A stretch of 64,000 nucleotides of DNA from Spiroplasma endosymbiont of Cantharis nigra (GTDB lineage: Bacteria > Bacillota_I > Bacilli_A > Mycoplasmatales > Mycoplasmataceae). Below the pieces are notes generated by a model. That model made no database searches, was not told the origin of the DNA, and saw nothing but the letters and a program-made list of their open reading frames with translations. The position numbers and the translations under genes were made by a program. The stretch is taken from NCBI RefSeq assembly GCF_964019925.1, contig NZ_OZ026470.1, positions 620,001 through 684,000 of the forward strand, read 5' to 3'. How positions within the stretch are numbered: the first letter of the stretch is position 1; each line of letters begins with the position of its first letter. Below, piece after piece: positions 1-64,000 of the stretch.

Positions 1-2137
1 TTAAATCAATTTTTTTATTTAGTTTTTCCTTAGCTAATTCTTGCTTCTTATTATTTTTTTCTATATCTTTTAAATTAATTTCACTTAATTTATCGTTTAA
101 AGATTCAAGATCACTTTCAAGTTTTGTAATTGCTTCTTTGTCAATTTCAGGTTTTGAGTTTAGTTTAATAATTTTATTTTCTATTTTTCTTATTTTATAA
201 TTAATAAAGAATTTACCTTGAGATGCAAAGTCTGTATTTAAAGCGAATAAATATGATTTATTTGCAATTAATTGAGAATTAATTATTAATTTGAATAGAA
301 TTACACCTACCAATATTGTAAATAATACTGTAAAGAATGACCCCATTGCTAACATTATTGCCATTGAAATAATTGCATTAGATGAGATTCAGAACATACA
401 CATTGATGGAATTAACAAAGCAACAACTAAATCTAATGCTATTCCAACATTTTCTTTAATAGAAATATTAAAACTAGTTTTTAATCCCCTTTGTTTTAGA
501 TAGTAACTCTCCTTCATATTTTCAAATAGAGAAGAGAAGATCTCAATATTTAGCCCAAGTAAAATAAACGAACAAATAATTGTTTCTGGTCCAACTGCCA
601 GATTGAATCATGATAATGACAATAAAGTCATTCCTATAATTGCTAATGTAATTATCATTGAGAAAAGACCAAGTAGTCTATAAAAGAATCCCATATAAAC
701 AATTAAACATAAAGCAATAATTAATATAAATACTAATGATGAAATTAACATTACTTGTGTTACTTTTCCATCAATAGTTGCAACAGAGTTAACTGTAAAA
801 ACAAATCCTTTACCAGAGGCGTTAAATAAAGAAGCACCAATTCTAGCCTTTGCTTCTGAATCAACTTTAGTTATTAAATTGTTTCCATCAATATATCCTT
901 TAGAAGCTTGCCCTTTTGATTCAGTAACATTTCCATTAAATAAGAAATAATTAGTTACTAAGTTATTAGCAAAAGTTTCATTAAAAAGGATTTGATTTGA
1001 AATAACAAAATTTAAAAGTACTGGATTTATTAAAGAAAATATTTCATTAACTTTATATTTTTCTGTTAATGTATTCGAAGAATCTCATAATTTTACATTC
1101 TTTGAATATCTTCCACCTGTTTCAAAATCTTTTGTTACAGCATTTGAATCATAAACATATTTTGAAGTTTCTGATAAATAGTTAAATGAATCTACAACCT
1201 CTAAGAATGAACTTGCATCTTTTAAAGATTCATTTGAACCATTTCTTCTACTCATCAATGATCCTCTATAAGTTGTACTAATTCCTGAAGATGTCTTTTC
1301 AGTTCATTGACCATAAAATAGGTCATATAAAACTTCTTTTACTTTTGTAGGAGTACTACTTGCATCATAGAAAGTTCTTAAAGGTTCAACAATAACTTTA
1401 AAGAATTCTTCAATTCTATCTTTTTTCTCACCTTTAATTAAATTGTAATAGTTTCTTATATCATTATAAAAACCATCAGCATCTAAAAGGATAAATAAAG
1501 GTAAAGTTCCTGCTTCACGAGTTTGTCCTTCAGCTCCTTCTTCTGTTTTAAATAATGCTTTAAAATTATCACCATTTAATGAATATGAAATTGCTGGGTT
1601 TTTTGAATTTGATTCATTAATGAAAGTTGAATTTGCTCCAGTAAAATATTCATTAATTCCTTTTCTTTCAAGTTTATTACTTTCATTTGTAATTTGTAAA
1701 TCATTAAATTTACCTTCTGTTGAATCTAATAAAACAATTCCACCATTTTTTTGGATTTGATTTTTAAAAATTGTTTCATTTTGATATGCATCTACTGGAG
1801 ATAAAACTTTTAAAAAGTTTTTACCAGCCTTTTCAATTATTATTTGATTATTTCCCATTGGATTTAAACGTTCATTTAGAGCTTTAGCCCCTTCTGTTGA
1901 ATCACCATTTGGTTGACCATTTATTGATTCTTTTTCATTTAAATTACCAACTGAAACAAGAGCTGAGTAATAACCTTTAAAGTCTGAACCCAACTTAATA
2001 TTTTCTGAGAATTTTAAATTAGAGAAAACTATCCCTAATACCAAAGAAGAAATAATTATTAATATAGCAAAAATCTTTAAAATTGGCTTTTTAGGCTTAT
2101 TGCTTATATTTTTTTCCTTGTTATTCAAGTTAACCAC
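1..2137 (-). CDS. secDF: Protein translocase subunit SecDF (C-terminus beyond the window)
   Basis: SecD/SecF assist the SecYEG channel in a late, proton-driven step of protein export. Visible here are an N-terminal membrane segment (about residues 19-39), then GSDFKGYYSALVSVG at the place of the canonical G-D-L-x-G-G element, a large extracellular region to about residue 450, and a block of several membrane segments with an RND-like turn (LGLNIEIFSSLFENMK). After that the protein continues into a Lys/Glu-rich stretch and runs off the window edge, where the SecF half is expected. The start is GTG overlapping the TAG stop of the upstream gene (TAGTGG), preceded by AGAAAGA. In-frame TGA codons are Trp. 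The family motif is degenerate but order, topology and the neighbouring ComN-like gene (as in Bacillus) support the call. Confidence 0.85.
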
Positions 2138-2412
2138 TATCTTTCTAAAATAATTTTTAAATCCATTTCAATTGAATTATTTTCATCTAAAATTGCACTA
2201 ACATTTAGATATTCAAATATTTTGTTAATTTTAATGTTCATAATAAAGAACGATAAATCATTTAAATCAACTATTTTATTATTCTTAAATACTACATCCT
2301 TTAAATAGCAGTATAAGTCTTTCAAAGTAATTCTACTAAATTCTTTCCTTATTTCTGTTAATTTTAGATCTAACATTTCATAAATAATTTTTTTAAGATT
2401 TTCCTCTTCCAT
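2137..2412 (-). CDS. ComN-like post-transcriptional regulator
   Basis: A 91-residue, mostly helical acidic/basic protein starting MEEENLKKIIYEMLDLKLTE. In Bacillus, comN (yrzD) encodes a small post-transcriptional regulator directly upstream of secDF. Size and position match that family; sequence identity I can judge only by eye. The start at 2412 is chosen because GGTGA lies just upstream; an upstream extension lacks a ribosome site. The stop TAG overlaps the GTG start of secDF, so the two are probably translationally coupled. Confidence 0.6.
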   Translation of the reverse strand: MEEENLKKIIYEMLDLKLTEIRKEFSRITLKDLYCYLKDVVFKNNKIVDLNDLSFFIMNIKINKIFEYLNVSAILDENNSIEMDLKIILER

Positions 2413-2488
2413 TAAATCACCACTATAATCATAATTATAAACAAAAAAACTAATAAATTTAATAAATTTACTAGTTTCTTTAAAAAAA

Positions 2489-4204
2489 TTAATCTTTTTT
2501 ATCCTTATTTTCTTGTTTTTTAGGATTTGGTTTCCTTCTTTGACTCTTTTTGTGTAATTTTTCATGTTCTTTTTGAGCTCTTACAATTGCAATTTGTCTA
2601 ATTTTTTCTAATTCAAGTTCATTCTTTTCAATTTTGGTTCTTATAATATCTCTGTCATCATTTTTTTTAATTTCATAGTTAAATAAGCCCCGTACACTTT
2701 TTGTTATAATTGCATTAATTTTAACTTGAGGATCAATCATAAAGATTTCTCTTTCAATTTTATCTCAATCCATAACTGACATTGCTACCATAATAACACT
2801 TCTATGAAGATAATTTCCATTAATTCTATTAATACTATCTCAATTTAAAATATCATTTTGGAATCCATTTTCCAATAACATTTTGTTAATTTTCTTTGGA
2901 TTATTTGTTGTTATCATATATGTTCTTACTGTATATTTTGGATAGAAAATATTAGTTGACATTCCTGCAAAAATTACAAGTGAAAAAGAAGCAAATAGTG
3001 ATGGTCCAAAAATAAATAAAAATTTAATATGTCATACTAATCCCTGATTTATATTTACTAAATCATCACCATAACCTTTTTTACAAACAAATTGAACTAA
3101 AAATTCATATTGATCCTTTGTAAGTGAAGCTGAGCCGTCAAATAAATTCATTGCAGATTCTATTGAAGTGTAATCATTAGAATAAATGATATTACTAAAT
3201 CAGGCTTCAAATACTGGATCTCATTGTAAATTATTATTATCACCCACTAATGCACCATTTTCAATTGCAAAATCTCACATTGATTTTAATAGATTATTAT
3301 CTTGATAATAACTACCACTTTGAAGAATGCTAATTTTTATATCAGAATTAATAAGAGACATAGGAATAATAATGGTATTCAAAATAATAACAATTGCTAA
3401 AATAATAAAATTAACTTTTCTATTTAGTGAACCAACTGGCTTGTTTGTTTTATTAGATAAAAAAACAGTTAAAAAATCCAAGCCTCCAGTCGAAGAACCA
3501 ATTTTATATACAATTGAATATGAAAACCCTAGTAAAAAACCACCCAATGCAGCAAAAATAAATAATCAAATACCAGTATTTCATGAACCTGGCATTGAGC
3601 CAATTAATTGATAATTTACAAGTAAATTAAATTCTCTTGGATTAATAAATGGAATATTTTGAATAATCTGGTCAAAACCAATTTGCATAATTATAAAAAT
3701 AAATGTTGTAAATGTAAATCTTTTTCCCAATTTAATGTATCCAAAAATAAAAAGAGGAATATTTATAGCAAAATAATAAATAAAGTAAAATGATGACTGT
3801 AATTGTACTTGATCTTGACTTGGAAAAGTTAAAGTTGCAAAAAAACGTGCAATTGCTCCTGCTCCTGCGGGGAAAAGACCTGCTCTTCCTGTTGGAGTAA
3901 TAAAGTAATCAAAAGTAATAGTTATTAACAAGGCAGCCAATATAATTTTAAAGAAATCTCTAATAAATTTAGTTCTAAAATATTCTTGAACAAGTAGTTT
4001 TTGTTCTCTTTTAGACATAATTTTGCTTTCGAGGTTACTTAAAAGTTCACCATCAATATTTCCTCCTCTATTTAATTCTTTTGCTAACTTATTAATTGAT
4101 TTTTTCTCTTCACTTGATTGGAATTTAACAACTTCTTCTTGCATAATTTCTTGAGTTGCTTCTTGAATATCTTCAATTATTTCGTTTAAATTATTCTTCT
4201 CCAT
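2489..4204 (-). CDS. YitT family membrane protein with C-terminal DUF2179 domain
   Basis: A 571-residue integral membrane protein. A soluble, Glu/Lys-rich N-terminus of about 85 residues precedes the first membrane helix (FFKIILAALLITITFDYFIT), followed by the Gly-rich YitT core (PTGRAGLFPAGAGAIARF) and a second Gly-rich segment (GGFLLGFSYSIVYKIGSSTGGLDF). A final helix leads into a cytosolic DUF2179-like domain (YTVRTYMITTNNPKKINKML...). The C-terminus is very Lys-rich. The molecular function of the family is unknown. ATG at 4204 is preferred over an upstream ATG because GGGAGGG sits at the right distance. It lies between the small unknown gene at 4253-4687 and comN. Confidence 0.8.
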
Positions 4205-4252
4205 TATTTTCCCTCCCAAGTCTTATAAAATTTTTTATTTAAAAAATAAATA

Positions 4253-4687
4253 TTATTTTCTTTTTTTTGCTTTATTTATTATACTTGATAAACCAAGTGA
4301 TTCTTTCTTTTTCTTTTGCCTCTCCAATATTAATTGACGTAATACATCTGAATCATACGCTGATTTTCCTTCTTTTTTTGCCTTTTCAATAATAAATTCT
4401 TCTTCTTCAACACTATTATTAATTCATTTTGATTTGCTAAATATATTATTCATTTGTCTTGCGTTTTTAATTATTGAATCTAAATTTTTTGCTTCACTAG
4501 TTTCTAAAGGCTTTATTTTTTTAATAATAGTTTTATTATCTATATCATTAGCAATATTTGGTATTTGGTATTTATTTGGCATTGGTTTATCATCAAACTT
4601 TATTAAAGATAAATCTAGTAAATTTTCTAAAATTTGGCTTACACTATCATTATCTTCAAAAAATGCTTTCTTTTTTTTATATGCCAT
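4253..4687 (-). CDS. Hypothetical lysine-rich protein
   Basis: A 144-residue hydrophilic protein (MAYKKKKAFFEDNDSVSQIL...). No membrane segment and no family motif I recognise; the C-terminal third is strongly basic (ERQKKKKESLGL). GGTGA precedes ATG 4687; two TGA-free halves join through one TGA-Trp codon. It is the first gene after the terminator at 4751-4776 and lies 48 bases upstream of the YitT-family gene, so it may start the yitT-comN-secDF transcript. Confidence 0.65.
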
Positions 4688-4750
4688 TAAATTCACCACT
4701 TGCCCTTACTAAAATAGTATATACTAAAATTCTTTATATTAAAAAATAAA

Positions 4751-4776
4751 AAAATCACTTTAAAAGTGATTTTTTT
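4751..4776 (-). terminator. Intrinsic terminator of the nucleosidase-like gene
   Basis: AAAATCACTTT pairs with AAAGTGATTTT around a minimal loop, with A and T runs on both sides, immediately after the stop codon of the minus-strand gene at 4788-6323. The flanking runs make it symmetrical. Confidence 0.8.
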
Positions 4777-4787
4777 ATTTTTTGTTA

Positions 4788-6323
4788 CTATGAGTTTTTT
4801 AAACGAACTGTAACTTTGAATGATCCAACTTTCAATGGGTCGTAATCATTTCTTGTAATATCAACAACTGTATAAGTTTTTTGATCTTTACTTGAGTATC
4901 CACCAAATACAACAGCTTGATTAGCTTTTGATTTAGTTTTAATAATAACTGGAAGTTTTGCAACTCCTTCTGCAGGAACTTTACAGTATACTATTATTTT
5001 TTCAAATGGAGATTCAACTTCTGCCAATTGTTCATTTAAGTATTTTGTAAATTCGTTTGCTACTAATTGAGATCCTTGTTTTGGAGCTTCAACAAATTCA
5101 TGAGTAACATTATGAGTAATGTAGAATGAAATTGGAGCATCTACTGCAACTAGTAAATGTTTTTTCAATACTGTAGCACCATCATATGTATATGCTGATT
5201 TATCTTGTGAACGATCAGCAATTGCTTTTGAAACCGCTCTTGCAACATCTTCAATTGAAACAATTTTAGTTGATTTAAGATCATATTTAGCTGATTTATT
5301 TCATAACAATTCATCATCATTTACATGAATATTTGTTAAGAACATCATTTTACGTAATCATTTTTTAGGAGCATTTTTTCATTCATCTTCTCCTAAAATA
5401 ATTTTACTTGGTCCTTCATCTTCTAATTTACTTTTTAAAACTTCAACAATATCAACAGCTTCAGGTTTAGCTGCTTTTTTATCAACTAACATCAATGATG
5501 GTCCTAAACCAGAAATAATTGATGTAACATCACTTTTGAAAAGTGATACTCATTCATCATGAGATAATTCAAATAATTCATGAATTACTTCTAATTCATC
5601 ATTTGTACTTTTTGTAAAGTCAATAATGTATTTTGATGATAATAAGTTAAATAATCTTGCCAATAAGTATTTTAAAGTATTAGCTGTTTCATAAATTTTA
5701 AACTTATGTAATGGGTCATTATCTCATGGTGATAATGCATTATTATACATAATTTTCATTGCAACAAAGTTAACACTTGATTTTTTAGCTATTTGAGCTA
5801 ATGCTCCAGCTTCTGAATCAATTACATCAATTGTTTGACCATATTTGTCAACCATTTCTTTAAATTGTTTTGAGTTATAAATTAACATATCAGCAGTACC
5901 AATAATACCATCTGAAACACCTAATTTAAAGTTTTTAACTTGTGTTACAAATTCTGTATTAAAAGTATATGCTTCTGGTTCATGTACGATTTGTCCATAT
6001 TTAATATCTTTGAATACTGTTAAATCAGCATCTCTATAAATAAATTTTGTAGCCATAACTGTATCTGTTGTATCAAATTTATCATTTGTTGATAAAGCTA
6101 AGTCGATATTTAAAACTGTTTCCAAAGTTGGATATTCTTCCATTAAATAAGTAATTGCCATTGCAGCATTTGCTTTTCCATAACCGATTGTTGCGATTAC
6201 AAAAAACTTCCCTCTGTATTTAAGATGTTGAATAACCATATTTCTTCATCAATATTTTTTTACAGTTTTAATACCATCACGATCTTTAACTGTAAAGTAA
6301 GCTGTTGAAATAATACCTATCAT
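4788..6323 (-). CDS. MTA/SAH-nucleosidase-like protein with extra C-terminal domain
   Basis: A 511-residue soluble protein. The N-terminal ~200 residues resemble the Pfs/MTAN nucleosidase fold: VIATIGYGKANAAMAITYLM (about 42-61) matches the Gly-Lys-x-Asn-Ala motif, NIDLALSTND matches the region of the phosphate/ribose loop, and VIDSEAGALAQIAKK (about 167-181) matches the D-M-E-A-A helix with Glu171 kept. However the N-terminal catalytic Glu of MTAN is not evident (MIGIISTAYFTVKD), and the Ser-Asp at the general-acid position reads Tyr-Asn (about 193-194). The last ~300 residues are not part of MTAN (normally ~230 residues total) and are unrecognised. Start ATG 6323 with AGAGGAG. It is transcribed alone, between two terminators. 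Confidence 0.6.
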
Positions 6324-6395
6324 TTCTAGTCTCCTCTTTTATTTTTCTCTATACCTTTATTTTTATGTATTTATAAACAAATAAAGATTAATTTA

Positions 6396-6401
6396 ATTAT
6401 A
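6396..6401 (-). promoter_or_regulatory. Promoter -10 box for the nucleosidase-like gene
   Basis: TATAAT on the minus strand, about 70 bases before the start codon at 6323; no good -35 box is visible, which is common in this group. Confidence 0.5.
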
Positions 6402-6403
6402 CT

Positions 6404-6430
6404 AAAAAGTTCCTAAAAACACTACTTTTT
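6404..6430 (-). terminator. Weak hairpin after lipoprotein gene
   Basis: AAAAAGT at 6404-6410 pairs with ACTTTTT at 6424-6430, just past the stop at 6434. The stem is all but GC-free, so this is only a possible terminator. Confidence 0.35.
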
Positions 6431-6433
6431 TTA

Positions 6434-8437
6434 TTAAAAAATTGAACTAATTTGAAATTTGTTACTTTTTAACATTTTAAGTTTAATAATATATTTTTTA
6501 TTTTCAACTTCAACCTGATATGAATAATTTTTTAAATCAGTAATACTTACATTTTTTTGATTCAAAATATCATCATTTATTTTTTTATTATATTTAGATT
6601 GTTCTTGTCTAAATTCTTCTCATAAACTATCACTTTGTTCATTTTCTTCATTTGTTATTCATGATGTTAGTTTTTTAATACCTTGTAGATTTGCAAATAA
6701 TGTCTGTAAATTAGTTTGAAATTTATAAAGGTTAACATCGCTTTTTTCATCATTTTTTAAGTCTAATAATTTTCTTAAATTTATTAATAATTCAGAAATA
6801 TTGGTAAAATCAATTTTAAATTCACCTTTAAAATCCTCATTATTAGTTATATTTCAAAAAACTTCTTTATATGTTAATTTTCTCCCTAAAAATGTTAAAT
6901 TAGTATTTTCTATAATATTTTTAATATTAATATCTTTTTCATTTTCTTCATTATTCAATACTAATAAAATTTTGTTAATAAATTTTCCACTATAAAGTTC
7001 ATTTCATAATGAATTTTTGTAAATTTCATCAATTTTTTTCAAACTTTTTAGCCTTTCTTTTAAAATCTCATCTTTGATAATGGGGCTAACTAATGAACTA
7101 TTCATAATATCAATAATTCCTTTAAAGTTTGAACCAGATACCAATGAATTGATTAACTCAATACATACACTTGCTAAGTTTATTCTATCAATTTTAAGTC
7201 ATTTTAAAAGTTTTGCAATTATTGGTGATAATCCTTCAGTTATATAAAAAGTTGGAAATATCGCATTCATTGAAGCTTGTAGCAAGGGATTTATTCCTTT
7301 TAGTTGAATTTTTTCATCTGCAATTACTCCCATATTTGGGATTCCTAACCTATTTGTTTTTAGTTTAGGATTTTCATAACTTTGAAATAATAAAGCCAAT
7401 ATTAATTTTAAACCGTCACCATTTTTATATGTACTTTCTAAAAATTCAAAAAAGCTTAAAAAGTTTATTTCATTTTTAGTAGCATCAACTTTTGCATTTC
7501 TAAATAGTTCAATTTGTTTGAAATAGTTCTTATTTCCATTAGATTCACTTTCCGTATAAATTGTTCCTACTCCATTTACAATATATACAATTAGAGTTCT
7601 TACAAATCTAACTATTTCAGAAATTGCAAGTAGATCAATTATTAAATCAAAACTAATTGATTTTTCATTATTAAAAATTGATTTAAGATTAATTGTTAAT
7701 TTAGTTATTGAGTTCAGAAATAATTGCCCCTCAACTTCATCTTTTGTTGGAATTTCTAGTTGATTTTTATTTCCAATAAGATAATCAATTGAGTTTGAAA
7801 AACCAATAATTGCTGAGTTTAAAGACTCTTGATTTGTAAAATCAGCATATGGCTCATTTGAAAAGGCATTTGAAAAGGCATCACTATTTTCCTTTGAAAG
7901 AATTTTGTCTAAATAACTAACTAAATAGTTATTACTTAAATTTACAATAAATGACGGAATTATTGTAAATAATTTAAATAGCAAAGCAATAATTTTACCA
8001 TTACCTAATAATTCCAATAAATTAGGAATTGTTACAAGAATTGTTTCAAGAGTTGCGCTATTTTGAGGTTTAATATTACCTTCAAAATTTATTGTTTCAG
8101 CAACTTTTAAATCATCCTTAAAAAGATTTTTATCAAAATAATATCTATATAGTTCATCAAATCTTGAGTAAGAATTTAAATCATCTCTAGTATAATTATC
8201 ATTTCCATATATATTTGATATATCTTTTATTCTTTTATTCTTTAATATACCATCCATTTGATAATCAAAATTATAGTTTTTTGTATCAGTTAAATAAATT
8301 GATTTACCAATTTGCTCAACTGCAGTTTGTAATGAAATATCATCTATTATTTTTTTATTTTTAGTACAAGAAACTACTAAAATAGCTGGTGAAACCACTA
8401 ATAAAGAAGATCCAAAAATAGCTAATAATTTTTTCAT
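6434..8437 (-). CDS. Large lipoprotein of unknown function
   Basis: A 667-residue predicted surface lipoprotein. The signal peptide MKKLLAIFGSSLLVVSPAIL ends in a lipobox VVSC (Cys about 24). The mature part is largely alpha-helical with many Leu/Ile/Asn residues and no enzymatic motif I can recognise; several repeated stretches of the type L-x-x-L-x-x-L suggest helical bundles. It resembles the large Asn/Lys-rich lipoproteins of Spiroplasma. It starts two bases after the stop of the SGNH lipase gene, whose end contains its AAAGGAG ribosome site, so the two are coupled. Confidence 0.8.
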
Positions 8438-8439
8438 AA

Positions 8440-9744
8440 TTATTTAAACTCCTTTAAAACAATCTCTTTTATCATTTCTGAAACATATTCATGAACCAGT
8501 CTAGTTGGGTGAACAACATCAGTGAAAAAATATGAAGTCATTATTTTATCTCTTTTTTTAAAGTCATTCCCCCATAGATTTTGGTCTAAGGGTTGTCCTA
8601 TAACCTTAACATCCAATTTAGTTTTGCTAAAAGTATTATTAATTTTAATTGTTTCAATATAATTTTTGAAGTTGACTTTTGAAAGTTCGTTAAAATTAAA
8701 AGTTTCTTTACCATTTATTTGTATTATATTTTTTTCGGCAAATGCTGCTCAAGTATTATATTCACTTTCAATTTCATTGCTAATAGTTTCGCCATATCCT
8801 TTTATAATATTTGGAAAATCATTTTCTCCTTCATATAGTGAAGTGTAAAATAAATTTCCAGAATAATAGCTATTAACTTCATTAACTAATTTATTGATTT
8901 TAATTTCATATTCTTTTCCAAGATCAATAATATCTTGTTTTTCTTCTCTATTGATATATCTAGGGATATTATCCATAATTGGAGGTCCCATAAATAAAAT
9001 GTTTTTTACACCATTATTTAAAAGTGTAAATAATGTTGCTTTAATACTTTTAATAGATTCATTCATATATTCTATTACAGCTTTGTCATTTTGACTATCT
9101 TGACTTTGAATTAAAGAAAACATATCGTTACCTCCAATTTCAAAAAAGACTAAATCATTTGCTCCAATTTTTTGTTGTTTAACTAAAGTTCTGGCTTGTT
9201 CTTCTGTACTAAAGTCATTAATAATAATTCCATTTACAAATTCTGATGATTTTCCAGCTGTTGCACCACCAACTGAGTAATTTTTACCATAACCTTCTTT
9301 TGGATTACTTAATTTTGAGAATTTATTGCTAGGTTTCATTGCTCCAAAATTTAATTTTTCAGATAATAGATAACCTGCAGTCTTTCCATTACTAAAAGCA
9401 CTATTATAAACACCTTCTTCTTCAAAGCCATATGCTCCTCCAAGTGTTAAATTGAAATCAACATATTGATCCAATGATGTATTTACTACAAATTTATCTT
9501 TAACATAAGTTGTTAAACCATTAACATCACTCAATGAGTCCCCTACTATAAAATAGTTGGTAAAACCAAAATGATCTTTTGGATTTGAACTTGTATCAAT
9601 AGTTTTACTTTTATCAATATCCAAACCAATTTTTAAAGGACTTGTCTTAATAGTACTTGGTTGCTTTGGCATACAAGAAACTGTTGAAGTTACTGTTGAA
9701 ATTGAAAACATAAATACAGTTAATAATGATAATAATTTTTTCAT
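8440..9744 (-). CDS. SGNH/GDSL-family lipase/esterase lipoprotein
   Basis: A 434-residue secreted hydrolase anchored by a lipid. Signal peptide and lipobox STVSC come first. The SGNH blocks follow in order: block I FIVGDSLSD with the nucleophile Ser (about residue 70), a Gly-rich segment GGATAG with the block II Gly, block III IGGNDMF with the oxyanion Asn, and block V DVVHPTRLVH with the catalytic Asp and His near the C-terminus. Members of the family hydrolyse lipids or acyl esters; for a wall-less parasite host lipids are a plausible substrate, which is inference. GGAAGG precedes ATG 9744. It sits between a two-helix membrane protein and a lipoprotein, with which it forms an operon. Confidence 0.85.
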
Positions 9745-9767
9745 ATTATTTTCCTTCCTTTATTTTT

Positions 9768-10664
9768 TTATCTTTCTCATTTCTTTTTTAAAATTATAAA
9801 CATACCTATTCCACCAGGAATAACTAAAATATTTAAAAATATTAATACAGCACTAAATCTTAAAAAAATTAAAGTTGCTGTAAAATTTGGGAACTTCAAG
9901 TCATCTACTGTCACATATCTTATATTTTGATTTTTACTTAAAGTTTTATCTACAAAAGGATTTGTTAATTTAAGTGCAAAATTAATAGAATCAATTTGAG
10001 TATTTAAAAATCATACCTTGTTATTTACAAGTTTTGTTCCAATAGAATGTTTAATTTTTATACCATTTAATCCTGGTCCACTATATCGCATTTGTTCATC
10101 ATAATCTTCTTGATTAAGAATTGTTTGTTGTTTCAAAGACATTTCATATGTATTTTTTGAAAAAATTTCTTTTAAACCACCACTTTTAAATATTCATTGA
10201 ATTCCGGTGTTGACAAAGCCAAAAGATTGAAATTCTTCAGCTACACTCTTATCAAATTCAATAAAATTTAATCCAATATCATATAAATCAATTTGCTCTT
10301 TATTTTCTACTTTTTTTGCTCAATATTTTTCATACCATTCATCAGAGTAGTTTGAATATTTTAAGTAGAACATTTGTTTTTCTTGTGAATCTTCAAAATT
10401 TATTGTTGATAATGCATCTGCTTTAAATGAAGATTTTATAACGTGTTCCATCATTTCTTGATATAAAGGATGATTTGGGTCAAAAACAAATTTATTTTTA
10501 GGCATTATTCTCTTGATTTGCTTTTCGACACTATTAATAAAAGTTAATGATTCAATACCCATTCCTGGGACTGTCATAATAATGGTTAATATTGGAAAGC
10601 AAGTTGTTAAAGATAAAATTAATATTAATAATATCTTGTTGGATTTATTTTTAATATTTTTCAT
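9768..10664 (-). CDS. Membrane protein with N- and C-terminal anchors
   Basis: A 298-residue protein with a hydrophobic N-terminal helix (ILLILILSLTTCFPILTIIM), an extracellular domain of about 220 residues and a second helix at the C-terminus ending in a short Lys/Arg tail. No family recognised. It contains a tyrosine-rich stretch (YSNYSDEWYEKYW) after residue 100. AAGGAG precedes ATG 10664. It is first in the cassette with the SGNH lipase (23 bases downstream) and the large lipoprotein, so a role in the same surface process is likely but unproven. Confidence 0.65.
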
Positions 10665-10761
10665 GCTTTTCTCCTTCCACTTACTTAAAGTATTATTTAG
10701 ATTTTATATTATTTTTTTAGATAAACTAAAAACATTTTATAAAAAAGGGCAAAAATAAGAA

Positions 10762-10787
10762 ATAAAACAGATTTTACTCTGTTTTAT
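10762..10787 (-). terminator. Intrinsic terminator ending the rdgB-to-PPC gene run
   Basis: ATAAAACAGA and TCTGTTTTAT form a perfect 10-bp stem around a 6-base loop; the stop codon of the PPC-domain gene lies inside the loop. Confidence 0.75.
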
Positions 10788-11136
10788 ATATTTCTAAAAT
10801 TATATTGAATGAATTTGCTACAACGCCACTAATTAATCTTCCTTGATGTCTTTCAAATTTATCATCAACAGAGCTAACCATTATTGTTGATTCACGATTA
10901 TCAATCATACCATTTAAATTTGTAACAGTAATAAGTCCCTCTTTTAATAATTTTGATAAGAAAAATGGATCAATTTGAGAAAGTACACCATACTCTAATC
11001 TTTTTAAATAACCATATCCAGTAATTTTGGCATCAATAAGTTTATATTCTCTTATTATATTTTGAATTTGTTGGTCAATATCTTCCCCATTCTCCAAAAA
11101 AATAACTAATAAATTTGATTTTTCTTTTACTAACAT
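10774..11136 (-). CDS. PPC/DUF296 domain protein
   Basis: A 120-residue single-domain protein of the PPC (plants and prokaryotes conserved, DUF296) family. Recognisable are the opening strand LLVIFLENGEDIDQQIQNII, the G-Y-G-x-L turn (ITGYGYLKRLEYGVL), GLITVTNLNGMI and the closing element HQGRLISGVVANSFNIILEI. PPC domains form trimers; plant forms are joined to AT-hooks, but the bacterial ones have no settled function. It is last in a run of same-strand genes, 14 bases after viaA. Confidence 0.7.
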   Translation of the reverse strand: MLVKEKSNLLVIFLENGEDIDQQIQNIIREYKLIDAKITGYGYLKRLEYGVLSQIDPFFLSKLLKEGLITVTNLNGMIDNRESTIMVSSVDDKFERHQGRLISGVVANSFNIILEIYKTE

Positions 11137-11150
11137 TATTATTTCCTTCC

Positions 11151-12818
11151 CTATTGATTAACTTGTTGTTTCTTATTTTCTAATTCTTTTAATTTTTGTT
11201 TTTGTTTTGTAAGTTTTTTTGCCTTTGGATCATCTAAGTGTTTTTCTCTGAAACGCTTTTTATCTCTAATTGTATTTAAATTATTAATTTGCTCGCTACG
11301 ATATGCAACTTCTTCATCTTTTAATTCTCTTAAATCTCTTAAAGTTTCATTTAATGACTTAACAATTTGATTTGTGGCAAACGGATCATTTGGATCATAA
11401 TACATAATATTATCAAATATTTCTTGTGTTTCAACATTTGGCATTGTTCCTACTATTAGAGAGTGAAATCTATTATAGTTTTCCTTTAAATCTGCAATTT
11501 TTGCTCTTGTTGAATTTGGAAGAGTTTCCATCATAAAATCTGAAATAAATAATAAGTCAGCTCTTTTAAAATCTTCTGAATGCATTTTTTCTATAATTTT
11601 TTCAAAGGCTGGTTTAGCGTTAGTTTTACCATAAAAAGATTTGGCTAAAAATTCTAACATTTTTTGAATATTTACATTTTTACCATTAATGGTAAATTCT
11701 TCAACATGTTGATTTGCAAAGTTTACAAAAACTAAATCTCTATATTCTTTTAAAGCAACTTTAGATATGGCAATTGATAATGCTTTTGCAATATATTCAC
11801 CAGCACCCTCCATAGAACTTGAAGTATCAATACAAATTATAAATTTTCCTTGTTCTAATGGTATTGGCGCTTCATATTCTACTTCTTCAATTTCATGTTC
11901 AATGACTCTTTCATTTGATTCAAATAAAAAAGTTTGAAGTTGTGATTCTACAAATTTCTTATAAAATATAATTTCTAAATCCTCATCAAATAGACTTGCA
12001 AATTCCATTGGAAGTAATCTTTCAAGATCTTTTGAAACAGTTAATCCTACAATTTCTTCTGGATTATATGGTAATTTAACTTCTGTTGGATATGTAACAA
12101 CTTGCTCTGTTATATTTATTTCCATTAAATCATCTTCACCATTTAATCGCCCTAACATCTCAGCTATCATTAAAATTGAAGGATCTTTATATAAGAAGTC
12201 CGCAAATCTAGCTATTGATTCAATGTTTTGATTTCTTAGTTCATCTTCAATATTGGCTACTTTTCCAAAAACATCATACATTGTTTTATAAATTTTTGCA
12301 TATTTTCCATAATTTTTTATTATTGAATATATTTCAACTAAATAGTTATATCTTAAGTCCTCTACAGCTTTCATTCTATAGTCAACAATTCTCTTTGTTA
12401 ACATAAAAGTTCAAGTCTTAAAAAATTCAGTTAATCAATCTCTACCTTTTAACTCTAAATATCCATTATCAATTTTTCAACTCATTGTATCAATATACGT
12501 TGAAAAAGGAGAATCAAACTCGACTAATTTATTTTGAATTAGTCTTAAGTTCTGAGCAAAACTTACTTCATCATAATATTCAGAAATATAATTATAATAG
12601 ATTATTTCTTTTCTGATTGGTTCAGGAAGTTTTATTTGTCTTATTGTAGACAAATTTGAAGCTGAATAAAAATTATTAATTTTATCATCTAATTGTTCAG
12701 CTGCATATTCATGATTTTTTTTAAATGTTAAAAATTCACTATTATGAATATCTTTTCGTCTAAGTTTTTCAATCTCTTTTTTGATTTCACTTACTGGTTT
12801 TTCTAAGTCAAATTTCAT
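11151..12818 (-). CDS. viaA: VWA (CoxE/ViaA-like) protein, partner of the MoxR ATPase
   Basis: A 555-residue protein. The N-terminal ~320 residues are helical; the C-terminal half is a von Willebrand A domain with the metal-binding MIDAS motif DTSSSMEG (about 331-338), a Thr/Gly loop (FYGKTNAKPAF) and the acidic LLFISDFMMET strand. The final ~60 residues are highly charged coiled coil (KAKKLTKQKQKLKELENK). In enterobacteria RavA (MoxR AAA+) and ViaA act together as a chaperone-like pair connected to respiratory complexes and aminoglycoside uptake. The order ravA-viaA with 18 bases between is kept here. AAGGAA precedes ATG 12818. Symbol given by family resemblance; the substrate in this organism is unknown. 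Confidence 0.75.
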
Positions 12819-12836
12819 AATAGTTTCCTTCTTTAC

Positions 12837-14402
12837 TTAAATTTCTAATTTAAAGTCTAAATCATCAATTGGATTTTTTATATTATCATTTTTTTCGTTT
12901 AGTTTAACTTGTTTTTCTAATTCAGCTTCTTGTTCTAATTGTTTTTTAGTCTTTGCATCAAATGCTTGTGCAATTTTTTCATCATAAATTTCTTCAAAGA
13001 AAATGCAATTCATATTCATATATTTTTTATACTCTTTAAACATTTTTGCTGACAATGCTTTATATTTAGTTTCAAGTTCAACAATATTATCAGCTAAATT
13101 ATTCATTTGTTGATTAAATTCATTTGGACTTTCATTTTGTAATAAGTATTTTTTGTTTTCATTTACAAAAAGAATTTGATCTGCTTTATAAGCTTTAACC
13201 AATGTTTTTTGACTTCCTGAATATTTATTTAAATTTACTCCAAAATGTAAATCAATTTCAAATGATTCATTTGTTAAATTTCTTATTTTATTTCAATCAG
13301 CTGCAGATATGAAACAAATTTTATAACTATCTCCACCATCTGTAAAATTAATAAAATAGTATGTTCCATTAATTGCGCCTTTAAATGGATCAGTATACGG
13401 TGTTAATCTTAAAAATTGTGCTTCAACTTGACCAATTTGTGAGTTTACTAAATCAATTTGATTCATTAAATTTTTCTTTTCATTTCTTCATTCTAAACCA
13501 AATTGTTCCAAAAATGTATTAAAGAAAATTTCAGAATATTGCTTTTCTTGTTCTTCGTTATCTCAAATACAGTATGGAATTACAAATAAATCAGCAATAT
13601 CAGTTTCTGATCTTCCATTATAAAAAGCACTTGTTTTCATTAAACCTGATATTTTTTTTCAACGTCTATCAGAAATATAAGCTTCTCCATTTGTTTCTTT
13701 TAATATTTTTTTTCTAAAATAGTGAATAAAGTCTAAAGTTTTTCTACTGATTTTTACTTGTTTTGATTGTTTTTTTCAAATTTCTAATTCTTGAATTGTA
13801 AGTTGAAGTTTTGGATCTACATCAACATCAAGTGATGATTCACCATCTAAAAGTTGTTCAAAATTATCATCACTTTTTAAACCTTCAGCTATAAATCTAA
13901 TAATAAAACGGTCAAATAAAGCTTCCAATCCTTCACCTTCTGCAGGTAACTCATTTGAAGCTGAAATTAATAGTTTTAATGGAACTTTTATATCTGTTCC
14001 ACCATTTCTAAAAAGCTTTTCATTAATAATTGTCAATAATGTATTTTGAATACTTGGTCCAGCTTTTCAAATTTCATCTAAAAAACCAACATTTGAAGCA
14101 GGTAGATAATTTTCAACAACTCTAACATATTTACCTTCTTTTAGTAATCTTAAGTCAATTGGTCCATAGATTTCTTCTGGAGTTGAAAACTTACTCATCA
14201 AGTATTCAAAATTAGTACCACCCTTAATTGCAAATTTTAATCTACGTGAGATTAATGACTTGGCAATACCTGGTTTACCTAAAAGGAAAATTGACTCTTC
14301 CGCTAAAAGAGCTAACATTGCTAATCTAAATATTGTTTCTTTTTCATAAACTTGAAATGAAATTGCTGTTATTAATTTTTTAATTCTTTCTGTAATATCC
14401 AT
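12837..14402 (-). CDS. ravA: MoxR-family AAA+ ATPase (RavA-like)
   Basis: A 521-residue ATPase. Walker A is GKPGIAKS (about 42-49), Walker B VGFLDE (about 105-110), and sensor-1 is LLISASNELP, all typical of MoxR/RavA. The region GTDIKVPLK and the arginine-rich FDRFIIRF helix also fit. Beyond residue ~260 there is a long, charged C-terminal part that in RavA carries the discoidal LARA region; that part is not conserved enough to recognise. AGAGGGAAA precedes ATG 14402. It is followed by viaA. Confidence 0.8.
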
Positions 14403-14435
14403 AAAATTTCCCTCTAATATTTATTATTATAAAAC

Positions 14436-14470
14436 ATTAAGCCTCTTTTTAAAAGAGTTGTTGGCTTAAT
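14436..14470 (-). terminator. Possible hairpin between DEAD-box helicase and ravA
   Basis: ATTAAGCC and GGCTTAAT form an 8-bp inverted repeat with an inner TCTTTT/AAAAGA stem, overlapping the helicase stop codon. It lacks a clean T run in the minus direction, so it may only dampen transcription. Confidence 0.35.
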
Positions 14471-15833
14471 TCTCAAATAATTCTTCTCTACGTTTTTTGT
14501 ACTTATCTTTTTTAATTTTTGCTATTGACTCTTTAATATGCTTTCTTCTAATATCTTTTTTAAGTTTATCTACTTCAGCTTTTCTACGTTTTTTATATCC
14601 CGGTTTTACTTTTTGACCCTTATATTTATCAATAATTTTTTTAGTTTCAACATTTACTGGCAAATTTGCATTAAATTCTTTTTTCTTTTTGACAGTATTA
14701 ATTTCAATTAATTGATTATTTGCCAATTTAAAGTTAGAAAATGAAATACCTTTTGACTTTAGTTCATCAATTTGGTGCTGATTTGTAGAGTTAAATAAAA
14801 CATAACTTTGGCCGGAATATTGATTTCTTCCAGTTCTACCACTTCTGTGAATATAATAATCTAAGTCTTTTGGCAGGTCAACTGAAATAATATGACTTAC
14901 TCCATCAATGTCAATTCCTCTTGCCGCTACATCTGAAGCTACAATTCATTTAAAATCCCCATTTTGAATTCTTTTTTGCATATTTGTTCTTTGTCTTGAG
15001 TCTAAATCTCCATGTAACTCACCTACATTTTTAATGCCAAATTCATTTAGTCAAGAAATAATCTCTTTTATTTGATCTTTTTTATTTAAGAAAATCATAC
15101 AAACATAAGGGTTAATTTCACTTACAATTGTTCTAAGAACTTCCTTATTTTCCTTATTTTTTGTTCAAACAAGAACATGCTCAATATTTTTATTAGTTGG
15201 ATTTGAATCCTTATTTTCTATAAAAATGGAATTTGATAAATATTTTTGTAAAAAAGGTCTTAATCCATTATTAATTGTTGCAGAAAATAAAGAGATGTTT
15301 ACATCCTTATTAATTTTTGAAAGCATAAAGTCTACTTCTTCAATAAAACCAAGATCAAAAATCATATCACATTCATCAATTACTACATATTTTGCAGTAG
15401 TAATAAATAAATTACCTTCTTCATACATTTTTTTTAGTCTTGTTGGTGTTCCAATTACAACAGTTGGTTGTTTTGTTTTAACATTTTGAATTGATTTTTC
15501 AATATCATCTCCACCAACAAATAATCCAACTGTTCCCTTATCATTTAACTTCAAAATATCTTTAGTATTTTCATAAATTTGTCTAGCAAGTTCTCTTGTT
15601 GGAGTTACTATTAAAAATTGAATTTTATTTTTTTCATCATATGCAATATTATTTAATATAGGCAATAAAAAAGAATGCGTTTTTCCAGTTCCTGTGTGCG
15701 ACTGAGCAATAACTGATCTATGTTTCTTTATAAGTGGAATAACTTTCTCTTGAATTTTAGTTGGATAGACAAATCCAATTTCTTCTAAAGCATCATTAAT
15801 AAATTTTTTAAAACCAAAATCTGAAAATTTCAT
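14466..15833 (-). CDS. DEAD-box RNA helicase
   Basis: A 455-residue ATP-dependent RNA helicase of the DEAD-box family, probably acting in RNA decay or ribosome assembly. Motifs in order: Q motif region FVYPTKIQ, motif I SHTGTGKT (about 45-52), PTRELA (Ia), GTPTR (Ib), motif II DECD (153-156) instead of DEAD, SAT (III), and in the second domain [13 protein letters not shown] (V) and HRSGRTGR (VI). A strongly basic tail of about 90 residues ([18 protein letters not shown]) should bind RNA, as in Bacillus CshB-type helicases. AGGTGA precedes ATG 15833. Confidence 0.9.
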
Positions 15834-15872
15834 ATTATTTCACCTATTTCATACAACATATATTATATATTA

Positions 15873-16391
15873 TTAATCTATATCTAGATAGTCCTCTCCC
15901 TTTTCAACTTCAACTTTTGACAGATCTAAATAATCTCATTGTCTTAAAACTTCATAAGTGGCAATTCCCACAGAGTTGGCAATATTAAGACTTCTTCCTG
16001 AACTTACCATAGGAATTCTAAAACATTTGTCAATGTTATCTTTTAAAATTTTTTTTGGAATACCTGTTGATTCTTTTCCAAACATAATAAACACCTCATC
16101 ATTAATTTGGCTAAATTCAAAATCAGTAATTGGTTTTTTACCATATCGAGTCATGCAAAATATATTAGCATTTGGATTGCAATTTATGAAGTCATTTCAA
16201 TCATCATATCTTACATATTCACAACCTTCAAAATTATTAGCACTACTTCTTGCAAAATTTCTTTTATCGAAAATAAAACCAAATGGTTCAATTAAATGTA
16301 GTTTTGAGTTTGTAAGTGCGCAAGTTCTCATTATAGCTCCAACATTATCAGCAATTTCTGGTTGAAACAATACTATATTAATTTTTCTCAT
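15873..16391 (-). CDS. trmL: tRNA (cytidine(34)-2'-O)-methyltransferase
   Basis: A 172-residue SPOUT methyltransferase that 2'-O-methylates the wobble base of tRNA-Leu. INIVLFQPEIADNVGAIMRTC at the start and the trefoil-knot motifs MFGKESTGIPKKIL and RIPMVSSGRSLNIANSVGIATYEVLRQ at the end are diagnostic. Length equals the family. It lies between rdgB (13 bases upstream) and the DEAD-box helicase. Confidence 0.92.
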
Positions 16392-16404
16392 TTTTTTGCC
16401 CTCC

Positions 16405-17010
16405 TTAAAAATAGTTATTCTTTTTTAAAAATTCTTTTAGTAAAGTTATTGAACGGTTACGATGTGATATAGAGTTTTTTTCTTCTTTGGTCATTTGGGC
16501 AAAAGTTTTATCAAAATTATCTGGTTTGAAAATTCTGTCATATGCAAAACCATTTTCTCCAATTTGACTGTCAACAATAACTCCTTTTACTATTCCCGTA
16601 AATACTTGCTGAACACCCTTATTCTTGTCAATTAGGGCAATTGAAGATGTAAAAAATGCTTTTCTTTCTTCGCTTTTCATTAAATTTTCTCGCTTTAACT
16701 TTTCCAATAATAAATCATTTATTTTCATCCATTCTGTTTCTGGTTTAGCTCATCTTGCTGAATAAATTCCAGGAAAGTCATCTAAACATTTAATACTCAG
16801 TCCTGAATCATCTGCAACAACTACTCCCTCAACTATCTGCGATAATGTCTTAGCTTTAAATAAAGCATTTTTCTCAAATGTTGGTTCATCTTCGGGTATA
16901 TCAATTAAATCAGGAAGATCTTTTAACGATTTAATTTCCATTTCAGGAATCATTTCTTTAATCTCTTTAATTTTATTAGAATTTTGTGAAGCAAATCATA
17001 AAACGTTCAT
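16405..17010 (-). CDS. rdgB: XTP/dITP diphosphatase (RdgB/HAM1)
   Basis: A 201-residue house-cleaning enzyme that hydrolyses dITP, XTP and ITP to monophosphates. Family motifs: FASQNSNKIKEI at the N-terminus, EPTFEKNALFKAKTL, VVADDSGLSIKCLD with the metal-binding Asp pair, PGIYSARW, and ISHRNRS at the C-terminus. First gene of a minus-strand run with trmL and the helicase. ATG 17010 has AAAGGAGT upstream. Confidence 0.92.
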
Positions 17011-17042
17011 ATAAATAACTCCTTTTAATTTCTAATTAATAT

Positions 17043-17048
17043 TATAAT
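17043..17048 (+). promoter_or_regulatory. Promoter -10 box for the choline-kinase-like gene
   Basis: TATAAT 26 bases before the start codon at 17075, in the 64-base gap shared with the divergent rdgB promoter. Confidence 0.45.
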
Positions 17049-17074
17049 AATAATAGCAATAAGGAGTAAAATAA

Positions 17075-17866
17075 ATGAAATTTAATGGTTATACAAACAA
17101 AGTAACCCTAGAAAATGATATTTTGAAAAAAGAGTCAATACCTTTTCATGATATTTATCTAGATAAAAAAAATGAATATAATTTTTTGCAACAATTAATT
17201 AAAACTGAGCAAGATGTATTATTAACTCCGTTAAAGTTCTATTGAAAAGATAATAAATTATTTTCAGAATATAAATTTTTAAGTAATTATCAAACCCTTA
17301 AAAATATTAAAATAACTAAGGAAATAATTAATAATGTAACTAATTTAATAAAAAAACTTCATAAGCTTAACTCAAAAGAATTTAAAATAAATAAATTTAA
17401 TTATCAAAAATTTTTAAAAATTTTTAAAAATAACATTGATAATCCATTAACTAATTTTGAACCTTATTTGAAGGAAATAAATAACTATATTGATAAATTT
17501 GATAAGTTAAAATTGGTTTTAAGTCATAATGACTTAGTGCCTGGAAATATTTTAATAAATAAAAATGAGATGATTTTAATTGATTACGACTATATTTCCT
17601 TAAATAACAAGTTCTTTGATATAGCAAGTTTTATCAGTGAAACTTTAAATGATGATGAAGAACTAATTAACTACTTTATAAAGAAATGTATTGAAGAAAA
17701 ATTAGTAAATATTAATGAAATTGAAACTTTAAATTTAATGATTAAATACCAAGACCTTTTATGAACATTATGATCGAATTTTATGTTTGAAAAAGAGAAA
17801 CAAAATATTTTTAAAGATATTTTTGATCATAAATTAGAAAGATTAAAAAACAGAAAGATATACTAA
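17075..17866 (+). CDS. Choline-kinase/aminoglycoside-phosphotransferase-like kinase
   Basis: A 263-residue protein of the APH/choline kinase superfamily. The Brenner motif LVLSHNDLVPGNILIN (about 148-163, catalytic Asp) and the metal-binding LIDYDYISLNNKFFDIASF (DFG-equivalent D-Y-D) are clear. Length and simplicity fit LicA/choline-ethanolamine kinases of Firmicutes, which phosphorylate choline, ethanolamine or thiamine; the substrate cannot be told. AAGGAG precedes ATG 17075. Divergent from rdgB and convergent with the membrane protein gene; the two stop codons overlap. Confidence 0.75.
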
Positions 17867-17876
17867 TCTTTCTGTT
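17851..17876. terminator. Bidirectional terminator between convergent genes
   Basis: CAGAAAGAT and ATCTTTCTG pair around ATACTA, followed by a T run on the plus strand. The stop codons of both convergent genes (TAA at 17864-17866 on plus; TAG at 17863-17865 on minus) lie inside the hairpin. Confidence 0.8.
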
Positions 17877-18570
17877 TTTTTTGTCTTTGCTTTTCTTCTT
17901 TTTGATCCAATTTATCTATTATTTTTTTCATTTTAAGATTTCTTTTTAACTCTTGTTCTTGTAGTTCTTTTGTTATTTTTTCATCTAATTCTATTTTAAA
18001 ATTCTTTAATTCTTCTATCTTATTTTGTTTTTTAATTAAATAACTTTGATATCTTTGAGCTCTTAATAATTTATTACTCGGTATAATCTCGCCATTTTTA
18101 TAAGCCTCTAGCGCTCTTTCATAATCCTCTATTTTTTTGTTTTCCTTATTTCTAAATAAAACACTTATAAAAACAAAAAATGGAGTTGCTATTATAACAA
18201 AGGCAACTATAGCAATAAATCTAACAAATATTCAAATACCTGAAGTATTCATAAAACTACCAAATAAAATTAATATAATTAAGATCAAAGTAATTAAGGA
18301 ACTAAAAGTAAACATATCGGCTTCATGAAATTTAAACTTATAAAATAAATATGTTATCAAAAAACTGTATAAAAAGTACACAGTACAAATTAGTGAAACA
18401 TAACCTACATTTGGATATGGCAATTTACTTGTAAGAGAAAAATTAAAGTCAAATCCAACACAAAATCAAATAGTTAAACCAGGAATTATTGATTCTATAA
18501 TTAAAAAAAGTAAACTCTTAAAAAATGGAGTTCTTGATTCATTAAAGTTTTTAATTTGATTATTTAACAT
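17863..18570 (-). CDS. Four-helix membrane protein with coiled-coil tail
   Basis: A 235-residue protein. Four hydrophobic segments span about residues 20-130 (for example SLLFLIIESIIPGLTIWFCV and FSSLITLILIILILFGSFM), followed by a ~90-residue, strongly charged coiled-coil (LDEKITKELQEQELKRNLK) facing the cytosol. Family not recognised. AGGAG precedes ATG 18570. Its 3' end overlaps the end of the convergent kinase gene. Confidence 0.65.
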
Positions 18571-18603
18571 TAGAACTTCTCCTTTAATACTTATTATAAA
18601 TAC

Positions 18604-18630
18604 AAAATAAAAAAATCCCTTAAGGGATTT
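18604..18630 (-). terminator. Intrinsic terminator of tRNA-Gly
   Basis: AAATCCCTT/AAGGGATTT palindrome followed (minus direction) by a T run, 13 bases after the tRNA 3' end. Confidence 0.75.
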
Positions 18631-18642
18631 GAATTTTCATAA

Positions 18643-18716
18643 TGGAGCGGGTGAAGGGAATCGAACCCTCACAGTCAGCTTGGAAGGCTGAAGTTCTACC
18701 ATTAAACTACACCCGC
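18643..18716 (-). tRNA. tRNA-Gly (anticodon TCC)
   Basis: On the minus strand GCGGGTG and CACCCGC form the acceptor stem with encoded TCCA at the 3' end. The anticodon arm is CAGC-CTTCCAA-GCTG, giving anticodon TCC, and the T arm contains GTTCGATTC. Length 74 including CCA. It is a single isolated tRNA gene flanked by its own terminator. Confidence 0.95.
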
Positions 18717-18802
18717 GTATAATCACATTAATAAATATATATAATTACTACGCAGATGTCAATACTTTTAAAATATTTTTTATACTTTAAGATTTTATAT
18801 TT

Positions 18803-19555
18803 TTAACTTATTTTTTCACTTAATGAAAAGAACAATGAAATTAATGCATAACATCTATACTTATAAAAGAAATTATTATCTTGAAAGTTAATTAACATAT
18901 GTTTTTGTTCTTTAATCTCAGGTAGCTCTGATATATTACTTGGAGTAGTTATAATAAAAATTTCATTTTTGGCTTTTATTAAATACTCTAAAGCAATTAC
19001 TGTAGTATCAGTATCTCTCCCAGTTAAAAGAATAACAACTAATTCATTATGAAACTCTAAGTGTTTCCCAACTTCTAAATTTATAGAGATGTCAATTATT
19101 TTGGTTTGAATTCCAACATTGGTTAAAACATCCTCTAAAAATTTAGCTGAATACATCGATTGATATGATGGACATATTCATACTTTCCTTCTTTCATTTA
19201 TTTTACTAGCTAAGTCATATAAGAAACCATCATTTTCAGTAACTCAGTTGTTTATGACAGCTCTCATTCCTGTCATATCAGCTTCATTAGGTTGATCTGC
19301 TCTTATTTTATTTTGCATAACATTTTCATATTCTACTTTTAATCTAATTGATAATTCTTTATATCCTTCACAATAGCAAGCCTTTGCAAATTGTGTAGCC
19401 GTAGCTAAAGAAACAAAACACATTTTGCTAATTTCACTTTGACTTTTAAAGATTCCAACAGATCAATCTGCTAGAATTTGTTTTCCAATTAATTTAAAAG
19501 TAGTATTTTTATTGTCCTTAATTAAGTTCTCTACTCTTTCGTAAACAGACAACAT
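18803..19555 (-). CDS. RpiR-family (HTH + SIS) transcriptional regulator
   Basis: A 250-residue regulator. An N-terminal HTH_6 domain (SEISKMCFVSLATATQFAKACYCEGY, about 39-64) is followed by a SIS sugar-phosphate-binding domain (RKVWICPSYQSMYSAKFLEDVL; ELVVILLTGRDTDTTVIALEY; NEIFIITTPSN). RpiR proteins sense phosphosugars and control sugar use; the target operon is not adjacent. GGAGA precedes ATG 19555; it is 35 bases downstream of miaA on the same strand. Confidence 0.8.
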
Positions 19556-19590
19556 TATTAAGTCTCCTAACTTGTTATTCAATTTTTAAG

Positions 19591-20511
19591 TTAAAGATTT
19601 GATCTGATATATTCAATAATTTCATTAGATATGTCTTCAAAATTTTTATAATCATGTTCAAATCATTTAACGTTATTTAATTGATTTTTGAATCAAGTTA
19701 ACTGCCTTCTTGCATAATGCCTATTATTTTGTTGCATCAGTTCGATACATTTTTCATAATCTATTTCTTTTTCAAAATATTTTATGATTTCTGGACCTCC
19801 AATACATTTTAAAGATTGGGCTTTTTTGTCAAAATTATTAGCCTTATAAGCCAATTGTATTTCTTCAAACAAACCCTTTTCTATTAAGCTAAGTACCCTA
19901 TTGTTTATTTTACTATATAATTCCTCTCTTTTGGCAGATATTCCAATAATTAATAAATTATTATAAAGATACTTTTTATTGTCCTTTGTTAGTTTAGTTT
20001 TTGTTATTCCTGTTAGTTGAATAAGTTCCAAAGCTCTAATTAATCTATATCTATTATTCATATGAATTTTTTTGGCCTCTAAACTATCTTTTAAATTTAA
20101 AACTTCTCAAATCTCTTGATTTGATTTTGTATCATATTTTTTTGCATAATTATCAATATGATCATCACTGCTAAAGTTATAATCCATTAAAACCGAATTA
20201 ATATAAAGTCCTGTTCCACCAATAAGTATAGGAGTTTTTTCATTCTCCAATACTTTTGCAATTTTTTCTCTTGCATGCTTTTGAAATTCTGCTACTGAGT
20301 AGCTTTCATTAACTTCTTTTATAGAAAGTAAATGATGTTTAATCCCTTGCATTTCTTGAGTTGTTATTTTATTTGTTGCTATATCTGTTCCTTTAAAAAT
20401 TTGAGTAGAGTCTGCATTAATACATTCTCCATTAAATTCCTTTGCAATTTTAATTGATAGGTCTGTTTTCCCACTTGCTGTTGGTCCAACTATAACTATT
20501 ATTTTATTCAT
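19591..20511 (-). CDS. miaA: tRNA dimethylallyltransferase MiaA
   Basis: A 306-residue enzyme that adds a dimethylallyl group to A37 of tRNAs reading UNN codons. P-loop VGPTASGKTDLSIKIA (about 8-23), catalytic INADSTQIFKG, PILIGGTGLYINSVLMDY and the tRNA-binding RYRLIRALE and QNNRHYARRQLTWFKNQ motifs are all present. Length equals the family. The upstream 150 bases hold a structured RNA candidate. Confidence 0.95.
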
Positions 20512-20539
20512 AATTATTACTACCTTTCAAAAATTGACA

Positions 20540-20659
20540 AAAAAAAATATTCCCACCCGCTATCAAATGCATGAGAAAGGAAATACTTATTTATTGAGCG
20601 GTCTTTAATATCTCACGCAAACATAAAGAATAACAAATATTCTTGGCGTCCCTAAGGAC
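20540..20659 (-). ncRNA. Candidate structured RNA (about 120 nt) or miaA leader
   Basis: A minus-strand TATAAT (20666-20671) would start a transcript at about 20659, and a nine-base T run ends it at 20539-20547. In between the RNA can form a 5' hairpin GUCC-UUAG-GGAC, a 7-bp hairpin AAGAAUA/UAUUCUU, and an 8-bp stem GCGUGAGA/UCUCAUGC. A loop element CCGCU inside that stem can pair with AGCGG downstream, giving a pseudoknot directly before the U run. The segment is clearly GC-richer than other intergenic DNA here. No SD-linked reading frame is seen. It could be an independent small RNA (mollicutes have an abundant ~125-nt RNA called MCS4, similarity untested) or a regulatory leader of miaA. 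Confidence 0.5.
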
Positions 20660-20665
20660 ATAATA

Positions 20666-20671
20666 ATTATA
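20666..20671 (-). promoter_or_regulatory. Promoter -10 box of the small RNA/miaA
   Basis: TATAAT on the minus strand, seven bases before the presumed 5' end of the structured RNA and directly after the terminator of the preceding gene. Confidence 0.55.
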
Positions 20672-20672
20672 T

Positions 20673-20708
20673 AATAAAAAAACCTTACATAAATAAGGTT
20701 TTTTTATT
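20673..20708 (-). terminator. Intrinsic terminator after the Lys/Ala-rich protein gene
   Basis: AATAAAAAAACCTTA and TAAGGTTTTTTTATT form a perfect 15-bp stem around a 6-base loop; it includes part of the stop codon of the upstream gene. Confidence 0.85.
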
Positions 20709-21384
20709 ATTTTTTTGTTACTGCTGATCTAATTTTAATGTTTACTTTTCTTGGTTCAACTATTGAAGGTTGGAATAAAACAGTTTTTCTTGTTTTTCCT
20801 AGTTGATTACCAGCAATTTTTACTTCTTTTTTCTGATTAAAAAGACCTGAAATATCTCTTCCACCAGTAACTACAGCTACTCAATTTTCGTCTAATTTAC
20901 GTTTAACTTTTGCATTTAATCAATGTAAAGCAACAACGTTATTTACATCATCTCTTTCACCATCTTGATCAATTAAACAATAAACTCAACCGAATTCTGA
21001 TGCTTGTCCATATTCGCTAACTTTAATAATTGCTCCAGCTATATCTTGTCTATAAATAGATGAATTTGTTGCTGAAACTGGATCTGATTTCTCTCAAATA
21101 AATTTTTGTTGTCCATCAGTTAATTTGATGTCTTTATTTATAATTTTCTCTGGTTTTGGATCTGAAACTTTTTTTCTTGTTTGAATATGTTCAGGTCTCA
21201 TTTTATTTGAAGCAGCTCTTTTAACAGCTGTTGTTTTAGGTTTTTTTGCAGTTGTGCTTTTTGCAATTAATGATTTAGTAGTTGATTTTTTAGCAGTTGT
21301 TGATTTTTTTACTGCTACTTTTTTAGCACTTGTTGCTTTTTTAGCACTTGTACTTTTTCCTGTTGTTGATTTTGCAGTTGCCAT
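20707..21384 (-). CDS. Protein with Lys/Ala/Thr-rich (histone H1-like) N-terminal tail
   Basis: A 225-residue protein. The first ~62 residues are almost only Lys, Ala, Thr and Ser in K-S-T-T-A-K-K type repeats, like histone H1 or bacterial H1-like tails. A middle linker (MRPEHIQTRKKVSDPKPEKI) leads to a ~120-residue folded domain (IYRQDIAGAIIKVSEYGQ... WVYCLIDQDGERDD... WVAVVTGGRDISG) with a basic beta-rich end. I do not recognise the domain. A nucleic-acid-binding role is inference from the tail only. Gene start ATG 21384 (ACGGTG upstream); a 17-bp perfect palindrome lies 33 bases before it. Confidence 0.7.
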
Positions 21385-21417
21385 ATAGTAACACCGTCTT
21401 TCTAATAAAAATACTAA

Positions 21418-21454
21418 ATTTTGATAATAAAAATTATATTTTTATTATCAAAAT
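21418..21454. promoter_or_regulatory. Perfect 17-bp palindrome with TATAAT at its centre
   Basis: ATTTTGATAATAAAAAT at 21418-21434 and its exact reverse complement at 21438-21454 are separated by TAT. The minus-strand reading has TATAAT across the centre, 33 bases before the start of the Lys/Ala-rich protein gene. It could be an operator over the promoter or, because rpsO ends upstream, a terminator; a T run is missing, which favours an operator. Confidence 0.45.
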
Positions 21455-21531
21455 ATGATTTAATTATACATTATTTTTTAAAACTATTCTACTCAAATAA
21501 TAATAGATAAAAAAATAATATAATTACTACA

Positions 21532-21798
21532 CTATTTTCTTATTTTTAATTTTTCAATAATTGTCTTATATCTTTCAACATCTTTTTTAAACAAAAAGTT
21601 TAACAAATGTCTTCTTTGAGCTACTTTTTTTAATAAACTTCTTCTTGAAGTAATATCTTTTTTATGTATATTCAAGTGCTCTGTTAAATTTTGAATATCT
21701 TGAGTTAAAATAGCAATTTGAACTTCAGCTCTACCTGTATCATTTGCATTAACTCCGAATTCTTTAACAATATTTTCAATTTGTGTTTTAGAAACCAT
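21532..21798 (-). CDS. rpsO: 30S ribosomal protein S15
   Basis: 88 residues, full length. [21 protein letters not shown], the 16S rRNA-contacting [25 protein letters not shown] and the C-terminal [12 protein letters not shown] are diagnostic. S15 nucleates the platform of the small subunit by binding helices 20-22 of 16S rRNA. It follows truB-ribF in the same direction, an order also found in Firmicutes. Confidence 0.97.
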
Positions 21799-21918
21799 GT
21801 CTATAACCCCCTATTAATCCTTGATTGAAAATTGTTTTATCATAGAAAAGATTTAGGGTAAATCAAATCAAAGACAAAACATCAATACTTAAAAAGTATA
21901 TCAAAAATAAAGCCTTTT

Positions 21919-22656
21919 TTATACTTTTTTTAAAAATTCAATATCTAATAATTCCTTTTTGCATTTTAATTTAATAATATTGTTTTCTAATTCTATTTGC
22001 AGAGTTTTGCCCTCAATTAGAACCAAATATTTTCCATTTGCTATGTTTATATTATAGTCTTCCATCAAAAAACTATTTTCCCTATTTCTTTTAAATCTAG
22101 CTGAAAAGTTACCATCAATTATTTTATTAACCTCACTAATTTCTCCTTTTGCCAAATTACTCTTTAAAAGTGAAGTTGAAATATTTAGAATTCTTTTAAA
22201 AACTATAATATTTTCAACTCCAAAAAAATCCTGCAAATGAGAAATATTTCCCTGACCTTTATAAGCAAATCTAAAATCATCGCCTATAACTATTTTTTTA
22301 ACATTTAGTTTCTCTTTTAAAAATAAACAAAATTCATTAGGATTTAATTTGATAGTTTCATTATTAACTTCTATCTCAAATATATAATCAGGTTTATAAT
22401 TCTTTTCAATATTTTCATACTTATTATTTTTTGACTGTAAAGTGTTTTTTATTCCTTTTAAAAAATCTGAAACTTTTTCTGAAAAAGTGATTATAGATCA
22501 AACAAAATTTTTTTCTTTTGCAATTCTTTTTGCTTCAGAAAAAATTGCTTTATGCATTTTGTGAATACCATCAAAAAAACCAATACAAATAACATTTCCT
22601 TTTTGCTCCAAGTTGAAATTTTCATTATTTTTAAGAAAGGTTTGATATTTAATCAT
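21919..22656 (-). CDS. ribF: FAD synthetase RibF with reduced riboflavin-kinase domain
   Basis: A 245-residue protein; bifunctional RibF is usually ~300. The N-terminal FMN adenylyltransferase half is well kept: VICIGFFDGIHKMHKAIF (H-x-G-H-like nucleotide site), IVIGDDFRFAYKGQG, and FGVENIIVFKRI. The C-terminal riboflavin-kinase part is only ~75 residues and lacks the G-x-P-T-A-N motif, although G-x-I-S-E-V-N-K-I-I-D-G remains. So it probably converts FMN to FAD only; kinase loss is inference. The start ATG overlaps the last codons of truB by 8 bases. Confidence 0.85.
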
Positions 22657-23569
22657 AATAACCATTTCTTTCAGCTTCAGTTAATTGATCCAATGGAACC
22701 TCATCTCATAATCCTCTTTGACATTTATAAAGATCATGTGCAATGTGCTTATAAATTGCAATTACCTCTTTTAAATCATTAATAATAAAAATTATTGGGT
22801 AGTTAATGCCACTTAAACTAATTGCCTTACCTTGTTTAATATCTCTAATTCTATGATACTCAATTAATGTATGTTCATTTTTCATTAAAGCATCATACAT
22901 TGACATTAAATCTTTTTGCTCTATTTGCTCAATTGTCTTGGCCTCACTTAAATTTAAACCTCCAGAAGATGTTCGTTCTAATTGAGAAACCGTAGCAATT
23001 GTTTGTAAATCTTTTGCAAAATCAGTAACTAAACTTCTAATATATGTGCCTTTACTACATCTAACATTTAATTTAATTGTTCCCAATTTTTGATTAAATT
23101 CTATTAATTCACAACTTTTAATAGTAACCTTTTTTGGTTTAATTTCAACTTCTTGTTGTTTTCTTGCATATTCATATAGTTTTTTACCATCAACTTTAAC
23201 TGCTGAATATATTGGTGGATACTGGTCATAAATATAGCCATTATATTTATTAACCACTTCTTTTACTAGTGATTTTGAAATTTTTTTATAGCCCTCTTCT
23301 TGTACTACTTTTCCTGTAATATCTTGTGAATCAGTATGTATAAACAGTTTCATGGTTACAATATAACTTTTATCACTACTTAAAATATAGTTTGATATTT
23401 TTGTTGCTTGATTGATTAAAATTACCATCAATCCTGTTGCTAGAGGGTCCAAAGTTCCAGCGTGACCAATTTTTTTAATATTAAATTTTCGCTTAATATT
23501 TTGAATTAAATCATTTGAAGTAATTCCTTCTGGTTTACGTACTAAAAGTACTCCTGATTTGCCATCCAT
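22649..23569 (-). CDS. truB: tRNA pseudouridine(55) synthase TruB
   Basis: A 306-residue enzyme making pseudouridine 55 in the T loop of tRNAs. Motif I KPEGITSNDLIQ, catalytic motif II KIGHAGTLDPLATGLMVI (Asp in the TLD), SYIVTMKL, QYPPIYSAVKVDGKKLYEYARK and RCSKGTYIRSL are all present. ATG 23569 is preferred over an upstream in-frame start because GGAGGAAA precedes it. The last codons use one TGA-Trp, and its end overlaps ribF. Confidence 0.95.
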
Positions 23570-23650
23570 TTTATTTCCTCCAAAACATTTCCTATATTTA
23601 TTATTACACATAACCCATTATTGCTATAAAAATTATTTCTAAAAATATGT

Positions 23651-23656
23651 TATAAT
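23651..23656 (+). promoter_or_regulatory. Promoter -10 box
   Basis: TATAAT 30 bases before the plus-strand start codon at 23687; transcription would start near 23663. Confidence 0.5.
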
Positions 23657-23686
23657 ATACTAAGTTAAAGAATTTAGGTGATTATT

Positions 23687-24217
23687 ATGCGTAGAAAATC
23701 AGATTTTTATAAAAATATTGAAAATGAATTTAAGATTATTTCTGAAAAGGAACATTTGAATAGTTCAGGTAACCCTGTAAGTAATCTCAATACAAAAATG
23801 TTTTATTTATTAAAGCATCACTTTAATTCATTTGAAGAATTCGATCAAGCAATAATAGAAGAAATTTCAAATACACTACAATCACTTGAAGAAGTAATTG
23901 TAAAAAAAGCGCTTTCTTTTCAAAGACTAGCAAAAGAGGTATTCAGTGAAAATATTAATCCACAAAAATGAGTGGATTTTGCTCAAAAAGAAGCACAAGC
24001 TTTAAGTTATGAAATGTATGATGAAAGTGAAATTAAATATTTAAGACATTTTCATATTGTTTGACTTACATGAGTTTATTGTGATGAAGAATTAAAAAAA
24101 CTAAGAATTAAAGCAAGTAGAGATGTTTATAATAATATTGGTCAAGTTGAAAAAGATTATATCAGAAAACGTGCACAAATGTTAAAAGACCATAATGGTG
24201 GAACTGACAAGTGATAA
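23687..24217 (+). CDS. Conserved hypothetical cytosolic protein
   Basis: A 176-residue soluble helical protein, divergent from truB. Features: an Asn/Lys-rich start, a central helix-rich region (MFYLLKHHFNSFEEFDQAI), and an aromatic-charged C-terminal half (IVWLTWVYCDEELKKLRIKA) ending in Trp. It looks like one of the small conserved mollicute families but I cannot name one with certainty. AGGTG precedes ATG 23687. Followed by a very strong hairpin. Confidence 0.6.
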
Positions 24218-24218
24218 T

Positions 24219-24273
24219 TTATAAGTAATAAAAAAGTTGTATTTATTTAATACAACTTTTTTATTACTTATAA
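24219..24273. terminator. Strong bidirectional terminator
   Basis: A perfect 25-bp inverted repeat (TTATAAGTAATAAAAAAGTT... and its complement) around the loop TATTT directly follows the plus-strand stop. A and T runs lie inside the stem, so it can act on both strands. Confidence 0.85.
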
Positions 24274-24312
24274 CTTAAAAAACCCTTTTGAAAAAAGGGA
24301 TATTTAAGTTAT
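24270..24312 (-). terminator. Second terminator, for the chitinase-like gene
   Basis: ATAACTTAAA/TTTAAGTTAT forms the outer stem and CCCTTTT/AAAAGGG the inner stem around GAA. It overlaps the previous hairpin by four bases and sits 19 bases after the minus-strand stop codon. Confidence 0.7.
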
Positions 24313-24330
24313 CTTTTAAAGAAAATATGA

Positions 24331-27303
24331 CTATCCTTTAATTTTTCTATACTCAGGTTTTGGATTTTTTAATGAACTTGTTCAATCCCCTGCAAAGGCT
24401 CTAGCAAAGTCATATTCTTCTAAATAAGCTAAACCATGAGTTAATAAACTTTTATTTATTGGTTTATTCGTATGCACATCTAAACCTCTATCATCATTCA
24501 TTGATCACATTCCAATATATCCTAAACCAACATTATGGCTTCAATTATACAATTCTTTTGCATCTTCTTCAGTAAAAACACCTCAAACTGTATCATTAAC
24601 ACCAATCATTGGTGTTGCACCAATTAATTTATAAAGACCATCATTACCAATTGAAACTTTTCCATAATTACTTTCAATTGAAGTTGCTAAGTTATTTTTT
24701 GTAGCATTTACTGCTTGTCTTGCTAAATCAAAGTTAGTTAATCCATCTTTAATTGCCTGTACATAAATTGGATCACCATAATCCATTAACATTAAGTTAA
24801 CAACTGGTAAATCTTTTTCACTTAATCCAGCTTTTTTAAATTCCTCAACAAATATATTCATTACACGATAACCAACAGAAGTTAAACCAGTTGGCAATAC
24901 TGGTAAAGTTAATGAGAAATCTCAATCCTTATCTTCTTTTTTCATTTCAGCAATTGTTGCTGCCAATAATCTATTATCATCATCTAATTCTTGAGCATGT
25001 CCCTCAATATCAAAGTCAATTGCTTTTGGCATTTTAACGTTTTTACCTTTTTTATAAGCTAATTTTACCAATGATTCTTGATATCCAATTAAAGTTTCTT
25101 TAAGGTCATTTTTTGCTTTTTGAGAATTATTAGGATTTAATTTATTTGCTAAAGTTCAAGGATTTTTTTCTGTAAATCCTCCTGTAGTTGCTCCACCATA
25201 AGCTACTTTAATATTTTCAAATTTATTTTGTTCTGCCATAGGTTTTAAAATCTTTTCTCAGAATTGACTGCTTTCTCATCATTCATAACCTTCAGTACCT
25301 GTTTCACTACCTGCAATTGACAAGTCTAATTTATCTCCATGATTATTAACTTGTTGTACAAATGCTAGTGTTAAGTGATCCATTCCATTAACACTGGAAA
25401 TAATATTTTTCATATTATTTCCTTCATATAACCCAGCATCTAAATAAGGTGAGAAATATGTTGATTTATTTGCTTTTGCTTTTTTAGTAATTGAAGATTT
25501 TCTATTTGGATTTGCTTCACTTCATTTTGTATAAAGACTCTTACCTTGTCCAGTTGGAGGCATAATTACTTCTCCACCACCAGTTCCTGCTCCAGGTCCA
25601 GGGTTTGTTCCCCCTCCACCTTCTCATGAAGGTCCTTCTCAATTACCAGGGTTTTCTAAATTGTCTAATGCTTTATTTGCTTGAATATCATTTTTATAAT
25701 CAATAGCCTTTAATTGACTAATAACTTCATCTTTATCTGTAATTTCCTTTGGAATATCATTTTCTAATAAAGTTCCATTTAATGCTTCTGCATATGTAAA
25801 TTGTTTGAAACCTGAACCAGATCTAATGTTTTGATCTAATGCATTTTGGTCAGCTTGAGCTGCACCTGTTAATCCATTATCTTGAAAATGACTTGGTACA
25901 TCTCTTGAGATATAGAACATTCCTAAACCACCAAATCCCTCTTTAACAGCTCAAGTTCTTAATTGGACTGCATCTTTTGGAGTAAAGTTATAAGCAGCAG
26001 CTTCAGCTCTTCTTCCAATTCAAGGAGTGATTTTAATTCTTTTTTTCATGTAACTTAGATATTTTATATCATCATTTGCCACTTCATTTATTTTCGCTCA
26101 GTTTTTAGCTGTTTGTTCAGCTCCATCTTGAATTTGTTTTAATTCTCAATCATCATTAGTATTAACATCATTGGGTACAGTCAAATAACCTGTAACTAAA
26201 TTTAATCTAAAATTAATACCCAAATATTTTGTAAAGTTATACAAAGGATAAATTTCATCACCTAATAAATTTAAATTATTAAGTCCCTCTTGACCAAATC
26301 CCTCAGCTAATGCAACTCCATATTCTGTTGACATTACAAGTGATAATTGGAAATCATAAGTTGGATCACTTTCAATTAATATTTTTAAAGCACTGGCTAG
26401 TAATTTTTGAGAATCAGCATAATCTCCTCTAGCTGATAAATATGGTGCTGCAAAATAGAAATCAAATTTTTTAGTGCTATATTTATCCCCAACTGCTTTA
26501 ATAACTTCTGCTAATTCTTCAGGAGTCTTATTATTTTGTCATGCAGTATGTCATAAAGAATTGGCAAAAGGTCCAAATGAAATTCTTACATTTTCTGGAT
26601 TTAAATGTCCGCCATTTTCGTGACTTGTTATTTTAGTTTTAGAACTTTTTTTTGTTCAATCTCTATATCTATCATTAAATCATTTAGCATATTCAGTTTC
26701 TTCACCTTCTTTAGCTAAAATACCTTGTCCATCACCTTTTGCAGGCCCAGCATTTCACATTGGAACTAAATCACCAGTATCTGCTGCATTTTGCATAAAT
26801 CCTAATGTTACTTCTGAATTTTGTGTAATAACATTTTCTTTACCAGCTATTTCACCTAAGTCATTATAAATGATATTTTTTCCATTTAAACTTTTTTCTG
26901 CTTCATCTCTTGTACCTTGACTTTTTCCTTTATCTTTCATCAAGTATTCTGCTGTATCTTCAACAATTCCCATATCTGCATAAGGTGAAAATACAAACTC
27001 ACCATCATTAACTGCTAATTTTTCAACACCTGCTAAAGAAGATCTTTCTCCTTCTTTAATAACTCCATAATTTGAACTATTTTTATTTGTATTTTTTGTT
27101 AATAAGTCTTTTGATATTTGCTTTTTAACACTATTTTCTTTTATACTATTAATTTCACTATTTATGTTTCCATTACCTTTTCATTGTTCACCTGTTTGAA
27201 ATGTTTTGTCTTTTGCATCAATTACTTTTCCACAAGCTACAACTGAACCACCAGCAGATACAACTAAACTTGTACTTGCTAATAAATTTAATAATTTTTT
27301 CAT
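24331..27303 (-). CDS. Chitinase-like GH18 lipoprotein, copy 1
   Basis: A 990-residue surface lipoprotein (lipobox SVVAC, Cys about 24). The C-terminal half is a GH18 barrel: FSPYLDAGLYEG, HLTLAFVQQ, VAYGGATTGGF, and the catalytic D-x-D-x-E as AIDFDIEGHA with Glu about 767. The N-terminal half has the same landmarks (FSPYADMGIVED, VTLGFMQNAADTG, FDFYFAAPYLSARGDY) but lacks the catalytic Glu, so it appears to be an inactive or binding barrel. A Gly/Pro-rich linker (GGGGTNPGPGAGTGGG) joins them. GH18 enzymes cut beta-1,4-GlcNAc polymers; the obvious substrate for an arthropod-associated spiroplasma would be chitin, which is inference. AAGGGTAAAA precedes ATG 27303. Confidence 0.75.
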
Positions 27304-27347
27304 ATTTTACCCTTATCTATTTAGTATAAATTATTACTAATATTTTT

Positions 27348-27353
27348 ATTATA
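27348..27353 (-). promoter_or_regulatory. Promoter -10 box of chitinase-like copy 1
   Basis: TATAAT on the minus strand, about 45 bases before the start codon; copy 1 is thus likely transcribed independently of copy 2, which has its own terminator upstream of this site. Confidence 0.5.
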
Positions 27354-27432
27354 TCTAAAAAACATTTATTTTTAAAAAATGATTTTATATTTTAAAAATA
27401 TTTTTATAGAAATAATTGGCATTATAAATTGA

Positions 27433-27460
27433 AAAAAAACTCTTTTAAAAGAGTTTTTTT
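27433..27460 (-). terminator. Intrinsic terminator of chitinase-like copy 2
   Basis: AAAAAAACTCTTTT and AAAAGAGTTTTTTT are exact complements with T run in the minus direction, 11 bases after the stop codon at 27471. Confidence 0.85.
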
Positions 27461-27470
27461 GAATTCTAAA

Positions 27471-30458
27471 CTAGAATTTATACTTATTTCTAGCTATTTT
27501 ATGTTCTGGTTTTGGATTTTTTATTGAACTTGTTCAATCCCCTGCAAATGCTCTAGCAAAGTCATATTCTTCTAAATAAGCTAAACCATGAGTTAATAAA
27601 CTTTTATTTATTGGTTTATTAGTATGCACATCTAAACCTCTATCATCATTCATTGATCACATTCCAATATATCCTAAACCAACATTATGGCTTCAATTAT
27701 ACAATTCTTTTGCATCTTCTTCAGTAAATACACCTCAAACTGTATCATTAACACCAATCATTGGAGTTGCACCAATTAATTTATAAAGACCATCATTACC
27801 AATTGAAACTTTTCCATAATTACTTTCAATTGAAGTTGCTAAGTTATTTTTTGTAGCATTTACTGCTTGTTTTGCTAAATCAAAGTTAGTTAATCCATCT
27901 TTGATTGCTTGTACATAAATTGGATCACCATAATCCATTAACATTAAGTTAACAACTGGTAAATCTTTTTCATTTAATCCAGCCTTTTTAAATTCCTCAA
28001 CAAATATATTCATTACACGATAACCAACAGAAGTTAAACCAGTTGGCAATACTGGTAAAGTTAATGAGAAGTCTCAATCCTTATCTTCTTTTTTCATTTC
28101 AGCAATTGTTGCTGCCAATAATCTATTATCATCATCTAATTCTTGAGCATGTCCTTCAATATCAAAGTCAATTGCTTTTGGCATTTTAACATCTTTATAA
28201 CCATTTTTATTAGCTAATTTAACTAATGAATCTTGATACTCAATTAAAGATTTTTTAAGTTCTTCTTTTGCTGTTGGTGTATTTTTACCAAATAATGTAT
28301 TTGCTAAAGTTCAAGGATTTTTATCTGTAAATCCTCCTGTAGTTGCTCCACCATAAGCTACTTTAATATTTTCAAATTTATTTTGTTTTGCCATTGGCTC
28401 TAGAATTTTACCTCAGAATTGACTGTTTTCTCATCATTCAAAGCCTTCAGTACCTGTTTCACTACCTGCAATTGATAAATCTAAGTAATCACCATGATTA
28501 TTAACTTGTTGTACAAATGCTAATGTTAAGTGATCAAATCCATTAACACTAGAAGTAATATTTTGCATATTATTTCCTTCATATAACCCAGCATCTAAAT
28601 ATGGAGAAAAATAAGTAAAACTGTTAGATTTTGTTTTTTTAGTAATTGAAGAAGTTCTATTTGGATTAGCATCACTTCATTTTGTATAAAGACTTTTTCC
28701 AGGTCCAGTTGGAGGAGAAATAACTTCTCCACCATTTCCTCCACCTGTTCCAGGTCCAGGGTTTGTTCCCCCTCCACCTTCTCATGAAGGTCCTTCTCAA
28801 CTACCACCAATTTCTAAATTATCTAAAGATGTATTTGCTAGAATATCTTCATGATAATCAATTCCACCAATAGTTTTGATTCCATCTTTATCTTTTGCTT
28901 CAATTAAAGGTACTGTTTCACCTGAAATTGTTCCATTTAAAGCTTTTGCATATGTAAATTGTTCAAATCCTGAACCTGATCTAATATTTTGATCTAATGC
29001 ATTTCTGTCAGCTTGTGCAGGACCTGTTGACCCATTGTCTACAAATTCACTTGGTACATCTCTTGAAATATAAAACATTCCTAAACCACCAAAGTTTTGT
29101 TCTTTTGCTCAAACTCTTAAATCTGCTGCATTTTTAGGTGTAAAGTTATATGCTGCTGCTTCAGCTCTTCTTCCAATTCAAGGAGTTATTTTTATTCTTT
29201 TATTTACAAAATTTATATCTTTTGATACACCATTTATAATTTTATTTAATTTATTTCAATTTTGTGCTGATTGTAAAGCTCCACTTTTAACAGTTTCTAG
29301 TTCTCAATCACTGTCAGTGTTAACATCATTTGGTACAGTTAAGTAACCTGTAACTAAATTTAATCTAAAGTTCATTCCTAAATATTTTGTAAAATTATAT
29401 AGTGGATATATCTCATCACCTATTAAATTTAAGTTTACTTGACCATGTTCTCCAAAACCAGGAGCTAATGCAACTCCATCTTTTGTTGACATTACAAGTG
29501 ATAATTGAAAATCATAAGTTGAATCACTTTCAATTAATATTTTTAATGCACTTGCTAGTAATTTTTGTGAATCAGCATAATCTCCTCTAGCTGATAAATA
29601 TGGTGCTGCAAAATAGAAATCAAATTTTTTAGTATTGTATCTATCTCCAACAGCTTTAATAACTTGTGCTAACTCTTCTGGTGTCTTATTATTTTGTCAC
29701 GCTGTGTGTCATAATGAATTTGCAAAAGGTCCAAATGAAATCCTTACATTTTCTGGATTTAATTGTCCACCTTTTCCTTTTATTTTTTCATTACCTTTTA
29801 TATCTTGTCCAGTTCAATTTCTGTATCTATCATTAAATCATTGAGCATATTCAGTTTCTTTTCCTTCTTCTGCTAAAATACCTTTTCCATCACCTTTTGA
29901 AGGTCCAGCATTTCACATTGGAACTAATTCTCCTGTATCTGCTGCATTTTGCATAAATCCTAATGTTACTTCTGACTCATTAGTTATAACTGTTGAATCT
30001 TCAGCAATTTGTCCTAAGTCATTATAAACAACATTGTTTATTAAACCCTTTTCTGCAGCATCTCTAGTTGCCTGACTTTTTCCTTTTTCTTTCATTAAGT
30101 ACTCTGCTGTATCTTCAACAATTCCCATATCTGCATAAGGTGAAAATACAAACTCACCATCATTAACTGTTAAAATATCTTTATTTGCTAAAGAAGATCT
30201 ATCATTTTCTCCAATAGTAGCATAAGTTGAACTTTTACTACTTGTATTTTTTGTCAACAAATCTTTAGATATTTGTTTTTTAATGTTATTTTCCTTTAAT
30301 TTAGAAACTTCTTGCTTAATAGCACCATTGCCTTTTCACTTTGCACCAGTTTCATAATCAACATCATCTTTATCTAATATACTTGTACAAGCCACAACAG
30401 AAGATCCTGCTGAAACTGCTAAAGTTACAGTCGCTAATAAATTTAATAATTTTTTCAT
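27471..30458 (-). CDS. Chitinase-like GH18 lipoprotein, copy 2
   Basis: A 995-residue paralogue of the neighbouring downstream gene with the same plan: lipobox SVVAC, N-terminal GH18-like domain without catalytic Glu (FDFYFAAPYLSARGDY), Gly/Pro linker (GGGGTNPGPGTGGGNGG) and a C-terminal GH18 domain with AIDFDIEGHA (Glu about 768). The last third is almost identical between copies (the ~100-residue block from PTGLTSVGYRVMNIF to GATPMIGVNDTV differs at only a few positions), whereas the first 90 residues and the pre-linker differ clearly. The C-terminus differs too (HKIARNKYKF instead of YRKIKG). Recent tandem duplication or gene conversion is the simplest reading. AAGGATGG precedes ATG 30458. 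Confidence 0.75.
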
Positions 30459-30490
30459 AGATTGTCCATCCTTTTTATATGATTAATTTA

Positions 30491-30496
30491 ATTATA
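30491..30496 (-). promoter_or_regulatory. Promoter -10 box of chitinase-like copy 2
   Basis: TATAAT on the minus strand, 33 bases before the start codon at 30458. Confidence 0.5.
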
Positions 30497-30578
30497 TAAA
30501 ATAACGAGGTCATAACTAGGAACATTTAAGATATAAAAATATTTTAGTAAAAATGTGAAATCTAAAAGGATTTTAGAG

Positions 30579-31913
30579 CTAATTATCGTTTTTTATTGTT
30601 CATTGTTCTTCATCTATCTTATTAATAGACTCAATTATTAAAGAAACTAACTGTTCTATTTGATAATTTGAATAAAAAGGATATTTTCTATCAAAATAAG
30701 GTTGAAGATATTTTAATTTCGTATTATATTTTGTAAGTCATTGATTGGCAATATCATTAAGTTCTGACATTGCTTCTCTTTGTTTTGTAGATTTAATTTC
30801 ACTTTTTAAGTCTGAGTTTAAATGACCATATAATTCATTTGATTTTAATGTTAATCACTTTTGAAACATAGCGTAATTTGATACACCGCTTTGAATAACG
30901 GGAGAAACTATATATCTATGTCTATAATTTTTAAATTTCTCTCATGAGGTATTTGAAACTCGATTTTCATTCGATAAATTGTTTTGAATATATGTCTTAT
31001 GTTCTATCAAATCAGTATCAAATATCTTAACAGATGCTAAATAATCAACAGGTAATTTAAAATAAGAGTTAGTATTTACTGAATATCGAGAAATACCTTC
31101 AAAAATATCTTCATTTTTAAAATTAAATTGATTAAAGTAATAAGTATTTATTGAGTCTAATTTTATAAAAATAAAGTTAGTTAAATCAAAAAAACTAATG
31201 TTTCTTTTTATTCATTTTCTTAGATTTTCGGTTTTCATAAATTGATCGATATTCATTTCTAACTCTCTTTTTATATATCGTTCATAAATAAATGACTCTA
31301 ATGATCTTGAAACATATTCATTAAATCATCTTAATAGATAGTAATCAGCATCATATGAATAATTAAACTCATTTTTCATTGTATAGTTTATAAGTCTTTT
31401 TAAATTAACTAATAACCCTGAACTTAATTTATTAACTTCTTTAAAGTCCTTTGTCAGTTTTAAAACTATATCATTTTCTTTTATCCCATTACGGTTTACC
31501 CAATATATAGACTCATTTTTTACTATGTTGGCAATTACAGAAACAATTCTAAAATTTATTTTTACATTTTTATAATTAAAAACTAGATTTATATAATTTT
31601 TATCTGTATGGATTTCAGGAATAACTTTATATGTCTTTGAAACTCTTAATATTGTTTCACTTAAATCTGATATTTTAATTAAGGAAGCACTTATATATTT
31701 AACTGCACAAAGTTCAAGATTAATTACATTATTTATTTTCATATATGAATGATAAGCAAAATCACCAACTTTTTTTAAATGAATTTTTTCATTTAAAAAA
31801 AGTTGTCTTAATTCATTAAAATAAGAGTTTATCTTAGTAGTAACTGCTTGCTCTTCTAGGGTTAATATTTTTACTGTTTTATTAAATTTTCATATATCTT
31901 TATTTAATTTCAT
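30579..31913 (-). CDS. Nucleotidyltransferase-motif-like protein B (unknown)
   Basis: A 444-residue soluble helical protein with no family I can name. Around residues 49-72, VGDFAYHSYMKIN...INLELCAVKY has the spacing of the nucleotidyltransferase signature (h-G-[SG], then h-[DE]-h-[DE]-h), but with Gly-Asp and Asn-x-Glu. The upstream neighbour has the same spacing with Gly-Ser and Asn-x-Asp, and both proteins share F-x-x-x-N-K-L helices and a Y-L-x-R-W-x element, so they look like diverged paralogues. The start ATG 31913 comes one base after the neighbour's stop, whose end contains the AAAGAGA ribosome site. Catalysis is doubtful. Confidence 0.55.
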
Positions 31914-31914
31914 A

Positions 31915-33096
31915 TTAATCTCTTTCTATTTCAAAAGTAAAGTACTGTAAAAAAATTAAAAATAGACCATTCTCCTTATTTGTTGGATAAATTGTTCTTG
32001 AATGAATTTGTAAATCTAAATTATCATATTTCTGACTTTCCTTTTTTATGGAAATAGTTGTGGAACCTTTAGTATTTTTTAAATAAGTAACAGAGTCATA
32101 TCAAAAGAAAAAATTACCACTAATATTCCTTTCCTTATTTTGTAAAAATTTATTAATATATTCAAAGTATTTTTCTAGAAAACCTTGAAGGCTTGGATAT
32201 GTCATATGAAAAACTCAACTTAGACTTTTTAATTTAAACGAATTATAAATTTTTGCAATTTTTTTGCTTCTTTTATAAAAAATATACTTTGATTCCAAAA
32301 CATTATCTACCTCTTTTTTACTTGAAAAATTATAATCAAAAGCAAAATCTAATCACCTTTGTAAGTAAATGTTTTTAGTTAAATCATATTGTATTTCAGA
32401 CATAATACTTATTTTTAAAAATAAGCGCTCTTGTTTAGTTAATGAACTTCTAAATTTTATTCTTACATAATAAAAAAGAATTTGTAATTTTTTTACTAAT
32501 AGCTTATTTAGTGTACGAAAACTTTTTACATATTCTAATGTAAATGATCTATTATACATTGTTTTGTTACAAATTATGGGTAAGAAATTATTATGTCTAA
32601 GTGATGTTCTAATAATTATTGAAAAGCCAATTTTCCCCTCTTTATAAAAAGCAATTTTAATTGCGTCAGCAAAAGTAACTATTTTTTTAGGATTATTACA
32701 TCTATATTTTTTTTCAATTCAACTAACTTTAATATCATTTGCTACTTTGTAAAAGTCAGTAACAAGTTCAAATATTTCTTTATTAATTTCACAAACTCAG
32801 CAATCATCAAAATGTTCTCTTGTTTCAATTTCTTTTTCATACATTTTATACATACTTCTATTTACATATTTTATTGCTAGTAAATCAATATTAAGTTCTT
32901 TATCAAAATCATAAAGTTCTCCCGTTGCAAAACTACCATGAGTCTTTAATTGAACAATATCTTTTAATTTTCTTTTCAAATAATAAATGTTTTTATCAAT
33001 AAACTTCTTAAATTTATTATCAATATAAATTTTTTTTAGTTGTCTATTAATTTGTTCAATATCAGCTGTTACTAATTTACTTGAAATTTTATCCAT
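31915..33096 (-). CDS. Nucleotidyltransferase-motif-like protein A (unknown)
   Basis: A 393-residue soluble protein. Residues 53-75 read HGSFATGELYDF...LNIDLLAI, which looks like the G-S-x-x-x-G plus D-x-D core of polymerase-beta-type nucleotidyltransferases (as in CD-NTases and minimal NTases), except that the first Asp is Asn69 and no third acidic residue is obvious. A helix-rich, Lys/Phe/Tyr-rich C-terminal part follows. GGGTGA, which is also the end of rsmE, precedes ATG 33096, so rsmE, this gene and the next are probably translationally coupled. Function unknown; catalytic activity or a pseudo-enzyme RNA-binding role are both open. Confidence 0.55.
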
Positions 33097-33098
33097 AA

Positions 33099-33815
33099 TT
33101 ATCACCCACTTTTTTCATAGTTTAAACAACTTAATACAAATAGAGACGCTGTTTCAGCTCTCATTATATTTTCTCCCAAACCAATACTTTTATAACCTAT
33201 TTTATTTAATTGCTTTACTTCTTGCGGTTCAATTCCACCCTCGGGTCCAATAATTATATTAATAGTTTTAAATTTCTTAATAATTTCCTTTTTGATAAAC
33301 TCATTTGTTTCTTCTTCTCAACAAACTAAATTAATATCTGCCTTATAGTTTTCCAAATCTTTCAAATTTCTAACAATTGAATTTATTGTTGGAATATCAA
33401 CTCTTTTTGATTGCTTTGCAGCGCTTTCACAAATTGTATATCAGCGAGTTAATTTCTTTTTCTCATTTTTAGTATCAATTTTTACAACATTTCTTTTAAA
33501 TTCAACGGGAATAATATTATCAACACCAAGCTCTGTAGCTTTTTGTAAAATAAAATCTCATTTTTGTTCTCTAATAATGCCCAAAATTAAATTTACCTTA
33601 TAGTTTTTTTTAGTTAGTTTTTCTTTCGAAATTATTCTAGCTCTGCAAAATTTTTCGCTTATTTGAAAAATTTTACACAAATACTTCTCATTTTGATAAA
33701 CACAAAATATTTGTTCTTCTTCTTTTAATCTAACAACATTTTTTATATGATGAAGATCCTCATTAACTATTTCAAAATAATCACCTATAATTTTATCTAA
33801 AAAGAAACTATGCAT
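33099..33815 (-). CDS. rsmE: 16S rRNA m3U1498 methyltransferase RsmE
   Basis: A 238-residue SPOUT enzyme that methylates U1498 of 16S rRNA. N-terminal PUA-like part HHIKNVVRLKEEEQIF, then QKATELGVDNIIPV, the knot motif IIGPEGGIEPQEV and the cofactor loop IGLGENIMRAETASLFVLS are diagnostic. Read to the end it stops at TGA-Trp then TAA, two bases before the next gene's start. Confidence 0.93.
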
Positions 33816-33843
33816 AATAACTCCAATTCTTTATATATTATAA

Positions 33844-33849
33844 TATAAT
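33844..33849 (+). promoter_or_regulatory. Promoter -10 box of the membrane protein gene
   Basis: TATAAT (a second overlapping copy at 33839-33844) about 65 bases before ATG 33913, in the region divergent with rsmE. The leader contains an AGGTG-preceded nine-codon frame (TTG at 33871 to TAA at 33897). Confidence 0.45.
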
Positions 33850-33912
33850 ATTTCTTGAGGTGAATATTATTTGAATTCTATAAAATTGTTTGTTTAAAAG
33901 GAGAATTTGACA

Positions 33913-34587
33913 ATGAAGATGACTGATAATAATAGTCAAGATCAAGAATTGATTCAAACCATGGAACCAATTGATATTGACTATGAATTCAGCAAACTAA
34001 ATAAGTCAAACAAACATGCGAGATTTAAGAGTGAGACTCTAAAAATAACTCTTGTCAGTTTGTTACTAAGTATGTCCACAGCTGTTAGTTTAATAAATGT
34101 AATTATTCCATTATATATTACTGGAATAAATTTAGGTTTTGTCCTAAAATACTTTGTTATTGCTATAAGCTTCCAAGTGGTAGGCATATACTGGGGTATG
34201 ATAATAGGTTTGTTAGATGGTCTACTGCAATTTCTAATCTGAGGTTATAGTCCTTTATTTAGGCTAGCATCTGGAATTGGATTAGCAATTTGAGTAGCAC
34301 TATTTTGATTAATATACGATAAAGTATTTCGAGTTTATAGTAAGAATGCCTCTTTTAATAGAAGCGTATCGCTAATATTCTCAGGAATGTTAGTATTTAT
34401 TTTTGGGCCATTAAGCTCAGCATTTTTGAATTATTTAATATCATATATTGAATATGGTGAAATATATGGTATATTTAAATTTTTTCACTCATGGTTAAGT
34501 TTTATGGTATTTGATCTATTTGCAATTATTTTATTCACACTCACTACTAATAGAATTCAAATATTAACTAAAAAATTGCTATATTAA
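33913..34587 (+). CDS. Multispan membrane protein, ECF transporter S component-like
   Basis: A 224-residue protein. After a ~50-residue polar N-terminus there are about six hydrophobic segments, including ITLVSLLLSMSTAVSLINVI, FVLKYFVIAISFQVVGIYWG, GMIIGLLDGLLQFLI and FMVFDLFAIILFTLT. Size, the short Gly-rich connection GIYWGMIIGLLDG and the mollicute setting fit substrate-binding (S) subunits of ECF vitamin transporters; the substrate is not deducible and another membrane family remains possible. ATG 33913 has AAGGAG at optimal distance; TTG 33907 is too close. Divergent from rsmE. Confidence 0.5.
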
Positions 34588-34626
34588 ATAGAAAAAACCT
34601 GCATTTTATGCAGGTTTTTTCTATTT
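34586..34626. terminator. Bidirectional terminator between convergent genes
   Basis: A perfect 18-bp inverted repeat (AAATAGAAAAAACCTGCA and complement) around TTTTA. The stop codons of both convergent genes, the membrane protein and rbfA, lie in its arms. Confidence 0.9.
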
Positions 34627-34965
34627 AATATCTTTTAGTATTTTTTCAATTTTATTAGCGTTTTCTAAAGTTTTATCAAATTCAAATGTTAATTCTGGCA
34701 CACTTCTCATTTCAACTTTACTTGCAAGAATCATTCTTATTTCCTTTAAATTCTCTTCAATTTCAGTCTTTACTTCATCTTTATTTGAATTAACATCCAT
34801 TGATGAATAAAAAATCTTTGCGTGACTCATGTCATTTGACAATCTCACTTCATGAATTGTAAGTGAATTTAAGTATTCACTATCTGGAAATTCTCTTTGT
34901 AAAATTAAGTTTAATTCTCTAAGAATAGTTGATTGATTTCTTTCAATTTTTATATCATTTGCCAT
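34621..34965 (-). CDS. rbfA: Ribosome-binding factor A
   Basis: 114 residues. KIERNQSTILRELNLILQREF at the start, LTIHEVRLSNDMSHAKIFYSS and EMRSVPELTFEFDKTLENANKIEKIL are typical. RbfA assists late maturation of the 30S subunit. Last gene of the nusA-infB operon, two bases after infB, and its stop lies in the terminator. Confidence 0.95.
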   Translation of the reverse strand: MANDIKIERNQSTILRELNLILQREFPDSEYLNSLTIHEVRLSNDMSHAKIFYSSMDVNSNKDEVKTEIEENLKEIRMILASKVEMRSVPELTFEFDKTLENANKIEKILKDIK

Positions 34966-34967
34966 AA

Positions 34968-36833
34968 TTATTTCACCTCTTCTACCTTGTATGCTTCTAT
35001 AATATCATTTTCCTTCAAATCATTAAAGTTTTTAATTGTAATACCACATTCTTGTCCTTCTTTAGCTTCTTTTATATCTTCTTTTTTATTTTTTAAAGAA
35101 GATATTTCTCCACTATAAACAACTATTCCATCTCTTAAAATATGAACTTTTGAAGAACGTGGTACAACTCCACTCATAATTCTACATCCTGCTATTGTTC
35201 CAACTTGTGAGTGTCTAAATAATTGTCTTACTTGTGCCTCTCCCAGAGATTTTTCCTCAAAAACAGGATCTAACATACCTGTGGCAGCTTCTGCTATTTC
35301 TTCAATTAATTTATAGATAATATTGTGTAATCTTATTTCTACACTATCTTCTTCTGCTTTTTGTCTAACTTGTGATGTTGGTCTTACATTAAAACCATAA
35401 ATTAGAGCATCAGATGCTAAAGCCAAAGTAACATCACTTGCTGATATTGCTCCTACTGTTGCACGAATTACATTAATTTTTACTCCTTCAATACTAATTT
35501 TTAGCATTGAATTTCGAACAGCTTCAACTGTACCTTGAGTATCAGCTTTTAAAATTACATTAATTGATTTTAATTCACCAGATTCAATTTTATTTTTAAT
35601 TGAATCTAAAGTGAATGTTTGACTTTTTTGTCTTGCTTCATTTTGTTGTTTTTCAAACTGAGCTTTTGCAATATCTCTTGCCATTTTTTCTTCAGTAACA
35701 ACAATAAACTTATCTCCTGCTTTAGGAACTTCGTTTAAACCAATAATAACTGCTGGTTGACCTGGAGATACTTCAACAAGTTTAGCCTTATTTTCATTTT
35801 CTAAATCTTTAATAGTTCCAAATGTTCCTCCAGCAATAATAATATCTCTAATTTTTAAAGTACCATCTTGTACTAAAATTGTTGCAACAGGACCCCTATT
35901 TTTATCTAATTTAGCTTCAATAACAGTTCCTCTTGCAAATTTATTAGCATTCGCCTTTAAATCCCTTAATTCAGAAATTAATAAAATAGTCTCTAATAAT
36001 GTATCAAGACCTACTTTTCCTTTTGCAGAACCTTCAATAAATGGAATATCTCCACCATATTCTTCTGCTACAATTCCATAATTCATTAATTCCATTTTAA
36101 CTTTATTTGGATCTGCACCTTGTTTATCAATTTTATTTACAAAAACAATAATTGGAACACTAGCTGCTTTTGCATGGTCAATCGCCTCTTCAGTTTGAGG
36201 CATTACACCATCATCTGCTGCAACTACCAAAATTACTATATCTGTAACTTCACTTCCTCTTGCTCGCATCTCTGTAAAAGCCTCATGCCCAGGAGTATCA
36301 ATAAAGGTAATTTTATTTGACTTTATTGTTGTTTGATAAGCACCAATATGTTGAGTAATTCCCCCAAACTCTCCATCTGTAACATTTGCATTTCTAATTG
36401 AATCTAATAATGTTGTTTTACCATGGTCAACATGACCCATAATTGTTACTATTGGAGGTTTTGCTGTTAAGTCCTTTGGATCGTCTTTTTCATTAAACGT
36501 TTCAAATATATTTTCCTTAGTAACACTAGTCTCTTTTTTAAAATCATAGCCAAATTCAATACATAATTCACCCATTTGTTCTTCTGAGAGAATTTGGTTT
36601 TGAGTTACCATTGAACCATTAGTAAAAAACCACTTTACAATTTCTGCTGGTCCTTTATTTAGTTTTTTTGCAAAATCTGCAATTGATAACGGTTCTGTAT
36701 AAACAAAAATACCATCAATTAAACCAGTTTCAGTTGTTTGTTTTAGTTGATTTTTTATATTTGCACTATGTGCCTTAGATTTATTCTTAGACTGTTGACT
36801 CTTATTATTTTCTTGTTTTATATTTTTTGCCAT
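34968..36833 (-). CDS. infB: Translation initiation factor IF-2
   Basis: A 621-residue GTPase that brings initiator tRNA to the 30S subunit. G1 [19 protein letters not shown] (about 135-153), G2 [11 protein letters not shown]3 [20 protein letters not shown]4 VFVNKIDK and the C-terminal fMet-tRNA-binding domain are complete. The N-terminal extension is short and Lys/Asn-rich, as in other mollicutes. ATG 36833 (AAAGGAGAA upstream) is preferred to an upstream start. Confidence 0.97.
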
Positions 36834-36849
36834 AACTACTTCTCCTTTC

Positions 36850-37158
36850 TTATTCAATGTTTTTTAAAATTAACTTTACAAAATTATCATCATTAATTCC
36901 AATACTTTTAATATTTTTTCTTCCAATAGCCTTGCTTAATTGTTCGGAATCAAATAAATTATTAATAATTTTAATATTATAAAATTTTGCCTTATCATTG
37001 ATTTTTTTTAATTGACTTTTTCCCATGTCAGAAGTTGTTAGTACAATTTTTACTTTTGTTAGTTTAATTTGATCAAAAAGTTTTTCTCCATAAACTAATT
37101 TGCCTGCAGATGAAATCATTCCTAAAGAACCTAATAATTTATCTATATTTAGTCCCAA
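36850..37158 (-). CDS. ylxQ: L7Ae-family RNA-binding protein YlxQ
   Basis: 102 residues with an L7Ae/L30e/S12e-type fold: LLGSLGMISSAGKLVYGEKLF, VKIVLTTSDMGKSQLKKI and EQLSKAIGRKNIKSIGI. It binds kink-turn RNA in homologues. In the same place as in Bacillus (nusA-ylxR-ylxQ-infB). Its start overlaps the end of ylxR by 10 bases. Confidence 0.88.
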   Translation of the reverse strand: MGLNIDKLLGSLGMISSAGKLVYGEKLFDQIKLTKVKIVLTTSDMGKSQLKKINDKAKFYNIKIINNLFDSEQLSKAIGRKNIKSIGINDDNFVKLILKNIE

Positions 37159-37418
37159 TTTAATTTTACCTCTTCTAAAAGTTTTTCATAGAATTCATTT
37201 CCCAAACTAGTCTTTAAATTTCTTTCTAAAGCTTTAGTTTTTTTTACTTTTTCAAGTGCTTCTATAGTTGGTCTTATATAAGCTCCTCTTCCATTAGCCT
37301 TCTTTGTATTATCAATAAAAACTTCTCCAGTTTTATTTTTAACAATTCTAATTAATTCAACTTTTGGATACATTTTATTAGATGCAGCATCTTTTCTAAG
37401 ACTTATATCTTTTGACAT
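37149..37418 (-). CDS. ylxR: YlxR/RnpM family RNA-binding protein
   Basis: 89 residues. LRKDAASNKMYPKVELIRIV and the hallmark NGRGAYIRPT are DUF448 features. In Bacillus this protein binds and modulates RNase P RNA and was named RnpM. It starts nine bases after nusA; the stop lies within ylxQ. Confidence 0.9.
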   Translation of the reverse strand: MSKDISLRKDAASNKMYPKVELIRIVKNKTGEVFIDNTKKANGRGAYIRPTIEALEKVKKTKALERNLKTSLGNEFYEKLLEEVKLNWD

Positions 37419-37427
37419 TTTTTAAAA

Positions 37428-38777
37428 CTATTTTTCATAGTATGAATCATAACTGTCATCAACATTATCAATACTTTCTTCAAATTCAAAAGTATTATCT
37501 TCTTCACTTAGACTTTCAAATGCTGCAATTGATGCTTGAATTTCATCAATTGATTTATCTTCTTCAATAAATGCAATCTCTTCTGCTTGTTCTTGTTTTT
37601 TGATAAAGTTTTTATCTTTATTAAAGTTACCTGCAGTTTTTTCTCTTCTTTTGTTAACTTTATTTAGGAAATCTGGATTGCTTAATTCTGCTTCATCAAT
37701 ATTTCCATTTCACTTAATTTCAATTTCTTTTTCCTTGGCATTTTCCAATGAAAAAATATTAATTTTCATATTTACAAGATTTGCAACTAATCTGGCTGCC
37801 ATCCCTTTTTTACCAATTGCTAATGATAATTGTTCATTTGGAACAACTATAAAACATTCATTATTTTCTTCATTAATATCAATACTAATTACTTTAACAG
37901 GTGCTAATGAATTCATTACAAATGTCTTTTTATCTTCATTTCATAAAACTACATCAATTTTTTCACCATTTAATTCCTTAGTAATATTTTTAATTCTACT
38001 TCCTGATGCACCAACACAACTTCCAATTGGATCTACACCCTCTTCGTGTGAAAATACAGCTATTTTAGCTCTATGCCCTGGTTCTCTTGCAACTGATTTA
38101 ACTTCAACTATTCCCTCAGAAATTTCTGGAACTTCAGTTTCCATTAATCTTGTTAAAAATTCTGGATGAATTCTTGAAGCTTGAATTTGTGAATGTTTGT
38201 TATCTCTTGAAACTTCTTCAATATAGAAACAAATTCTATCATCAATATCAAAATCTTCTCCTGGAATAATTTTTTTATTTCAAATTGGAATGATTGAACC
38301 GTTAATATCCACTAAATAACTATTCTCTGTGATATCTTTAACAAATCCACCAACAATTTCATGATTTTTTGATAAAAACTCTTGATAAATTTTATTTTTC
38401 TCACCTTCACGAATTTTTTGCTTAATAATTTGTCCTACTTGCATTACAGCTATTTTTGAGAAATCCTCTTGAAATTCTACTGGTTCATATACATTGTCAC
38501 CAATTGAAACATTTTCTCCATAAAGCTCTTTAGCTGCATTTAAGCCAATTTCTAATCATTCATCTTCTATTTTTTGAACAACAGTTAAAATTTTAAATAC
38601 CTTAACTTGACCAGTATTTTGATCAATATCTACTCTTACTGTTGCTTCAGGATCAAATGATTTTTCATATGCTTTTTGAAAACCTTCTTTAATACCCTCC
38701 AAAACAATATTTTTGTCTATTTTTTTATCTTGTACGATTTCAAAAATCGCATCTAATAGTTTTGCACCATCTGTCAT
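37428..38777 (-). CDS. nusA: Transcription termination/antitermination factor NusA
   Basis: A 449-residue protein. N-terminal RNA-polymerase-binding domain (LDAIFEIVQDKKIDKNIVLEGIKEGFQKAYEK), S1 domain, KH1 (VDPIGSCVGASGSRIKNITKELNGEKIDVV) and KH2 (EQLSLAIGKKGMAARLVANLVNMKINIF). The acidic C-terminus (ESLSEEDNTFEFEESIDN) is mollicute-specific. ATG 38777 has GGAGG; an upstream ATG is not used. First gene of nusA-ylxR-ylxQ-infB-rbfA; rimP, usual upstream, is not here. Confidence 0.95.
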
Positions 38778-38824
38778 GGCTTTTAATCCTCCTATAAATT
38801 TTGTCAATTATGTTTTAACAAATA

Positions 38825-38850
38825 TAAAAGAAGACTTGCGTCTTCTTTTA
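38825..38850 (-). promoter_or_regulatory. Terminator-like hairpin in the nusA leader
   Basis: TAAAAGAAGAC and GTCTTCTTTTA pair around the GNRA loop GCAA (minus strand), followed by a short T-rich stretch. It lies between the minus-strand TATAAT at 38870-38875 and nusA, so it could be an attenuator of nusA, or a distal terminator for read-through from 39574. Confidence 0.5.
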
Positions 38851-38869
38851 CTTTAAATATGACACTTTA

Positions 38870-38875
38870 ATTATA
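38870..38875 (-). promoter_or_regulatory. Promoter -10 box for the nusA operon
   Basis: TATAAT on the minus strand, 93 bases before the nusA start codon. Confidence 0.5.
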
Positions 38876-38967
38876 ACTAAATTATCTAAAAATTTGTATT
38901 TTTTTATTAATTTAAGTAAAAAAATTAAATTAAAGCTTATTTTTAAATAATGCATAGACCTTTTATA

Positions 38968-38973
38968 TATAAT
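38968..38973 (+). promoter_or_regulatory. Promoter -10 box of tag
   Basis: TATAAT on the plus strand, 35 bases before ATG 39009; an AAGGAAATAAGG ribosome site follows. Confidence 0.55.
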
Positions 38974-39008
38974 TTGATTGTATTTAAATAAAAAAAGGAA
39001 ATAAGGCA

Positions 39009-39563
39009 ATGAAAAAAAGATGTCAATGAGCTAATAAAAATATACTAAATCAGCAATATCACGATAATGAATGAGCTAAACCAATTTATGAAGATAAATT
39101 GCTCTTTGAAATGCTTATTTTAGAAATAAATCAAGCTGGACTAAGTTGAGATATTATTTTGAAAAAGAGAGAGAATTTTAGAGAAGCGTTTGATAATTGA
39201 GATTATCATAAAATTGCTCTTTATGATGAAAAAAAGAGGGAAGAATTAATACTAAATCAAGGAATTGTTAGAAATAGGTTAAAAATAAAGGCTGCTATAA
39301 ATAATGCAAAAGCTTTTATTAAGATTCAAGAAAATTATGAAAGCTTTAGTAATTTCATTTGGTCTTTTACAAATAATAAAATAATCAACAACTCAATTGA
39401 AGATGAAGAAATTACCCCTTCCTTTTCTGAATTATCAATAAAAATAGGTATTGAATTAAAGAAAAAAGGTTTTTCATTTTTAGGAAAGACAACTGTATAT
39501 TCCTTTCTTCAGGCAATTGGAATTGTTAATGACCACTATAATTATTGTTCATTTAAAAATTAG
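39009..39563 (+). CDS. tag: DNA-3-methyladenine glycosylase I (Tag)
   Basis: A 184-residue repair enzyme that removes 3-methyladenine from alkylated DNA. Nearly the whole E. coli Tag pattern is visible: zinc ligands Cys5, His18 (YHDNEWAKP), His176 and Cys180 (VNDHYNYC), catalytic-pocket Glu39 in LILEINQAGLSW, RENFREAF, GIVRNRLKIKAAINNAKAF and FLGKTTVYSFLQAIGIVNDH. It contains many TGA-Trp codons and would be missed with the standard code. Convergent with the helicase gene, 10 bases apart. Confidence 0.95.
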
Positions 39564-39573
39564 AGAATAAAGA

Positions 39574-42291
39574 TTAATTTACATCAAATTCTGCTGTTAG
39601 ATATTTTTCATTTAACATTTTATTATAAATTCCTATGCCTACAAATTTATATAATTTTAAAAACATATTTTTCTGTTCATAATTTTGTTTATCATGAAGA
39701 AATAAGAATTTCTTAATAGAATCATTACTAAAATCCTTAATTATCTTATGTTCTATTGACATAGTCTCAGGAATAGATCAATAAAATTTATTTGTTGTTT
39801 TATTATATTTGGTTAATTTACCATAACTAGTTGAGTCTTCATCAGCTAAAATAAGTTGTTTTGAATTATCAAAAGTTAAGTAACCAGCTTGAAAAGTTAG
39901 CACTTTCATCTCATCTCTATAATGTAAAAAATTAGTTCTTCCTAAAACTGATAAGCATTGTTTTACAGTATAAGTAGAATTAACTGATAATAACTTATCA
40001 AAATTTCCTTTATAGTTCAAAATTTCATGTTTTAATTTATATTTTAAAATTAAAATTAGTTCTTCTACTATTAATTTATTATTTATAATAAATTCTTCTA
40101 CAAGATCGTCTATTTCCAAATAATTAGGATATAAAGATAAAAACTTTTCCATACTTGTTATCTCGTATAAAAAGGATGTCATAAGTAAATTATCGAAGTC
40201 TAGATCTATATTCTTTTTATTAATTTTTCCCTCTAAACGATTTAAGAAATAACTTATTATTTGATGATTATCTAAAAAAATAAATTGCTTTAGTATATTT
40301 TTATTTCTGTTTGTATTATTCTCTTTATCTTTAAATTTTGATATTTCCTTTGCTGTTTTTAAAAATAGATCATCTAAAGCATTATAAAAATTTTGTAAAG
40401 AGAATTCATAGTTGTTAATTATTTTTTCTAAAGAATTATTACCATATTTTTTATAATATTTTATAACTTTACTTTTTATAATATTTTTATTTCCATATCA
40501 TTTTTTTAAACTTTGCAAAATTATATTCTCAGTATGTTTTTCTAATGTTATTGTTGAATTATAAGGCAGTCCCTTTTTAATTACATTAAAATTTGTTCCA
40601 ATTATTTGAGAACTAAATAGGTTTCTTATTCCTAAAGTAAGATCATATTTATTATCTATATTTGATATTAAATCATATACTTCTAATTTATTTTTTAATT
40701 CAGTCTTTCTAAGACCTCTACCCAATTGCTGCAAATAAACAGTTTTTGAATTTGTTGGTCTTAATAATATTATTGTATTAATTTCTGGTATATCTATACC
40801 CTCATTAAAAATATTTACTACACATAAATAGTTTATTCTACCAGTTTTAAATTCATACAATATTCTTTTTCTATCTTTATTATTTTCAGCTGTTAATGAT
40901 TCTGCTTTTAAATTTTTTGCTTTTAAAAAATTAGAAATAATATTAGCATGTTCTATTGTGATACAAAAAATTAAAGCTGTTGGTCTGGCATATATACCCA
41001 AGTACTTCTCAATAGTCTTATATAATAATTCATTTCTAGATTGTGTATTAATTTTTTTAAATATTTCTCTATCTGAATTTATATCAACTCCATTTAAGTC
41101 AGTAGAAGTATCATCAATACAATAATAATCAAAAGGACATAATAATTTTTGATTAATAGCATCTCATAGCCTCAATTCAGAAGCAAATTCATTATTAAAA
41201 TATTTTTTTATATCTTTTCCATCTTCTCTTTCAGGTGTTGCAGTTAAACCAATAATTTGTTTAGGTTGAAAAAAATTAAAAGTTTTTTCAAAAGAATTTG
41301 CTGCAATATGATGGGCCTCATCAAAAATTAATATGTCAAACTGGCTTTTTGAAAAATTATTTATTTTATTTGAAAGAGATTGGATAGTTGCAAAAAGATG
41401 TAAAGGTTTCTCACTAATTATTTGACCATCATATAAAACCTCTCCAAAATTAGGATTATTCAAAACTTCTCTATAGGTATTTAAAGCTTGATCAATAATT
41501 TCTCTTTGATGTGCTAAAAACAAAATACTTAGATTTTTATTTGAGGTCTCTCATTGTCTTTTAAAGTCAAAAGCCGAAACTAAAGTTTTTCCAGTTCCAG
41601 TTGCCATTACAATAAGATGTCTATTTTTTCCTTGAAATCTTCTATATGAAAGCTTATCTATAATATCTTTTTGAAATTTATATAAATTTCTTTTTTTATA
41701 AATAAATGAGTTATCTAATTCTAAAATATTTTTTTGCTCCTGATTCTCCTTAATTTTTTGAATTAGTAAATCTCTTTCATAATCATCTGAAAAATCAACC
41801 AAATTATCATCTCATAGTAAATTAAATTCATCTATCATTTTTTGAACTAAATCATTATTTTCTTTTGAAGCAAATTTAATATTTCATTCCCTTCCACTAA
41901 TCATTCCTTTATAAGTTAAATTAGAAGAACCTACTATTGCACTATTATAATTTGTTTTTCTTTTAAAGATCGCTGCTTTAATATGTATTCTTTCACTATG
42001 TCCCTCTAAATTGTCTTCTATCCTTATTTGAATATTGTCATAACTTTCAATTAATTTTTTTAGTTCTTGCAAATTATTGAATTGAGATAAATCATCAAAC
42101 GTTGTAGAAATTATTTTTATTAAAATTTTATTTTTTTGACAATAATTAAATGTTAATGAAATCTTATTTAAAATAGATTTTGATATAAAGGGATAAATTA
42201 AATATACTTCATCTGATGTTAAAATTTCATTTTGTATCTCAGTTAAAAGCTCCTGTTCATCTTTATTTGTAAAAAATTTATCTTCTTTCAT
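39574..42291 (-). CDS. PLD-domain/DEAH helicase with DUF3427-like C-terminus
   Basis: A 905-residue multidomain protein. The N-terminus has a phospholipase-D-like motif (His103-x-Lys105 in HIKAAIF, then SSN at about 122-124), as in PLD nucleases, with a single HKD set. Then an SF2 helicase: Walker A MATGTGKT (about 229-236), DEAH (324-327), TAT (III), EGIDIPEINTIILLRP (V) and QQLGRGLR (VI, 521-528). The last ~350 residues fit the DUF3427-type region commonly found after such helicases. Proteins of this plan occur sporadically in bacteria and have been associated with nucleic-acid handling or defence; the role here is unknown. AGGAGC precedes ATG 42291. Tag is immediately convergent. Confidence 0.8.
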
Positions 42292-42317
42292 AATTTTTAT
42301 TTGCTCCTATATTTTGA

Positions 42318-42360
42318 ATTAATAAAAAAAGATAACAAAATGTTATCTTTTTTTATTAAT
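42318..42360 (-). terminator. Intrinsic terminator of the lipoprotein-ABC operon
   Basis: A perfect 20-bp stem (ATTAATAAAAAAAGATAACA and complement) around AAA, 48 bases after the ATPase gene and before the helicase gene. Confidence 0.85.
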
Positions 42361-42407
42361 AAACAAGTAAATTATATAACTATAATTTATATTTTATTAT
42401 AAAACAA

Positions 42408-43334
42408 TTATTTAATTAGTTCGTTATTTTCAAGAGCTTTATGAATGGATTCCATATTTATTGGTAATTTTATAAGGTTATTTAATGGTAAATTATTTTT
42501 AATTAAATATAAAAATAAATAATTTATCTGTCTATAATTCTCAACAGCTATAACCAAGGAGTTTTCATAGTTATCATATTTAAAGGATTTAATATTTTCT
42601 TGTAATAAAAATTCTCTAAATTTTTCAACATCAAATAACTCCTTAATAAATAGTTTGTACTTGGAATAGATATTTAATGCCTCTTTTGTACCTTCAAATA
42701 TTTTTTTACCATTTTCTAAAATAATATAATCATCAATGATATCTGAAATCTCATCAATATTATGAACAGTAATAATTATTGTTTTACCTTGATTCTTAAA
42801 ATCTATTAATAAATTTTTAATTTTATTTCTTCAATATGAATCTAGATTTGCTCCTGGTTCATCCATAATAATTATTTCTGTATCTTTAATAAAACATAAA
42901 ATCAAATTCAAACGATTTTTCATCCCTCAAGAAAATTTACTTATAATTTTATTTCTTGTTTCTCATAAATCAAAGAATTTTAGTCAATACTCAATTTTCG
43001 TCTCTCTATCTCTTTTATTTATTCCAAGAATTATACACATGGTTCTTAAAAAGAAGACAGCATTAACACTATATAATGAAAAATCTGTTTGAGTATAAAA
43101 ACTAATTAGCTTATTAATTTTATAATGAGATATTTTTTTTCTTGATACCCCATTGATATAAATATTCCCTTTAAAATTTCTTATAGATCCAATTATGGAG
43201 TTAATTAAAACACTTTTACCACTCCCACTAGAACCAAGAATTGCTGTTATTTTTTGGGAATTAATATCCATATTAAGTTCACCGATCTGATGAGTTTTAA
43301 ATTTTTTTACAAAACCTTTAATGCTTATTTCCAT
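42408..43334 (-). CDS. ABC transporter ATP-binding protein
   Basis: A 308-residue ATPase. Walker A GSSGSGKSVLINSI (about 34-47), signature FSWGMKNRL in place of L-S-G-G-Q, Walker B IIIMDEPGANLD, and H-loop TVHNIDEI are present. The core is followed by ~100 unrelated residues. It probably powers the permease 9 bases upstream; the degenerate signature motif hints at a diverged export ATPase, not a typical importer. The substrate is unknown. Confidence 0.85.
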
Positions 43335-43343
43335 ATTTATTTC

Positions 43344-45095
43344 CTAACTTAAATCGAATTTGCTATATCTATAACAAATCATTACAAAAAATCCAATAGA
43401 TAATAGAGATTGAATAGCCAAATATATTCATGGCTTTGTATAATTGTTATAAGAATTCTTATCTATAATATTAAATTCATTTAGTTTAAAAGTATAATTG
43501 CTATAATTTAGAAACATATTTTTTTGATTATTTAAATCAATTTTTGATTTTGAACTATTTTTAAATCAAAAATCCTGATAGGAAAATCCTGATAACTCTG
43601 TATAATTATTTCAAATGCCATTAAATAAGTTTAAATTATTATATAAATCAAATTTACTTCTTGCAGAATAATAGTTATTTCATCCATCATTTTGAACATC
43701 AACTGAATATTTAGAAGCAACAATATACTTACTAGTATAATTTATAAAATACTCTTCCAACATCCTTGATGCTAGCATTAGAGGAAAAAATAAATCATTT
43801 CTTATGAATGAGTTTTCAATTGCTCCAGCTTTTAAAGTTAATCCGCTTTGTAAAGATACTGATGAATTTAAATTATATTTATAAATATTTGTTAAGTAAT
43901 TTTTTTTAAATACAGCGCTTATAGTTTTATTATCTTTATAAATTTTACTTTTGGATTCATCAATAAAAACAAATTCCTCAAAGTAATCACTTGTAAATTG
44001 CTGAAAATTTGGTAGATAGCTTTGAATACTATGTAGAAAATCACTTAAATCTTTTAAAATTAAGCTTAATTTCTTATCACTCTTTTCAGTATCTTTTATT
44101 AATTCCATTAATTTATCTTTTGAAATGAATATATTTTTTAAATATATTTCTGTATCAATTGAATCATCTGTTTTAAAGTCTTTCAGATCAGTCATGTTTG
44201 AACCAACAGGTAAATTTTTTATCTTTAAATTTTTTCCAGTAATTAATGTTTCTTCTTTTTTGATAATATTTAACTTACTTCAAAAGTCATTTATTCTTTT
44301 ATTTATTGAATCTTCCAAATTAAATTCTTCTCTAGTAAATTCATTTTCTTTAACCATAAATTCATTTAGAGCATATGCTAAATATGGATATTTTATTTGA
44401 TAGTTTAATACATATTTTTGTAAGTCAAATGAGTCATATAAGTCATTTACTTTATAAATCTGTCCATTATTATAATTGAACTTTATTGTACCTTGGCTTT
44501 CTTTTGCTTCTATAAATTGACGAGGAATGTTTGAAAGAAAAGTAATAGATATTAATAATGTACAAATAATTGTCGTAAACTGAATATTTGAAAATAATAA
44601 AAGCAGTAAGATAAAAGCCATTAGAAAAAATGAAGATACAAATGAATAGAGAAAAAAAGCTAAATTTAGTTTTACGATTAAATTAAAATTCTCTGTTAAT
44701 AGGTATCCAAATAGAGAAATTAATAAAGTAGAAATGATTATATTAAATAGAACCACAATATTTATTAAAATATATTGACTTATCAGCATTTTAACTCTTG
44801 AGACTTGATTTGCCAAAACTAAATATAAGAGTTTATTTTCTATAGAGTTAACAAAATAAAATTGCATGGACCTCAAAACTAAAAGAAAGATAAATAATGA
44901 TATATAAATTAAAATATAAAAATTAAAAAATATAACTATTTGCTCTCCTGTTGTTAAAAAAAATAAACTAAGAGAAAAGAAAAATGGAAAAAACAATAAT
45001 AATAAATTTAAAACTATAAATGATTTTTCATGAAATATAATTTTAAAATTAAATATTAATAATTTATTAAAGGATATACTATTTTGTATTTTCAT
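43344..45095 (-). CDS. ABC transporter permease (ABC-2-like)
   Basis: A 583-residue membrane protein. The N-terminal ~200 residues contain about six hydrophobic segments (for example VLNLLLLFFPFFFSLSLFFL, FNFYILIYISLFIFLLVL, ILINIVVLFNIIISTLLI); then a ~350-residue extracellular, Asn/Lys/Ser-rich loop; a last helix sits at the C-terminus (WIYLAIQSLLSIGFFVMICY). This resembles other mollicute export permeases. Ends 9 bases before the ATPase gene. Confidence 0.7.
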
Positions 45096-45113
45096 AATTT
45101 TTAAGTAAAAAAA

Positions 45114-47024
45114 TTAAATTTTACTTCTTTCAATTATTATTGAGTTATCTGCAATATTTTTTCCATATTCTTCAAATACAAAAACAATATTTAGGAAATT
45201 AAATTTTAAAAGGATTCCGGTTTTTCTTGAAAAATAACCTGCATATCTTTTAACTTGTTTATATCCATTTTCTGTTTTCTGAACATCTGAATAAATTCCA
45301 AAATAGGTTGTCTCTGGACTTGTATCTGATACACTTCCATTAGGATAATAATTTGTAAAGTATAAATTAAAAATTCCTTGATGACCATTTTCTAATAATT
45401 TATCTCTAAAATCAATTTGATTATCATTTAATAAGGATAGACTTTTATTAACTCAGTCAACAAAACTTCCATTACTCTCTTTTTGTAAATTATCTCAAAT
45501 ATTTGCTTCAATTTCTTCATCTCTAACTTTACCACTAAAAGCAAATGGTGTTTGAAATTGACTACTTCCATTTAGTATTGTTGATTCTCTTGTATCGAAA
45601 ACATTTTGAAATGATTTTATACCTTCAATAGTATTAAAGTAAATTGCATTTCCAAATGATGTATCCTTAATTAAATTTTCACCATTTAAATTTTTATTTT
45701 CAGCATTATCAATTGCTAAAGAGTATTTTATAGCCACACTATTTATTGGTAACTTATAGTTTGAGTTAATTACTAAAGATAATCCTTCAAGAGTAACTTT
45801 ACCATTTACTAATGAGTTTGTATTTTTATTAGCTCCGTTATAGTTACTTTCTGTTAAAAAAGTTTGAAATAAAGCTTCATAGTTTTGATACATGGTTTTT
45901 ATATTTTTATTTAATAAACTAAAAACATCTTTATTGACATTTTTTGTACCATAATCTTTAAAATTTACTTCATTTCCACTTTCCTCTATATTTATTAAAA
46001 TTGATTGATTTGCATCTTTATAATCTTGGCCATCCTTTTCATTTAGGAAGGCATTGTAATTATTTGCTTCTACTTTTGAATAAATTGAATTTTTAGAAAT
46101 AGTTGGCTTATTATTAGATGAAAACTCTAATCCAATATTTATTTCACTCAAATATTTATTTTTAATAAAATTTATAAATTCATCTCTAAAATCAGTTGAA
46201 GTATAAATATTATCTATTATTGATGATCTTTTTTTACTATTAAAAAAATCAAATAATTTATAGCTAGTTCTTTTATCCAAATTTAATAAACTATTTTGAT
46301 AATCTAATCAAGAGAATTTACTTTCACTACTTAGGAAATCATTTTCAATATTTTTTTGAATTTTATCAATATTTTTTAATAAAACCTCATCATTTGTATA
46401 AGTAAAGACTAATGGAATTGTTGTATCAAAACTTTGGTTATTACCATCATTATTTTTAAATTGAATTGTAATTTTTAAATTAATTATTGTTGAAGATAAA
46501 AAGTAATTTGGATTTGACTCTTCATTTTCCTGTCAGTCTTTATTTGTATATTTAATATCAATAGAATTTTTATCAAAGTCCAATGAATCAACTACTTCAT
46601 TATTTCAAATGATGACATTAAACTTATCTGAAGAGCTTGCTAATTCATTTAATTTATTTCTTAGTTCAACTGTTCTTAAAATATTATTGAAGTCAGTTAC
46701 AATATCATCTTTTAAATTTTCAGTTAAGTCTTCTTTAACATTTAAACCATCTGGATTAGTATTTGTTCCATATTTTTCAATATTTTTTCTATTAAAAAAG
46801 TTATATACTCCATTATCATCAATTAATCCTAGTAATTTATTTTTTTTAGAATTAATAAATGAATCCATAATCTCGCTTGATTGTTTTTTAAATTGTTCAA
46901 TCAATTCCGAAACATCATTATTTTCTTCAATTGGAGGCTGTTTTTTATTTCCACAGGCAATAACTGAAGTTGTTGCAGAGGAAGCAATCCCTAAACCTGC
47001 TAATATAGTTAATAATTTTTTCAT
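45114..47024 (-). CDS. Lipoprotein of unknown function, in ABC operon
   Basis: A 636-residue lipoprotein: signal peptide, lipobox SVIAC (Cys about 24), then an acidic, Asn/Ser-rich mature domain with no recognised enzyme. Stretches of about 20-40 residues alternate helix and strand. It is the first gene of lipoprotein-permease-ATPase, so it may be the exposed component or cargo of that system. A promoter candidate with a 16-base poly-A/T tract as spacer lies ahead of it (see findings). Confidence 0.75.
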
Positions 47025-47093
47025 TTTTCTCCTTCACAAAAATGTTTGAAAAAAAATTAAATAAGTACTAAGCTCTTTGTTCTTAAAATCAAT

Positions 47094-47120
47094 ATTATCT
47101 AAAAAAAAAAAAAAAAGCAA
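47094..47120 (-). promoter_or_regulatory. Candidate promoter with homopolymer spacer
   Basis: On the minus strand TTGCTT (47115-47120) and GATAAT (47094-47099) are 15 bases apart, and the spacer is almost entirely a run of T (16 A on the plus strand, 47101-47116). The same T run serves as the tail of the upstream hairpin. A length change of the run would alter spacer and thus expression. Confidence 0.4.
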
Positions 47121-47134
47121 GGGCATTACTTGCT
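47101..47134 (-). terminator. Intrinsic terminator of the acyltransferase gene
   Basis: AGCAAG/CTTGCT hairpin around seven bases, followed in the minus direction by a 16-base T run, 38 bases after the acyltransferase stop codon. Confidence 0.75.
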
Positions 47135-47171
47135 AAATAGCATAAAAAATAATTTTCTATTATTAACTTAT

Positions 47172-48152
47172 TTAATGAATTTTATATTTATCTCAAATTT
47201 TGAAAATGAGACTTGTTGTATATTTTGAAAATTTTTCAGAAGAATAACAAATAGGAACTGAAATAAGTGTTGTGCCAATTAAAATTATTAAGGCGTATAC
47301 TATATTTCTTATAAGAGCTGGACTAAAATTTAAGAAGTTATTATTAAATAATTTCTCCATAAATATTATTTGAATAAGATAATGAAATAAATAAACATAT
47401 AATGATAATTTTCCTAGATAATCAATAAATTTATTACTATACGATGGAATAGATAGGAAAATTAAAAATAATGGAATAGACATAAGAAATGTAATAATAT
47501 TTGAGGTACTCATTGAAATTTTATAATTTATTACATTCATATTGTAATACATAATAGGAATGTAAATTAGAAGAAATAAGAACATTGGAATAAGAAATTT
47601 TTTAATACCCTCTAAATTATAATATCTCTTAATTCAGGCTCCAATTAAATAAAAAGTAATCATATAAAATAAATTAAACATTGTAAATACTTGTCCAAAT
47701 CTATATAGAGAAGTTGTTGCAGAAGAAAAGATAAATAATAAGCATATTGATATAAATAAAAAAGTTGATGTGGTTTTGTTTACAAAGTCATTTAGATATT
47801 TAATAAATGGTTGTAATAATAGAAAACATCAAATATACCATCAATCTCTACCACCAAGAAATAAATTATTTACATGATCAAGTATATTTGTAAAATTATT
47901 AATTGAAAGACAAACTATTGTATTTATTATTAAACAACACATTACAATCATAAAAAGTTTTAAAAAGTTATAATTTTTACTATCCACTTTAAAATATCCA
48001 GTAATAAGTATGAAAACGCTCATAGAAGCTCCAATAATTGGTTCTAAAAAAATAATATTTTGATATCCGAAAGCAGTTCAATCATGATACAAAATAATTA
48101 AAAAAGCCATTAAATATTTAACCAATTGTAGATTACTATTATTTCTTCTCAT
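47172..48152 (-). CDS. Acyltransferase-3 family membrane protein
   Basis: A 326-residue polytopic protein with about ten hydrophobic segments. The acyltransferase-3 signature is recognisable at the N-terminus: LMAFLIILYHDW (conserved His), FILITGYF, WWYIWCFLLLQPFI and KLSLYVYLFHYLIQ near the C-terminus. Such enzymes transfer acyl groups to sugars or glycolipids at the membrane; the acceptor is unknown. AAAGGAA precedes ATG 48152. Transcribed separately from DJ-1 upstream because of a terminator. Confidence 0.75.
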
Positions 48153-48192
48153 AAATTCCTTTAAAATTTTATTTCACAATTTATTATATATT

Positions 48193-48213
48193 AAAAAAGC
48201 ACATAAATGTGCT
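48193..48213 (-). terminator. Intrinsic terminator of the DJ-1/PfpI gene
   Basis: AGCACA/TGTGCT hairpin around TAAA followed by T run in the minus direction, 5 bases after the stop codon. Confidence 0.7.
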
Positions 48214-48217
48214 CTAT

Positions 48218-48793
48218 CTAATAATTAAATACTAACGTCTTATGTAACTCCAACATTTTTTCAGTTGAGGTAAAGTGATCAACTATTTGTAATGCAAATT
48301 GTAAAGCCCCACCAATTGAACTTCCGGTAATAAAGTTTTTATCAGCAATTGCAGATATATGAGGTTTTTTAATTGCTTTTTCTAAATTAGAGGTGCATCC
48401 AGGATAATGTGTAACTTCAATACCATCAACTAATCCTAATTTACCTAATATCTCTGGAGCAGCACAAATAGCTGCAATAACTTTATTTGCCTTTGCATGT
48501 TTTTCAAGTGCTTTCATTAAAATTTCACTTTCCTTTAAATGATCAACACCAACTCTTCCACCAGGTAAAATTAAACAATCATATTCAGAGAAATTAATAT
48601 TATTAATTAATTTATCTGCCATAATTTCAATATTTCAAGCTCCTTTTACTTGTTTTGAATCATTAATTGATACTATATCAACAACAGGAAAACTTTTAGG
48701 AAATAATTTTTCTGCTCTTCTTAAAACATCTACTGTTGCAACAACTTCTGTATCTTCAAAACCATTAGCAACAAAAATAGCTACTTTTGCCAT
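48218..48793 (-). CDS. DJ-1/PfpI family protein
   Basis: A 191-residue flavodoxin-like protein. Catalytic/reactive Cys at the nucleophile elbow (VIAAICAAPEIL, about residue 109), the acidic GFEDTE (Glu about 15), PGGRVGVDHL and ITGSSIGGALQFALQIVDHF agree with the DJ-1/YajL/PfpI group. These are stress-related glyoxalase/deglycase- or chaperone-type proteins. Start ATG 48793. Confidence 0.88.
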
Positions 48794-48861
48794 TTTTTAT
48801 TCCTCTTTTCTTTTAATATTATACTACTAATTTTTATATATAATATTTATAGGTGATTTCT

Positions 48862-49284
48862 ATGGGAACTATTAAAAATTTAATACTAGTAACAAAAATA
48901 TTCAAAAAAGATAAAAATAAAGATTTATTTAAAGAAAATAGTTCTTCAAAACTAATCCACAATCAAGAACTATTAGAAATAAATATAAGAACTATTAGAA
49001 ATATTTCTAAAAAATTTAGTTCATTAATTTTTAAAGATAAATTTTCTCCAGAAAATGGTTTTAGACTAATTTATTCAAAAGGATTTAATTCTTTTGGTTT
49101 TAAAGAAAATATAGACTTAGTAATTTGTGATGTTAAAAACAAGGTTATTGAAACTTATTCAAATTTTGGTCCTAACAAAATGACAAAATATTACGATAAG
49201 GCAGCATCAATATATGTTTTAGCAAATAATATGAATCAATATCTTAATATCAAACAAAACGATTTATTAAAAATTTTAAAATAA
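48862..49284 (+). CDS. Small hypothetical protein, possibly DUF192-like
   Basis: A 140-residue cytosolic protein. The C-terminal part (FKENIDLVICDVKNKVIET ... KAASIYVLANNMNQYLNI) has the order and spacing of DUF192 proteins, but the first ~60 residues are only Lys/Asn-rich. AGGTGA precedes ATG 48862. Divergent from the DJ-1 gene and followed by a bidirectional hairpin. Confidence 0.45.
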   Translation: MGTIKNLILVTKIFKKDKNKDLFKENSSSKLIHNQELLEINIRTIRNISKKFSSLIFKDKFSPENGFRLIYSKGFNSFGFKENIDLVICDVKNKVIETYSNFGPNKMTKYYDKAASIYVLANNMNQYLNIKQNDLLKILK

Positions 49285-49310
49285 AATTGACTACCTAAGT
49301 AGTCAATTTT
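49283..49310. terminator. Bidirectional terminator
   Basis: AAAATTGACTAC and GTAGTCAATTTT form a 12-bp stem around CTAA, overlapping the stop of the plus-strand gene; the minus-strand gene ends at 49320. Confidence 0.85.
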
Positions 49311-49319
49311 ATTTTTTAA

Positions 49320-49838
49320 TTATATTTTATTATTATCTTCCAAAGATTCTTGTTCAACTTTTGACCAAAAATCTACTGCTAACATTTTGTCAACAAATTT
49401 AGTAGAAACATGCAATCCATTAAAATAAAAGTGATTCTTATTATGATTTAAACAAATATGAATAATTGTTAAAGCTAAAAATCTATGATTTTCTTCAATT
49501 AACTCTTTTGAGGTTTTTTGATTAAATTCAAAATAGTCATAATTTTGAATCAATAATTCTTTCATTGTCTCAACTCCAGGATTAATTCATGAAGTCAATA
49601 AGTATTCTTTTAACTTATCAATTTTTATTTTTCCTTCGTTACCTTTTGAGAATCAAAAATTAATTATTTTTTTTTCAAAAATCAATGCAAATTTTTTTAT
49701 CCCTTCATCTAAAGTAGGATAAAAGTATTGAATTGATTCTAATTCACCTTCGAGTTCCAAATGAATTAAAAGTCAAGGTTCTTTGAATTTAACTATACCC
49801 AATTGATTAGAACTTAATTGATAAACTTTTTCACTCAT
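49320..49838 (-). CDS. Hypothetical soluble protein
   Basis: A 172-residue protein, acidic, with aromatic/helical segments (LKEYLLTSWINPGV; FLALTIIHICLNHNKNHFYF). No membrane helix, no recognised motif. AAGGAGT precedes ATG 49838; it lies between the 1,740-aa permease gene and the terminator hairpin, in the same direction. Confidence 0.65.
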
Positions 49839-49909
49839 AATTTTAACTCCTTAGTTTATAAAATTATATCATAATTATGAATTTTTCTTTAAGGTCATTA
49901 GTTTTCAAT

Positions 49910-52900
49910 TTAATTCATAAGAACTGATGGAGATTTTTTTCTAATATTTTTAGTTGTTATAGTAATTGATATAAAGAAAGAACCAAAAACAAGAATAATT
50001 GCCAATATTGGACTTCATCAAGTTAAACCAAAAGGAATTGAGCCAAGTTGCTTACTAATCACATTAAATAATATTGTTATTATTGTGAAATTGGTAAATA
50101 CTCCTAATGCATAAAATAATGCAGAAAGTATAGTAACACTACCAAATGTATATTTAATAATTTTTCAATTTGAATATCCCAATGACTTCATAACAATCAT
50201 AAATTTTTTATATTGATTTACGTATAAATCGTTAATCAAAGTAATTGTTAGAATTATTATTATTATTAATAAACAAATTGCAACAGTAGCTACGCTTAAA
50301 ACTATAGAAGATAACTGTTTTATAAGAGCTTTTTGTTGACCCAATAAAACTGTTGAATTCATTTCCAATGTGGTAGAACCATAATTATTACCATTCATAG
50401 TGTCTTGTCCTGCTTTATAATCTCTTGAAAAAGATGCTTGACTTGTAATGAAATATGGTTCTTCTGCATTTGATAATATTCCGCTATATCACATGCTCGG
50501 TCTAATACTTTTTTCAAAGTCATTATTACCATAGATTAGATCATTAATATTATTTTCAGCTTTTTTATTGAAATCAATGGGATTCATATAATCATAAGTA
50601 TTTATATTAACACCATCAACACTATAAGAGCCAGCAGGTTTTGAATAATCTTCATATTTTAAATTAAATGGAATATATTTTGAAATACCATATCCACTCA
50701 GCATGTTTACAATACTTTGATCTGCAATTACTATTGGTTTTCCATAAACTCCAATTGATCCAATTTTTTTAAATTTTATTTTTTGAATATTTTTATTATT
50801 TGATATTCAATTCATTTCAACATTTCCTAAGGTTATTGGTCCATCATTTTCTCTTAAAGTTCTTGCAAAAAGATTTTCATATCCTTTTGTCATATATTCA
50901 ACAGGAGTACCTGATAAATTATCATGTTCACGTTCAAAATTTCCTGATGCATCATAATAAAGAGAATATGGTTTAAATGCAAAATACTCACTATTATTTG
51001 TTAAATTTGGATTAATTTTTTCTCAAGCTCTTTTAGTTTCCTCTGGGACAAACTTTGAAGCATCATCTTTTCATCATTGACTACTATCTCGATTTCCACT
51101 TTGCTTTAATTTCATAAAATTCTCTTTATATATTGATGGAATAAACATTGTTATATTATCAAAGGAATAGTATGGTCTTATTTCAAATTCCAACTTTTCT
51201 CCTTCAAGAGATGGAGTTGAACTTAAATTGAAAAATCCATAAGCGTTGTCTTTAAGTTTCATTTCTTTGGATTTGAATAAGTCAAAACCAGTTTGATCAA
51301 AAATTGGAGCATATGTAAATTTACTTGCAGATAGACTTTCCATTTCAATAAAGGATTTAATATTACCACTACTAGATAAGTTTTTATATTTTAACCAATC
51401 TCCATCGTCATACATTCATGCTTCATTAGGAATATTTAAAGAATTTTCTCTTAAAACAAGTCTGTTCTTTTCAATCTTTGGACTATCAAGATTTTCTCAA
51501 TTTTTATTTAATTCAAAATCTGTTTGTTCATTTGCAATAACAGGAATAGTTAAATTATTTCCATCATAAAATTTACTAATTTCTTTTAACTTGCTTGGTT
51601 CAATTGTTTCTCCTTTTATTAATTGTTGTAAAATTTGAGCTTGATAATCACTAATAAATAAATTTTCTCTATCACTCATAGTCATTTTATAAGCATTTTG
51701 TGTTGATTGTAGTCCAGTAATATCTAATATTATATTATTTTTTGTACCAACATTTAGCCTTGTATAAACATTATCGACTCCTGGAATGTATTTATTAATC
51801 TGTCAACCAAATGCAAAATTATTAAGTCTATTTTCTGATCTAGTTACATATTGTTTTATATATGAAGGAGTTTGTGCAATTATAATATTTACAATTTGTT
51901 CTTTTCAATCTCCATCTGTCATTGATGAACCATCAATAAAGTTTAATAATAATTGTGGAAGTCCATCTGTTAATAAACCAGATAAATCTCTAATTTTTTG
52001 TAATCTATCTTCAAATTTTACAAAATCCTGAGAATTAGAATGAATTGTCCACTCCAAAATTTTTTGAATATCTGAAATTGAAATTCCTTTACCAACAAGT
52101 TGATTAATATTATTACCCAATAAACTCGCAATAATTGCAATTAAAGAGTTTTGTTCTCTTAAATCATCTTGTTTAGAAGAAACTCCATTAATAAAATTAT
52201 AAATTCAATTTACCTTTAATTGATTATTTTCTTCCTGAGATAATAAAATTTGAGGTATTGCCGAACTATCTGGAGGTGGAGAAAAGTCTGATACAGTTTT
52301 AGATATTTTTGTAATTCCATTCCCAAAAATATTATTGCTTTCAAATAAAGCCTTTTCATAATAATCAACTTCTCTTGTTGGAGATAAAGAAGTTTTCGCT
52401 AAAGGAGCATTCCCTATTAGTTCCCTATTTTCAAAATAATTAGAATAATAAACATTTTTATAATAACTTCCTACAACATTTTGAACTAAACCTGGAATTG
52501 TTAGACCAAATGATACTAAAAAACCAGCAAAGAATATAGTTGTTGCTGAAAGAATCGTCTTAGAAAAGCCAGAAGTTGCTAATTCTATACTAAATCTAGT
52601 AGAAAACGATCTATTTTTAAACATTTTATTATTAATTTTATCAACTCACTTAATTCTTTTAACTTTTTCCATCTTATGCATAATTTCTAAAGTTGGTTTT
52701 TTAACCAAGAAAAATGCTGTAAAAAATGAAATCAAGCATAATATTAATCCAAAAATTAAAATAGATATTGTTAAGGCTAATGGACTAAAAATAATTAGAT
52801 TTGATTTTCCTGATGAAAATTGTAAGAATACTTTTGCCACAAATTCTTGAATAAATGACCCTAAAAGTCAAGCAATTGGGACCACAAAAATAGTTACAAT

Positions 52901-55132
52901 GATTCCATAAGAAACGTACGAAGATGAAATTTCAAAATTACCAGCACCCATAGCTTTTAAAATAGCAATTTCTCCAGAGTTTAGTTCAACTGTTTTTTTA
53001 ACAGCTACAACAGTTGCAACTATTGTAATTATAAAAACTAAAATTGAAAAAACGTAAGAAAATATTTTAAAGCTTAAAATAAGCATTGGAGCAATAACTC
53101 AGTTTAAATTAAGATTACTTGAATCAAATGTAGAATATGAATTAATAAGTGAATCATTTTTTAATTTATCATTGCTTCCAATTATGAAGTTGTATGAGTC
53201 ATATATTTCAATGATATTATTAAATGAGTATGCTCTATATTTTTCAAGATTTTTATCAATCTCTGATTTATTATTTTTATTTTCAACTGTTAACATTGAA
53301 TAAATAGATTTTGTTGCAAGTTTTTCTAATTGAGTAGATATTATTTTATTAAAATTATCTTTTGTTGCAAAGATTATTGCATTTTTTTTATTATTTGGAA
53401 GTGGATTTTGAGTATTTGCCATTGGAAAATAACTTAAAGGATCAACAGCGAAACCTGAAATAACAAAATTACTTTCACCTAGTACTATATTATCTCCTAA
53501 TCGATACTTATTTGCTGTTGCAAATTGAGGATTAATTAAGATTTCATTTTTAGTTCTTGGTAGATTTCCTTCATATAAAGTAAGTTTATCTTTTCAATGA
53601 TTATTAATATCAATAATTCTGTAGTTAACTTCTGATATTACATCTGTAAATTCCATCTCAGCTCTCGCCTCATATTTAAAATCCATAGCTTTAGCTAGGA
53701 TTTCGTTTTTAAGATAAAATGCTTTTGGAGCACTTATTCCCTCATAATTATATTCCTTATTATAATTATCAAATTCTTCAAAATCCCTATTATAACCAAT
53801 TAATTGTTCAATACTATTACTATCATAATGTCTCAAATATTTACTGCTAAAACTACTATCATAATTGTAAATTTTGCCACTATCACTTCTTTTAAGAACG
53901 ATTTGGTTTAAACTACCTCTCATTCCATTTTTAAATATTTCTTCTTTTGATTTTGCATATCTATCTAGATCAATATTTTCTGAACTTAAATCAATATTAT
54001 TTTTTCATGGTTTCTTTGAATCTTCATCAACAATAAACTTATCATTTGGACCTATTTCTTCTTCATTTCAATCACTTGGTAAATTAGGATTAAAACCAAA
54101 TATTCATCTAAAAATTGATACTGCAAATTTTCTATTCTGAGTTTTATTTTCTTCTTCTGCTTTTTCTAACAAAAAATTAAAACCTATTTCATTGTTTTCA
54201 TTCAATTTATTAAATTCCATAATTAAACTTTCTCTTTCCTTTGAAGAAGAGTTTTCTATTGCTTTATTAATTCAATATATTGGATATTCAGTAGTTGAAT
54301 TAATCAATTGCCTAATAAAAGTTTCTAATGAAAAATATAAATATCTATTATAGATATCAAAATCACTATTATCTTGCAAGTTTGCTTCAAAATTTTTATA
54401 TGTTATTATTTCTTTATTTTTTAATTCATAAAATAAGGTACTTTTAATGTAACTTGGAGTGTTTTCACTAAATAAATCTTGTAAATAATTCTTTTTTAGT
54501 AGTTCAATTGTTGGTAAGTAAAAGTTTGAAATTGTATTATTTTTATTTGAAACAGCTTTCGTTAAATAAGAATGTGAGCTTGCACTTGAATTAAAATTAA
54601 TGCTTAAACTTGGTTCTCATTTTATTTCATCTCTAATTGGGTCATAAGTATATTGAAAGATACTAGACCAATAATCCTTATCAGATAGCATTTCTAAAAA
54701 TTTTTCTTGAATAACTTGATCTTTAAAAGTTCTATTTAAAAAAGTCTCATCATAACCTTCATTTGAAAAATTGCTAAAATGAGAAATATTATAATTCAAA
54801 TCAATTGCTCTATTACTTCTTTGACTAGTTAAGTCTTTTGAATCTTTAACATATAAAAATTGATTATTAAGAATGTCCATAGGAGCAATAATATTTGAAC
54901 CTTTTTCCTGTGCTCCATTTACTCCTACTACTTGTTGATTAACAAAATCAAATGGATCCATTTTTGACATTGTTTTTCTATAATCTTCACTAATTCTTTT
55001 AGTTGTAGAAAAGGAAACACTTAAAATAAAGGTAGCTAAAAAACTTAAAATAACAATTACAACAAATTGTATTTTAAATTTCATGACACCTTTTATACCC
55101 TGTTTTAAATATAAAAATAATGTTTTTTTCAT
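49910..55132 (-). CDS. Very large FtsX/MacB-type ABC permease
   Basis: One uninterrupted 1,740-residue frame under code 4. An N-terminal membrane helix (FKIQFVVIVILSFLATFIL) is followed by a ~640-residue extracellular domain, then the first FtsX block (VFSILVFIITIVATVVAVKK...GEIAILKAMGAG, about 680-790) plus two more helices and a SELATSGF-type anchor (about 850-890). A second ~650-residue extracellular domain precedes the terminal FtsX block (SIVLSVATVAICLLIIIIIL ... MIVMKSLGYSNWKIIKY, about 1600-1740). Lipoprotein-release or export permeases of mollicutes have this plan. No ATPase gene is adjacent; it must come from elsewhere. GGGAAAGA precedes ATG 55132. Confidence 0.85.
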
Positions 55133-55198
55133 TTTAATCTTTCCCGACTTTACTAGTTTATTTTTTAAATATTATATTATTTCAAAAATATTTTATCA

Positions 55199-55204
55199 TA
55201 TAAT
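55199..55204 (+). promoter_or_regulatory. Promoter -10 box of first lipoprotein gene
   Basis: TATAAT at 55199-55204 and again at 55210-55215, before a CGGGGGA ribosome site and ATG 55235. Confidence 0.45.
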
Positions 55205-55234
55205 AAAAATATAATTTAATTATCGGGGGATAAA

Positions 55235-57691
55235 ATGAAAAAAATAATATCAATATTTGCAGCAACAAGCATGATGGTTTCTACATTGAGTGTTACTTCC
55301 TGCAGCATGATCAATTCAAAAAAGGTATCAATTATAAATAAAATAGATAATTTGACACAAATCTCTTCAACTTTATTAAGAGGTTCAATGATACAAAATG
55401 CTAGTCAAGAAGTAAATAAAGGATTTGCTTATGATTCAAATTATTTAAATAATCTTGTATATAACTCAAAAGTAAACTCTTTAATGCCACTTTTTAATAC
55501 AGGGCAAGAAACAACATTGAATAATCTTAGAGATCTTTATTTTGATAATCAGGATTTAAATAGAAATGCAATTAATGGATTACATCAAGACTTTTTAAAT
55601 GATAAAGTTAAAGCTCCAATAAGTTCAATTCAAAATATCTCAAGTATTCTTATATTTGTAATAACTACTCTACAATCAAATGGAGGAATTCACCCAAGTA
55701 TTTCTGGATTAATTCAGGGAGCTATACCTCAACTTAATTTAAGCGATGACTTAGTTAATTCATTAGATAGCAAAAACATTCAGCCTATTGCAAAGTTGAT
55801 TCAAAATATTAATGAACCTTTATCAAAAACAATAGGTTTTTTGCAAGAATCAAATGTTATTTATGGTATTTTGAAGAATTTTTTTAACTCTGAGTTTCAA
55901 AATTCCTTAAAAGAAAAAAATATAGATGAAATTTTTAAATGAATTATAAATTTTTTAAATGAAGTAGATTTATCAGGAGGTACTAAGGTACTTGATAATT
56001 TAATTAATTCATTGTTATTACAAGATAAAAAAGCTGAGGAATTAAATGGACAAATGATTATAAATGCCTCTTTAAATAAGGTTAATAATATTTTTGCTAG
56101 GATATTAAATCAAGATGATAAAATTATTGACAATGATAATATATATGCTTTAAATAAAAGTTTTGATAAGAACTTAGGAAAAATAATTGGAGAATTTTTA
56201 AAAAAAATAGAAAAGGATAATCTAAATTTAAATATTGAAACAATATTCAAATTAGTTTTTGAGAAAACCGAAAACATTACAGATATCTTATTTATAATTT
56301 CTGCTCTACTTAAGTATATTTCATCAATAGATTTTTCAAGTTTTATTCCTATATCAAATGACTATTTATTTGATAGTAAAAAATTAAATAATGATTATTT
56401 AATTGAATTAAATAATTTAAGTTTAAAAGAAAATCCTTATAGTACTGAATTGCTTTTAAAAAATCTTAGCACAATTACAAGTATTGAAAATAATTTTGAT
56501 GGTAAACAAATGCAAAAATTATTTTACCTGCTTTTAAATTCTGGAGAAAAAGTAACAAACATTGATCAAAATGTTGGATTAATAAGTTTAATATCAAAAC
56601 TGAGTTCTCCAATATTAGGACAAAATAAAAAAAATAACTACTCATCTCTTCTTTATGGAATTGGCTATGGGCTTGCAATTTGAAAAGAATGATCTTTTGG
56701 AGGGGTTGGACCTGACCAAGTTGGAAATGTACTTAGATGAGTAATTGGAGATGGTCTTGGATTTAATTCTAATTTTAGTGGTCTAAACAAAGTTATTGAA
56801 ATATTAAATAACTTGGGCATTACAATAGATTTAAAAGTTAGTGAAAATACAACTACTCAACTAAATCATCTCTTTAGCGCTATTTGAGATGAAGATTCTA
56901 CTTTAATAAAAGACTTAACTGGGGAAAAAATTAGTTTATACTCTATTTTTAAAAATGAGATTGTAAGTGGTTTTACAATTTCAAAACTTATTGATTTAAT
57001 CTATAATAATATATCTAAAGTAGATCCAAATAATATAATTACAAAAGAAAAAAATATTGATAAAAAAGCAGAGAAATTATCTATTGGTCTTGATATTATT
57101 AGTAAAGAAATCGTGAATGAAAAATATCAACTTTGATATCAAAGCAATAATAGTGAAAAGCAATTCATTCAAAATAGTCAAACTGGAGATTATAATGCCC
57201 TACAAGCTTTAATTTTATCTTCGACTAGAAATGGTTTATACTTAAAAATTAATGAAGACCCAATAATAGTAAATCAAAAAGTTAAAGGTTCTAAAGCTTC
57301 AATGTATGCATTGGGAACGGATTTTGATTTAAATGGTAATCAAGTATTTACTAATTTTAGAAGTTCTTCTATTATGGAAGGTTTAGAGTATATTTTTGAT
57401 GATAAAATAACTAACTATATTTTAGAAGATATAGTAAAAGCATTTAATGAAATAAATATAATTGATAGTGGAGTTTCAAATAATATTTATAAAAAACTAA
57501 TTGCAAGCAAAAATTTCAGAACAAAAATTTTAAGTTATGTTAATATAGATAAAGGCAATTTGGAGCAATCAATAACTTATCAAACTATTTATATTGAACC
57601 CTTTACTAATAAAAATTTTAATTATGAAATTAATCTGATTCTTAAACCAAATCAACTTTCTTGAAAAATAAATAATATAAAAAGAGTTTAA
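55235..57691 (+). CDS. Large lipoprotein (paralogue 1)
   Basis: An 818-residue lipoprotein. Signal peptide with lipobox SVTSC (Cys about 23), then the landmarks NLTQISSTLLRGSMIQNASQ (about 39-59), AYDSNYL, QSNGGIHPSISGLIQ, PQLNLS, YALGTDFDLNG and NFRTKILSYVNID, all shared with the next gene. The rest is alpha-helical. Large mollicute lipoproteins with such repeats of LL-x-x-L exist in public annotation (for example MOLPALP family); membership is possible but untested. Strong CGGGGGA ribosome site. Confidence 0.75.
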
Positions 57692-57708
57692 ATTACTATT
57701 TTGTTTAT

Positions 57709-57739
57709 AAAAAGTTTCTTTATATAAAGAAACTTTTTT
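57709..57739 (+). terminator. Intrinsic terminator after lipoprotein paralogue 1
   Basis: AAAAAGTTTCTTTA and TAAAGAAACTTTTT are exact complements, followed by TTTAAT, 18 bases after the stop. Confidence 0.85.
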
Positions 57740-57743
57740 AATA

Positions 57744-57749
57744 TATAAT
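57744..57749 (+). promoter_or_regulatory. Promoter -10 box of second lipoprotein gene
   Basis: TATAAT (second copy 57753-57758) between the terminator and the AGAGGGAGTAGTCGGGGA ribosome-site region of the next gene. Confidence 0.4.
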
Positions 57750-57779
57750 TACTATAATTAGAGGGAGTAGTCGGGGAAA

Positions 57780-60221
57780 ATGAAAAAAATTATTTCACTT
57801 TTAGGAATAGTTTCAATAACAGCATCAACAGCAAGTGTGACAAGTTGTAGTACAATAAATAATAAAAAGAAATCAATTACTAATAAAGTAAATAATTTAA
57901 CTCAAATATCATCAACTCTTTTGAGAGGTGTAATGGTACAAAATGCTAGTCAAAAAACAAATTATGGACTTGCATATGATGCAAATTATTTACTAGATTT
58001 AATAAACTCAAGTAGAGCAAAAGAACTTATGCCAGGTTTTAATACAAGTTTTCAAACAGATATGAGTTCATTAAATAGCAGCTATTTTAATCAAAGTTTG
58101 ACAAGAGAAGAGATAAATAAAATAGCTAAGGTTAATGGCTCTAATGATAACAGCCCTTTTCTTACAGATAATGTAAAATCTCCTGTTGGAGCTGCTGATT
58201 CGCTTGGAAGTCTTTTAACAATTTTTATAGGAATTATAAAGTCTAATGGAGGAATTCATCCAAATTCTTCAGGACTAATACAATCTTTTTTGCCTCAATT
58301 AAATCTTAGTGAAGATAATGTTGATAAATTTAGTAGCGAAAAAATGGCATCAATTTCAAATACTTTAGATCAATGAGCAGATATAATTGCCATAATAATA
58401 AAAATAGCTGTTAGCGCAAAATTACCATATACTTTAATTTCGAATTTATTAAATGTTAATTTTTTAACAGCTTTAAGAGAAAATGACTGAAAGTTCATTA
58501 AAGAATCAATTATCAAAACTTTTTTAAATATAGACTTTTTATCAATATTAGACCTATTAGTAAATAGTATTTTAAGAGTAGATAATATTGAAAATCTAAC
58601 AAATAAAAAAATAATGAACGCTACTATAAAAAGATCAAATAATATATTTGCAAAACTTTCAGGCCAAAAAGATAAAGTTATAAAAAATACAGATGAATTA
58701 TATCAAGATATTGATTTTGATTTTGAAAATAAATTTGGTGATGTCTTTGCAGGATTTTTAAATAATTTAAATAACTTAGACACATCAAATATTTTATCTA
58801 TTATTTTTGATGCCCTATTTGTTATTTCAGCTATTTTGCAAAGAATTACAAGTATTGATTTCTCACAAGATACTCCACAAAGTCATGATGATCTTTATTC
58901 ATATAAAGGAGAAGTTGGAAGAAGAGAAAAAAAGAATTTAAAATTCTTAAAGGAACTTGCTAATACTGAATTTGAAAATAGTCAATTTGGTACTAAAACA
59001 CTAATCAAAAACCTTTCTATTGCATTAAATGCAAAAGATAATGATGGTTTAAATTTTGCAAAACTATTAGGATTATTATTTCAAAGTGGAAGTAGTAAAA
59101 CTTTAGAAATATCAAAACCAGGAATTCTTGGTTGAGTGCCATCTTTAATAACAAAATTAGCGACTTTATCAGGAGATTATAAAGGTGCTGAGGGTTTTTC
59201 ACCACTACTTTATGCAATTGGTAATGGTTTTGCACAATGAAAAAATATTAAAATTAATGTAATTGGAGAAATTGGACCTAATCAAATAGGTAATTTTGTA
59301 AAAGCTATTATTGATACTTTTATTGAAAACAGAAGTATTAATGGTTTAGACTCTCTATTTGATTTTTTAAAAACTTTTGGTGTTAATATTTCACTTAGAT
59401 TTAACCAAGATGAAATAATGAAAAAATCTTGAAAAACTTTATGAAGCTCTGAATCAACTTTTTTGAAAACTATCATTGGAGGAGAAAAAAATATATCATT
59501 GCAAACCATACTAAGTTCTCAAATATATGAAGGAAAAACTATTTCTGAAATATTAGATTTTATTTATTATTCAATTAACTCAACAAATCCAAATTATAGA
59601 AAAATAAAATATTTAAAAGAATCATCAACAGGACTAACTGATGGAATTAGAGATATTTCTTCAGCATTGGTTGAGGATAAATATTCTATTTTTTATGGTC
59701 AAGATACTCCATATAAAGAAGGTATTAATAAATATACAGCTCTTCAAACATTAATGATAACAAATAATAAAAATGGATTATATATAAATTTTGATGAGAA
59801 AAAAAATAAAAATGTTAAAGGTATAAGATCTGCTATGTTTGCTCTTGGAAATGATTATGATGAAGATGGTAGACAAAAGAATACATTTAGAGAAAAAACG
59901 ATATTAAGTGGTTTGGAAAAAATATTAGATGACTCTGATATCAATGATCTCTTAGATCAAATACTACTTGGTTTTAAGGATGTTAATAAAATAAAAAGTG
60001 ATCTTACAACATATTATTATAAGCCTTTAATTCATAATAATAATTTTAAGACAAAAATTTTAAGTTATAAAGGAATTGATGAACAAGACACTGATGCTAT
60101 TATAAAATATAGAACCTTATATAAAATGCCTTATTCAAAGGCTACATTTACCTATGAAATAGAACTATTATTATTGAATGGCTCTGACGAATGAAAAATT
60201 AGCTCAATTGAAAGAAAATAA
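57780..60221 (+). CDS. Large lipoprotein (paralogue 2)
   Basis: An 813-residue paralogue of the preceding gene with lipobox SVTSC, NLTQISSTLLRGVMVQNASQ, AYDANYL, KSNGGIHPNSSGLIQ, PQLNLS, GLYINFDEKK, FALGNDYDEDG and NFKTKILSYKGID. Middle parts have diverged strongly, with gaps. Independent promoter and terminator. The TCGGGGA ribosome site is the same unusual GGGG form as in paralogue 1, consistent with duplication of the whole unit. Confidence 0.75.
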
Positions 60222-60247
60222 AAACTCGTTTAATATACGAGTTTTTT
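60221..60247. terminator. Terminator between convergent genes
   Basis: AAAACTCGT and ACGAGTTTT around TTAATAT, with T run on plus; the minus-strand gene ends at 60253. Confidence 0.75.
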
Positions 60248-60252
60248 AAATA

Positions 60253-61032
60253 TTACATTATAAATATAATTGCTATAATAGTTCCTAAAGTTAAAATTGG
60301 TAACAAAAATCATAGCAATCATGTTTTTGATTTTCATTTCACTCCATAACCCTTTTTTTTATCCTTTTTAGGTTTTTCTTTTTTAGGAGGAACTATTTTA
60401 ATCTCTACATTTTTATCTTTTGCTTCTGGAGGAGCTTTTCTTCATTGTTCAAATTCTTTAATTGGTTTTATTTCTTCATGTTTCTTCTCAAATTTATGAG
60501 GTTTTTTTTCTTTTGCTTTCTTTAAATCCTCATCAATGAACTGCTCTTTTTCATTTTCTGCAAGTAAAGGTTCATCAGAATCTGGAAGCATTTCAATATC
60601 ACCATTTGTTCTTCCACTTAAAGTATCTACAAAGTGCTGTGCTACATCTCTATTTGTAGTTCCAAATGTAATACCATTTCCAAAACTATCATTTTGAAGT
60701 GAGACATAATGTAAGCCTCGATCATTTTTTGAAAATTGCAGTTGAATTTTTTGCAATGAATATGAGTCAAATGGTAAATATCTTATTTGTGTACTTGAAT
60801 CATCATCACCAATTTCTAGCGTAAAAGTTCTTTTAGATGTGATAAAAACAATTCCAATCATATTTTCTTCATATCTTTTAAAACTAGCTCAAAGTGCTGA
60901 TAAAACTATTTCATCTTCATCAATATAGGTTTCACTGTGTTGTCAAACTTTCTCCAAGATATTTTTGTATGTAGGCAATCAAATATAACCTTGTTGAGCT
61001 AATTCTTCTTTTATTTTGGCACTAGTTTTCAT
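60253..61032 (-). CDS. Tail-anchored protein with PH-like domain
   Basis: A 259-residue protein. The N-terminal half has the strand pattern of bacterial PH-like domains (ENMIGIVFITSKRTFTLEIG; RYLPFDSYSLQKIQLQF; GITFGTTNRDVAQHFVDTL). A charged Lys/Glu/Pro region (KAKEKKPHKFEKKHEEIKP) follows, and a single C-terminal helix (WLLWFLLPILTLGTIIAIIF) makes it tail-anchored. PH-like assignment is from pattern, not search. ATG 61032. Same strand as rarA, 25 bases after it. Confidence 0.6.
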
Positions 61033-61057
61033 TTTTAAATTACCTACTCTCTATCTA

Positions 61058-62308
61058 TTATTTTATCTTATTTCCTTTTGTAAATTTTATGTATATTTCC
61101 ATTAATTTCTTTTCATAACTGCTATGAGGTTTAAAAGTAAAATAGTTTATATCTTTAATTTCATCTGGTAAATACTGTTGATCAACTCAATCGTTTTCAT
61201 AATTATGAGCATATTTATAACCAATCCCATGTCCTAATTTATGAGCATTTCGATAATGATTATCTCTAAGATATGGTGGGATTGGAGGTGCTAAACCATT
61301 ATTAACATCATCTATTGCCTTTTCTAAAGCTAAATAAGACGAGTTTGATTTCTCACTTAAAGACATTTCAATAATAGCTAAACCCAAAATAATTCTTCCT
61401 TCTGGCATTCCTATTTGTCTAAAAGTTTGGCATGCTTGATAAACTCTTATGGGAATTGTTGGATTGGCTAGTCCTATGTCCTCATAAGCCATAATAATCA
61501 TTCTTCTCATTAAAACTTCAAAGTCACCTATTTTCATTAATCTTGCTCAATAGTGTAATGCAGCATCAACATCACTTCCTCTAATTGATTTTTGTAATGC
61601 TGATTTTAGATCATGATATTCATCGCCTTCCCCTGTTCCCTTAGTAACAGCTTGCTCAAATATTGCTTCAATAATTTCATTATTAATTTTAATGTTTGGA
61701 TATAATTCGAGCATTAATTCTATTGAATTGATAGCAACCCTTAAATCTCCATTGGAAAGTTCACAAAGTTTTACAAAGGCGTCTTTTTCAATATCTAGAT
61801 TAATTTTATTATTTTTTAATACTCTTTTTATACCCTCTTTCATTTCTTCAATAGTAATTTCTTTTAACTTTAAAATTGTACACCTACTTCTAATAGCAGG
61901 ATTAATTACAAAATAAGGATTTTCAGTTGTAGTCAAAAAAACTACAACTTTTTTTGACTCTATAAATTCTAATAAATAATCTTGAATATTTCTATTCATT
62001 CTATGAATCTCATCAACAATTAATATTAATTGTTCATCATGATTTGATGATTCAATTAACTTTTGCAATTTCTCTTTTTTATCATTTGAGGCATTAAAAA
62101 AATCATATTTTGCATTAAGATCATTTGCAATAGAAATAGCCATAGATGTCTTACCAACTCCTGGAGGACCATAAAAAATTAAATTAGTAAGAAATTTTTT
62201 TTCAACAAGTTTTGAAATTAAACCATACTTATTATTAATTAAATGTGACTGACCAATAATATTTTTTAAAGTATCTGGTCTTAATAAGAAACTTAAAGGT
62301 TTGTTCAT
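61058..62308 (-). CDS. rarA: Replication-associated recombination protein RarA (MgsA)
   Basis: A 416-residue AAA+ ATPase related to clamp-loader subunits. LRPDTLKNIIGQSHLI at the start, Walker A YGPPGVGKTSMAISIA (about 46-61), Walker B LILIVDEIHRMNRNIQDYLL, sensor-1 LTTTENPYF, NPAIRSRC, GDLRVAINSIEL, and the C-terminal tetramerisation domain (GSDVDAALHYWARL ... YEDIGLANPTIP ... NAHKLGHGIGYKYAHNYEND) are complete. It acts at stalled replication forks. Confidence 0.95.
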
Positions 62309-62340
62309 TTTTTTTAACTCCTAATTGAATAATAGCATAA

Positions 62341-62366
62341 AAAAACTAACCTTTTGGCTAGTTTTT
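62341..62366 (-). terminator. Intrinsic terminator of the ABC exporter gene
   Basis: AAAAACTA and TAGTTTTT with inner CC/GG pair around TTTT, overlapping the exporter's stop codon. Confidence 0.7.
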
Positions 62367-64000
62367 AAGACTTACCTGCATCATGCAAATCTTTAAATTT
62401 TCCTGGAATTTTGATTAATTCTTTATAAGTTCCTTGTTGAACAATTCCCTTACCAGGAGCTAATACAAATATTTTATCAACATCTTTTATAGTGCTCAAT
62501 CTATGTGCAATTATTACTGATGTTTTTTCTTTCATCAGTTCATTTAATTGAACTTGAATTTCTTTTTCAACAATATTATCTAACGCACTTGTTGCCTCAT
62601 CTAAAATTAATAATTCAGGATTTCTAAGTAAAATTCTTGCAATTACAAGTCTTTGTTTTTGACCACCACTTAGTAATAAACCACGTTCTCCTAAAATAGT
62701 TTGATAACCATAAGGTCAACTATTAATAATTTGATCAATTTGAGCTTTTTTACAAGCTTCATGTACTTCCTCTTCAGTGGCATTGAAATGACCATATCTA
62801 ACATTATCATAAACATCACCAAAAATTATTGATGGCTCTTGTTCAACATAACCAACATGACTTAAATAACTTTTTAAATTAAAGTCTTTTAAATTCTTAT
62901 CATTAACTAAAATACAACCTTCAGTTGGATCATAAAATCTTAACAATAATTTTGAAATTGTAGATTTACCACTTCCAGTTTCACCTACAAACGCATAAGA
63001 TTTTCCCTTTTCTAAAGTAATATCTAAATTTGGAACAATGTTAACTTCTGGTTTCTCAGGATAATTAAATTTAACTTTTCTAAATTCAATTTTTGAAATA
63101 TTTTCATCAAATAAAATCCCTGATTTATCTTTATCATCAAGAATTGGCTCTTTTTCAATAACTTCATATATTTGTGCAGAAGATGCCGATGCTCTTGATA
63201 GACCCGGAATAATTGCAGCTATTTGTCATAAAGGACGAGTTAAACCAACCATAGCTGAAATAAATGATGGTAGAGTAGTTGTCAACATCTTATTATCATT
63301 AAAAAATTCTATTGCAATAGTTATCATAATTAAATTAATTAGAACATCTGAAGCAATTAAAATTGCTAATAAAGTACCATCTATTTTTGAAATTGGTCTA
63401 AAGGCCTTAATATAAGGCTTATGAAGTTCTTCTAATCTTGATTCTTCATATCTTCTTGTTCCTGTTGCTTTTACTAATTTAATTGCTCCAATTCGATCAA
63501 TTACATCACCATTGACATCAGAAATTACATCTCTAACTTTTTTAACCTTTTTTTGATATTGAAGTGAAAACATTATTACAATAAATGTTAATGAGTAAAC
63601 ACAAATACTTGCAACTAAAGCAAGTTGTCAATGAATTGCAAACATCATAGCTGTTCCCATTACAATAACTAATGGTGCTTGAATTACTCAAGCAATCATT
63701 CCTGAAATTTCGTTTCCAATAACATTAGTATCTCCCACTAATTTTGTCATTAATTTTCCAATTTTTTTATCAGAATAATAACTAATGTCTTGCTCTAATA
63801 ATCTTTTTATTGTTAAATTTCTTAATTCTACTTCTATATTTACTGCAAGCATAATTGAACATGAGTTCCTAATATATGTACAAAAATATAGCAAAATTAA
63901 ATCTGTAGCAGTTATAGCCATTCATGCTTTTCAAGATAAATTTCAATACTGTCCATTTTGGGCTTGTGCTGCACTAAGAACATTTCTTAAAAATAAAGTA
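62365..64000 (-). CDS. ABC exporter (fused membrane + ATPase), N-terminus beyond the window
   Basis: At least 545 residues of a type-IV ABC exporter (MsbA/MDR type). The membrane domain continues from the window edge (LILLYFCTYIRNSCSIMLAV, LRNLTIKRLLEQDISYYSDK, LIASDVLINLIMITIAIEF). The ATPase follows: Walker A GETGSGKS, Q-loop VGYVEQEPSIIFGDVYDNVRYG, signature LLSGGQKQR, Walker B LLILDEATSALD and H-loop AHRLSTI. Ends LHDAGKS. The substrate may be a lipid, drug or peptide. A second half-transporter gene would be expected upstream, beyond the window. Confidence 0.92.

Follow-up and report, generated by a model that had tools for sequence, protein, structure and literature searches.

What does the short interval upstream of miaA encode in the genome of the Spiroplasma endosymbiont of Cantharis nigra, and does it belong to miaA? 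The window, i.e. the whole stretch of 64,000 nucleotides that was analysed (positions 620,001 to 684,000 of contig NZ_OZ026470.1), comes from a genome of 1,237,520 bases in which TGA is read through within genes. From this sequence, the original prediction had proposed a structured RNA of about 120 nt with a TATAAT box, three hairpins, a CCGCU/AGCGG pseudoknot and a nine-base U tail. The box, the U tail and the location between two genes (the 20707-21384 gene and miaA) were all found as described, on the minus strand. The predicted 5′ end of the RNA is at 20659 and its predicted 3′ end lies inside the U run, at about 20540. Two of the three hairpins hold; they are the 5′ hairpins P1 and P2. 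The third is the long-range helix a, which encloses 36 nt, and a further helix, c, had been missed. The pseudoknot is present as helix b, one of three helices that cross each other. The features are listed below.

Features of the RNA locus and its neighbours. Positions are those of the window; R1 and R2 are covariance models, A3 is a MAFFT alignment.
Feature	Position	Strand	Evidence
Structured RNA of about 120 nt, probably stand-alone	20540..20659	-	R1/R2 match, model positions 1-120; 41 loci compared
-10 box TATAAT, 6 bases before the RNA	20666..20671	-	conserved spacing across loci
5′ hairpin P1, GUCC-UUAG-GGAC, tetraloop	20648..20659	-	fold -6.1 kcal/mol; loop types
Hairpin P2, AAGAAUA-UUUGU-UAUUCUU	20626..20644	-	87.1% of cells paired in alignment A3
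Helix a, 5′ strand UGCGUGAG	20612..20619	-	alignment A3 and 41-locus pair counts
Helix a, 3′ strand CUCAUGCA	20568..20575	-	alignment A3 and 41-locus pair counts
Helix b, 5′ strand CCGCU (predicted pseudoknot)	20597..20601	-	41-locus pair counts
Helix b, 3′ strand AGCGG	20557..20561	-	41-locus pair counts
Helix c, 5′ strand AGUAUUUCC	20579..20587	-	alignment A3 and 41-locus pair counts
Helix c, 3′ strand GGGAAUAUU; in the window clade also a likely terminator arm	20546..20554	-	41-locus pair counts; T run
A/U-rich linker b-c CAAUAAAUA	20588..20596	-	9 nt in 40/41 loci
Nine-U run, likely intrinsic terminator tail	20539..20547	-	sequence; scan of loci
miaA (tRNA dimethylallyltransferase), downstream neighbour	19591..20511	-	PF01715 IPPT, E=1.8e-71
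Protein of unknown family, lysine/serine/threonine-rich start resembling histone H1 tails	20707-21384	-	

The RNA is conserved among the relatives of this organism. A blastn search with a 146-base query, run on 99 related genomes, hit 25 of them, including all 20 of the same genus; a short second match in G008 (23 bases, L026) was rejected. Covariance models were built from 23 loci (R1) and from 40 aligned loci (R2). With a cut-off of E≤0.1, R1 matched 41 of the 60 genomes in the family, one of which (G032) was then rejected, and added the genus containing S. poulsonii and S. phoeniceum. R2 matched 40 of the 60 family genomes as well as G283, from another family of the same order. At E≤0.01, R2 matched 42 of 320 genomes, the 42nd being G133. 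This match (E 0.0072) was rejected as chance, since it lacks a -10 box combined with the order of the helices, and the same holds for a second R1 match in G001 (E 0.029); both G032 matches were inspected and also lack this combination. The class sample contained 18 matching genomes out of 395, all within the family, and the phylum sample 36 out of 392, i.e. 35 in the family plus G133. No credible match was found beyond the family and G283 in the order, class and phylum samples, where searches spanning more than 40 genomes used stricter filters and weak matches can be lost. Weak hits of the RNA model in G032, G046, G038, G043 and G031 (E 0.05-0.9) were rejected as chance, and a second R1 match in G048 covers 44 positions. 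A pattern scan of named genomes returned 18 stretches, three of them in Spiroplasma (one in S. poulsonii, two in S. phoeniceum); the remaining 15 were judged chance, the pattern being loose.

Each genome carries a single locus, with the exception of one duplication in G040. In this genome both the RNA and miaA occur twice, at loci separated by about 11 kb (L068, 650400-652400; L069, 661600-663600); at one of the loci miaA is broken into two pieces, and the adjoining RNA departs slightly from its counterpart. Plasmids and phages gave no match to the RNA, and a mobile element was rejected on this ground. A small protein encoded inside the RNA was also rejected, because the length changes by 1-2 nt among loci and a possible ATG is lost in several of them.

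The secondary structure was examined in 41 loci, namely the 40 aligned loci and that of G283, the G009 locus being left out. The strands of helices a, b and c were placed by motif in each locus and pairs were counted in the 36 distinct sequences. Paired cells make up 100% of the 288 in helix a (8 bp), 99% of the 180 in helix b (5 bp) and 99% of the 324 in helix c (9 bp); four, one and six pairs respectively are changed on both sides. When a strand is slid by 1-4 bases, pairing is at most 63% (a), 74% (b) and 60% (c). As pairing was used in placing the strands, these percentages lean towards the structure, and the MAFFT-only alignment A3 provides a fairer test. In this alignment (20 distinct rows) 92.3% of the cells are paired, compared to at most 54.4% after sliding. 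Moreover, 11 pairs are changed on both sides, compared to 4.9 in shuffles (0/500), which ignore relatedness. One position of helix c is U-A, A-U or C-G depending on the locus, and where the window has UGCGUGAG/CUCAUGCA as helix a, the citri-type clade has GUGUUUGGG/CCCAAGCAC.

Pairing of the predicted pseudoknot is kept in relatives, its covariation being sparse: helix b is nearly invariant, with one compensatory pair in one sequence (G025). Its outer pair is A-U, C-G or A.G among loci, and G054 and G283 have one mismatch each. Covariation therefore speaks weakly for helix b. As far as sequence comparison goes, all three helices persist in the 41 loci, helices a and c through compensatory changes, so that the structured RNA put forward at the outset reflects more than a chance fold. 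G-U cells outnumber A-C cells by 84 to 3 in the 36 distinct sequences, which identifies the minus strand as the RNA. Single-sequence thermodynamics was unremarkable (z -1.34, with 20 of 200 shuffles folding as well; second estimate z -2.06) and was set aside as not significant.

Putative signals for transcription accompany the structure. In 26 of the 41 loci the -10 hexamer reads TATAAT and in 13 TAAAAT, at an identical distance from the RNA, and it is shifted by 1-2 bases in the other two; no -35 element is conserved across the 41 loci. The loop of P1 is of the GNRA type in 22 of 41 loci and UUCG in 11, as would be expected if a stable 5′ hairpin were under selection. At the 3′ end, all 25 window-type loci have at least five T directly after helix c. 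A separate hairpin with a T run follows within 110 bases in all 16 remaining loci, namely the 15 of citri type and G283; five T directly after the RNA are also present in four of these citri-type loci and in G283. The same scan found weaker A/T-rich hairpins downstream of some window-type loci. RNA polymerase would thus start six bases past the TATAAT box and would stop at the U run in the window clade, or at the separate downstream hairpin terminator in citri-type loci, and the two 5′ hairpins would probably protect the end of the transcript. On the other side of the promoter, a hairpin with an A run on one side and a T run on the other occupies 20672-20706, in the gap that separates the RNA from the upstream gene. 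It is likely a terminator directly abutting the -10 box.

No known family accounts for this RNA. In Rfam 15, the only match at or above gathering threshold in the 64-kb window is a tRNA, so that the covariance search proposed with the original prediction named no family for the locus. At a permissive threshold 12 weak matches appeared, none of them credible. The best sub-threshold match, STnc370, lies on the plus strand over the neighbouring A/T-rich hairpin, and the 20672-20706 hairpin explains it. The suggestion of a new RNA is borne out in that no Rfam family reaches gathering score, the structure is conserved and covarying, and the -10 box is conserved; no description was found in the open-licence literature, subscription literature being mostly outside the search. 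The RNA resembles 6S RNA in having its own putative promoter and terminator, a single copy, a conserved fold and a lineage-wide distribution. However, it is knotted whereas 6S RNA is a long hairpin with a bubble, and the 6S model RF00013 matched none of 9 genomes at E≤0.1, the E. coli and B. subtilis controls being positive.

The order of the strands is a-b-c-a′-b′-c′. Each helix thus crosses the other two, an ABCABC "pseudotrefoil" of three supported helices, among which b has weak support from covariation. In the topology counts of a survey of RNA STRAND, ABCABC occurs in 51 sequences compared to 1688 for simple ABAB (PMC3390330), and "triple knot" is a name used for the topology (PMC4885603). 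The RNA shares its three-helix crossing order with this class (genus-1 pseudoknot class 1C), which is a shape class, not a family, and no ancestry is claimed. Linker c-a′ is 3 nt in 41 of 41 loci, a length that in window-type loci depends on our placement of helix c. Linker b-c has 9 nt in every one of these loci but G058, where it has 13; b′-c′ measures 1-2 nt, a′-b′ 4-7 nt and a-b 7-10 nt across the 41 loci. Given these near-fixed c-a′ and b-c linkers and an arrangement that can be drawn without clash, helices a, b and c would form simultaneously, as one compact knotted fold. Helix c would stack end to end on a through the short c-a′ linker, b would sit alongside a, and the 9-nt A/U linker would run along the c/a stack. 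We infer this arrangement from strand order and linker lengths.

The best explanation is a stand-alone Spiroplasma ncRNA gene with two 5′ hairpins and a three-helix core, which would act in trans; we put its probability at roughly two in three. The main alternative is a cis-acting leader of miaA, in which helix c would terminate transcription and read-through would be tuned by the a/b pseudoknot, either by itself or together with a ligand, as in an orphan riboswitch or attenuator. Like attenuating leaders and pseudoknotted riboswitches, the RNA is structured, precedes a gene and, in the window clade, ends in a 3′ terminator. miaA is directly downstream in most loci, and its occurrence follows that of the RNA: 39 of the 60 family genomes have both, 20 have neither and one, G025, has the RNA only. 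This co-occurrence may, however, reflect one loss in one clade, since the 20 genomes without both come from six genera all lacking both. In the window, the start codon of miaA at 20511 lies 28 nt from the RNA end, and promoter-like matches in this gap are not in excess (3 compared to 2.2 in shuffles), so that miaA may depend on read-through in the window clade. Counted against a stand-alone gene as well is the fact that window-type loci are mostly right upstream of miaA, often without room for another promoter. Yet a leader should always be directly upstream of the gene it regulates, and three genomes retain the RNA without adjacent miaA. Thymidylate synthase is downstream of the RNA in G054, with miaA about 47 kb away; the RNA of G283 precedes an unrelated gene, with miaA on a different contig; and in G025, where miaA was not detected (assembly 85% complete, 80 contigs), tRNA-Gly is downstream. 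The spatial link between the RNA and miaA is therefore breakable, and the RNA also occurs with no such gene alongside, unlike known leaders. Helix c meets the U run in the window clade, which counts for a leader, and the citri-type clade keeps it despite its separate terminator downstream, which counts against one. Nor do a/b and c share sequence that would make them exclusive, and there is one RNA copy per genome. A leader is thus unlikely to us, and the proposed sensing of tRNA modification is weakened by the unlinked loci and the citri-type terminator; read-through into miaA is possible in the window's own clade. A stand-alone gene fits better with the fixed -10 spacing, the single locus per genome, the citri-type terminator and the three miaA-unlinked genomes, and miaA is probably not part of the RNA gene. 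In G025, the 6131-base contig L083 lacks miaA and an rpiR-like gene between the RNA and tRNA-Gly, and the flanking neighbours on both sides are in the window's order.

The stand-alone reading leaves the fold itself to be weighed. The three helices could be alternative pairings of a switching RNA, an idea to which their mutual crossing and the different arrangement in the window's nested minimum-energy fold lend some weight. Their strands do not overlap, however, so exclusion is not forced, and linker lengths are nearly fixed. Moreover, the helix energies (a -10.3, b -6.6, c -6.8, P1 -6.1, P2 -4.3) sum to about -34 before loop costs, compared to -27.6 for the nested fold. Switching is accordingly a rather improbable account of the core. 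Far less credible is the proposal that the RNA is the Spiroplasma counterpart of MCS4 of Mycoplasma capricolum, an abundant, U6-like small RNA of mollicutes whose length, about 125 nt, is similar. The U6 model RF00026 gave no match in 20480-20720 at E up to 10, and no match above cut-off in any of 14 genomes, seven sub-cut-off matches being judged chance on inspection; the MCS4 idea is left unsupported by this comparison, which was made through the U6 model. The RNA model likewise found nothing convincing in the 20 RNA-less family genomes, which may or may not include M. capricolum. In the passages of an RNA-seq report on S. diminutum and S. taiwanense that name highly expressed ncRNAs, only tmRNA and rnpB appear (PMC5726471). 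A 120-nt RNA is easily missed with the fragmented TruSeq library and 100-nt contig minimum of that report, which is therefore weak evidence against a stand-alone RNA. We regard the family, absent from Rfam and with a rare knotted core, as real, and most likely it is a separate gene whose product acts in trans. Conservation mostly concerns the paired shape and one short A/U linker, which points to a folded body rather than an antisense RNA. That this body would act in trans, bound by a protein or a small ligand, is the least certain step of the proposal.

The upstream gene offers a lead for such a partner. No Pfam family matched its product, which has a weak histone-H1-like match below cut-off, and the AlphaFold model is too poor to use (mean pLDDT 42.2). 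Among the 60 family genomes the protein was detected in 37, each of which also bears the RNA, and in none of the 20 RNA-less ones; no match was obtained in the RNA-bearing G053, G059 and G054. A relative adjoins the RNA in G283. The gene is often, not always, adjacent to the RNA, lying about 118 kb off in G027. The association is confounded by descent, and the protein is at this stage a candidate suggested by co-occurrence. Elsewhere on the minus strand, at 24331-27303, the ORF list contains a 990-aa large lipoprotein-like ORF whose two halves look alike; it is possibly a glycosyl hydrolase.

We tentatively suggest that the locus represents a new stand-alone Spiroplasma RNA family with a true, simultaneous pseudotrefoil, forming the core of an unknown ribonucleoprotein or a ligand-binding RNA. 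Surveys encounter this topology rarely, and the core would be an example of it that comparison supports. Most folding programs are unable to predict this topology, so that such RNAs may go unlisted. As a compact object the RNA would also suit structural studies, and deleting its gene would be simple. If the suggestion is correct, a pseudotrefoil RNA would work in cells where no 6S RNA was found, and the neighbouring lysine-rich protein of unknown family would be one candidate partner. As the knot is kept while the letters change, it is probably the shape that has a function. The genomes of spiroplasmas, which are much studied as insect symbionts, male-killers and plant pathogens, are small, and an RNA gene retained in nearly every lineage searched should serve a worthwhile role in them.

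Follow-up and report, generated by a model that had tools for sequence, protein, structure and literature searches.

Two adjacent genes in the window, that is, the whole stretch of 64,000 nucleotides analysed here from a Spiroplasma-type genome of 1,237,520 bp, encode P1 and P2, which are a real and previously unnamed family pair; pseudoenzymes with a nucleotidyltransferase (NTase) fold are as such already known. The best explanation, which has a roughly even prospect of being right, is that P1 and P2 are paralogous pseudo-NTases that are paired into a non-catalytic RNA scaffold in ribosome or RNA maturation. Read under translation table 4, the genes lie in one run as follows:

33099..33815, minus strand: rsmE, 16S rRNA m3U1498 methyltransferase, upstream of P1 in the same gene run
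31915..33096, minus strand: P1, 393 aa, ATG start, predicted degenerate NTase-fold protein with GS and D71 kept, N69 and S159
30579..31913, minus strand: P2, 444 aa, ATG start, predicted degenerate NTase-fold protein with GD, N65, E67 and R122, the C-terminal part conserved

The tandem of rsmE, P1 and P2 agrees with the original prediction, with 2 bp between rsmE and P1 and 1 bp between P1 and P2; across the genomes of g1 (the genus of the window) the exact spacing varies from -14 to +79 and from -8 to +20, respectively, and the gene order is kept. On translation, the matched G-[SD]...N-h-[DE] element claimed for both proteins is present, that is, G54-S55...N69-I70-D71 (HGS...NIDL) in P1, with 13 residues between S and N, and G50-D51...N65-L66-E67 (VGD...NLEL) in P2, with 13 residues between D and N. 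BLASTP of P1 against P2 aligned the motif segment only (E=4e-4 for one comparison), and hhalign of the two family profiles gave Prob 90 and E=1.6e-6 over about 160 residues within residues ~10-204. In the rerun with reversed and 60 column-shuffled controls, the profile score was 49.3 and that of the best control was 23.7. Because the score far exceeds those of the controls, P1 and P2 are, as judged by their profiles, paralogues with a resemblance beyond chance, and the paralogous pair that had been proposed stands. The P1 profile also matched the N-terminus of one P2 gene in the order-wide search (E=4.9e-4). The predicted pI is about 9.3 for both proteins, which is unremarkable here, as 12 of the 41 ORFs in the window, P1 and P2 among them, have a pI of at least 9. 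Inside the coding sequence of P2 (31766-31805) there is a perfect 18-bp inverted repeat with a 4-nt loop, which the two nearest relatives retain intact, one of them (G001) with a two-sided (compensatory) change, and which is degraded farther out; it is probably a by-product of AT-rich codons.

AlphaFold2 models were built on the alignments as single chains, with pLDDT 84 and pTM 0.86 for P1 and pLDDT 89 and pTM 0.90 for P2, and both models have the NTase core fold and the helical domain following it. The Foldseek E-values are 2e-7 for P2 and 9e-6 for P1. The best structural matches of P2 are CdnG, CdnB and DncV (Z 15-17; against CdnG, VIA Z 16.7, rmsd 5.0 Å, 279 residues aligned), and yeast poly(A) polymerase is matched at Z 14.8. 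The P1 model is matched by DncV (VIA Z 14.7, rmsd 3.7 Å, 232 residues aligned), by cGAS (Z 14.5) and by an SSU processome chain of about 1077 residues (Z 14.1), which we take to be Utp22; its top Foldseek match is the ILF3/ILF2 (NF90-NF45) heterodimer, with Utp22-Rrp7 also among the matches. Independent support for the fold comes from sequence profiles: P2 aligned through its N-terminal half with a profile of seven bacterial CD-NTases (E 3e-5 in one comparison), scoring 44.8, whereas no shuffled control exceeded 20.1. The P1 profile gave nothing useful against the same seven. The models support well an NTase fold for P1 and P2, within the clade that includes CD-NTases, cGAS and poly(A) polymerases; the fold anticipated for both is seen in the models and in their structural matches, and neither model lacks it.

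Active NTases carry a catalytic triad of acidic residues. The conservation of the corresponding motifs was counted over 25 P1 and 31 P2 orthologues, and the third catalytic position was placed by the profile alignments of P1 with P2 and of P2 with the CD-NTases. The sites in the window are as follows:

32932..32937, minus strand: codons of G54-S55 of P1 (GS motif); G in 22/25, S in 20/25
32884..32892, minus strand: N69-I70-D71 of P1, counterpart of D-h-D; 69 never D, 71 D in 21/25 and E in 2/25
31713..31721, minus strand: N65-L66-E67 of P2, counterpart of D-h-D, aligned to the CD-NTase D-I-D; 65 is N in 20, E in 7 and D in 4, and 67 is D in 21 and E in 10
31548..31550, minus strand: codon of R122 of P2 at the third catalytic Asp/Glu, aligned to the CD-NTase acidic residue; R in 27/31, never D/E

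In the 25 P1 sequences, position 69 is occupied by N, K, V, S, T or I, with E in one of them, and position 159 (S159) is mostly S but variable, with a single E. At the hG[GS] site of P2, G50 is kept in 28/31, and position 51 is D or E instead of S in all 31. In the alignment of P2 with the CD-NTases, N65, E67 and R122 stand opposite the catalytic acidic positions D/D/[DE], and in that of P1 with P2, S159 stands opposite R122. The [DE]h[DE]h pair and the third acidic residue of active NTases are not conserved in P1 or in P2, and the full triad occurs in 0/25 P1 and 0/31 P2 orthologues. That both proteins have lost the metal-binding triad is thus well supported by the alignments, and since no member has the whole triad, both look catalytically dead. 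That is to say, the degenerate catalytic motifs reported for both proteins are confirmed by the residue counts, and the suggestion of one more active subunit beside one pseudoenzyme is not supported, the triad being incomplete in every P1 and P2 examined. None of the motif positions of P2 ranks among its 40 best-conserved ones, which lie mainly in the C-terminal half and include SRYS, QREAM..LN and YFDKKYP there. The P2 of G010 (L047 3225-4745) carries a charged, helix-like insertion of about 60 residues after the strand bearing the third catalytic position.

As for the surroundings of the pair, the order in g1, g9 and g12 is nusA-ylxR-ylxQ-infB-rbfA-rsmE-P1-P2-F6-truB-ribF-rpsO, with F6 on the opposite strand and, in g1, a membrane-protein ORF preceding rsmE. 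The names ylxR, ylxQ, rpsO, folD, fhs, coaBC and coaX used here are presumptive ones assigned by our own reading. The main members in the window are as follows:

37428..38807, minus strand: nusA, start of the conserved cluster
34968..36857, minus strand: infB, in the conserved cluster
34621..34965, minus strand: rbfA, in the conserved cluster
23678..24217, plus strand: F6, 176-179 aa, no known family, distribution nearly that of P2, stays beside P2
22649..23611, minus strand: truB, downstream end of the interval
21919..22665, minus strand: ribF (FAD synthetase), after truB

The g6 genus has rsmE and P1 in divergent orientation. In the intact cases of g8, the order is rbfA-folD-fhs-P2-F6-coaBC-coaX-truB-ribF-rpsO, P1 is missing and rsmE lies in another neighbourhood. 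Because g8 keeps P2 and F6 in this state, the arrangement shared most widely is P2 and F6 lying in the interval from rbfA to truB; P1 goes with rsmE, and in most lineages the two are found there as well. The claim of a conserved gene order behind rsmE therefore holds in relatives, but not universally. Separation of P1 and P2 in the relatives, which had been named as evidence against the proposal, was looked for and did not occur, and the placement among translation and ribosome-maturation genes is borne out by the nusA-infB-rbfA-truB-ribF-rpsO cluster. F6 is confined to the genera that have P2 and, in addition, g7; despite changes in gene order it remains either beside P2 or in the space from P2 to truB. 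Two lipoproteins in tandem, each about 990 aa long (24331-27303 and 27471-30458, minus strand) lie between P2 and F6 in the genome of the window and in G009 and are absent in G002, G018 and G016; a lipoprotein signal is the sole feature recognised in them. Divergent from rsmE is a 226-aa membrane-protein-like ORF (33907-34587, plus strand), conserved in g1 and with no Pfam or NCBIfam match, which is possibly an ECF-type substrate-binding subunit. A 535-aa neighbour of P2 in g8, tried as a relative of P1, was dropped, since by our own reading it looks like a formate-THF ligase. Rfam over 30000-35200 of the window found nothing. For RsmE itself, published work gives m3U1498, within 16S rRNA helix 44, as the site, and a patchy presence in the Spiroplasma sub-group (PMC4014445).

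Profile searches covered 248 genomes of the order, and the class-wide search with P2 covered 296 genomes. Both genes occur in 20/20 sampled g1 genomes. P2 is found in genera g1, g6, g8, g9 and g12, none of whose listed genomes is without it, and P1 in g1, g6, g7, g9 and g12; P1 is absent from g8, the citri-clade genus, in which the named loci carrying P2 are those of S. phoeniceum and S. poulsonii. Neither gene was found in the same-family genera g2-g5, g10 and g11, and the class-wide search gave nothing outside the family save one 49-residue match at chance level. One fragmented g7 assembly has P1 and no P2 nearby. The dN/dS of P1 and P2 is 0.09-0.15 (rsmE, 0.12-0.20), and therefore they are proteins under constraint; this substitution pattern shows P1 and P2 to be genuine proteins under purifying selection. 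In G013 (L009, L029) there are in-frame stops in both P1 and P2, and in G177 (L128) P2 is split, as is rsmE; P1 and P2 are therefore not universally required.

The absence of a recognised homologue or family, as stated at the outset, was upheld by searches of Pfam, NCBIfam, PADLOC and PDB sequences, which gave no significant family for P1 or P2. Pfam likewise gave no SMODS-type sequence match for either, PADLOC matched neither of them, nor any of five neighbours put to it, and recognised no CBASS effector or Cap genes there, and the viral contigs of IMG/VR scanned with P1 contained no relative. DUF5563, BP28CT, HetR_C and Tet(50) were set aside, as at most three members were matched or the match was at chance level; matches in PHROGs were scattered over one to three members only, and the one significant match in a viral fold library was a Hyperionvirus protein. 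The literature search found no publication on these genes.

Among known systems, the closest working analogy is NF45-NF90 (ILF2-ILF3), which are described as NTase-fold pseudoenzymes with a role linked to RNA, the binding of dsRNA being strengthened by their DZF heterodimer (PMC11952958; also PMC11646218). Like P1 and P2, they are a related NTase-fold pair without the catalytic Asp. They are, however, eukaryotic, whereas in P1 and P2 no dsRNA-binding domains were found and the dimer is a presumed one; at E 0.1, the Pfam DZF profile matched none of 23 P1 and 24 P2 members, and by sequence P1 and P2 are not DZF family members. Utp22 (in Utp22-Rrp7) is, like P1, an NTase-fold relative and takes part in small-subunit ribosome assembly, processome chains being matched by P1 at Z about 14; it differs in being eukaryotic and in consisting of one far longer chain (about 1100 aa), with no sequence similarity detected. 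The bacterial CD-NTases (CdnG, CdnB and DncV; Pfam SMODS) resemble P2 in structure and in the profile of its N-terminal half, but P1 and P2 are without the triad, lie below Pfam detection and have no CBASS genes in the neighbours tested. Poly(A) polymerase, TUTase and the archaeal CCA-adding enzyme share the layout of NTase and helical domain with P1 and P2, but they are active and have the full triad.

Several other explanations have to be weighed against the paired scaffold. P1 and P2 may be sensors of nucleotides or cyclic nucleotides, whose dead sites have kept the binding of NTPs, or of a signal in the form of an oligonucleotide, and which exert allosteric control of translation or ribosome maturation; this is unlikely, for the residues that bind metal have been lost, the metal site of P2 would be occupied by R122 and the cleft motifs of P2 are less conserved than its C-terminal part, even though the fold is nearest to nucleotide-binding CD-NTases and cGAS, the NF90-NF45 dimerisation domain was crystallised with ATP, CTP and UTP according to the entry titles, and the glycines G54 of P1 (22/25) and G50 of P2 (28/31) are largely kept. 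The least probable reading of all is that of NTases kept active by a site that is rearranged, or composite and shared: the GS and D71 kept in P1, the acidic residue at 67 of P2 and the D/E at 51 in 31/31 would fit this, but the first position varies and is in no P1 an Asp, at the third P2 has Arg and P1 mostly Ser, and the conservation of P2 is not centred on the active site.

If P1 and P2 belonged to a cell architecture specific to Spiroplasma (helical shape, the fibril/MreB cytoskeleton or division) and lay in the nusA-truB cluster by chance, the restriction of P2 to the Spiroplasma-type g1, g6, g8, g9 and g12, and not g2-g5, g10 and g11, would be understandable, as non-helical relatives are expected among the latter same-family genera; the NTase-fold architecture makes this improbable, as does the location among translation genes, which is retained in every lineage whose surroundings were read. 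It is very improbable that the pair is what remains, after domestication, of an anti-phage CD-NTase (CBASS) or of a toxin-antitoxin NTase and now serves defence. The profile similarity of P2 to bacterial CD-NTases and its matches with CdnG, CdnB and DncV would suit such a descent, but PADLOC is negative for P1, P2 and five neighbours, viral contigs hold no relative of P1, the locus is fixed in all g1 genomes and there is no catalytic triad.

With regard to the paired RNA scaffold, the loss of the triad and the place among ribosome genes indicate that P1 and P2 are therefore probably binding scaffolds rather than enzymes, the link with ribosome or RNA maturation being one of gene-neighbourhood association only. 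P1 and P2 would pair with each other, and their old nucleic-acid- or nucleotide-binding cleft would be reused without catalysis to hold either rRNA, alongside RbfA and RsmE in the maturation of 30S, or tRNA. The mode would be like that of NF45-NF90 in eukaryotes or that of Utp22 as a part of the small-subunit processome; in g8, P2 may work alone or with another partner. In the mirror-tree analysis, the partial r between P1 and P2 was 0.39, against 0.42 and 0.51 with rsmE, that is, there was no P1-P2 signal beyond rsmE. This lack of extra co-evolution, together with g8 without P1, the lone P1 of g7 and the broken copies, weakens the model of a scaffold pair. It is a tentative and rather doubtful extension of it that P1 and P2 are a bacterial counterpart of the NF45-NF90/Utp22 principle, that is, a Spiroplasma-specific heterodimer of dead NTases serving as an RNA scaffold in small-subunit maturation, with F6 as a possible third component; the likeness would then be due to convergence or deep descent.

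Examples of NTase-fold proteins without catalysis, such as NF45-NF90 and Utp22, come mainly from eukaryotes. In bacteria, a pair that is conserved and under selection, lies beside ribosome-maturation genes and bears no family name would be a new pseudoenzyme family, and it would give a testable role to two core Spiroplasma genes that annotation libraries leave nameless.
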